Under the pieces are notes generated by a model. That model had not been told where the DNA came from. It saw only the letters and a program-made list of their open reading frames with translations, and did no database searches. From Ascidia mentula (lineage: Eukaryota > Chordata > Ascidiacea > Phlebobranchia > Ascidiidae), in NCBI GenBank assembly GCA_947561715.1, contig OX387200.1:15192501-15256500 (forward strand): a stretch of 64,000 nucleotides of DNA, written 5' to 3'. How positions within the stretch are numbered: position 1 is the first letter of the stretch; every line of letters starts with the position of its first letter. A program made the position numbers and the translations under genes. Of the stretch, positions 1-64,000 are shown piece after piece.

Positions 1-253
1 CATCGTCAAGTTGAACAGTGCTGAAAACATTGGACTTCAGCTGAAAGATAAATTATAACCTCAACATTTGTGTTTTATTATCATACTGTGATTTTCAAAC
101 CATGTTGGTTGCATTGGCATTTGTATCATTTTCAAGTAATATTCTCAAAACCTCATGCTGTTTCCAAGCACTGGTAGTTGAAAAACAATCCTTTAAATAC
201 TGTCCAACCTTAACGGAAATGCTTGGAACGACAGGTTTGGTATGTGGTGCCAT
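1..253 (-). CDS. Unrecognised protein, 5' end only (two exons, runs off left edge)
   Basis: Two minus-strand exons are proposed: 253-101 (51 codons, beginning MAPHTKPVVPSISVKVGQYL) and 40-1 (starting LKSNVFSTVQLDD, cut by the window edge). The donor after the first exon is gtttga and the acceptor before the second is tttatctttcag; joining them keeps the frame open with a phase-0 junction. The peptide looks like a soluble helical N-terminus with no signal peptide. I do not recognise the family. A T-rich stretch ending in TAG lies about 45 bp upstream of the ATG and could be a trans-splice acceptor if this is the downstream gene of an operon with the bHLH gene at 362-1179. The start is the first ATG of the open frame. 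Confidence is limited because the donor is weak and only 64 residues are visible. Confidence 0.45.
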
Positions 254-361
254 TTTACCAGCAAATAAAAATGTAAACCTAAAACTTTATACATAACCTA
301 AAAACGAAACAACAACACTTAGATAACAAAAACATCAGAAACAAACAAAAATGGTTGGAAT

Positions 362-1179
362 TCACTTTTCACTGCCGACCGTATCTTGACTGGCATTACC
401 AGCTGAAACAAAACCTAAGTCAATGCTGTGACTGGCAGGAGAAGGTGGATAAGCCTCAAGAATGCATGGAATAGGATTTCCAGGAGAAAAGTTAATGGGA
501 ATAAGAATTGCAGTGGGGACTATATGACCAAAGTGTTGGAATATACTGCTTCCTTCTGCACTGCTGTTTACCTGGTCCTGCATGTTTTGAAATGGCAAAG
601 TTTGTGTATGCGGCAGTGGCTCCGGCATAGGCTCCATGCATTCAAATTCAAACTGCTCTATAGGCTTATTTATGTCATAATTACGAAGAAAATTGTGATG
701 CACATCTCCCAAGCTTTTAAAGTTTCTATCAATGTCACTAGTTTTTAGTGGTGTCTCTGAAGCCTCATCTTGACTGTTAAGCTTTTTCAATAATGAACTC
801 AGAACTTCTTCTAAATGCAGTGTGTACAGTTTTGCTCGATTGACCATGGTAACTCTGTTGTATTTAATTGCAGAAGATGACAATGTTCTGTTAATTGTAT
901 CAGGCTGACTTGTACCCTCTTTGGCTGCATTCTGTTGTGGCAAAACATCTCGCAAACGATTGTAGCATGCAACTACATTGTTTCTGTAAATACGCACATG
1001 TTATTCCCTTTAAAAACAAACTACACAATACATAAATTGGATTAAAACTCTACTGGATAGTCTGTACACGTGACACTTTTGCCAACATTTTCGCTATATA
1101 TAATACATCCACAGGGGTACCTGTGTCTGGCATACATTGCCCTTCTCATTTTTCGCCGAGGCGACGGAGTTTCGTCCAT
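362..1179 (-). CDS. Divergent basic helix-loop-helix protein, STRA8-like
   Basis: Two minus-strand exons, 1179-1121 and 983-362, join with a shared AG|A codon to give 226 residues. Residues about 8-20 are basic (RRKMRRAMYARHR). A first amphipathic helix (NNVVACYNRLRDVLP) follows, then a loop of about 25 residues and a second helix (VNRAKLYTLHLEEVLSSLLK). This order, the ARHR motif just before the first helix and the lysine/alanine start of the second helix resemble the bHLH of vertebrate STRA8, the retinoic-acid-induced factor that with MEIOSIN drives meiotic entry. The remainder is proline- and serine-rich with an acidic patch (EQFEFECMEPMPEP). The family call is by eye from remembered sequence; another atypical bHLH is possible. 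The gene is head-to-head with the RalGAP gene, and another same-strand gene begins about 110 bp downstream. No AATAAA is visible between the stop and that gene. Confidence 0.6.
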
Positions 1180-2446
1180 GTTTTATTGAATTAGGACGGC
1201 GTTTTGATTTCTTGTAGATTCAATTACACATGTGTGATTTCATGACATAGCAGTTTTGAACAATAATAATTACTCAGCAAATAATATCTCTGAACAAAAA
1301 TTTCAGCAAACTTGTGGTGTCAGTTAAAATTGCAGCTGTAAAAAACATTAACTGAAACAGAAATACTTTGACTTGCGGTTTACATTATTTTTTGTTTGAA
1401 TATTTTCGATTCAACCAAAATACTGTTTTTGTGTTGCATGATTTATTCATATGCATACAATTACACAAGCATGCCTTTTAAACTAAACTAAAAAATATCG
1501 TTTTTATTTAAAACTTTAGTTTTGACCCTATTAAAGGTTGCAAAGTTTTAAACAATAATACAACGCGGTTATTCTTTCTGAAGTAAATGCTATAAACATC
1601 CCATGATACATCTGCAAAGGTACCGAGGATTAAAAGGAGTTTGTAATTATTAATTTGGTTTGGTTAAAGAAATGCTGTGGCTGTTGTTTTTTCGGCGATA
1701 TTATTGCTTTGTTGTGAAGCACAAACTTATCCTGTAAAACAGGATCAGGGTAAAAAGTATGAAGTTGACGACTAGAATTTGTCTTTTTTTTTTTTGAGTT
1801 TTTTACGTAGGCTATGATAACATTAGCGTGAGCAAAACCTGTTTATATTTATATAGTTGGGCGTGTTATATGCCTTATATGTCAGCTTTCTTAAGAGCTC
1901 TTATTTTCCCATACTGTTGCACCAAACTTTGGCAAATAAAACACTCATCGCTCATTTCATAAAACGGAAACCCAAACAGAATGCATTTGACCAGCTAAGT
2001 ACAGAGTGTAGCAGTATAAATTTTCCCAATGACATAAAACCATGCCCTGTAGTTTTGTGCCAAACGCTATACTTATTTACAAAATGTTTCAAGTTGATTT
2101 ATAAAGTATGAAATGAATTGTTTGTTATTATGCTGAGCATTAATTTAAAAAAGTGAACATTTTGTGTGGGCTATATTGATTTTTGTTATGCACAGATTAC
2201 CAATAAAATGTGGTAAAAGTGTTTGGAGGGTATATCCTTATCTCACAAATTTTTATCCAATCTGGGTTCCTTTTGCTATAAACATTACTGGATGTCTTAG
2301 AATGTTTCTGAATTACTTGTAAATTGGGCAATAGTGTTTCAATATGTTTTTACAGTGTTAAGAGTTTCTGTAGATATTAAGTTATGGACTAAACATGCAC
2401 ATCGATGTTGTGCATTTTCCGCAAATCTGTGTTTGAATAGCTTAAA
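1180..2446. promoter_or_regulatory. Shared upstream region between divergent genes
   Basis: About 1.27 kb separates the start codons of the minus-strand bHLH gene and the plus-strand RalGAP gene. It must contain both 5' ends and probably both promoters. It is AT-rich with several homopolymer T runs. I see no coding exon, no RNA gene and no clear TATA box. Short open frames in it look like noise. Confidence 0.4.
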
Positions 2447-5400
2447 ATGTTCAAGAAGCACAGGCAGCCCCAGGGTGAAAGCGCTGTCAAGAAATCCATA
2501 CAGAAACTACTTGACCCAAAGAAAGATGTGGTGGCAAGATTAAAACATCTCAAAAATGTTATTAGTAAGTTTGCTCACTCTTGGGAGTTTTAATGTGCCT
2601 GCCACTTTAATAATTGCCTTAGGCTTGTCAACACAGATATTGTTAACCCACTATTTTGAAATTTCATGAAGGAAATTTTCTTATTCAAACTTCGTAATTA
2701 ATGTAACCAACTTCCTTGAAATATTTTGTTTTCACTTTGGCATAGCTTTTGAATTACCATGACAACTATATACTAGTATTTCATATTGTCACCTTCCCAC
2801 ATGTAGATCAAATCCCATTCGAGATACCAGCCCGATGATAGACATTAAGCCAGTTTGTAGTATAATTATGATGAGTTCAAAAAATCTTTCCAGCAAACAG
2901 CCAGGAAGCTGAAATCCAGCCATTGTTTGAACTTCATTATTCACACATTTACTATATCTTCCTGGAAAACTTTCTACTCACTGAGGCAAATCTACGCTTG
3001 AAAGGAGGTAAAAACAGTGCATTTTGTGATTTTTATGTTCTGTGTTGTTGTATAACTCCGTTTGTATTTGTTTTTTCAGCACACCGAGCTCAGCGGGAAG
3101 AACTTGATTCTATTCTTGAAATTTTTGAGGTAGCAGTGTTTGCGAATGCTATTTTTATTATAATGCCTACTAAAAATATTTTTTTACAGCAAATACTCGT
3201 CAACTTGCCAGAGCTAATAAACCAAAGATGGCAATACCACAGCATAGGTAAAACAAGCTAAAATCCAAATATGGTAACTTTGCAAAATCTCACAATAAAT
3301 GGGTTTAGCTTTATTTAAATTACATTGGTTTTCATGTCGGGTGTTTTGTTTATGGTTTTAATAATTTATTGGTTTTCTCTCCATTGTGAACAAGTTGTTT
3401 GCCTTTTTGTAAGTAATTCAATGGTTAATGTTGATTTTTACTCTTGTACAAATAATGGGTTAACCCATTTATTCATTGTTGGTGGCGTGGAATTTAAAGC
3501 AGCCCATACATTATGTTCATAACCATGCCTATTTGCAGACATGGTCATCAAAAGATTGCTACACACACAAAATTCTTTAAAGGTTTGTTTTTGTGGCCTA
3601 CAGACCTTTACCCTTTTTACCCAATACAGTGTTTGGGACTTCAATCTATCAATGTATTGTTTGTAGAAAAATGAATCTCTTTCAAACATTTACAGACCTT
3701 ATTAATGTATGAAATACATTTTTGGCTAGTACTTACCAATTTAAACACCAGGTAAGAAGAGAGGGGATGCACTTTTTCCTTCTTTGGCTGCGTGCACTTC
3801 AAGAGAATGCTTTACCTCGCACTCTGCTCTTATATGCCTGCCTCGTTCCTGGCTACCCTCCACCAACTTTCAGTGATGGAAAACCCTACAGCTTAGAGTG
3901 GCTTGTTAATATGCCAATCAATGAAGAATGTAAGTGCTGTTTTACGCAGATAAAAAAATACCTATGCATAAACATTTTATGTTTGGAAAATTACTTTTGT
4001 GTGTATTTACCATTTTGCATTTGTACTAATTTTTGTATAAAATATTCTTTTATTTACATACAGATGGTGTGCACCAGATTGAAATCGCTAGCCTTGTGCC
4101 GCCCTCATCAGGTGAAAAAACCCCAAGTGATATAACTAAATATTTCCTTGATGCCTTGCTGGAGTTTATGGTGTTAAAGGCAAGTAGAGTATGTTGTTTT
4201 TAGTTGATATATATACTAGACCAAGTTACATGTACCAATAATATTACTTAATATATGTCTCTTGCATAGATCATTTATTCTCCAGTTTTTGGTGCAGTTA
4301 TCCTTGGTTGTATGTTTATATATTGCAGACAGAAAATGTAGAAAATATTTAATGATTAACTCTATTCAGCTGGGCATGCTCTTATACTTTTGATTTTGTG
4401 GATAAGGCATGTTGTCTGGTTAGGTCTTAACTCGTAATTGTTTTGGTCATAACATAGCCTGCACAACAACAGCTTGAACACATTCTCAACTTCCTGTTTT
4501 GTTGTGGCAATTGATTTCATACAAAATGAACACTTCCTTGGCTCCAGCCATTAGTTAATGGGACTTTGCAGTATTTACACCAGAACTCAAATTTGTAACT
4601 TCCGTAAGCACCATGACATGCAAAGGGTCGTTGCCAGATTTTACGCTACGAGTTGTGGCTGTTTTGTGAGGATACAAATAACAAAGAAAGTGTCCATACT
4701 AATTTTATTGCAAATATATGTTTCTTGTAAAATCAATAAACAGATACAGACTCATTGGTCCCATCGGTTCACTGTATGAATATTTCAAATTAAAATGTTC
4801 GCTGTTTACAAGTTTATTTTACCATTCAGTCACATGTACTTCAATGGAAGCATGAACATAAGATGGCTAAGCAGTCCTTCAGCTTCCTGTGGAACCTCTT
4901 TAAGCAGAACTACCTGCCTAATGCTTTTCCAGACTTCGATCATGCAACCAGCATCTACTGTCCAGTACTAAGTCAGTGAATTTATTTAGATCTTAACTGC
5001 ACTGGTGTAGAGTTGAGAATGTAAATGTAAACATTACTCTAATATAAAATATTTGTCATATCCCTATTTCACCCAATCGCTGCAGACCTGCTTGTGTTAG
5101 GCTTTTTGATAATGCCTAATTTTCAGGTCATAAAACTGTATTTGATTTGTTGATATGGAGAAATTTACATTCTATTAAAGTCCGTAAATTGAGATTGTGT
5201 GAAATGCATATCTCATCCTTTTTACTCAATTAACCTCTGTATACATTGTTTCAGCTCTGCCTGAGCCGCGTGATTCAGTAAATTATGTGCTGAATGTTTC
5301 TGACTCTGGCTCAATTGACCCAAGGATTGAGGTTGCATCAGGTTGTTCTATGCTTTCATCACGCGTCAGCATCATAAAGTGGATAGTTAGCTTCACAGCC

Positions 5401-8400
5401 CGCTTTGAGAAAATTGAGCCTGCTGTCAAAAGGTTAGTGCTGTTCCCAACATTTCTGACATGCCCAAACAATTATGTGCTTTGGTCAACTGTAGAATTGC
5501 GTGATTTCACTAAAATAGAAGCATGCCAAAAAATGTATATACTAATCATGCATGCCTTGTTTTTGAGCTTTAAAATATAGCGATTGATTGCTTAGTCTTG
5601 TATGTGCACTTTTAGTTAACAATGACAGTGATTCAAGGTAATTCAATAGTGCATGCCAGTCACTTGTGAAATTTTCAAAGGCCTGATGCCACTGTGGAGG
5701 CTCTTCATCGACAAGTTCTAAAGCAACTACAAGAAATTCATGTCAGGTAGTTTGTCAAAACTATATTACATGCAAGATTGGGTCTGAACAATATTTTTTC
5801 ACCAGTTATAGCATGCATGGCTTGTTCTTTTTTTCTTTGGAACAAAATTTTGTAGCATTTGTAGTGGAACACAGATTGCATGAAAAAGTGTAGAATTTTA
5901 TTTTACTTGTTTTCTTGTGGCTGTTTCATATCTCTGAATTTTGGTTGTCTTTACGTTTTTGTGTGTCTCACTATTAACAGGATTATAATTTATCATCATG
6001 ACCAATCTGCTAATTACACTTGATCACCCAAGTAAATATGCTGGATATTTCAATCTGATACAATTAGTAACATGAAGTATTGGTGATTAGCCTTTGAAGC
6101 CCACAATATAGTATCTAAATCTTACTTTCAAACAGAATTAAATTTGACCCTTTAACACCAAATGTGGTAAGTTAATATGCTTTTACATAATGTCCACTTG
6201 AATGGTTCATACAGAGATCATATCATTCATGTAAAGATATCATCTGTAATTGCCTGTCGTGAGCATGTCTTTTAATTGCACAATTTCCGCAGCCACAGTG
6301 AGAAAACTACTGATCCATCAGATATCAAAGCTCAGAATTCCATCAACATGTCCTCCTCCCATCCTCAGCACATTAGCGTGTCCTCTGTGCAACAACATGA
6401 CACAGATGCCTCAAATTCCAACACCAGCACCTTGACTGAAAAAGTATGTGTTGATTTGTAAACTTGCGGCGGCATTTGACACTGGCCATTGTGATGATTG
6501 TGGATTGGAATGTTGTGCTTTTTAAAGTGATCCTGTACATTGTTTTTTTTATTTTTGGTGCCTATTAAGTTACATAGGAGGAGACGTTAGTTTTGTTTGG
6601 TCTTGTACGGTTGGTTGTTCTCATAACGTTTTTTGTATCCAGTATAAAACTTCTTTGTGTCAACTTTAAATTTTTTTTTCGTTTAATTATTTTCTAATTT
6701 CAGCTACTTATATGTAATTAATAAAACAAGTTTTTTACACTGAATTACCAAATTACTTTTCCTGTTTTTGTGAAACAGTTACATAAACCATTGAAATCCC
6801 ATTAAATATACAACATGAAAAAGCTAATTTTTTGATATAGGAACCCAGCATTTCCAGTTTATCAAGTCTTGATGACAAACTTCGTTCAAGTGCCACCATA
6901 GAAGAAACTCTTGTCCGTAATGTTCTCTACTCTACGAGAGAAAATGTCAACATAGTCCATGAAATGTTTCGTCAGGTTGGTGTTGTTACATAACAATTGT
7001 TTCCAAACTTTTGTGCATGTTTCCATTTTTTCATGCTCAATAATATTGTTTTTTGTACAACTGTATTGCAATGTCATGCACCCTGTTTATATTGCCTTGA
7101 AGGAGTTCCAAACTTTATCACTTATCACTTATTACTCCTATCCACAACCCCCCATATTTGTTTGACAGTGACATTAAGATATTTTATTGCAAAGTGCAAC
7201 TGTCAATTGTAATGAATAACTTAAAATCTCTGAGGAGAAGTATAGTCTTTGAAATTTAAGTCCAAGTAAATGTTATACTTTGTGACATTATATTTGCGCA
7301 ACCCGTAAAATACAGCGTGCAACCCTCAGTTATGGAAACCCTGGTTTAGTGTTTACTTATGGTTTAGGCGTTTATGCTTCCACTCACTGAGGTTCCCACC
7401 ATGCGAAGAGTTGTTAAAGTTTATCAAGAGTGGATTCAGGTAAATGATGATAAAAATAATTTGCGTAAAATATTCTGTTGTTTACATAATACAGCACAAG
7501 CCAAGGACCTAATACATTTTTAACAACTGAAAATATGTTTTAGGACGGAGAAATTCCTGTTTTTATGGAAGATGAAGATGATGAAGTTGATTCATTGGTC
7601 CTTGAGGTAAAATAGTCATTAAAAGGGAGGGCATAGACTGTTGATTTAAGTATTGCTTGTTTTAATCATGGTCGCACCAAGCAGGACTAAACTTTTCTCT
7701 TTTTTTAAGTAATTTTATTTCTTGTTGTAAAGATCAGTTTGCTTTGTTTATTTCAATGGCATTCTTTCAATAAACTAAATTTTTCCTGATAATGTTTGGG
7801 ATTCTTCCTGCAAGTAATTATAGATTCCATACAATCATGTCTCAAAAAAACATATCAATGTCAATGGTTTAACGCTAAGTATCCCAATGATCACAGGTTT
7901 GTAATGTCCATTTATTATTTGTACAGGAAAATGAAAGCATATCCAAGCAAAACCACCTTGTTGCCCAGGAATCAACAACTTCACTTCGTAATGTTTCTTA
8001 CATTAGAGGGCAACTCAATCCAGTTATTGATGAGGCTCATGGATTGCATGTAAGAATTTTCTGTTCTGCCAAGTTGATTCAGTTTTTTAAAATTTTTTGT
8101 GTTAATAGTGAAAATGTAAATGACAATTTATCCAAAAAAAAAATTACAATTTATTAGTGCAGGGTTAAAATAGATTTGTTTTTTGATAATTGCAATTGAA
8201 TGTCTTTCGCTAATATCACCAGACTGTCGCTGAGGCCAATCTAATATATTCAATAAACTCATATTAATTAAGGAGATCAATCAATGTACAACTGCTACCC
8301 TAATTTGTATTGTTTTATTTAAAGTTATATACAACTTGGTAATGGCACAATGGTTATAGTCAAGTTGAAGTAATAACTTTTGTAACCAAACACATTAGTA

Positions 8401-9770
8401 AGAAACATAACTCACAGTTTTTAAAAATCTTCAAAACAAACAGTAAAGCCCATGTAACTTACAACATTAGTAACACTTGGGAAATATGTGCATATCAGGG
8501 ATTTTTAAATGAAATTTATTGGTTAGAAATATGTGTGGTTGATCCATTGGTTTGACTGATTTTTGCCAGGATTTATGTTTGTGTGGCAGATGGCATATAC
8601 ATCTCAAATTTACACTGGGAAAAATTTCTGTTTGCTTGTTTGCCATGCGGTAGTGGTTGAAACATCCAACAGGAATGTGTAAACATCATCGACTAACTGT
8701 TGTTTGTTTACCCTTTTGCCAGGTCCGTGCAGGAAATCAAAGCACCTTACAATTGTTTGTCACCAACTCAGCACATGTGTTCTTAGTGGAGCCTCCTGCC
8801 AATGCTACCAAACTGCTGGAGACGCAGGTTTATTACTGCTGTTAAATCAAAGTTTTTTTGTGTCTATGCATATTGCTTGTTGTTCTCTGATGGATAACTT
8901 TTTTGGTTGTAATAATTTATCTTTAAATCACATTTTTCTCGTTCTGGTGCACGTACAATCTTTTTCGAAGTAGTAAATAAAACAATTTTTCTGATACCTG
9001 CCTAAATCAGCAAAATACAATTGGCTCTTTCATAAAGTTTACAAAACCAATATACAGTTTATGGCAACCTGTGCTAGCCATGAAATAAATGCTGCAATAT
9101 TGTAAGAATTGTGAGAACCAATCTTTTTTAGGTTGATGTGTGCAAGCGTGTTCTCAACCTGTACCGCTACATGGTAATGAACGTGCCACTGTCAGATGTC
9201 ACATGGCGACAATTGCTGCGCGTCTTGCTACATGTCACCCGCAGTATGCTGCAAGATGTCTCCCAGGATGAAATGGATCTGGGAAAAAATCAAATGGTGG
9301 CTGGTAGATTGGCAAGCCCAGTATTTCAGGTTATTTTTTTTAATACTGTAAATGAGAGGTAGTATTTTCTGAGTTGGCTTGGTGCCATATATTTTGTATT
9401 TGAAAATATTAGTGCCTCGAAATTGAATTCCTTTATCTGTATTATAGTTGATTTGAATATATATTATCACTCAAGTTTCCAGAATGAATTGAATAGCATT
9501 TTTATGCAAAACACACTTTATTATTATTTCGAAAATCAAAAAAAATTAATTGCACAGCTAGCTGCGCAAAACTTAATTGTGCAAAAGGTTTGAAACCTGT
9601 TTAATATTTCATACAACAAACTTCATATCCTACGTGCACTCTTAAAGACACTCATTGTCTCCTGGATCAAAGCAAACTTGTTTGTGCACGTCTCGAGAGA
9701 TCTTTGGGATGAATTGGTGGAAGTTCTGTCATCATTGACACAATGGGAAGAGCTTATCACTGAATGGGCT
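2447..9770 (+). CDS. RALGAPA: RalGAP alpha exons 1-18: N-terminal helical region
   Basis: Exons: 2447-2564, 2894-3007, 3080-3129, 3190-3247, 3539-3582, 3752-3929, 4064-4179, 4830-4971, 5255-5432, 5681-5746, 6293-6443, 6841-6975, 7368-7439, 7544-7606, 7927-8049, 8723-8827, 9132-9329, 9648-9770. They encode residues 1-678. Landmarks shared with vertebrate RALGAPA include [107 protein letters not shown] and [17 protein letters not shown]. The intron after exon 7 begins with GC (AAG|GCAAGT), and phase continuity with exon 8 requires it. This is the best conserved part outside the GAP domain, probably scaffold and beta-subunit binding; that role is inferred from the family. Confidence 0.95.
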
Positions 9771-12700
9771 GTAAGTTATTCTAAATCAGATTTATTTACA
9801 TTTTGCCAGGGACGATTGTCAACCGTAAACAACTTTTTCCCTTGGATTTTTTTGCTATGGATGTAAATGCTGTTGTAAAAGCATTATGTATTGCATTTGG
9901 TAGAAAAATATGGAAACCATGACCCGTGTTTTGGCCCGACATGTATACAAACTTGAGCTGCAGGATTTACCACTGGACCGACTCACTGAACTAAAGCACA
10001 AAAAACAGAAAAAGGGTACCGGGTAGGTTTTGAGAGAATGTGCACAACTTTTGTTTGTTATAATTATATTTTTCAACCACTTTGTGTTTCCATTCTACGA
10101 AATTGTCACTACAGTTTAAATCAAATACAAATATCCTGTATAATTTTTGAGATTTGTATTGAGTAATACTTTATATTTAAAATTAAATCGATAATATTTG
10201 GAGTTTTATCTGTTTATTTGAATCATTTCCAACAAAAAAATGGATGTTCATAAATTGGTATTCAGGATATTATTCTATGTGTGTGCAGGGGAAAGGATGC
10301 AAGACATTACAAAGGGGGTGCAATTTTGCAAGAGAGATCCTTCAGTCGAGGTTACAGCCGAGACTCCAACTCCCTTGTCGCCACAAACCTTCCTGACGCA
10401 GAAACCAGAATGAGAAGTCGCTCAGCTCTGGTTCCAAGAAGCCAAACGGACAAAACTGCACCAACCACGAATGGTACACCTAAACTGGATGCAACCACTA
10501 AGGACAGAAGAAGTATTAGTGAGTTTATGGTTTTTGGTTCAAAAATTTAAATCTTTCAGGTTTCCAAAGTGAAAATTTAATGAAATGTTTGACCAATGTT
10601 TTCTGTCCTTCCCTAAAACCAACAATATAACTTTTGTGTTGGAGTATTTATACTCACAATTTGGTCACCATGTAATTAAGTGGACAGAAACCCAGCTATC
10701 ACATTTTGCTGTCTATTGATTCACCACCTATAGTCACTGCAAAACAAACTTTGATTAATCTAATTCAGTGTTTCTCAAACTTTTTCCAATCACGTACCGC
10801 TCATTTGTTTTTTAATACACTGCGTACCATCGTATTACTATACCATAACTGTTATGACATACCACCAATGAAAAAAATTTTGCCATTATCACCAGTTGCT
10901 TGGATTTCTTTATTGTGCATTTGTGACGCAGTAGTATCAACGTAAAATTGTTGCACAGTTGAATACACGATGTCAGAATTACAGTGCAACAATTTCATGT
11001 TGATACTATTGCGTCACAAATACACAATAAAGAAAACCGACATCATGTATTTGCAGCGGTTTTGGCTTCTGCAAAGTGCGGCAAATTGTATAGAGTAGTC
11101 TAAATCGCGTACCACTTGAAAAGCTCTCGCATACCACAGTTTGAGAACCACTGATCTAATTAAGAAACTGAATTTTAATTCAGCCACCAGTTCATTGGCA
11201 AACTCTGAGGAAACAAGTGAAGAAAGTGACAAACCAGCGCAGAGAGGAGTGTCGGCGATGGAGTTACCAACCTCACAAAGTGACTCCTCTGATTCAATGT
11301 TTCAACCAAAAAGAAGAAACAGTGCATCAGACATCTCAACCCTAGGTAAAAGAATCGTGTATTTTTCTGTTTTAATTATTCTTTAGATGTGTGTTGGCAA
11401 AATTACATGAAGTTTTTCTCAATTTCAAGGCCTTTTTTTTCAAATAGTAGTAATTGTGTCATGTATGCTAGTGTGCATGTTCAATTGTCCACAAGCCATG
11501 CAATGTCATCATTGAGGTGATGATTACTGCAAACATGTGTGTGTTAGCATATATAGTAACAAAATAATGTATCTGTAAAACGTTGGGGAGTTCCTTTATT
11601 GTTTGGATGCTTCTCTTCAAAAATATTTTATTAAGCCCATGTCGTAATATGCACATGCTTTTTCTACTGTAAATCTTTTTGCCATGCCCCTGTTTTAGAT
11701 AGAGAAGTCAGATAATTTATACAAAATAAACCTTTAGGTAAAGACCATTCGCTATCCTCTATGAGACACAGAAGTGACTCTGAGGGAGTGGGTAACCTTG
11801 AAAACAATGAGCGTGCCCCAACCCCACTTACTAATGGACACCATGTTGGTAAGAAAAAAAAAACATATTAGTTTTTGCAAAAAAAATAGCAAAATATTAG
11901 TTGCTTCATTTAATCTTGCCCAACAAAATATTGAACTAACAAATTTTGGGATGTTCAGTGACTACCTAAATTCTCATTTGTTATTTGATTATGACATTTA
12001 CTGAGACCATTTGGGCCATTCTCTGTGTGTATTAAATGCTGTTTCTTTGATTGACAAAAATAATAATTTTGTGTCACCAGTTTGGCAGGAACCAACACAT
12101 GAAGTTCACCAGTATCCTGGTAACACCGAGGGAAGCAGTTTAAATGTAAGCGTACAGAGTCTCGAAGATGACGACATGTTCGATGAACTGATACACGAGA
12201 GGTTACAAGCAGAGAAGGACAACATTTCAGATGAGGTTTAACGTAGTTTCACGGCATAAAAAATTCAATATTTCAAATCATGTTTTCTTATATATGAGTT
12301 AACTAATTCTAAAATTCAGCCTAATGGTTAAAAAAAATTATACTCCTTTAGGTTTACTAAGCATGACTGACATTTCTGACTTCTTGCGTTTAACCCTGAC
12401 AATTTAAAAAACTACCCATGTCTTTTTACAGTTGAGAACGGACGTTACAAGCATTCACAGTCAGGACTCAACTGCTTTCGATCCCAACTGGATTCCTTGG
12501 GCAGACAGGGAACCACACGGTAAGAACTTTGATTGTTTGGTGGCAGTAGAGAGCCTTGCATTGTGTTAGATGAAATACTGTTGCAATCATTGATGTGCGC
12601 TAAAGCTGATTGTTGTGCTGCAGAGTGTTCAAATAATATGGATGGCAATGAGTCGCAAGAAAAACTTTCAGTGGAAATTACAATATTTGACCACAAGGAT

Positions 12701-15700
12701 GAGCAACCTAGTTTAAGTAACACAGCTTCCACAGGTAGAAAAAAACTTTTCAAAGTGAATTTGGTGATTAGTTTAGGTATCCGTGTGTCAAACTTCTCGA
12801 GAGTTCAGTTGACAAATATAAACCTGATGGTGCATGTATTCTCATTTTTTGAGAATCAATACAAACTAAAATTTGGTTTAAGTTTGATGCGTGGGTTTGT
12901 GTGTCTGTGTGTGTGCCTAAGGGAAGTGAGAGCAAAAATTGAATGTGGAATGTTGGAATGGTATGTTGCACACCTGTTTTTAATTTCTCTTGTCAGCCAT
13001 GCCGATACTGGTGCCGACACAGGGAATGTTCGCAGAAGACAAAAGCCACCTCATCTCACCCTCGTCCACGGACACCCATTCGCCTCCCCTACCATTATCC
13101 CTAACGCCCCCTGCCATACCAGCACGGGTGGCCCTCCCCTACAAACAAATGAGCCTTTTTGAAATCGATTACCTTTCAACGCATAGCGATTCATCTGAAA
13201 TCACAACCCCCACATCACTTAGCCATGATTTAATCCCCCATTCCGATGCCACTTTGGTCGTGGCAGACACTATACCAGGCACTACAAATACCCATCCATT
13301 GCCCAATGACCACAATACTAATGCAGCACAGAGTAACCATGACTTCCACGGTGAGTGTTTGTGTGTGCATATTTGGAAGTTGATTAGACGGCCTCGACAG
13401 CATGGAATGGCTCAGAACAGCATGTGTGTGCATTCTAACACATACATTTGGTTGTGCCACTGCTAGACACATACTGGCTACAAACAATTCCATTATATTG
13501 TGAAATGTGGCTTGCACACGTAACAAATTCAATCTTAGCTCTCTTACACCACATTTCATTCCTTGCACTGCGGCAAAAATCTGCTGACTTGTTGCAAAGA
13601 GACAGGCGCGAATGTTGGTTTCATTGGTGAATGCGCCCAATCAAATGCATGACAAGGAATTAAAACAGTTTGTGAAATATAATTGGTGCATTTTAATTTA
13701 GCTGTAGTGGTTCTGCATGTGTGAGCACTTGGGGGTGGTAACAAGGTGGTGTGGTGTATCTATAACTAACCTTGTCTGAAATTGCAGGTTGTAAATTGAC
13801 ATGCACTGGCTTAACTGGAATTTTGTTTTCTATTTTATTGCTGTGGTTGGTTGGCTTCTAAGCATCCAAACAAATTTGATTTGGTTCAAATTTGTTTTTT
13901 GTAACCTTAGGTGCTGTTTTTGTGTTACTACAATCTAACAAGAAGCAAATTTAATGTTTAATTTGTCTGCATGTGTGTAGTTAACATAAGGTCTTGTCAT
14001 GTGCTTAATCCTTTGTTTATATTATTTGTTAGCTTTTGTCAAAATTTTTTATTACCGATTTTCAGTACTTGATGAATTGATATTTCTATTTAGAAAACTT
14101 ATTTGATGAAGTTAGAGTGCATGCACCAACCTCATCCACTCCAAGTCCTTCCCATATAAACCACACAACACAAGAGTAAGTACATTATAATTTTTTCTGC
14201 TCAAATCTACCTTATGGATACAGCAGCATTGTACTGCACCTTTTTGTGTTATTTACATTTTTGAAAGTGCGTAATAACAAAAATATTGAACAATAAAACA
14301 TAATACTCCAGATGTACATGGCATGTTATAGCCTGACAAAAAAATGTAACAATATGTTTTGAATGGTGCTATCTGTATGATAGGATGTGAAGGATTTTGC
14401 CACATGTGTTTAAATAGTTAGATTTATTCAATAAATTGCATTTCCGTTAAAATACATAACAACATGATTTTCATTAAGATTGGATTCGACTGTGGCAATG
14501 GCTGAACTGGAAACATCACTTCAAACTACAGATGACACTGCCAGTTCCCATAGTAACAGCTATAGTGAATATCAAACACCTTCAGCATCAAGAGAAAGTG
14601 TTGTTATTACTGTTTCGACGACTGACAACTCCGTATCTGTCGATGGAGGTGATGATGATGCAGCTGTGGAGGTGGCAGTGGAAGAAGAACCAAGTTTATT
14701 GATTAACACGACTGATAATCTTTTATTCCAAAACTGCAGCACCCCACAACCAGGTAGTCAGTTGTTTAAGAAAATGTGCCAAAAAGTGCTGAAGTTTACG
14801 GAACAATGCATTGTTTTACAGCTACTGAAACACTGTTTGCGGAGAAATTGGATGACACTAGTTTCGAAGGGGATATTTTGCTAAAAAATGGGAAAGGTAA
14901 ATTACAAAACACCATTGATTGTTAAATCTTAACCAAATGTACTTTGGTCTATCCATCTATTCAATGCAATTTACATCGATTATGTATTGCTATATTTGCA
15001 TTTATAGCATTCATGTAATTTATACTTGTATAATTTAAAAACATATTGCTCTTCTCATCAGATCAAGTGATGGGCGAGTGTAGTATATTAGCCGGTGGAA
15101 ACAGAACTGGTTGGTTTGCTGATGTTGCTGTTGCCTTGTGGCGCCGTCTTCTTGGTATACTCGGTGATGTGAATGAAATCACCGATCCCCAGATACATCA
15201 GTCCGTCTTCAGCTACCTCCTCGAACTATGGGGAATATTATATAAGGTTTGATATTGTTGTACTTTATTTTTATTTTAAACTACGCATGACTGTTATACA
15301 TTATAACTGAAATGCTCCTATCCGTGCTGCAGAACAATTGAAATATTTCTGGAAAGCATCTTTTTCTGTCACCTCCCAAATACTAAGTGTCTGTACTTGA
15401 CTGTTAAACTTCAGGCTTGAATTGTTAAAGTTTGATTTGGAGCTTGAACTGTTTGTGGTTGTAATTAAAAAGATATGTTTTGTTTTTTGGATTTATAACA
15501 CAACCCCAAATACCACCCCTCATAACATAGAAAGAAAAACGAAACCTGTGTTATGTGATTCACAGTTTGAGGGCTTTCCCTGGCAAATCCAAAAGTACAT
15601 GATTATAAATGGGTAATATAAATTAGCTAAAACCAATGTGTTCATGTTACGCAAACTGTAGTAATCAACTCGTATTGTAAAATCCATAAATACAATTTCA

Positions 15701-18700
15701 AGACCACAACCTGTTAAGAGTAAATTTTGTCTGGTACTTTCTTGTTAACCTTAGTGACGTTGTTTGGATGGTAAATATTTGGCTTGTTTACGTCAAATTC
15801 AGCGCCATGAACATGGATATGTATATATATATATATATGGTTTGCAGCCAAGCACTTAATTGTTTAAGGCTTGTGCAAAAATACCTGAGTCCTATTTAGT
15901 AGTTAACAATAGGGGTTGCATTGTGTGTCAGTTATTGTCCCTTCAGCATTGTTCTGCTCAGTGGGATCTCCTGATAAATAGTTAATGTATTGATTGCATG
16001 GTATGCTGTAATCCAGACAAGTGACAATTGTAATTAAGGGCATTTCTACAAATTTTATATTCTAGAGTTTTAAACCGGAAAAAGAGGAAGTCTTGAGGGC
16101 AGGGGTCCTCAATATTGAAACTGAGAGTATGACCAAAAAAGCTACAACCATCGTGCAGCTAGTTACAGGCTTAAAATAGAAAGGGGCCTAGTTCATTGTT
16201 TCGTGCTAACCAAGCTGTTTCATACTTGTATCCCGGTAACATACTGATGGCAGCCTGTCTCTAGAAAACTGTTTACCTGTTTGCTGCTTGTACCATCTGG
16301 TTGCTGTCACTGCACAATGATTAACAGAGTATTAAAATGCAGAAGTACACAAGAGCAGCATCATTGTACTTTGCAGGGCACAGTCATTAATTTCATAAGT
16401 GAATTTGCATGGCGAAGGCAGACACCTTTTCATTTCCTTTTAAGTTACTTTTATGCGTAGGCTGACAGTGTGTAATGTGTTAAGGCATCAATGGGTGACA
16501 GTCGTTGCAGGAATTCACTGCAGAACAGGAAAAGTAAACAGGTGTGGTTTATTAAAGGTGTTGTCAGAGTTAGTGCAGCCCTCTGGCAAGTAACCAAATT
16601 CTAGTTTTTAAGCTATCTGTCCTGAAAAAAAGCAAAATAAATGTTGTGCACCATTAAAAACTCACTATATGTAAAGTTTTTGGTGAATTCTGAAACTTTC
16701 TTTTGCATAGGCCCTTGCTTCTATGTGCGTTTGATTTACATAGTTCCTCACTTGAGACTGTTATGAAGCGCAAACTTCGAGCATTTTTTAGCACCCCTGC
16801 TGTCCCGTCACTGTTTACAGAAGATAATAATAATACAAGGCAAAGCAGCTTCTTTTCAAGCAGTTCTACAAACTTAGCAACAAGTACATCAGCTTCAAAG
16901 CTGCACAGTCAGTCAAATGACAATGTCCCGAAAAGCATGTCAGTCAGTTCAGTGGATATGCTTGGCGAAAGCAGAAGTCAACATGATGACATAAGGAGAA
17001 AATATGCCACAGAAGCAGCATATTCTGTTCCTGATGCTGATTCCGATGTATTTGACGAAGATTGCGATGTTGTTGATTCCGCTGATGAAATTGAGTTTCC
17101 TTCTCCACTTGAAAGTGAATTGAAATCGCCTACTTCACCTGTTGGTTCATTGCCATCGTGGTTTAACAGACAAAGCCGAACCTCTATTGCCAGGAGAGAA
17201 GCCAATGACATTCTTGACAATGTAAAATACTGTATATATAAAAGTGTGAAGTGTATTTCTTATACCCAAACAAAGTTTGTACACATACAGGTTTCACATA
17301 ATACTAGAGCAAAAATGCTTGTTCAAATTTGCTTAAACCAATGTAACATATCCAAGCTTTGTTGGCAACAATGGCAGTGTTTGTAAAAAATATTTATTTA
17401 TTTAGAAATACATTTATAATCACACACCCAAAGACAAACCTTATGTCACGGAAACATCTCAACGAGCTTTACTCATGCCTCCCGCCATTATGTTGCTGAA
17501 GTGTGGGCATTATGTTAGCTATGCTTCGTTAATAATTTCCTTACAATGCTGGCATGCATCATTTGCAAGTGCTGACAGGGAGTTTGTATGTGTAGATGCG
17601 TCAAAATCTCGGCTTGAACGGTGAGAACAGCCAGCCTTCAACTGACACACCTGAACTTGTCCCACCCCTGAGAATTCTGGCACCGTGGGGTTTCAAGGTG
17701 AGTGATTTGTTATTCTTACCCTGCAGTCATCAAAAATGTCATGTCAGTGATATCAGCTGTTTCCTTTAGGTGTTATATCTGTCTCCCATACTAAATTAGG
17801 ATGTACTGGATACAAAAAACCCTTGTATGCTAAGCTGTTTACAAATAGGTAGTTATTACTCTTGTACCACAATATCCACCTTGCTTTTGTCAATATATTG
17901 ATTATTTGTTGGTAGTCATCGGTTGGGCTTAGTGATTATAGACAGGCATTCAGCCAGAACAGGAATTCCATACCCCATAGCAATATAACATGACATGTGT
18001 AGTTAGTTGACACTGAAAATGGAAGCATTGAAGACATTGTTTTCATGGGTAAGTTAAAATGCCTCTTTTTTAGGGAAGTCCAGGTTTGTTTGTGATAGCA
18101 GTGCAGTGTGTGTGGTGACTGTGCATCCTGTGGTTGTGGCAATTAAATTTCTCTGAATATCGAGCGAGTTTTTGTGATTAAAGGTTTACTTAAAGCCATT
18201 AGGAAGCCGCTGGATTTTCTAGTAAATTGTTGTTTTGTCATTTAGAAGAAGCAGATGCAAATAGTGTTATGACATATATATTTCAGTGATTGACTTGGTA
18301 CATTGAAGTTAAGTGTAATTATACTCAGGTGAAAACATCACACAGTTGAGGCCTTTTTAAAAAGATTGTGCTAAAGATTGTTGTTAATAAACGAGTGATT
18401 TATTTACATCACAGAAATAAACAGAAATAAAGAGTTTCTAATCGAATTGTGTGTTAAAGTTTTTCTGCTTTATTTAGACGTTTTAAGTCATTTTTTGAAG
18501 AAAATGTGTTCAGTGTCTTTGGTAATTAGCTAGTATAAATAAAACACATACGAAACTTTCCATAGTCAACAATGCTTAACAACAGTGCTTGTTACCAGGC
18601 AACCATGGCCCTGCCAGACAGCCACAAGGGTGGAAAACTTCATGCCTATCAGCTTCTATGCAAGATGACTGTGCAGAGAGAGCATGACACCCCACTGGAA

Positions 18701-21700
18701 CCTGACCACCTTGCACAGTATTATGCAATTCTTCACGAAGGACTCCATTCCACAGACCAAGTAAATGCCTTTAGATTAGTTTACATCATTCAGTTTTATA
18801 CATAATTGGCTGAGAGCCTCACTCATGTGCTTTTTTTTATCTGAATATGTATAATATGTGATACAAATGTGAAGTTAGGTTTTGTGTGGTTTTTATCTCC
18901 CTTACATTTAAAAACTATATAAGAAAACCATAAATTTTTGCATATTTGCAACAAGTAAAATATTTGCATTATTTCTGACTTGTTTCAGGACATTGTGAAC
19001 GAGATAGTGGGCAGTTGCAGTCAGTATTTCTCTTGTTGTCTTCCTGCTTCAACTTTACTTTTACTCGATTTTATTTACGCCTGCCATGCTGTTGCTGCTT
19101 CTCAAAACCTCAAGGTAACCTGTCTTTGCAATAATAAACCTCACAAATTTGTAGTCTTAAGATGTTTCGGTGCCGCTAATTGTTTGTTTTTTGTGTATTA
19201 CACATAAACAGTGGCGGATCTAGAAAAAATATGAGGGGGGTGTTCGGTTTCGGTACCTAATTAATGAAGCCGTTAGATGCGATTAAAATTTTTTTCGGAC
19301 ATTTATCATGCTGTAATGTTTTGTCAAAATCTCGGTGGAAACCAGTTTTGTTGTTGATCACGTTGCCAATATTACGCATGTTGAAAACAACTGCTAGCGC
19401 TCGCATAGGTGCAAAGAGGAATATAAGGCAACCGCATGCAACATAGTTTTTATTTGTATGTTTTTTTGATAACGTAAGCCCACATTTAATTCCTTTTAGA
19501 TAACACGTATATTTAAACCTTTCTTTCAAAGTCGTGGTAATGAAACTACGGCGCAAGCACTACCGCAAAAACTCGCATAGAGTGTTCCAAGTGTTACGCA
19601 ATTGCGTAAGCCAGGAAGCCACCGTTTATGTGACGATTCGCACCAACACTGGCGTTCGTATTTTGCAATGCTCGGCCACAAATAACCTTAGTTTACAGCG
19701 GAAAATTGGGGAATTCCCAAACAAATTCCGCCCCCCCCCCACTCTAATAACAAATCTGTAATGGTCTAGGACGTGGTCTTGCACCACCAAATACACATCG
19801 ATGTTTTAGCACTAGATAATTTGCGATAGATATAAAAAAAAAAACAGACGAAATACAAACTACTCGTTGTATAGAAATTGTAGCAGAAATGAATAAACTT
19901 ATAAGGTCGCGCTTTTAAAAACAGTATTGTTGACGGGTTATTGACCAACGGCACAACAAACGATTGTTTCATAAGAGTCATCGCCGCGTGAATGCAGCGC
20001 GCGCGACCGAGAAACAAAGAAACAGCGGAGACGAACACTTCACCGAAATTAACCGCACTTTCACACCCCACAAAACAATGTGCCAAAATGCTGAGGGGGG
20101 TGTTCTGACACCTAAACACACCCCTAGATCCGCCACTGCACATAAACATCTTCGCCCAAGAGGGAATATCTTGCAGCAACTGCTACAAAAACTGCATTAT
20201 GAATGTGTTTATAATTGGGAATGTGCGAATGTAATATTTTGCATATATATGTGTATATGTACATATACGTCCCAAATCAGTAGACTCGCTTTAGCGTTTA
20301 ACCTGCTAATCTGTTGCTAGGCTCCGCGCGTTGAAGCCCAAACAATACTTGGGTCGACTTTGTGTTTTGCCAACCTCTATCATGACATTCCTGTGCTTAA
20401 ACCCGACTCCGTCGAACCCACTGCTACTGTGTGCAATAATATTAAGGTGAGTATATTTATATTTGTCGCTGGAAAGTATGGATGTTTTTTTGCGTAATCG
20501 GACGAAAAATAACTGTAATACTGTTATGATTTTTGACCCCTTTTAGAAGGAAATGAATTCGGTTTAAACTTGTAATTTTTCAACAAGAACTGGTAAATGT
20601 TTAAAAAGAGACCAATGTTTTGCCTTCGCTGTTTGAAAAGTGCCTTGCAGAACAGTATCATAGTTTGTGCATCTGTACATTTGTATCAAAGCCACTTGCT
20701 CACTTAACTATTACGCAGGATTATGTGGTTGACGCTCTCCTCACTTCGGGCAAAAAAGAACCTTCCTCATCTGCGCGCTGCGTGGCGCTGTCGAGCACGG
20801 GTTTGTGGTTGTATGAAGAACTCACAATTGACCAACCCCGACATAGTCGACTCAAAGAAGCAATAAACGTTCTTCTCGTATCCCTGAAGGTAATCGAACG
20901 TGATCGTTATTCGTGACAACATGTTTTTTAATGGTGGTTTGTTGCTGTAGTTTAACAACCGCATGGTGGCGTGCGTCGCCTGTTCCCAACTTCATCTTCT
21001 CACCCACTGTAGCGAGGAATTACTCCGCACGATGCCAGACATGCCGCCGCGAATTATCGAGGTAAACCGATTCGGACCGGTTGAAACCGGTTTACTTAAA
21101 TTTTCTGACCCATGAATTAATTACCAACCTCCGTATGGATGTTTTCAGGTGATGTCGTTGAGCGTTTCGGCGTTGTTGAATGACACCGAAGCGAAAAACA
21201 CCGACTCCGGCCGCCAGGTATGTTTCAACTTAAACTACGTTACCGCGACTTTATTTAGACTGTTCTGCATTTGTACAATGAAAATAAAAATATAATTTGC
21301 AAAAAAACATCGTTTTTGCAGCTGCTGGTGGCGTTGCTTCAGTGTATACTGGATTGGTGCATGTGCGTACCTCTGGAACTCCTCGTTAACACTTACGGGG
21401 TCAACACAGACAAGAGGTTGATCAGAACTGTATTTAAGGTGAGTATATTTATGGGTTGTGTCCTGTGTTTACACAAAGAAAACTGATTTCCCAATTTTTC
21501 CTTGTATTTTTTTCCATAAAGTTGATTCAATTCAGTTTTTTTAAATTCAAAAATTGTACAAAACTGAAAAATTATAGAGTGTTCACGTAGTAGAAACAGC
21601 ACAATGTTTTTTTTTAAACCGACGTTTCTTGTATAACAACAGGCGATGCAGACCGCGGCTCTCGGCAAACCAGGACACAGCGCCAAGCATAGTTACAGTT

Positions 21701-24700
21701 TATCCGATCTCGCTTCCAAGGATTTCGATCCCAACCTTCCATTGGACAAAGTGCAAGATCCGCCAACCTCGATATTCGCAAACGCGAGACCAAAATCCAT
21801 CACCCGAAGCAACACGGCGAAACTAGGCAAGTATATATATTCATAAAGGTGGATATATTTCCGCGTTCGGTTAAATTTTGGACAACTTGAGCAAATAACT
21901 AAAATTTGGATTTTCAGAATATTTCGCTAAACGTTTGATTGTTGTTGTTGGTAATAACTTAAGAAAAACTACTTGTTATTTCGAAGCAAACCAATGAATG
22001 TGTCTCTCACTAAATATGCTATTGTTTTGTCAATGATATATGTTGCTGGAGTTTGTTTTATAATGTGCCTTGAGATGTTTTCATTGAAAACTGTATTGTT
22101 TGTAAAAGCACAGCTGAGAAAACGTAGTTCAAACAAATAACGTTTATTCCTTATGTTAGAATCCAACCAAAAGCCGTGAATGCAGGTGTGGGCATTTTAA
22201 AATAATCCTAAACCTCTACGTGGGCTAAAACGCGAGCTCTGTTCAGAACCTAGTCATTGTTATTGTAGGTAAGAACGGAGCGGTGAGTCTGGTGGCCCAC
22301 ACAGTCCTCGCCCATCTTACAAACCACCTCGGTCATTTCCCACTCGCCAGAGGGACTTCAGTGTTGTCTTGCAGAGTGAGCGAACACCACGATGTCGAGG
22401 ACGGCGAGTTCTCGTCAAAGCTTTTTCAATCTCCAAACGTCCAGGTACACGTGTGATGGTGTTGTCCTGACAACCCAGAAATGTTTCACTAAACCCGCAT
22501 GATTTATTACACTGACGTCAAAATCGCAGGGCTGCGCATCGCAGTCTGGTAATCTAACCTAACATTTGAAGTCCAAACCCGACAAAAACGTTTCAGAATT
22601 TGAATTAGGATTGAAAACAAACTTGCGACGCAACTATGGCCGAGTGTAAATCCAGTTGTTTCAAGCAGTTGTGATCTTATGGGAATTTGTCTGTGTAAAA
22701 TGAGTACATGACGTTGTTGACGTCACCAAATGCATATTCGTGTTAGGGCATGGAATTAGGACGCAAATGACGTTGGGTTCGATTTGTTTTCGAAACGTTA
22801 AGTCCGACCTGACTCTCAACCCTGGCAAACGCACATAATTTCTGTTTCATTGCACAACTACAACCTGTAACGGTCACCAAAAGCGGTGTAAATGCTCGTC
22901 AAAGCATTTAGTTTGCTTTTCAAACTTTACCTTATCTTGTTTTCGATTTTCAGTTCCTCATATTCAACGACAGTTGTCTGATGTCTGTGGTGGAATTGCC
23001 GGCGGAGGTAAGTTTTATGTAAGGCAGTTACTTTGTTTGCTAGTAAATATATTTTTGTTCCACCGGGATTCGAACCCGGGTTATCCTGACCACAAATCCC
23101 GACCAGGTTTTTTACCAGGGACAAGGGCCTTGGCCCGTGTTGCCAATCGCCCGCCCGAATAAATCCATTTAAATACTTTTTTTCATAAAGCAATTTACGT
23201 AACAGTGTATTATCCTCGCAGGAGAAGGGCTCTCCCAGTGGCGACCCGACGGCCAGAATGACCTGCTCGAATCGTTGTGTGCGGTTTATAGTGCGTGACG
23301 GTGGCGGGAAATATTGTTGGGATTCTTCGGTATTGTACGGACCACCTGATGTGGACAACATAACGCGACCTGGTAAACCACTTGTGGTTAAAAGTTCTGC
23401 ACCTTTTTTTGTCAAGCTTCTTTACCAAAATAACAGCAATTGTCGTTTGTTTCGTGTTGCGTTCGCATTTTACCGTGACTGGTGCGTTCGGAGTGAAACT
23501 ATTTAAAACACTTGCAAAATATGTCATTGTATAAAAAATGGACACCAAATGCATGCAAAATCTTGATCACTTTTCACACATTACGACATAAACCTTTTTG
23601 ATTATTATAATTGTAATTGACCAATGACAATTTTCCAGTTCATTGCGAGCCCATCTCCACACTGGACGCCGAGATAAGTTCGGCGGCGAAAGCTGCTTGT
23701 CGATCTTATCTCAATTACGCCGCCGAGGAGGTAAAACGTCAACGTAAGGTGGCGCCAACTCCCCTTCCCGCACACGACGAGTCGCTTGCAAATGATGCCT
23801 GCGACAAGCTCGACCAGGTAAAGAGTGCCATTTGCTATGTCTTTGGTAAGCTAGTGGTTAATCATGTGCGTTCCATCTATAGTATATTTGGAAATACTGT
23901 AGTATTGTTTCTTTCCCACCGCTGTAATATCTAAAATAATTTCATTTGTACACAGATGTTGCAATACATCGGCTGGAGCAGTCCCGAGTGTCAAGCAAGA
24001 ATCGGTTTGCCTTTAAACATTCCCTCTCCCGCCCCCTCATGCGTGACGGATGACGTACAAACGAGGGCCACCAAGTGTTTGCTAGGCCATCACGATGATC
24101 TGGGAGGAAGTTACGCTGAAAACGCATGCGCTACAAGGTACGTTATATAGTTTGCAGATTTCCTTCAAGCATAAACGGACCTTTTTTACGTTTAAAACGA
24201 TTTAGTTTTAGTGTGACATGTGGAATGTGAATGTAGTCTTAGTGTCAAAAAGCTTTGCCACTGGTGACATAAGAAAAATCCAAGGCACAAAAAAAAAACT
24301 TTTTAAGAGTAAAAACAGAATGATGTTTGCTAATCGCCGAAACTTGGCTCAATTTTTGCGTTTTCCTCCTTTTCAGTGCAAAGGGCAAAATATTATTGCG
24401 TAATAAATATCCACCAATTATCCCTGTTCACTTTAGATTACAGCAAGTTTTTTTTATTTCTTAATGAAAACAACACCACGTTCTCGCGCAGCTGGCAAAG
24501 TGCTCCAATCCAACCCCGACAAACTGTTCCTACTCACTCTCCGTTCTACCACGCACGAATGCTCTGCATCGAGATGGGGTTCTTGTCACGTGACAACCGT
24601 GATAGAGTGAGCTTACTCAGGAAGAACGAGCGTCTTTTGCGCGAACTGAAGAATCTAGACTCCCGACATTGGTACGACTTGAAATTTTTTTTTGCTTGGA

Positions 24701-27700
24701 AAAATTGCATTTCTTCAAATCTCGAGTTTGAAAGCAATTTATTTTGTGTAAGCTGTTTCTATTTTCGGGGTAAAGCACGATTTTTATGTGGTGAATTGTA
24801 TGTGAGCGTGCACAGTCACAATTTAATCTACATCTGCAGCCGGGAAACCCACAAGGTGGCGCTCTTCTACATCGCGCAGGGACAAGAAGACAAACTGTCG
24901 GTACTATCCAACACTGGGGGCAGTAAAGAGTACGAGGACTTTGTGTCCGGTCTCGGTTGGGAGGTGAGAGCAACGGAAAGTAGGCGAGAAATTCTGCAAC
25001 TGTTAAATTGTGGACATTTATGGAAAGATATATTTCCGAGGTTAAAATCTGTTGACTTTCGTGTGAGACAAAAAAATTCGCTAAAAAGCATCGTCAGTGT
25101 CTTATGCAAATATAATCTCTATTAAACTGTTAGATTGTAGTTACGTAATTGTATAAAAGACCAGAAGCAGTAGATAAAAAGGTAATTTTTCCATTATAGT
25201 TAAAGCCTAAAAAAAATCCTAAAAAAATCCTAAAAAAGCTGTACTGACGAGACCTTTTAGGTCGAAACAGTGGCCATCTGTCTGCAGCTTATACACAGTT
25301 CATATTATGGGCTCCACATTGCTTATCCAAAAAAAATCATTTGCGAAATTGCGCAACGTCGTTGTTCTAACAAGATAGGTGGAAACGTGTTGTTGCTTTC
25401 TGAACATATCTGGCACAGGAAACAATCGATTGTGTGGACAGAGCATTTCTCCCAACTTGGTTTTAGCTAATTGCATTTCGTTACTCCGCCCGTTTTATGA
25501 CTTAGTAAATCATCGGAATGATCTCTCCTGGCACACTTGCTTTCATTATTGATATGACAGCGCTCGTAAAATGTATTACCAGGCAATACAAACAGTGTAA
25601 TGACGGCCTCCTTTAAGAAACTGAGATATTGAAAAAACCCTAATGGTTTGCGGCAAAAAAGCTTAAAATGGAATTTTAATTTGACCAAAATCTTTCTCTA
25701 CCACCTCCTGAATTAGTACATGTTTTACATACTAAGTAAACAGATAATGAAAAAATCGATGCGAATTTTAATTTAATCTCGTAAATACCTCATTTTTAGC
25801 CCTAAGATGAAAATATGCATATTAAATTCCTCACATCTTGTATAACTGAGCCTTTTATATCCAGGTCGACCTGAGCGTCCACACTGGATTTAGCGGCAAA
25901 CTTCAGACGGACGGAAGCACGGGTCGGACGGCTCCTTATTACGCGACATCAAGCATAGAAGTAGTCTTCCACGTTTCCACGCGTTTTCCCTCCAACGACG
26001 ACGGAGCGAGAAACAGAAAGGTTTAAATTGTGTTTTTTGTCACTTGAAGTTATCAATAAAACCTTGAAACAAGTTGAAAACTGAATATTGATTGATTAGT
26101 GATGACAAAGGCTTGATTAAGTTTTTGGCTCAGCGTCTTTTGTCGTAACCTGGCAGATCGAAAAACACCCCGCTTTATTATTTTTAACACTCATTCGTTT
26201 TTTGTTAAAAACTTTATCTATAATAGTATGGCGGAGAGTGTGTGGGTGCGTGGGCACTGAGCAGTTTTCATTTCGTCCATATGAGTGCACGCGACTTGTC
26301 ATCGCGATCCGTCCGTTTTTTACTCGTCACACGTCACACGATCAAGAAAAATATCAAAATGTTTATTCAGCTGCAACATCTGGGCAACGACGAAGTTCAC
26401 ATCGTTTGGTCGGAACATCACCGTGATTACAGACGTGGAATTATTCCCACCGAGTTCGGAGACGTCCTCATCGTCATATACCCCATTCGACATGGCCTCT
26501 ATCGAATACAAATCATCAAAAAAACGGAGGTATGTGCTGCGGATGAATGATAGAAGCATGTGCGGACTATGACTCGCTGCTAATTTTCTGACAAAGATGT
26601 GGGTAATGGTATAGACTGTAAATGAAATCCTCTTCTAACAACGTATGAATGTATTTTCTTAATTGCTAACATAAACCGACGTGATCGTTTGAATTATTCG
26701 TAAATTATCATAACAATCTATTATTACTATGTGAAATTGAAGTTTCACTTGTATCATGCCAAAGCGAAGCGTTGCTGGTTATAAGTTAATTTCGTGAAGT
26801 TAAAACTTTTTCAATGTTAAGAAACTTCCGACAATAACAGCATCCAAATAAAGGAAAGAAACCAGGATGTAAAAAATGACTTTCGACTGTGATTATTCAA
26901 CCTTTTCATATTTTCCGCCGCATTCTCATTATTACAAAACATTCGAAGGTTCCGTATTTTGGTCCCTTGTTCGATGGAGCAATTGTGAACGGTCGGGTTC
27001 TTCCTGTGTTGGTGAGAGAGACTGCGATCAACGCTGGGAGAGCAAAACGCTCACAGATTTCCCTCTACCAACCATAGTATCCTTTCAAAAAAGACACCCA
27101 GTTATTTTGTTTCTTTGTAATGAGTAGAGACTGGACCTTGTTGGTTGATTTACGTAAAATGGTCCTTAAACGTCGCAACGCATAGTTTGAGGACCACCAA
27201 TTTACGTAGTGATAGCATGGAATGACGTCAGAATGACGCTTGTTTGAGTTTCATTCCATTTAGGCGAAAATTATACCAACGTTATCTTTATTTGCCAGTA
27301 AAGTAATCTACACACCTTTTTGACGTATCACTCCACAACCAATGTAATATCTTCCATGTTTAACCTATTATTCCTTAACCTTACCCGTAACCCAGCTACG
27401 AGGAACGCACGCGCTACCTTCGCCAGATAATCGAACAGTTTAAAGACGATACTACGTTCGAAGACTACAGCGCCCACCTGTTCTGTCCTGTACCCCAAAC
27501 GCGGGGGGCCCGAACCGAGGCCGCCAAACAGGCCGCACCTGGACCACCGAGGAAGCAGCCTACGATCGTTGCATCCGAGGTGGCCAACACTAACAGCAAC
27601 AACAACTCCGCGGAGGTTCGAACCGGCGACCTCGAGACTCTCTCTGCGAACTTTGCGTTTATGCCCTCGGGTAAGTTTCCTCTGTGTCTTGAGTGAAGTT

Positions 27701-28481
27701 CTTCTTATAAACATGTCCAATTTCCGAATGATAATTTAGATTCCAACTCTGTTTTTCAAGGAATTTAACTGCATCTTTGTGTCAGGAAATATAGCAGAAA
27801 CTCATTGTTTCTGTGAAATAAAATTTGTCTACATTTGCAACAGGTTTAGCCGTTTTATTAAAATTGAATAAAGCCAGTTAATGATTGGTAACATGAACTT
27901 TAAAGTGTTATAAGAAAACGTATTTTTAAACTCTCTTAGTGACCCGAATGTGCACACTGCGTACAATAAAACCTTTGCAGTAGCTGAAGAAGCGAGATTA
28001 GGCTCGCGAAATCTCGTCCAACTAGAGTTGTTTACCAGCCAATTTGTTATAAACAGTGCACCAGCAAGTACTCGAGTTACACAACCTTTGTTACTTTGGG
28101 TCAAACTTTTATCATTGACTCTTAACAGATGCAATTCAAATGGACGGATCCAGCATGGAAAACTCCGGACACCAAGTTACCAAACCAACCTCAACCACGC
28201 AACGATTTGCTCCTCCAGCATCTCGCTACATCTCATCCTCCTCCCTGCTTTCAGCTCCTCCTTTCTACTCGACTATGTCTACTTCTGCTCCCTCTGGTGG
28301 CAGCGGAGGAAGATCGGGTCGTCACGCTTCAGGAGGAAGCAAGCCCCACGTACACTTTCGCTCCAACTTACTCCCACGGAGTGTAACTGGGGGTTCGCAG
28401 CCCCATCTGCCCCCTAAGGATTTTGCGGAATTCCCCACGCCGCCCGAGAGCCCCCCTTCTCACCCCAATCAGATATTGTAG
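2447..28481 (+). CDS. RALGAPA: Ral GTPase-activating protein alpha subunit (complete coding region, 53 exons)
   Basis: Catalytic alpha subunit of the RalGAP heterodimer, which with the beta subunit stimulates GTP hydrolysis on RalA/RalB and is architecturally related to tuberin (TSC2). The 53 proposed exons sum to 7824 nt, exactly 2608 codons, with every phase matching. Skipping cassette exons 31 and 32 would give 2421 residues; vertebrate proteins are about 2040. The N-terminus ([20 protein letters not shown]) closely follows vertebrate RALGAPA1/2. Helical repeat-like regions flank a long serine-rich disordered middle, and the Rap/Ran-GAP domain is C-terminal (about residues 2190-2450). The catalytic asparagine thumb in [13 protein letters not shown] is at about residue 2309. 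The ATG is preceded in frame by TAG three codons upstream. In mammals AKT phosphorylates this subunit; I did not find an unambiguous site. Two introns use GC donors. Exons are detailed in the following entries. Confidence 0.96.
9904..15246 (+). CDS. RALGAPA: RalGAP alpha exons 19-30: disordered middle region
   Basis: Exons: 9904-10022, 10289-10518, 11184-11345, 11738-11848, 12081-12235, 12432-12519, 12624-12734, 12997-13350, 14094-14175, 14479-14753, 14822-14896, 15062-15246. Exon 20 carries the conserved [10 protein letters not shown] segment, exon 23 the [15 protein letters not shown] acidic helix, and exon 30 the conserved [20 protein letters not shown] block. Between them the protein is Ser/Thr/Pro-rich and acidic (for example [16 protein letters not shown] in exon 28) with little likeness to vertebrate sequences. 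It is therefore probably disordered and rich in phosphorylation sites. Exon 26, at 354 nt, has no obvious vertebrate match. Confidence 0.9.
10766..11153. mobile_element. Non-autonomous hAT-type DNA transposon, 388 bp
   Basis: The element begins CAGTGTTTCTCAAACTTTTT and ends AGTTTGAGAACCACTG, so its ends are inverted repeats of about 16 bp with one mismatch. It is flanked by a perfect 8-bp duplication, ATCTAATT, at 10758-10765 and 11154-11161. Internally there is a long imperfect palindrome: arms at about 10905-10956 and 10984-11035 separated by a loop of about 27 bp. It has no transposase frame. The 8-bp duplication and CAGTG termini are typical of hAT elements. It lies in a RalGAP intron. 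The intact duplication suggests a fairly recent insertion. Confidence 0.88.
15566..17221 (+). CDS. RALGAPA: RalGAP alpha exons 31-32: probable cassette pair
   Basis: Exon 31 (15566-15612, [16 protein letters not shown]) and exon 32 (16711-17221) together add 186 residues. The pair enters in phase 0 after exon 30 and leaves in phase 0 before exon 33; the junction between them is phase 2. Exon 32 encodes [10 protein letters not shown], then a serine-rich stretch and an acidic stretch ([17 protein letters not shown]). It is skipped in the vertebrate form I remember, where the exon-30 block runs straight into the exon-33 block. Joint inclusion or joint skipping both preserve frame, while either exon alone would shift it. 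This suggests regulated or lineage-specific inclusion. Confidence 0.7.
15822..15838. repeat. Short (TA)n microsatellite
   Basis: A short run of TA dinucleotides in a RalGAP alpha intron between exons 31 and 32. No function is apparent. Confidence 0.7.
17596..22444 (+). CDS. RALGAPA: RalGAP alpha exons 33-42: conserved second helical region
   Basis: Exons: 17596-17697, 18599-18760, 18989-19114, 20321-20446, 20719-20889, 20951-21061, 21149-21217, 21322-21438, 21643-21826, 22269-22444. Conserved landmarks: [92 protein letters not shown] and [18 protein letters not shown]. The exon ending at 21826 uses a second GC donor (CTAG|GCAAGT). The GT four bases further would put an in-frame stop at the junction, so the GC site is required. 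A 930-bp hAT-type element sits in the intron between 19114 and 20321. Confidence 0.94.
19209..20138. mobile_element. Non-autonomous hAT-type DNA transposon, 930 bp
   Basis: The ends are perfect 15-bp inverted repeats: CAGTGGCGGATCTAG at the left and its reverse complement at the right. G-rich subterminal stretches (GAGGGGGGTGTTC) lie near both ends. A perfect 8-bp target duplication, CACATAAA, flanks it at 19201-19208 and 20139-20146. The interior carries only short open frames (up to 137 codons) with no recognisable transposase, and one 13-base C run. It lies in the RalGAP intron between exons 35 and 36. The perfect duplication and repeats imply a recent insertion. Confidence 0.9.
22954..28481 (+). 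CDS. RALGAPA: RalGAP alpha exons 43-53: Rap/Ran-GAP catalytic domain and tail
   Basis: Exons: 22954-23007, 23222-23372, 23639-23817, 23956-24137, 24492-24671, 24840-24963, 25865-26020, 26371-26529, 26949-27076, 27396-27670, 28129-28481 (stop TAG at 28479-28481). The domain includes [87 protein letters not shown] and [19 protein letters not shown]. The asparagine of the HLGNDE motif is the residue required for catalysis in mammalian RalGAP alpha 1, so activity is expected. After the domain there is an extra tail of about 170 residues, Ser/Pro/Gly-rich and ending [16 protein letters not shown], without a vertebrate match that I recall. Confidence 0.95.
23057..23157 (-). repeat. tRNA-derived SINE-like block (or tRNA pseudogene)
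   Basis: Read on the minus strand, the block has a B-box-like GGTTCGAATCC inside a T-arm (CCCGGGTTCGAATCCCGG) and, about 70 bp upstream, TTGGCAACACGG, which resembles an A box. The 3' end GTGGAAC does not pair with the 5' end, so no acceptor stem forms and a functional tRNA is unlikely. An AT-rich tail (AAAAATATATTTAC) follows. No convincing target duplication was found. It sits in a RalGAP intron just before the exon at 23222. Confidence 0.5.
27157..27199. mobile_element. Tiny DNA-transposon remnant, about 43 bp
   Basis: Two near-inverted ends, TGGTCCTTAAAC and GTTTGAGGACCACCA, lie only about 12 bp apart and are flanked by direct copies of ATTTACGTA. This is the pattern of an element reduced to little more than its two ends. 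The end sequence recalls hAT termini. It lies in the RalGAP intron between 27076 and 27396. It could be chance. Confidence 0.35.
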
Positions 28482-29450
28482 CGGAATTCGAAAAAAATTC
28501 TTCCGCGCACTTGATTCCATATGCAAGCCGCTGCTGGTCATGCGCCAGTAGTGGCAACGACAATCAACCAATCGCGCACTGCCACGTCACGACGCGGGTC
28601 GGGTCCCCCTACTTTCCCACTTCGGTACGAGTCCGCGCCGGTGCTTTTTCGACCCGCCCGTCGCATCCTGCTGGTGCCAGTCGCTACAATGTTCCTTTTC
28701 TAACTCTCGCGATCTTTTTCACCCCGCTGGTCGGGGAAGGTCCAATTACCCTGTTGAGTTGTTCACCGACCATTCGCGTTTCACCCCCAACCTTATGCAC
28801 ACGCTCACTCGGCGACACGTTCCTTTATCTCGCCTCGCTTCAACGAGAAATCATAAAGACATACACTATTATATGTAAGTTGTACACCGCCGTGCGATTA
28901 GGTGTATACCCTTGATTGTCGTCACCATTTTTCATATTGTATGTGTGTATTTCGCCCATTAGCATTCGTGAAATTCCTACAAATGAAAGCTTCAACGCAG
29001 ACACTGGTCATTGCAAATCATTTCTCCCCGAGGATGTGGCGTGCATATTGTAGCTTAAATCCCCGACCGCTACCAGACAAACCATCGCATTTCGGCCAAT
29101 TGTTTGTTGCTCTTCCGTCGATTCGAGGCCACATTCCGACGTCATTCCTGTGTTTTCAGGTGCGGCACAATCGAGTCGGGCGGGGATTGGAGAGAAATTG
29201 CCGTCGTGAAATTACCTCGCGACGAGCCGTCGACCCCTGGGTGGTAATTTGATTTGCAGTTGAGAGCAATAATCCGCATGCGAACACCTGCAAAATGCGA
29301 TTTGCCGTTTTAAGTAAGCCCAACGTTTAAAACTGCGAGCTACAAACGTAGAGGACTTGAAACGAAAACTTGTTTTTTCGCGATTACGTCATGCAAAAAT
29401 GCCATCGTGTTGCGAAACCTACAAAATATGATTGTCCGACTCACACACAC

Positions 29451-29481
<31 letters not shown>

Positions 29482-29600
29482 TATTTTAGTACTCGCACTG
29501 ATCGCGCTTGAAATTTTAGCTTCTTCATTGTCGCAAACTAGAGTAGAAATAAACCAATCGAACTTATTCCTTTGTGCTGGTTTATGAATATTGACATGGG
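28482..29600 (+). other. Probable 3' UTR of the RalGAP alpha gene
   Basis: After the stop there is no further conserved frame. The first AATAAA on the plus strand is at 29548-29553, giving a 3' UTR of about 1.1 kb if used. A simple repeat, (ACATAC)n passing into (TA)n, lies at about 29441-29485. Confidence 0.5.
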
Positions 29601-32600
29601 AAACACTCGATTGTCAGACAACTTTGCAGAAAATTCCAAGGCCTCGAATTTAGTCATATCATGCTGTCGCCAAGTATTGCGGAGGCAATTAATCCTGCTT
29701 AACCAAACAGAATGAGTGAGATGGAATTGTTCCCGGGGTGTGGGTTACTTTGTGGAGCCGTACCCGATATTACAATGTAACATTTCTGTCTGCTAACAAA
29801 TAAGCGTCGTAGTTGCTTTGAAAGAAGCGTTGTAATTTCAGAACTTACAGCATTATCGATTCAGACCCACTGCATTGACGCGATTGCAAGACATAACATA
29901 AAAGGCAATGGTTTACTGAAATTTAACTCCTACTTTTAAAGATTTAAAAACTTTTGAAAAAGTTCACAATAATGTTAGTTGCTACACCTTTCTATTAAAG
30001 TATATTTTGAGAATATAAACAGTCACAAACCAAAATTAGAATAACTCATAAATTAGGATTGGTCTCGACTCCAGATAAGATGAGCTCAAATCGATGGATC
30101 TGGAATTTACACCGGGTTGACACAAACAATATAATTTATGACAGTTCACGTTGAAAAACACTTTCGGCCTATATATACCATGTATTTCTGTTTAATATTT
30201 CTCAAAAACTGTCTGAATTCGCAGTAATCATTCATTTAATTATTACTGCATGGGTTATCCATGGGTCCGGATAAACAATCAATTCGGAAAACAGTCGCGT
30301 AATGTTTCGGCCTGATTTGGTTGCGCAAATATTTAGTCACGCGTCAATCGCAGCAAAGGTATGGCGGCCACTCGACGTCTTATCGGTATTCTCATGTGTG
30401 TATACACGTCCCTGAATCCGTAACCTTTCCCGTCCTGGATCTTCTCGGTTAAAACAAAAAAATCAGAAATCAACAGATTGTGTGTATGCCCGCAAAGGCT
30501 GTCGCGGCGTTAGCAGCTTTGCCTGACGCTGGTAAACATCCCCGTGGGGAAGAAGCCATCTGTCGTAAGCCTGAACCTTCACATAATGTCACCCGCTCTA
30601 ATCGCATTCGCTCGCTGGGTCTGGTATACGCGCTTGGGAGTGATCGGATCCGAAATGCAGAATCTTGGCCTTATGCCGCTAAACCTTTCTTTGTTTTATG
30701 TTTGGCCATATGCGCGAAATTCTCACGTGCTGTAAGATTGACAAGAATTTTCGTCGCTCAATTCTGGCGGGAATAGGTGCCGACTCTTGACACTGATGTT
30801 TATATTTCAATGAAGTCCTGAAAACTACGTGGGCATATGTTTTACACAGAGACTGCGGTTCATGCTTTTGCACAACAAGAATTTTTACAGCGAAAATTTA
30901 AAATCAACTTTTACCACCACCTAATAAATAACGAATATTTGATTAAAGTGTGGCACCCATGTATATACAAGTCACCCATGACTTGTAACGTTACCATGCA
31001 ATTGGTACAGACTTAGTACAGACAAAAAATTTGCGCAGTTTCACTTATTGTAGGACATACGGTAAAATTGTAGCAAATAAACTTAAAGCGATAATTTTTC
31101 AGTTGATTAAGAAAGCTTTAATAAGTTTAATCTTCAACTTGACCAATTTTAGCCGACGCTTGGGATTGTAAAAGTCAAAAAATATTCAAGTTTTCTTGTT
31201 TTGTAGCGACCAAATTTTACACGTAGCACGGTAATGTGATTTTGACGCGTCAGGCTCGGCAACTGGTATTTCCATTTTCGGGCCTATTTGAAGCATGCGT
31301 GGAACACAGTGTACCCCAGGTGGGTTACCGAAAACCGCGGCATCTGCCTTGCGGGACGTCAAGCTCATTCATTATGCTGTCCTCCGTTGTGCATTGCGTG
31401 GAATCGAAAGACCGAAACGATAATCAACCGACCGATCTGTTCAAAAAAGGTTTAATCTGGCCGCAGGGTCTGTATTTTTACTTTACATTGTTAATATTAT
31501 TTCTATTTACTCAATGCCGAACCGTTGTCTTCGTAACGTTTTGTTTGCACACATACAATATGCGTTATAAATTCAACACGACTGACGTCACTGCGGGAAC
31601 AAATCAGTTTCGGGTGCTTTCTTTAGAGCCCCAAATACTACATGCGTTTATGCGTTTTATTTAGAGAATACATCTCACGCGCTTATGACTTGTTGGAACG
31701 TACTGTTTTTATTACAGCGATGACCATAAGTTCCACGTGGGCGTAGGGCTACGTTTTCCCGCCATGCGCCTAAGTTTTCCGTTAGGCGTTGGCGCGACAA
31801 TGTGATGCTTACCATCTGCCGCACTTCGTTCAGCTGCTCTGACTTTAACATTTTAATATTTATCACTGTTGGTTGCCACGCTTTGCCTTGACACAACTTC
31901 ATTGTCATTAAACATCGCGGCGCCGTTTTTGCCCTGATCCAAGGATACCCGCAATTCCCGTCATTTTCAAGTCACAAAGCGATGATAATTGTTTATCTAC
32001 ACATTCATTATTGGGTTTGCTTCAACGTGGGTATGACATGCGTGAAGACACAATGGAAGAAGGAAACGAATGAAGTCTGTGCAACGTTGCTAACCGGCTA
32101 AGAAAGATGTTACATGTTTTTATAAATATTATTTTCTAAAATGTTTTTACTGGCTCTGTAATTTGGCCGTGAAACGTGATTATACAATTTTGTTACTGGT
32201 CTTTGAAAATCTAATAAATGTTGTTTGCCACCGCACCCCGCCCATTGCCAGTTCCTGTGCTGTCGTTAGAGGCAAAACCAGCGTGCCTGTCTTGTGTGTC
32301 GTGATTTCACCCCCGGCTGCACGGGTGAGAACGAGCAGATGGCAGGCGCGCAGATATTAAGCTGCCGGACTCAATTATAGTCGGTGCGCAGAGACGCCGC
32401 AGCCTCCACGAAGTCGACAAATTCCGCCGTTTGTTTTCCACGACGACGCCTGGTTGTGCGCTGTTTGCGTTTCGGCGACAAATTGGAAATGAAGCTCGCA
32501 TGCCGCCAAAGCCCCCACGAGCCGGGTTTGGCTCTCTGGCGCCGCGCGCACGCGTTATATGCAGGTAATTTTGGGTCTCTTTTCTCGTGCGACAACACAG

Positions 32601-32671
32601 ACGTATAGATAAGCGGCTCCGCACAGAAAGCTAACCACATTTGCTTTAACGCCGCTTACTGACAACAAGGT
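29601..32671. promoter_or_regulatory. Intergenic region upstream of the INSM gene
   Basis: About 3 kb with no supportable exon. Open frames in it (up to 142 codons at 31236-31664) have no recognisable content and overlap frames on the other strand. The last 300 bp are more GC-rich and probably contain the INSM promoter and 5' UTR. An in-frame TGA at 32660-32662 lies just upstream of the INSM ATG. I see no N-terminal SNAG-coding exon here. Confidence 0.4.
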
Positions 32672-35544
32672 ATGGTTGAGATCATTGAGGCAGGCTCACC
32701 CGACTCTGGCTACATTAGCCACAGTCCTCTCTCGTGCGTTTTGGACAGACACTGCGACGAGAACGGCAGCTTGAAAGTTGGTAAAAGTGTCAAAATCGCC
32801 AGTGGAAGTACGAGAAAAGTGGTTGAGTGCGAACAAAGCAGCGGTGATGACATCACTCCATCAGTTAACGTCCATTCGCTGTCCACACCTGGAAAATACG
32901 GCGGGAAACTGGAAGCCAGTTGCAATAATCAAGCAGGAGAAAGCGTTTCGCTTGTAACGAATAATAAGCTGCTGAACAGCGTCAAAAGAGCGGCAAGGAA
33001 ACGGCGACACGGCAATCGTGCTACCAAAGATGAGGAAAATGTTTCGCCGGTGTTAGGTACCTACGCAGATACGCTTATCAGGGGTGCAAAAGGACTTATC
33101 GCCACCATAAACACGATTGCGTTGTGTTCCTTTGTACTTAGATATATGCTCTAGGCAAATAAAGAAAATTGCAGTGGAACAATAAGGCGTGATAGATTAC
33201 GACGATGGCGCGATAATATTTCAGGAGAAACAAATAGAAATTCGCACTCGTTTTAACTTTTAGTGACACACTCAAATTAAAAGTAAATATATTTAGTATA
33301 CCCTCAAATACCTATATTTAGATACACTCCAAAAAGTAAATATAATTATTTACCCCTTTTTTATATGTTTAGGTATAAAAATCCTGCCGATGGACTTCGT
33401 CAATCCGATAAACTTACACATGAAATCACTTAAAAGCGAAACAACAAAGGAAAAATGTAAGGAAACAAACAAAGAAGGTAAATTGAAATTATAGAAATTT
33501 ATAATTTCCAGTTGTCTAACCGCATGATTACATTGCAGTGTTGGGATCCGGCAAGTTCATTTGTAGACTCTGTGCTAAAGACCACGCGAATGCCGTGGAG
33601 CTGGCACAGCACCAGTGTCCAAGGATTGTAAACGTTCGATACGATTGTTCGGAGTGCGGCAAAAGCTTTGGGTGTCCGGCAAACCTTGCATCACACAAGC
33701 GATGGCATAAACCTAAAGGTAAGACACCTTTCTAATCAATACTTAAATAACAAAAAGATTGCGAAATGTTCAGGGAGAAATTGAAATGGCAGCAAATATT
33801 ACATTTCCTTCTTATCACGTTTGTGTGGAAAGGAAGGTTTTTAATTGGTTTCTATACTCAACTTGGGTAGAATAGTTTTCACATCTATCGTTTTTGCTCA
33901 TTTTTAATAAATGTATTTTCTGCTTTGTTCGTGCTACTTTTTGCGAAACATTGAAACAGACGCAATAGCATACTGTCCACACGTCAAACTTGCACTGTGT
34001 CTCGCCACACGCAATTGTTTCCTTGCTATTCACAAACTCAGCAGGGAAATCTGCCAATTGATTTAGGACAAGGCATTAGGAAGTCATCTGCATTTCTCCC
34101 TTGGTAGTCGAAAGCTGTTGTTGCCAGATTGTGCGCCAAGTATTATTGCTGCCCGCAGGTCACGGAGCAGCCGACAAAGTTTGCGTTTTGCACCTTTTGC
34201 GAAAGAGAAAATGCGTCTTATGAAGCTGTAAGCGCCTGGAACAAAGGATTTTGCGGGACCTACGTGCCAGGGGCCCGCGAACTGATAGCAATTGGTTGTT
34301 TTGTCTGGAATGGGGAGCGAAATCCCTGATAGGCGCTTCCAGCTGCTTGGCACTGCATAAATGGTGAACGCGCAACTTACTATCAAGATTATTGTTCTGT
34401 GCCGTTGTAGAGAGCAGAGTGTAGTTTGGCTTGTTAAATTAGGATGGGTTTTTGTAAACACGGATTTTGTGAGTGATAGACGTTTAGTTAAGAATGTTTT
34501 GGCAAACCTTTGTATGTTAGTATGATTTACAGGTTTTAAAACAGATGAATTATTGATGTAGCTAAATAAGATTTTAGCAGTACATTTCGGAAAGTAATTA
34601 CGCTTTGGCGAAGTCGTACGTAGAGTTTGTAATATTTTGGTTTACAAGCATTTTATGCGTTTATGCATTGGGACACATAATTATTTTCAATAAAGCAGTT
34701 AAGATAATGATAACTTTTTAAACCTTCATTAAATTGCATTTTGCTGGTTGCTAATCCACTTTTTAACATTTTAGTTATCGTCGGAGACACAATGGTGAAC
34801 CCAGAAAATAAGCGTAGAAAGTTGTCTGTTTCTCCCACATCCGAACTCTGCAAGACTGTTGCGATTTCGACCGGCATTGGTCCAAGAAACAGCGCCAGCC
34901 CTTCGTCTATTGCCTCAGAAGAAGATCGATCTACCCCTTCGCCCAATGTCCGCGTGAAGGCTATTTACGCTTGCCCCGCGTGCAAGCGCCGATTTCGGCG
35001 GGAATCTAATCGACGGAAACACGCCCTTGTGAAACACGACATTGTTATGCCGATGGAGAAGAAGCCAACCAAGCAAGCAGCGGCTCCTTCGGTCAAGTGC
35101 AGTCTCGCCACCCTGGCTATGGCGGCGGAATCTTTGAACAAAACAGCTATGATTATGGACGTTGCGCAGAATAACAGGGCCATGAAAAACACGCCTGAAA
35201 CTGGCACGCAACCACTTGATTTAACAACCAAACCAGCTGCTGCGCCTTCTGCTCCGTTGCGCCATGGTGTGGATCAAATCTTGAGCCTAGCAGCCAACAG
35301 CAAGAACCTCTTGTCCTCTCCATTTGCAACAATAAGTAGCACCGATTCGGCCAGTTTAAAGCATGCAATTTTGAGTGGCAGTAATGCGTTTGTTCCACGA
35401 GCCGCTGTTGCACAATCACCTCAAATGTTTCCAGCCCAATCTTTCCAGCAGTGGCCTTTCACAGCGCAACCTTTCTTTGCCGATTACCGTTACCTTGCTG
35501 CGATGGCCGCCGAACGAATGTTGACCTGTGCGTACAGGCTGTGA
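32672..35544 (+). CDS. INSM: Insulinoma-associated (INSM) zinc-finger transcription factor
   Basis: Four exons, 32672-33056, 33373-33477, 33539-33718 and 34775-35544, sum to 1440 nt (479 residues plus stop) with matching phases. INSM proteins are nuclear factors that promote neuroendocrine and neuronal differentiation. Exon 3 is diagnostic: an atypical finger ([21 protein letters not shown]) followed by [20 protein letters not shown] and [13 protein letters not shown], almost the INSM consensus. A third finger, [19 protein letters not shown], is in exon 4. A basic stretch ([12 protein letters not shown], about residue 110) is a likely nuclear signal. QPLDLTTKP is a canonical CtBP-binding motif. 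Vertebrate INSM1 has five fingers and an N-terminal SNAG repressor motif; this model starts [14 protein letters not shown] and has neither the SNAG nor the extra fingers. The ATG follows an in-frame stop. Confidence 0.92.
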
Positions 35545-35558
35545 TGGCGCATTTTTCG

Positions 35559-35564
35559 AATAAA
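35559..35564 (+). terminator. Polyadenylation signal AATAAA for INSM
   Basis: A canonical AATAAA begins 15 bp after the INSM stop codon. If used, the 3' UTR is only about 40 bp. Use of a later site cannot be excluded. Confidence 0.55.
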
Positions 35565-35946
35565 AGGTTTTGCTTTGTCAGTATTGCTTTAGTTGTCTCG
35601 AAATTGTCAACAACCGCTGCAGCAAGACGTACTGGACGCCTTTTTTAGTATTTTGTAATAGGTGCTTTGTATACTGTATGATATATAAACCCTATATAAT
35701 CAATGCCTTCCAGTATCATTCCTCTGTCCGGATATGTGTTATTTGACAGCCAACCAAGCTATAAACAGAAAGTTGTCAGAATTTACGAAAATAAACATCA
35801 CGTTTCACGCATGCAACACAATCGTGCATGGGGTTATTAGTTTTGATATTCATCGCGGTCATTCATTAAACTTTGCATAGAAGCTGGTAGCCGACCATAC
35901 TAAATGTCAGTACTACTGGCTGTGTAAGCCTACTTGCAACACTGAA

Positions 35947-36187
35947 CGTTTAAATTCTATGTTAAACTCTGTTTGGCAAATACGTAAAAAAACGTTTAAA
36001 TTCCATGTTAAACTCTGTTTGGCAAATACGTAAAAAAACGTTTAAATTCTATGTTAAACTCTGTTTGGCAAATACGTAAAAAAACGTTTAAATTCCATGT
36101 TAAACTCTGTTTGGCAAATACGTAAAAAAACGTTTAAATTCCATGTTAAACTCTGTTTGGCAAATACGTAAAAAAACGTTTAAATTC
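35947..36187. repeat. 46-bp tandem repeat, five copies plus a partial
   Basis: Units beginning CGTTTAAATTC start at 35947, 35993, 36039, 36085 and 36131, with a partial copy at 36177. They are nearly identical, differing mainly at one T/C position after ATTC (T, C, T, C, C). Each unit contains GTTAAACTCTGTTTGGCAAA and ends in an A run. Near-identity suggests recent expansion. It is intergenic. Confidence 0.92.
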
Positions 36188-37236
36188 GTTTCGCGTGTAA
36201 CATGTATCATTTCGGAAACAGATTCATTCCCAATGCAAGAACACTTAAACAACAGATGAAACCACAAAATGTAGAGCAGCCTCAAACTAGTGATGTCGGA
36301 CTGCCGGCCCGTGGACCAATCCGTCACCCAATGCATTGTTTTAACGCCCTTTGTCATGTCAGTTTTACAACTACATTAGGCTTTCGAATGAAGAACAAGT
36401 TAGAGTGACTTTATCAAAAGATTTAAATACGCTTTTTATGATGACTTAAAGTGCTTTATATTGCAACTTCCCACTGCTATTGCAAAGTTGTCCGCCCGCG
36501 TAAAATCTTGGTACGTAAATATGGCCAGCAACACCCAGTTAGATAAATCTTTCACAATTGCGACCCTATTGTTTGGCAGGCACATGTGTTTGTGAGGAAA
36601 CATCTTAGCATATTTACCGCTTTGATGCAGTTGTGTGGTAAAGTTTTGATGCGAGCTTCGTAAACTTTTAATGTTGAATGTTCTGCCAAGTAAAATGTGT
36701 CATATCCGGCCATCGGTTCGAATCTTGTTACAAACATCGCTCGTCCACTTAAAATACAACACGCATTTCGTGACGCCATTTCGCCGTTAATAAATATGCG
36801 TGTGCATTTGAAGACTCCTTTTCGCAGTAAACGACGCATTCGTTTTGCGAATCAGAGATCGTCCGAAAAGTTAGCCGCCTCAATTTGTAGTCATTATGAG
36901 TTGCCAATGTTTTTCTGCAGCGTCGGCTAGCAGATGTTCTTGTTACAATTATGGCAAGTCAAAAACTCTTTTCAGTCGGTTATCTTTCAGTAATTTCGTG
37001 CTTTGGCAAATTTGCTGTTTTTAAATAGAAATATTACTTTAAAAAAGTGTCATAAGTGTAAATACATTATGGTGTGTGTTAGAAATACAAAAAATGATAT
37101 AGCAAATTTAGATTGCCATCTCAATTCCCCAAAACAGCCAAAAAGTCTTGTCTAGAAGTTCGCTTATTGATTCTTATTTGCAGTTACGGCCTCAACAGTA
37201 GTATGACAGCAGTAGTTTTCAGTTGCTGACTGCAAC
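36188..37236. other. Intergenic, nothing recognised
   Basis: About 1 kb between the tandem repeat and the receptor gene. Short open frames on both strands overlap one another and show no conserved motif. Presumably it contains the receptor promoter and 5' UTR. Confidence 0.4.
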
Positions 37237-39479
37237 ATGAAAAGGCCGATTCTTCTGCCTTTCTGCAGGCAGTACAGCGACCAGTGGCTGCCATCTGGCT
37301 CTAGTCACGCTGGGAACTATACAACAGCGAGTTTGGTCACCTCAGCCGACGTGCCAGCAGACCATCGCACGGTTTGGGAGACGCTTCACTCTTCTTGTCA
37401 GCGCTCTTCAAACGTGGTGCTCGGATTTGCGGCCGTCTTTATTGTAGTCTGTACCACTCTCAATCTGCTGGCAATTTTTACGGCGATCCACGTCAAAGTG
37501 GAGGAGTCCTTGACTAAAGAAGATGAGGATTCGATAAAACGGAGATCCACCTATAAGAAATCTTTATGGGTAAGTGTTTTATGTGGAGTTTAAAATATGC
37601 CAAATCTTCATGAATGTGTTTTGTCGAACAGTGGCTTGACCGTTTGAATTAATAACTGCGTAATATGTTTATTTACTGTTATTAAGCATGAGTTATGCGT
37701 GAACTGCATGTAGCTTGAACAGTTGAGTCATCATCTGTTTGCGTCAATCTGTTTACCAACAACTAATGACGTCCAATGAGCCCAACTTAAATCTACATTT
37801 ACTTTAAGTCGCAGGCGATGTTGCTTTGCTCTCTGGCGCTGTCTGGTCTGATAGCGAGCTGCGTTCTGGTTCCAGCGCTTATGGTGGCGGCTTACGAGAT
37901 GTTGTTCTTCAGTGAAACGGAAGATGCAGCTGCACGTCTTACCCTTTCTAAACAAGTCTCACTCGGAGTTTTTCACTTTGTTGTATCTTTGAGCCTTTAC
38001 TCGATTCTCGGAGCCGTCTGCGAACGCTGGGTGGCGCTCATAAGCATTAAACCACACGAGTATTTGTGTAAAGTGTCCAACCCCGTTATGGATCTTAAAA
38101 ACAAAATGAAGTTGAACAAGAAATCGCCTGAAAACGAACCCTCCTGTTTTGCGAATCGCATCCCTTTGATAACTTACTTGCTCTTCTCGTTGGGAACAAG
38201 TACAGCTTTAGCGGTGGTGAGCGTTATTTACGGACAAGAGCGTTTTTTACTCTACGGCGACGATTTACGAATCGAACAACTGCACCCACTATCGAGTTAC
38301 CTTACCATTCCGGATGATCGCATTCACGCAATGTCAGTTTTGTATTTGGTTCTTCTCTTTGTGCCGGCTGTTTCTTTGGTAATTTGCTTCGCGGCTGCTG
38401 CTGTGGCACTGATGAAAACAAGATCTAACGCCATGAGACTAACCAGTTACCAACAAGCTCAAGCTCGCGTGTACTGCAAGTCTCGTAGCGGGAGCAAATC
38501 CAACGACGATTCGAAACCGATGAAAACGGATAGATTGGCCAAGAACCCGAGCTTGAGGATTGGGCCTAACGGAGTTCAAACAGTTTCAAGCAGGGAGAAC
38601 GTTTGTTATTCGCACAAGCAGGAACATGCCGCTCAAGTAACGTCAAACTGTCAGGAAGTGGATTTGAGCGGGGTGATCACTGACAGCATCCAGATGCAAC
38701 AGGACGGCGCCGCCAATAAGACATACGACAGTGTCAGGCTTCCACCACCACCGGAATGGTTGAAATTTTCCTCTATTAAGAGAAGCGACACAATTTCTTC
38801 AGCTGTTAAGGTTGACGATCTGGCCACTACCCCACTTTCTGTGCCCTACGACAGCGCCGTTTCGTTTTTTGGCGAGATTGCGCAGACCAAAGCGACGCTG
38901 GGAACCTACGCAGTGGTTTTCTTGCTTATGTTGCCTCTTTATTCGTTGCTAGCTATTGATGTGTTCGCCGACCCAGACGGCTTACTTGGTTATCGACTGA
39001 ACGGTATATCATCCAAATGGCAAGATACCCTATTTCACAATATGCGGGTGGTTTCATTCACCACCACAGATTTCTCCGTAATGCTTTTGTTTCTGTATCT
39101 CTTTGCCGGATCGCTGCCGTTTATTTTGATGCTGTCATTTTCGCAGCCATATTCACGTGCTGCGAAGTCCTGTCTCCGAAAACTTTGCTGTCTTAAAGCG
39201 AAACCAAAAAAGGAAACCAAATCGGAGGAGTTGGACATACTCAAAGCCGGATCATCGCGACGGAGGAAAACCAACGTACAAGATAGAGAGGAGAATTCGC
39301 GGCGTGATAAGCGCACGCCTAGAATAAGTTGGATGAATAACCACGCAGAATACTGGCAATCCTTCTCACGTCGCTCTAATACTCCTTCCGAACGACCCTG
39401 GCATCCATCCCAGCGTCCACGAAGCAGCTACATCGAAAATATTGTAAATATTGACGAGCGATTTGAAGCCGATGCTTAA
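37237..39479 (+). CDS. Divergent rhodopsin-class (7TM) receptor with long third cytoplasmic loop
   Basis: Two exons, 37237-37569 and 37815-39479, give 665 residues. Seven hydrophobic segments are visible: about 59-84, 112-140, 162-187, 228-250, 281-310, 473-495 and 526-552. The N-terminus has an NYT glycosylation site (about 27) and no signal peptide. ERW replaces DRY at the end of TM3 (181-183), TM1 keeps an Asn (N76), and TM6 has LMLPLY in place of CWxP. TM7 lacks NPxxY (AGSLPFILM instead). There is no cysteine at the usual top of TM3. The third loop is long (about 160 residues) and Ser/Lys-rich; CLRKLCC after TM7 could be palmitoylated. The intron falls between TM1 and TM2. I cannot name a ligand or subfamily. 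Alternatively it could be a non-class-A 7TM protein. Confidence 0.8.
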
Positions 39480-41084
39480 ATACGAAATTTGTTCTAGCTG
39501 ATAAAATAGTGCAAAATGTTTCGCAATATAACTAACAAAGTATTTTCTCGAGAGCTATTTGTTTCTGTACATGCTTCAACATTGTTATATCTTAAGTTTG
39601 TTTTGCAAGTTATTGTTGATTGATATATATGCCTAATAACGCTTGTGACCAATAACGTTAAATCATTATTTGTAAGAATTTCCGTAATGCAATGTGTATT
39701 AAGTATAACAAAAACGGGAACTTTAGTTCATCTGTGTCGACAGACTTATGCGGGTCCACATCGGTGTTGTTGATAAAATGCGGACAAAAAGACCAAAAAA
39801 CACACATGAACAAAAAACAAACAAACTGAAAAGCAAACGGAAGAAGGGAGATTTTAATAACTGCATATAAGCAGAGTGATGATGGTAATATTGTTATGAG
39901 AGATACATGTGGATTTCTAGTTTGTAAATAAGTCTTGTTTTTTTATAATATCTAATTCCTTGGCATGGTATGAGAGTGAAACGGGTTAAAGGTACTACTG
40001 GGGAGTGGGCTGCTGTTAAGAATAGTATTTAATTTTTCACTGACAGGACTGATCCTCCGATCCAACCACCAATATCGTATTGATGATGAGAATATACGAA
40101 TCAATAATAATTTTTTTTAGCGTGTTAATATCGTGTCGCAAGTTTGAACTGGAGTGAACTTAAAGCAAGAAAATAGAAATTAAAACTTTTGCTTTTCCTG
40201 CTAAACAGCTTTGAAAAAATTGTAGCGTTGTTTATCCGAACTAGTAAGCACTTTTTTATCGAGATATTGACACAAGATGTTTATTTCTTTAATTTCATTG
40301 AACAAAATTTTCATTTGTTCTTAAAACCTTGCAAATACTGTAACTTGACCTTTGGTATTACATAGCAGACAAGTAAGAAAACAGGGGGTTTACCCGCAAA
40401 ACTGGCGTAACGTCAGTTTTCTGGAACCATAGCCTTGTATGACACACTGTCACCTTTGAGTCAAAGAAAAAAAATTGTTGATGAAACTTATATTTCTGCA
40501 ACTGTATGTTTACTATTTTGGGTGAACTAAGGCAAAAAATAAATGTTGTGACGTCACCAACTTGTTATGATACTCTCATAGAGATCGTAAAGGTTTGTTC
40601 AAGTTTCATGATTGTCGTGCTGGTGCTGACGAACGTTGGTGATGTGTTGGTTTGGTCGTTGATGTTGGTTTGGCCGCTGTGGAAAGATTGGATTGTGCTT
40701 GATAGATCATTAGGTTTGCAGGCTGTGATCGCCAAGTGTGGACCTGCACAGGGCGATCCTGCCTTATCATGCGAAACATGAAAAATCTTAAAAGAAATAC
40801 GTTTATAAACTCACCTGAAAAAAAATTGCTTGGTTTTAAATATTTATTGTTGTACAATTGTGTGTTTCACTGAACTAATATATATGCCGACGAACTATCA
40901 CCTCATACCAAATATTTTACCGTTGACAGCCTCACTGTTGCATTGTTTAATAGTTTGTATTAAAACTTTTAACAAATGTACTCTTTGCAGACTACACTGA
41001 CACTGGTTTTGGTGCTGTTTAATTTCGTCACTTAATTGCAACAGAAAACATTCTTGTTTCAATTGATTCCAAAATTTTGGAAAT
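39480..41084. other. Intergenic between the receptor and AKT genes
   Basis: It contains the receptor 3' UTR and the AKT 5' region. A possible polyadenylation signal AATAAA is at 40538-40543, about 1 kb from the stop. A 23-bp imperfect palindrome with an ACGTCA half-site is at 40398-40420. A T-rich tract ending in CAG at about 40990 could be a 5' splice acceptor of an AKT leader. No coding exon is seen. Confidence 0.4.
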
Positions 41085-49772
<8,688 letters not shown>

Positions 49773-52241
49773 GGCAAACTCCACTACGGTGGACTCCATA
49801 ATCAGCGAGATGTAGATCGTCTCGAACGAGTGCCCGCATGACGGCGCCAAAGCGCACCTGGCGATCCTTTTTTATTTGCGCTTATCCGTTGCCCATTATT
49901 GTCGGCGAGTTTGTTAGAAATATTCGTAACACAAATTGTACCAACGCTCGCACTATATACATTTATATATACATGCATATATATTCGTATATCTACATAG
50001 ATATAAACGCATGATCGTGTGCATTGCTCTATGCCCGTGCTGCTCACATAACACCACTGACTTACACCGCCAATGATAGAACGCCTGGTCATCCTAAGGA
50101 ATACAGACCGAGTCAACAATTCATGTAGGTGGCATTTAAATCTTCTTCCGTCCCATTGTTCGGTTTGGGTGAAAAAAATTCACCACCAGTTTATGTTTTA
50201 ATTTTTACCGTTTATCCTTTGAATGATTAACTCACGCCTTCCCCCACACAGTTACCAAGTTAATTTTCTCTAATCAAAGAAAGAACACATTCAGTGACAA
50301 GTTCTCCCGCCAATTAGCGTACATTTCTCACATGGATTGCCCAATTTAGGGAATTAATATCAAGTATCACCCATATCATAAACCGCAGTACAACTCAATA
50401 CTGCGCGTTTGGTGCGTTTTCATTTTTTAAAACTGTTGTTCGTCGTATTCGCCTGAATGGCGGAACCTCTTCCGACGGCGATATGTTGTTTCGTAACTTC
50501 TCTTCTCAGCAACTCTCCTTACCGTCATCTACACTGGTGCTCCCGGTGGGACCTTCAGGTGGCATGTGTCCGGTTGCGATCTGGGTTATTCCTCAACCAA
50601 GTGTTTTCAAAAACAATTTAATTTTTCGGTGTCCACTTGGCGTTTCGCGCCCTTAACTTCGCTAAATGAGATGTAAAAGCAGCGTATTTTGTGTTATCCG
50701 ACGAGCGCTTATTAATCTTGTTGTTTCGACCGCTTTGCGCCTGACCCGTGTCTCCTCTCATCTCACCCCTTTTTAGTATCTTATAGCGCTCCGTTACTTT
50801 ACCAACTGTTGTTTTTGTACTTTTTATTGTCTGCTCGGGTGTGGATGACGTAGCACCCCCTTTTCTAGGCCGGCGCCTAAGTTCCGGTAAAATGTTGTGC
50901 TGTTTAAGTTGGCGTTGTCTGAAAAAAAACGCCAGCATAAAGCGACTTATCACTAACGTAGTTACGCTGTGCTAGAAATTGTTAAAAAGCGCGAAGTTGA
51001 AATTAAAGATCACATGAGAGAAACTGGTTTGTTGTCAGTCAAGTTATTGATCAACAATATCAAGCATTTCCTTGTTTTATTTTGGCTAATATATCCAAAA
51101 ACTGTAGTGCTGTTCATTGTCACAAGACTGATACGACTTATTTGATGATTTAAATACTAGTAACGTAGTCAATTCTAGGCCTCCATAACGTATTGTTTTA
51201 TTTGCCAGTGACACCAATTACATCCAAAAGACTCCTTTTTATAATCATTTCCATTTTAATAAACCCACAAACGCTTGTTGGGGTCTTACTTCCAGGATGG
51301 AAAAATTAGAGAGAAAAATTAAATGCAGGTTTCGTATGGAGCCTAACCTGATATCCTACATGGAGAGTAAATCAGTAGGTGTAAGATAGACCTAATATAA
51401 AACTACACTTTTGGTGTGAGCACTTGTTTAGGTGATTGCGCCTAAACACAAGCTGAAACTACCCGTATTCAAAGAGGTTACTTTGGAATAACACGAACAT
51501 AATCAGTCAGAAGTGCGGGTATATGATCTCTATTTTCTGCAACACGTGGTAGTTTTAAACAGAATTTAACGTACGGTAGAAAATAATCCGGGACGGATGG
51601 ATAACAACAAAATGACAGCAATGCAAACATACAAACGCACACAACACATTCCGCACATCTAAAGGTAAAGTATCGTCGTCATAGCTAGCAACTTCACAAT
51701 GCCAAACATGTCAAGAAGGCAGACCTGTCTAGTGGTAGGAACTGAATGGATGGGCAACCGGTGCAAAGCAGCTGCAGGATACAAAAATATAAACTTTAGC
51801 AATACAAAGAAAATCTATTGTCTGGTTGACACACAGATAGTCGCGCGCAAAACGCGGCACCTCAGTCAGTTCTGAGCGAATGCTACAATCTGCAGATCTA
51901 TGGCACTTCATAATAATACAGCAATAGAATGTCCACTACAGCTACTTGGTCAGGTAGCGTAGTATGCAGTTTAGCTCTTGCGTTGTACAGCGGAAGACTA
52001 CAACAAGCATGATAAACTTGATGGGTCAAGTAATCACCTACAGTTAATACCGCGAGTTGGATTGATAGGGGATCAGATATAATGTATGCTACTAATGGTG
52101 CTACAGAATACCTTATTACAACGCAGATGTAACACCCATTACAAATGTACAGCACTAACACGGCTAAAAAAATGCAAATGGTCGGAAACTGCTACACCGC
52201 GGCAAGGAATCTTGTAAACGAGGAAAGTGGTCCATTCTTTT
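49773..52241. other. Convergent 3' region between AKT and the pericentrin-like gene
   Basis: No supported coding exon. A plus-strand AATAAA at 51258-51263 would serve AKT (3' UTR about 1.5 kb). A minus-strand AATAAA (TTTATT at 51197-51202) would serve the pericentrin-like gene (about 1.05 kb). A basic 111-codon minus-strand frame at 50618-50953 has no recognisable domain and is not annotated. A short TA-rich stretch lies near 49960-50000. Confidence 0.4.
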
Positions 52242-55200
52242 TTATCTGGGATATCGGTGCGATCCTTGTCCAAGCTTATGCTGAATGTTTTCCAGCTTTC
52301 TGATGTATTCGTTCAGTGATGGATCTGATTCGCCCTGCCTCCACCTGAAATTGTATTGTGAAGGTTTACATGGTGTTGTGTATTGGAACATCGTTAACAA
52401 GTTTTAACAGCACAACAACACGCTAGAGCAGTGATTCCCAACCTTTTTGTGGTTGCGTACCATTTCGAGGTGAAACAATTTCGACGCGTACCACCTAGTT
52501 GAGTGTTACAAAGTAACCAAGGGGATGAAGTGAAAAACATTTCATTTAACGATTTTTTTTCAAAACTATATGCGCAAATTACGAAAACGTGCTCGCGTAC
52601 CACCGGTTGGGAAATACTGAGCTATAGGTTACAAGCTTTTGCCAAACTATAACACTTACAATTGTCGCCAGATAACATGAATATACCACAGTACCTTTCT
52701 AGTGACGCATATGCAACAGCAGCGGACGGGGATAGATGTCTTCTTTCAGAAGCTCCTCCGTACGAGGTATCTCTATCGTACCCACCCCCGTACGGAGAAT
52801 AACCCGATGTACCCGCTCTGCGCGAGTCCAAGTAGGGAGATGTATCGTGCACGGGAGTTTCGGTTGAGTAGCGACTCGAAGATCTCGACGATCTCGACCC
52901 GTACGAGTCCTCGGGCCTGTAACCGCCGGATTGGTCGAGGAGGTTTGGAGAAGGCGTGCGATGGGCGTGTCTGTCGTATGGTGGGGTGTTGAGGTCGGTG
53001 CGACGTCGAGCGCCGTGTGATGACGCGGATGTACCTGATGACGAATAGGATTAATTATTTATGGATATTATTTGGAAAAGCATTGAAGAAATGAAAAAAT
53101 GCATTAAATACAAACGTACTAGAGAAATGCAATGAGCAGTTCGTGGCTGCAGGTTTAGAAAAAAAGCAGACGGCAAATAACTTCTACTTACCATTCACAG
53201 GAACAGAAGAAGCGACGCCATGTTTGTTCTGTATTGCCGCCGACACGTTGTTACTTGCCCTTCGCCACTTCCGCACCAGGAACTTCAACCTGTACCAGAG
53301 ACACAAAAGTAATGTAGCAAATATTCTCACATTTTGTCGAGGGTTAAAGCAAGCATTTACCTCTGAACCGCAATCACCGCCCGCACTGCGCTCCTAAATC
53401 GAGTGAAGGCCGGCGATCTGTGAGGAATTCGACGTCTCAGGGAATCCGTGCTCGGATACGCCCCCATGCGGGCGATTAGGGCAAGTGTGGCTTCCTCACA
53501 ATCCTGTAAATATCAGTTTAAATATGTAAACCTGCTTGTAAGAGCTTTGATTGCAGGTTGAGCGGATTATAAATCAGCATTTCAATTCTACTTTTCTCAG
53601 CATATTGCAGAACAAGACAAGAAATAACACAAAAATGCCAATTCACAACTTAAAAAAAGGAAAATACAAAGTATATGAGGTCGTAGGCACGAAAAACTTG
53701 AGAGTTACAAAATAGTAAAGCCAGAGCTAATATGCTAATCATAGTAGAGGAAACGTTCCGAACAATGCTGTGTTTATAATCAATGTTGTAAGTTAACTCG
53801 GTTGCAACAGGGCGCACACAGAAGCGGGCAGCCAACTACAAAGACCAGCAAAACAAAATAATTGAACCACTTCACGTGACAACAAATAACCCCGAATTTT
53901 TTAAACGCTCATTTTATATTTCAGAGATATAAAAAGGAAAAACTAACCTGGAATCCTCCCAGTAGAAGCAACAGATATCGTTTTTGGTAAACAAGCGATT
54001 TTCGAAAACTCTCGGCTCGCAAATATCGAGTGTAGAGTTTATGCATCCGGGTCGCCATCTTTTGCTGGTTTTCCTGCGACGGCGACTGAAAGTAAACAAA
54101 ATCTGTGTTGTTGATCACTTTAAAAAGGTTTGAACAAGATGAGGTCATGTCCGAAAATGACAGATTATATTAGAAATATGCTTATGACAGCCAATATATG
54201 ACAGCCATATAATTTTATGCAACAAAGTGACTTTCGCCACAGCTGGAAAAGGTTGTTTAACAAACAAGGATTGATTCTTAAAGGAAACCAACTGACCTGG
54301 TCGATAGCCAGTGAACCGTTTTCTCTGTGGGGTTTGATCTCAACATCCTCCTTCATTTGCGCAATCGCGTCCCTCATTTCTCTCGCCTCACCAGCACACC
54401 GAGCTGCGTAATCCGAAAGTTCGGCGTTTTCTTGGAGCAACTGATCGTTGAACTGGGCAGGTGACACACCAGAGTACTGGGCCTGAAAGAATAAAATACA
54501 TTCGTTGTACCTAAAAATAGAACAAGGTGATAATGCTAGTAGTTTTTAAACAACAGCGAAAAACTACATAAAATATCACTAATTGTCCAGAACAGATGAT
54601 GCGCGTTGTTCTCTTTGATGTGGACAAGTTTGTTGTACAGAGATTACAGAATATAAGCCATAATAATAATTTTTTAACCGAGTAAAACAGAAAACCTATA
54701 ATGCAGATTTTTACTTACGCGTTTTGGAATGGATAACTCGGTATAAAGATCTTTCAACTCCGACTGCATATCACCCAGTGTACGTTTCACAGACTCCAGC
54801 TTCTCACCGTCGGAGGACAGCAGAGAGCTGGATGGTGAGGTGTAGTCACGTGATGGCGTTTGGTGAGCAGTATGATCAACAAGATTCTATCAAACATTAG
54901 GAATGTTACAGCCTGCTTGTAAATTAACTATGAGCGACTTGGGAAACATACTTGGAACTTTGACGCCTCCAGTTGCAGCCTCTGACGTATCGATTCGAGC
55001 TGGCGTCGGTTGGTTAAAAGTGCGTCTTTGGTTTCGCCGGGTGAGGGTTCACCGTTCACACTCTGTTTGTCCTCCAACATGCAAATCGTGCGATGTGCTT
55101 CCCTGTTCTGAGCCTTCAACATACAACGAATACCCGTTGAAACCTGGAGTTAGGGGGAAGTACACTAACGAAACGATCATTTTCAGTCCGGCACATACAT

Positions 55201-58200
55201 TACCATGACCCATAAATATTCACCCATAACTAATCCAGAGATGGTGGTTTTGGTTTTAGACAAGCACAACGAAACAGATGACATGTTTAGATACCTTTTC
55301 AGTTTCGAGGGCGGACTGTAACTCCAAGCGAGCTCTTTTCTCACGAGCAACCGCCTCGTCACGTGACATGCGCTCTTGCTCCAGTCTGTGATTGGCTGCG
55401 GTTTGCCTTTCCTCTGCGTCACGCATGACTGCCTCCTTCTCGTGGGTGGCGGCTTCGACCCGAGCTTGCATTCTCTCCGTCTCTAGTTTCGCTTCCTCTG
55501 CAAGAGAATATGGACCGGATTTAACTCGGAAGAATCAGCAAAGCATTGACAAAAGAATGCTTCATGTTTATCACATAGCAATTAACACGCAACTAATTTA
55601 TACAAAAAAAACTCCAAGACGAGCATCATAATTCGAATTTAAAATAATTTTTGAAAAAGTTTGGTCACCGCATTTTTAAACACCAATGATTATTTGGTGC
55701 CGATATTCAGTCAGTTTGACTCACCTAAAATGTTTTGCAGGTCATTCACTGTCGCCCTATCTTGCGCGCGAGCTTCGGCTATCATTGCTCTTTCGCTCTC
55801 TAGCGCCTCTCGCGCTTGACGACTAGCCACAGCTTCCCGCTCGAGGGCGCCGCGGAGTTCAATGCATCGTTCCTGTTCAGACTTCACTGCGGCTGACAGA
55901 TCGTCACACCTTAAACAGAAATCATGCGGGTAATTTAAACTGAACAGCATTGTAGGTTACAGATAAAAAAGGAGCATGGTTTAGATATATATAAATGTAC
56001 TTGGCACAAACTTATCATGCATTAGCTGTACACAGTGTACAGTCCACATAAACCATGACGCCATTCACAAAACAACACAGTACACATGTAAGGCTTACCA
56101 CCGCTGCCTGAAGGCGAATGTAATAATGACAAAAAGGTGAAAAATAAAACTCTAATTTAAGCACAAAAAATTGACGTTTTCAATAAACAAATTAACCAAA
56201 CATTTTGATAGAATCTTTTACTAAAAACAATAAATTAATTGATGAAATCAGGCGGGAAAGTGAAATTATAAAGGTTCGATGTATTTTAAGCAATCGCAAC
56301 TCACCGGTTGGTCAGTCGAATAACTTCATCATAGGCGGTCGCCCTCTCATTCGCCAACTCCTGGTGGAGGTTTGTCACCTTCTGTCTCTCCGACTCAACA
56401 GCTGTCATGGCCTCACGTCGTCTCGCTTCCTCGGTAGCAAGCGCATCGTTCAGTTCCTGAAATGTTTATCATGTTAATGTCAAATCCGATTGCATGTGCC
56501 AATAGTAAAACTAATACATTGTACGGTTCAGTAAATAACGCTGTAACGCAAGTAATCGCCGCAGAGATTTGTCTAATAACAATATGCAGGTTAAAAAGTT
56601 GTTTTAATTTTCCTATTTCATGACAAATGTTTGCTGTGAGGCGAAGGTGAAAAACGCACACTGTGTAAAACTTGTTTTGAGAACTTCATGTATTTCAATT
56701 GGCTGAATATGTTTTACATATGATTGGGGGTCCGAGAAGAAACAGATTCACAATCCTGCGTTGGTTACAGTGTCGTAAAGTATGGATGTTTTTACCTTGA
56801 TCGTGTTTTCATCATGCTTGAGAGCATTTTCCATTTGCTTCTTTTCCTCTTCCGCCTCCTCCGATCTTTTCTCAGTCGTATCCTCCACATCCCGGATTCT
56901 CTCCTCCGCTTCAACAAGTTTCCTCTCTTGAGCCTCCAGAGTTGTTCTGAAGTGAGAAAAATAACGAAAGTTTAATCCGGGTTGTTTGTTTTAAATATTT
57001 CGAACGTGCGAATTTTCTATCGTTTGGATTCTAGTTTATGGGTAAAAAATTTTTCCGAACTTTTTGGTCGCATGCAGATTAAGTTTGAGCAAATAGCGGT
57101 GGTAACGTTAAAGATTTTAAATCTGAAAAACTCCACAGAACAATGTCTTGAAAGTAGGCTTTTATACTCAGTGATGCTAAAGCTATTGGTTCCGACAAGT
57201 AAGTTTTGGGGACACATAGTTACTAAATTACGGAATTTTTTTGAAGCTCTATCATTGCATAAAAGCAGCTTCAATGATGACGTAACAATAAAAAAATTCC
57301 CAGAAGACAGAAAAAACGACATCTTACTTGAGATCTTCGATTTGTTCTTGGGCGGCCGCTTCATTCTTCGCAGCCAGTTCGTTGAAAGCCACAATTTCAG
57401 TTGACAATTCACAAGATCTTTCCCGAGCTCGTTCCAGGGCAGGCAACACCGCATGTGATTTTTGTTGTTCGTTCTCCAACGAAGTTTGGAGGTCCTCGGT
57501 GAGCGCCTGCTCTTGCTGGAGCCGCGAATTGATCAATTCCACTGCACGGGGAAGATATACGTGTATGTTACATTGTAGAAACAGTAGGGCAGCTTACATG
57601 ATGTCTGTGCCCGAATTGAAGAGTGTGTGGAAACTACGCGTTTTTTTTCCCGGGATATACCAAAACCCGTTTCCTTGCTTGGATTTTCTACCTTTGTGAC
57701 GAAACCCGGATACGGCGCATTGTTGTGTGCGGTTTATGGATATTAGTTTCTACGTTTCAAATTGATGATCTAACGTGAAGCAAAATTTCGCGACATACGA
57801 AGGGAATAGTTTTCGTTGCGGGTTTGGCCTTGATCGCAATGAAAGAAAAATCGCCGACGGAAAACTAATGTAACAATACATTGTTTGTTAACTAAATAAG
57901 AATTAGGGTAATACATGTATAATCTCGACCACTTACGTTGTTGCTTAAGGCCGGATTGAGTTTGTCTCGCTGCTTCCTCTTTATTTCTCATTTGCTCCTG
58001 AAGATCTTGAACGCGATCCTGAAGCTACAGGAAACATATGGTTGGTCAAAGGCGTTTCGCAAACACAACAAAAATTAATCGTACCTGAGCCTGTTGTTCT
58101 TTCTTGTCCTCTTTTAGTTGTCTGATATCCTCAACCAACTGGTCACGGTCAGCCGCCAGAAGGCGCTCGAGCTCGCCCCGATGATGGAGATCCTGCATTG

Positions 58201-61200
58201 GAAGGTATTTTGTTGTTGTGACATGTTAACACGCCCCTCCTTTAATGCTGAGTCAGCACTAATGGCAAGTATTACATAAACCTCCACCAAACATTAAATG
58301 ATTCATGCAGTTGTGATAATGATGCGCCTTTGGTAGAAATAATAAAGCAGGTAGAAATGTAAACGTTAGTGGCTGGATAAACAAAACAGCTCGTTATTAG
58401 GAGTTCATGCTGCTTTCTGCATTTGTATGAAATTGATAGCAGTTGGTACTTTTTACAGACAGCAATCAAGTTCTGAGAAATATGCACCGAGCAGCAAAGA
58501 CAACATCGCCGTCACCACAAAATGGGATTACATTCAATTCAACTGGAACAGGCAAAAAAACATGGCCATGCCAAAACCCGAACGCAACCATGCGCGACCA
58601 CCGGTCAGCTGACCCTCTGTGCGTTGCTGGCAAGATGTGACGTCAAGCGACTGATCTCGTGACGTAATCGCAGAAGCTCGGACATGAAGGCGGAATCCAA
58701 GAAATGCGCAGTGGTGGTTGGCTGGTTTGACTGCTTTACGAAGCCGTAACGTTATTGGATAGGTTTTTTTGTAAGAAACCATTCGTAACAGCAAATTGTA
58801 TATCACATTAGTGTCAAGAATTGTGCAATGTAGAATATAAAAAACACATTGTTTATTTTTGCAATTCTTTTCTTTGACGTTTGCAAAGGAATCTAAAATG
58901 ACGATAACCCTGAAATTTTAAGCGTTTCAAAATAATATATCCTGCTTTCTTGTGCAGGTTTACCAACGTTTAAAAATATGTTCCGAAACCTACCAATACC
59001 TTCTTCTAATTCTAAACAGCATATCGATCTAAATATGCCCAATTCTAGTTCATGAAATATATTCAGAACTAGTGTAATCTAGCGAACTCGTCTCAAATCG
59101 TTATCTCCAAATCACGAATAATATTACGGTCAAAATGAACATTAAAACTGGTTTTCAATGTGAAGAAATATGTGTGAAACATATCTACCTGGCTTCGTAT
59201 CTTTCGTTCGAGCTCCTCCAGTCGCGAGACGGTAGCTATTTCCTCCTGACTCTCCGCCTCCCCGTGAGCTTCAATTACGCTCGCTTGAAGCTCGGAGAGA
59301 AGCGCGCGTCGTTCGCGTTCGAACAGATCGGCGATCGAACGGAGGAAGTCGCCTCGCCATCGAAGGTTCTCATCGTCATCCGAAAATTGCTGCGGGTTTG
59401 AATACGATCAAATGAAGTGTTTTGTTGACAGGGTTAGAAGCGTTACATGTCAGATTTGCATTGCAATTGTTGTCGCAGGATTTTTTTTTCAATTCTAATT
59501 GATCTTTAATTAGTTGATTTGTGTAGACTTTGAATACGTACTAGTTCGAAAAAGGAATATTCGGTAATCAGACTTAACAATTTGGACCTCAGAAACACAA
59601 TATTTTTTTCAAAAAAACAACGACTCCATGAAAATAGAACACAAATATCGCCGAAACCATACAAATGTCAATATTAAACATATGCCATCACATACCGCAA
59701 CCTCCTGAGCAGTCTGGGTGAGTAATTCTTTAAGAGCTTGTATTGCATCAAGTAAAGCCAGTTTTTCATTCTCCCAAGCTCGCTTCAATGCTTCCACGTC
59801 TACAATTGGTTGGGATGCAGGTTGAACTTCCGTTTCATCGCTAAAAGAACGAAAACCAAATTGTGGAAATTCTAATAAACGTAAATATGTGATGCAATTT
59901 GGGTCATGGTTGCAGCTGGGCCCAAGTTAAAGAATAAAAACTTTAACCGGACAAGTTGGGGCGAGATGCGAAAGTCTACGCCCCCTGGTGAGGTCCGAGC
60001 TCTAACTCCGGGCATTCACGAATTATATTAACCGGCAAGCTACTGAATCGGCATACACGCGTGGACGATGTTACGATAACTAAATAATTAATACAATCGC
60101 TGAGATAGACCCCAAAAATTGCACTAGAGATGCCGTCTTGACATACAAAAGTATAGCTACCTTCTATTTGTTGTGTAAGAATGAGTTTGCTTTCGAATGT
60201 AAAAACGGTTACCTGGTTTGTGCAGATGAATTGAGGTAACTTTGGTGATGTTTGATGAACTGAAGTTCGGACAGGGATAAGACTTGGACCCCTTCGTTGT
60301 GGAGCCGTGATAGTAAGTGCTAAAAATATATAAGACTAAAAATTAAACACATGTAATGGTAGCTATTAGATTGGCTGCGATATCATGCTCGATGGTAAAA
60401 ACCCCAAATTAAACTACAACTTTCAAACTGGTAACATGGGCAAAGTATTTTGGTCAAAACATAGATGTTGGCACAGGCAGGGCTTAAGATTTAAAAAGCG
60501 TTACGAGCATTTCTAACGAACATAAACTGAGCAAAACTTTCCCACCTGCAATTTGGATGAAATTTCCGCGTCCTTTTCGGGCATTGACAAGTTAAGAGAT
60601 TGTTGGGAGTCGTCAGGTGCGAGCGTTTGAAGCTGGTTGAGGAGATTTTTGTCCAACTTGTCGGCTAGCTCCAGTTCGTCATTCAAACGCCGGGCAAGCT
60701 CGTTATCAACTAAAAATGACGAATATATTTATTTAGAAGTGTTGAGGTGATATACATCAAGTGTAGTCGGTTTCTGGTTAATGCCAAACTTAAATACACA
60801 AAAACGGAATGCGGAAATTTTACATTAGAAGTGCCATACTACTGCAAAAAAATGTTCGAGAGTTCAAAAGTTACTGCCAACGCCTTTTTCATGGCAAAAT
60901 CCCAATCAGGAAAAATAATTATTTCGGATATATGGACAGGCGAGCTTGAATTGACATTTTTTTTGTGTTTCGTCTCTAGAAAAAATACAACAACAGACAT
61001 GCAAGTATTCGGCTTCGTGTCGTCAACTCGTTACTCATTGCAGTATTTCCTAACCTGTGGGTTGCCTGAAAGTTTTTTTGGGTCGCCTGCTGTCAAGGGC
61101 CAAAAATTACGAATTGCATTTTTGAGTATCGGTGTATTGTACTTATGTTTGTTGCCACAAACTCACTGCATGTCTTTTATGCTTGGGTCGTTTTCCCAAA

Positions 61201-63799
61201 ATGTGATTTTAAAAAATAAGGCCCCTTTGAAAAAAGCTGATTTAATAGGATTTCGCAAGTAATTACTTGTCATAGATTCGGACATTAGTTCGCTCATCTC
61301 CTTCTTGTGTTTCTTCTCCTGCTCTGCCATCCTCGCTTCACTTCTCTCCTCCTGCTCCTTTACAGCAGCTTCCACCGCATCTTTCAACTCATCCGCAAAT
61401 TTTTTCTGTCGACGGGAACAAAAATGGTGTCAGAGAAATTGTCTCCAAATTTTCACCCACGCTATGGATAACAACCTTGTTTGCACTTTGTGGTTATAAC
61501 GTGTATAAAATAACAATGACATATTTTGGCGAGACAATAGTTTAGTAAACACCTGAATTTCGTCCATCTTCTTCTGATGCTTCTCGCGTAGTTCGGCGAT
61601 TTCCGACTGTAAATCCTCGACTGAAGATTTACTGCTACTACTCGATGACTTGCGCGACTTCACACACAAAAAAGTACAAAATGGTTATTAACGAGTCAAA
61701 AAACTTTACAATTGATCTCAGGTCGGTACTTACAAGTTCAGAGGGTGATTTCTGTAATTCTTCTTCGACGATCTCGGGTTGCATCGTCATACTCCCTTCC
61801 TCAAGTCTCAGCTGAAGTTGGGATATTTCAACCGCGTGTTGTGATTGAATGAGATGGAGTTGGTCGACGTACGACTGGAAATTTGAATGTTTATTGATGA
61901 ACTAACAATAGTGGAAAATATTTTGTACGATATTGAAGTAAAGTACTATTAAAATTTTTATTGGTTTGAATATAAGTGATTCCTGTGGCTGAAGGCGAAG
62001 GAAATGTCTTTGGAAAAAGGTTTATTTATTTTGCAAGTTTATGTTGGCTATTTAAACAATTGTTGCGAGAAAGGGTCATTAGTGAGTACAACACACAAAA
62101 AAGGTCTGTATTAATGAACTAGAACGCCCTTCTGAGAAGGCTTACCAAACCCCACTCTCACTTTCAACCAACAATCAGGCGTTGTGATCACACTTTGAAA
62201 TGCGTGTGTAAGTGGTCAGTCGAGTTACCGCAAATTGTCGCAGGTCGGTTACAGATGCACTTGCATTAGGAAGAGTAATACAATACCTCTTTTGTCGCAT
62301 CCAGTTCCGTCTCCAGTTCGTCAGTTCTGAATGTCAGGGTCTGGATTTCCAACCTCAGTGTGTCGTTCTCAACGTTCAGACGATCCAACTCCGTTTCAAG
62401 CTCGAACGATTTTTGGCTTCCATTCTGAACGCATGTAAACATGAGCCTTTGTCCAAAAGGAAGACCAAATTTGAACCAAAACAGTTTTGACCTTATGTGG
62501 ATAATTTCTCAGGCTCGTAGCAGAGTAATCTAATTATATTCAAGCATGTCGTCCGAACTAGTTTCTCTTTTTTTGCCAGAAGAGCCTTTAATTACTAAAT
62601 ATTCAAGCATGAATGAAACTATCAGTTGCACACATCATTTTTAACACAAGATGCAGACAAGTTTTATTGCAAATATATGGCCATCTCTTAAATTGGTTCA
62701 AGAACGGCGAAAGCATGTCTAGTCTCCTATTTGTTGTAACATTCTGTTACTTTTTATGCGTTGAACTTCTCGAAATCAGACACACAAAAGTTTTTGTAAT
62801 ATATAACACACTGCACACACAACGCAAATCAGGCTTGTGACGTCAACAAGCCTGTTTCATGTAACAAACCTTATCTGCGTGAAGATGAATTCCGTCTCCA
62901 CTTCCATCTCGGACATGTTGTTGTTGTTGTTGTTCAGGGTCTGACTGTTGCGATTCAATTTGTTGCAGTTGCGTCTTTAACTGTTCAACTTCGTGTTGTA
63001 ATTCGACAATCGTCTTCATTTGTTCCATGGACTTATTCCTGACGTCCTCCTGTTTAAATAGAAAAATACAACCTGTTTGGATGGTTTCTTAAACACTGGA
63101 GAGGAATTTTAAAGCTACAATGCTTGGTAAGAGACATATTAAGACGTTATTTTGCTGTGTTCATCATCAGTGGAACACACAGACTGCACCAATTAAATGT
63201 TTAGGTTGTTCAACGGATGCTATGTATCTACGAATAAAAGCACGAACAAACCAACCTGAATAACCGTCCGGTGGTCACTTGCAGTCTGTACAATACCTTC
63301 CATATTCTGGAGATCTTCCGCTAATTCGTTAACGTTCTCTCTCAACTCCGCTGCCTCCAACTGAGCCTAACGAAAGTTGAAAGTTATAAAATATGTGGTC
63401 AAAAACTTTCTCTTTCAAAGAAGCCTGTCAAATATTTACAAATGCCGTCGTAAAGATTCACGACGTGTAACCAACATTGGAATTTAGGAACGTTAAGCTT
63501 AATTTGTTTGTTTTGAAAAGCCCTTTGAACAGTTTCAAAACTATGGTTAAGTGTAGAAGAGAATTCGAAAATAGCTTTTCAGAAAATTAAAAAAATTAGA
63601 AAACACGAAGGTTTCGAACCTGTTGTAGTTCATTCTCCCGCTCCGAGATCACATCCTCCAACTCCTGGATCTTGTTCATGTTGTTTACTTCCTTCTCTTC
63701 CAGTTTGTGGTTTTCCTCCTCCAGACGATGGTTGTCATCCAGAAGAGCTGTACACTCGCGCTGGACGTCGTTCAGTTGTTCCGAAACTCGATCGCGATC
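52242..63799 (-). CDS. PCNT/AKAP9: Pericentrin/AKAP9-family centrosomal scaffold, C-terminal part (27 exons; 5' end beyond the window)
   Basis: A large coiled-coil protein anchoring gamma-tubulin complexes and PKA at centrosomes; this gene may stand for both vertebrate paralogues. In transcript order the exons are: 63799-63620, 63366-63256, 63049-62870, 62424-62287, 61874-61734, 61657-61553, 61405-61267, 60709-60546, 60319-60213, 59840-59696, 59389-59189, 58721-58614, 58192-58085, 58024-57937, 57541-57328, 56946-56796, 56456-56305, 55909-55725, 55497-55295, 55143-54952, 54886-54719, 54482-54297, 54085-53948, 53503-53361, 53289-53192, 53034-52695, 52344-52242. All phases match and give 1395 residues. 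Most are heptad-rich and charged. The PACT domain follows at about residues 1123-1250: YLRAESFRKSLVYQKRYLLL, GGFQDCEEATLALIARMGAY, FTRFRSAVRAVIAV. The tail SLNEYIRKLENIQHKLG matches the pericentrin C-terminus. The exon at 58721-58614 is the least certain. Confidence 0.92.
52429..52619. mobile_element. Non-autonomous hAT-type element, 191 bp
   Basis: It starts CAGTGATTCCCAACCTTTTT and ends GGTTGGGAAATACTG, inverted repeats with one or two mismatches, with GCGTACCA-type motifs just inside both ends. The flanking octamers CGCTAGAG (52421-52428) and AGCTATAG (52620-52627) match at six of eight positions, consistent with a decayed target duplication. It resembles the element at 10766-11153 in its termini and subterminal motifs. 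It lies in the last intron of the pericentrin-like gene. No coding capacity. Confidence 0.72.
62917..62936 (-). repeat. CAA/CAG trinucleotide run coding a short polyglutamine tract
   Basis: Inside an exon of the pericentrin-like gene, the minus strand reads about six glutamine codons in a row (EQQQQQH context). It lies within a glutamine-rich coiled-coil segment and could vary in length between individuals. Confidence 0.7.
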
Positions 63800-64000
63800 C
63801 TTTCATTATAAAACAATGGTCAGAGTTTTTGGGCGCGGAACAGGCTTTACTTAAGTGTATGATCAAAGTTACTCAACAATTTACTTGATAATTGCTTAAC
63901 TACGGCTACAAGTTTCATTTTTAGGTTTCCTGCTATGTGAGGATGAATAATTTATAGTCAGCAGTTGAATAACTTTACAAATGCACGTCTTTCAAAATCA
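63800..64000. other. Intron of the pericentrin-like gene at the window edge
   Basis: Upstream (minus sense) of the acceptor at 63800 there is AT-rich sequence with no supported exon before the window ends. The preceding exons must lie to the right. Confidence 0.6.

What the first reader, a model, noticed from the sequence alone, without database searches (positions are those of the whole stretch)
362..1179. Possible invertebrate STRA8 homologue
Seen: a two-exon 226-residue protein with a basic stretch ending ARHR, an amphipathic helix with YNRLR, a loop and a second helix starting VNRAK. Known: vertebrate STRA8 has a bHLH with an ARHR and FNNLR arrangement and controls meiotic entry with MEIOSIN. 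Inference: this could be an invertebrate-chordate STRA8, which would bear on how old the STRA8 switch is.
Basis: partly seen in the sequence, partly recalled or inferred. Interest (0 to 1): 0.72.

Follow-up and report, generated by a model that had tools for sequence, protein, structure and literature searches.

The report
Sea squirt relative of STRA8
A sea squirt gene appears to encode a small, divergent relative of STRA8, the protein that switches mammalian germ cells into meiosis; sea squirts had been reported to lack it, so its role there can now be tested.

Summary
On the minus strand, exons 1179-1121 and 983-362 splice (GT-AG, 137 nt) into 226 residues with ARHR, YNRLR and VNRAK. The genome matches Ascidia mentula, chromosome 4. 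Of 24,736 Pfam families the best match is bHLH_STRA8 (PF23175), but the native protein stays under its curated cut-off of 25 bits (16.6 whole, 20 for residues 1-95). Removing 18 residues of an unusually long loop gives one match over both helices: 29.8 bits, E 6.5e-7, against 16.8 for generic HLH. Shuffling helix 2 drops it to 14.9-16.4 bits, 5 of 5. Of 10 bHLH domains tested from the same genome, 0 match PF23175. The tail is not similar: no HMG match, FECME instead of LXCXE. I read it as a divergent tunicate STRA8 homologue; expression and function are untested. An amphioxus ortholog is already published, so chordate age is not new; a tunicate candidate is, as far as my searches show. No MEIOSIN-like bHLH+HMG gene turned up.

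The parts
1121..1179 (-). Exon 1 (coding), MDETPSPRRKMRRAMYARH plus the first two bases of R20; basic region
   Evidence: residues 7-35 match PF23175 positions 14-42
984..1120 (-). Intron, 137 nt, CAG|GTACCC ... TTTACAG|A
   Evidence: sequence only, no RNA evidence
362..983 (-). Exon 2 (coding) to TGA: helix 1, long loop, helix 2, net-acidic tail
   Evidence: open frame longer than those of all 2000 shuffles
938..982 (-). Helix 1, residues 21-35 (NNVVACYNRLRDVLP)
   Evidence: residues 1-40 vs recalled STRA8: 0 of 5000 shuffles reach the score
851..937 (-). Extended loop, residues 36-64; residues 41-58 (18 aa) were removed in the trimmed test
   Evidence: two stretches with the loop, one stretch of 29.8 bits without those 18 residues
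773..850 (-). Helix 2, residues 65-90 (TMVNRAKLYTLHLEEVLSSLLKKLNS)
   Evidence: vs recalled STRA8 helix 2: 2 of 5000 shuffles of residues 41-226 and 6 of 5000 shuffles of residues 41-95 reach the score; shuffling it removes 13-15 bits; alone it has no Pfam match
632..646 (-). FECME (residues 133-137), LXCXE-like but with F for L
   Evidence: [LIVMF]xCxE appears in 4.4% of 20000 shuffles, so weak

Best explanation
The gene encodes a divergent ascidian homologue of STRA8 that keeps the STRA8-type basic-helix-loop-helix but has no recognisable STRA8 C-terminal half. Shown by sequence: both helices resemble STRA8; the basic region ends in ARHR directly before helix 1 and lacks the spacing of ordinary bHLHs, as in STRA8. 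Inferred: it dimerises through the HLH and binds a non-E-box site, like the CNCCTCAG motif of mouse STRA8; its acidic tail acts on transcription; and it works in germ cells around meiotic entry. FECME could be a weakened pocket-protein site, but that is only a suggestion. The confidence below is for homology to STRA8; for the meiotic role I would say about 0.5.
For: Best of 24,736 Pfam families is PF23175 bHLH_STRA8 (E 0.0087 whole protein, 7.5e-4 for residues 1-95). With 18 loop residues removed: 29.8 bits, E 6.5e-7, over the curated cut-off of 25, residues 7-69 to profile 14-75 of 80; HLH PF00010 only 16.8 bits. Helix 2 shuffled: 14.9-16.4 bits in 5 of 5; whole domain shuffled: PF23175 in 0 of 5. 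Ten bHLH domains of the same genome (10 of the 44 matches): PF00010 51-68 bits in 10 of 10, PF23175 in 0 of 10. Recalled human STRA8 scores 171.6 bits on PF23175 over 80 of 80 positions, which checks the recalled domain; against it, residues 1-40 give z 7.5 (0 of 5000) and residues 41-226 give z 5.3 (2 of 5000). In alignment A1 the window protein and STRA8 share a three-column gap between basic region and helix 1 that the 8 other bHLHs do not have there. Mouse STRA8 binds CNCCTCAG, not an E-box (PMC9604137, passage). Exons matching MEIOC and the RB pocket are present in this genome.
Against: The native protein is under PF23175's cut-off, and the runner-up family, a chance-looking CMV_UL34, is only 2 to 6 times worse in E-value. 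Helix 2 alone has no Pfam match and exon 2 without exon 1 loses the STRA8 match. In a six-frame PF23175 search of the genome this locus was not among the 8 places listed, while other places, 7 of 8 with a stop, scored up to 21.3 bits. Tblastn of recalled STRA8's bHLH against the genome found nothing at E<=10, though the tool warns that an empty answer without a positive control shows nothing. The tail has no similarity to recalled STRA8's (1279 of 2000 shuffles score as high). No HMG match, no true LXCXE. No DR5 retinoic acid element with at most 1 mismatch between 1180 and 2446; other spacings were not tested. AlphaFold2 on exon 2 alone gave pLDDT 33.6, uninformative. No expression data, no second tunicate sequence.
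Confidence: 0.78

Rival explanations
1. A tunicate-specific, fast-evolving bHLH from another family (for example a MEIOSIN, SOHLH or USF/MYC relative) that has come to resemble STRA8 in its basic region.
For: The match is modest in the native sequence and leans on the basic region (proteins 2 and 4); HLH PF00010 also matches the trimmed domain at 16.8 bits, E 0.0059. MEIOSIN could not be compared properly.
Against: STRA8 beats generic HLH by 13 bits in the trimmed domain; 0 of 10 other bHLH domains of the genome match PF23175; both helices resemble STRA8 separately.
Confidence: 0.13
2. A true STRA8 descendant that no longer controls meiosis: the shortened protein titrates other bHLH factors or works outside the germ line. 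(This overlaps with the best explanation on homology and differs in function.)
For: No HMG match, no true LXCXE, no recognisable MEIOSIN; mouse STRA8's HLH can interfere with other bHLHs in vitro (PMC9604137, passage). It lies 108 nt before the putative start of a THADA-like gene on the same strand, which could mean broad co-expression.
Against: A basic region with STRA8's ARHR is kept, which an HLH-only titrator would not need (inference).
Confidence: 0.3
3. Artefact: two unrelated open frames joined by a false intron.
For: The donor CAG|GTACCC is not a strong consensus (judged by eye); no RNA was examined.
Against: Exon 1 supplies the basic region and exon 2 helix 1 in the register of PF23175 without a gap (residues 7-35 to profile 14-42); without exon 1 the STRA8 match is lost (protein 4); exon 2 is longer than chance open frames.
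Confidence: 0.04

Closest known systems
Vertebrate STRA8 (PF23175 bHLH_STRA8)
   Same: ARHR directly before helix 1; F/YNxLR in helix 1; NxAK...LE..L..LLK in helix 2 (STRA8 letters recalled)
   Different: 226 aa here against 393 in mouse (a.a. 1-393, PMC10600341 passage); loop about 18-19 residues longer; no HMG match; FECME mid-protein instead of a C-terminal LXCXE (mouse LKCLE)
Amphioxus Stra8 ortholog (Branchiostoma floridae, reported in PMC3769385, passage)
   Same: Invertebrate chordate STRA8 relative
MEIOSIN (bHLH + HMG)
   Same: Partner of STRA8 with a bHLH (PMC9604137, passage)
   Different: No HMG match here; I had no MEIOSIN profile to compare with, only an unverified recalled fragment that matched PF00010 at 25.1 bits
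Generic bHLH (PF00010)
   Same: Helix-loop-helix layout
   Different: 13 bits worse than STRA8 in the trimmed domain; not listed for the native protein at E<=10

Membership tests
STRA8 | bHLH_STRA8 domain over Pfam's curated cut-off (25 bits) in the native sequence | tested here: not met
   16.6 bits whole protein, 20 bits residues 1-95; 29.8 bits only after removing 18 loop residues
STRA8 | Basic region and both helices match STRA8 better than generic bHLH and than the other Pfam families | tested here: met
   no MEIOSIN-specific profile was compared
STRA8 | LXCXE RB-binding motif at the C-terminus, conserved in vertebrate homologs (PMC10600341, passage) | tested here: not met
   no LxCxE; FECME at 133-137
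STRA8 | Putative HMG-type region (PMC9604137, passage) | tested here: not met
   no Pfam HMG match listed at E<=10; tail not similar to recalled STRA8 tail. Recalled human STRA8 itself also shows no HMG match in Pfam (E<=1), so this test is weak
STRA8 | Orthology by gene tree | not testable with these tools
   I found no vertebrate, amphioxus or other tunicate STRA8 sequences in the collections offered
STRA8 | Germ-cell expression at meiotic entry, retinoic acid induction | not testable with these tools
   no RNA data; a DR5 scan with at most 1 mismatch found none in 1180-2446
STRA8 | MEIOSIN partner present in the genome | tested here: inconclusive
   of 44 listed bHLH and 28 listed HMG-box matches the nearest pair on one contig is 52 kb apart (lists at E<=0.01 and lower bounds); an unverified recalled MEIOSIN fragment found nothing, without a positive control
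Canonical E-box bHLH | RER-like basic motif at the normal distance from helix 1 | tested here: not met
   A1: ARHR is followed by a 3-column gap relative to 8 bHLHs of the same genome; the meaning for E-box contact is from memory

The most novel reading that the evidence does not exclude
Ascidians run a pared-down STRA8 switch: a short STRA8 homologue without an HMG region, without a true RB motif and without a recognisable MEIOSIN, acting as a homodimer or with another bHLH. It would show what the core of the meiotic switch was in the common ancestor of tunicates and vertebrates, or what can be lost from it.
Probability: 0.3. Interest if true: 0.75.

Novelty: new variant of a known kind. Interest (0 to 1): 0.58.

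Why it matters
STRA8 has been called specific to vertebrates (PMC4729902, passage) and said to have no homologue in the Ciona intestinalis genome at present (PMC9776925, passage), while an amphioxus ortholog was reported in 2013 (PMC3769385, passage). If the ascidian gene is real, the gap in the sister group of vertebrates closes. The question of whether STRA8 controlled meiotic entry before vertebrates then becomes testable in animals that are easily bred and edited. The split of the domain between exons and its long loop may explain why simple searches missed it.

Tried and rejected
Pfam CMV_UL34 hit (E 0.0046-0.017, under its cut-off): taken as chance because of its low score; not tested further. 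NCBIfam: nothing, but that library serves prokaryotes. PDB phmmer: one hit, E 0.71. Hidden intron in the loop: from one candidate donor, the acceptors at 28 and 61 nt do not keep the frame; three at 105-111 nt would, but lie inside helix 2. Genomic PF23175 matches: L004-L010 carry one stop each, L011 none; I translated L004 and L011 only and both show the same repeat-like sequence, so that L005-L010 are copies is inferred. L003 (30% identity, one stop) rejected. AlphaFold2 on exon 2 alone: pLDDT 33.6, not used for a fold search. DR5 scan: 6 matches in the window against 13.3 expected, none in 1180-2446.

Loop removal was my choice after seeing the two-stretch match. It is not independent of the hypothesis; the helix-2 shuffles and the separate-helix test are the controls for that.

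Full report
WHAT IS THERE. On the minus strand, ATG at 1179 opens exon 1 (1179-1121), a 137-nt GT-AG intron follows (1120-984), and exon 2 (983-362) ends in TGA; the product has 226 residues. ARHR, YNRLR and VNRAK are at residues 17-20, 27-31 and 67-71. The exon-2 frame is longer than the longest open frames of all 2000 shuffles.

WHERE. COX1 in contig C79 holds 16 AGA/AGG codons; as glycine (table 13, the ascidian mitochondrial code) they complete motifs such as LPGFG, while table 2 makes them stops; tables that read them as serine were not tried. The nine large contigs (27.92, 19.88, 23.17, 22.72, 22.34, 21.17, 19.87, 19.66, 15.45 Mb) and the mitochondrion (19,461 bases) match the table of the Ascidia mentula assembly, with 22.34 against 22.35 Mb for one (PMC11109543, passages). 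The held genome has 195.8 Mb in 79 contigs against 197.0 Mb in 95 scaffolds in print. The window is therefore very probably chromosome 4 of that species. The gene lies between a RALGAPA-like gene on the plus strand (start near 2447; the name is from memory) and, on the minus strand, a THADA gene (PF25151 over its cut-off and PF10350 at 26.9 bits against a cut-off of 27, in L045).

IS IT STRA8? Pfam-A's best family for the whole protein is PF23175 bHLH_STRA8 (E 0.0087; E 7.5e-4 for residues 1-95), in two stretches and under the curated cut-off; the only other family listed, CMV_UL34, has E 0.017 and 0.0046 and looks like chance. The loop is about 18-19 residues longer than in STRA8. After deleting residues 41-58 the domain matches PF23175 in one stretch, 29.8 bits, E 6.5e-7, over the cut-off; PF00010 HLH reaches 16.8 bits. 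Basic region plus helix 1 alone gives 16.9 bits, helix 2 alone gives nothing, and exon 2 without exon 1 loses the STRA8 match. Controls: with helix 2 shuffled, 5 of 5 copies fall to 14.9-16.4 bits; of 5 wholly shuffled copies 0 match PF23175. Ten bHLH domains from the same genome (10 of the 44 PF00010 matches) match PF00010 at 51-68 bits, 10 of 10, and PF23175 0 of 10.

PAIRWISE TEST. Against it the window domain scores 69 (0 of 2000 shuffles, z 7.7); the tail scores no better than shuffles (1279 of 2000 as high). Split in two, residues 1-40 match STRA8's first helix (0 of 5000 shuffles), and residues 41-226 match its second helix at MVNRAK...LLK (2 of 5000; with residues 41-95 alone 6 of 5000). 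In a 10-sequence alignment the two proteins share a three-column gap after ARHR that the 8 other bHLHs of the genome do not have there. Most of those 8 carry RER-like residues in the basic region (that these contact E-boxes is from memory). This fits mouse STRA8 binding CNCCTCAG rather than an E-box (PMC9604137, passage).

AGAINST. The native protein misses the cut-off. A six-frame PF23175 search of the genome, exon by exon, lists 8 other places (up to 21.3 bits, 7 of 8 with a stop) and not this gene. Tblastn of recalled STRA8's bHLH finds nothing, with no positive control. There is no HMG match, though recalled human STRA8 shows none either, and no LXCXE; FECME at 133-137 is of a type seen in 4.4% of shuffles, while mouse STRA8 binds RB through LKCLE at its C-terminus (PMC10600341, passages). 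No bHLH+HMG gene like MEIOSIN appeared: the nearest of 44 bHLH and 28 HMG matches are 52 kb apart (both lists are lower bounds). Exons matching MEIOC and the RB pocket are present. The structure prediction was uninformative.

HOW IT MAY WORK. Inferred, not shown: a nuclear factor that dimerises by its HLH, contacts a non-E-box site through ARHR, and activates or represses germ-line genes around meiotic entry. In mouse STRA8-MEIOSIN is an obligate heterodimer (PMC11273298, passage); in this ascidian the partner is unknown.

WHAT IS KNOWN. PMC4729902 (passage) calls STRA8 specific to vertebrates; PMC9776925 (passage) says it has no homologue in the Ciona intestinalis genome at present; PMC3769385 (passage) reports an amphioxus ortholog by reciprocal best BLAST (8e-09). 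PMC4870732 (passages) describes losses within teleosts. In the listings of searches, and in passages of the 11 papers I opened (one of them the Ascidia mentula genome note), I saw no description of a tunicate STRA8; most listed papers were not opened, and subscription papers and sequence databases were not searched, so automatic annotations may already exist.

VERDICT. A divergent ascidian STRA8 homologue is the best reading (0.78). Because several features of vertebrate STRA8 were tested and not met, I call it a variant of the STRA8 kind rather than a proven member.

Noticed in passing
window:253-95 (-) and L045: A putative first coding exon (MAPHTKPVV...) starts 108 nt after the STRA8-like stop on the same strand, with a TTTTTAG acceptor-like site between them, and leads toward a THADA gene in L045. 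This spacing would fit a trans-spliced operon, but the link of this exon to THADA is inferred.
   Followed up: partly
window:2447 onward (+): RALGAPA-like gene ([27 protein letters not shown]...) divergent from the STRA8-like gene; name recalled, not tested.
   Followed up: no
L004-L011: Places whose translation (CCCAFRRLSDAYRR... in L004 and L011) matches PF23175 at up to 21.3 bits, probably copies of one repeat; 7 of 8 carry a stop.
   Followed up: partly
window:37791-39479 (+): 562-codon open frame with several hydrophobic stretches that looks like a membrane receptor; no Pfam match at E<=0.01.
   Followed up: no
window:34714-35544 (+): 276-codon open frame with one weak C2H2 zinc finger (E 0.0091, under its cut-off).
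   Followed up: no
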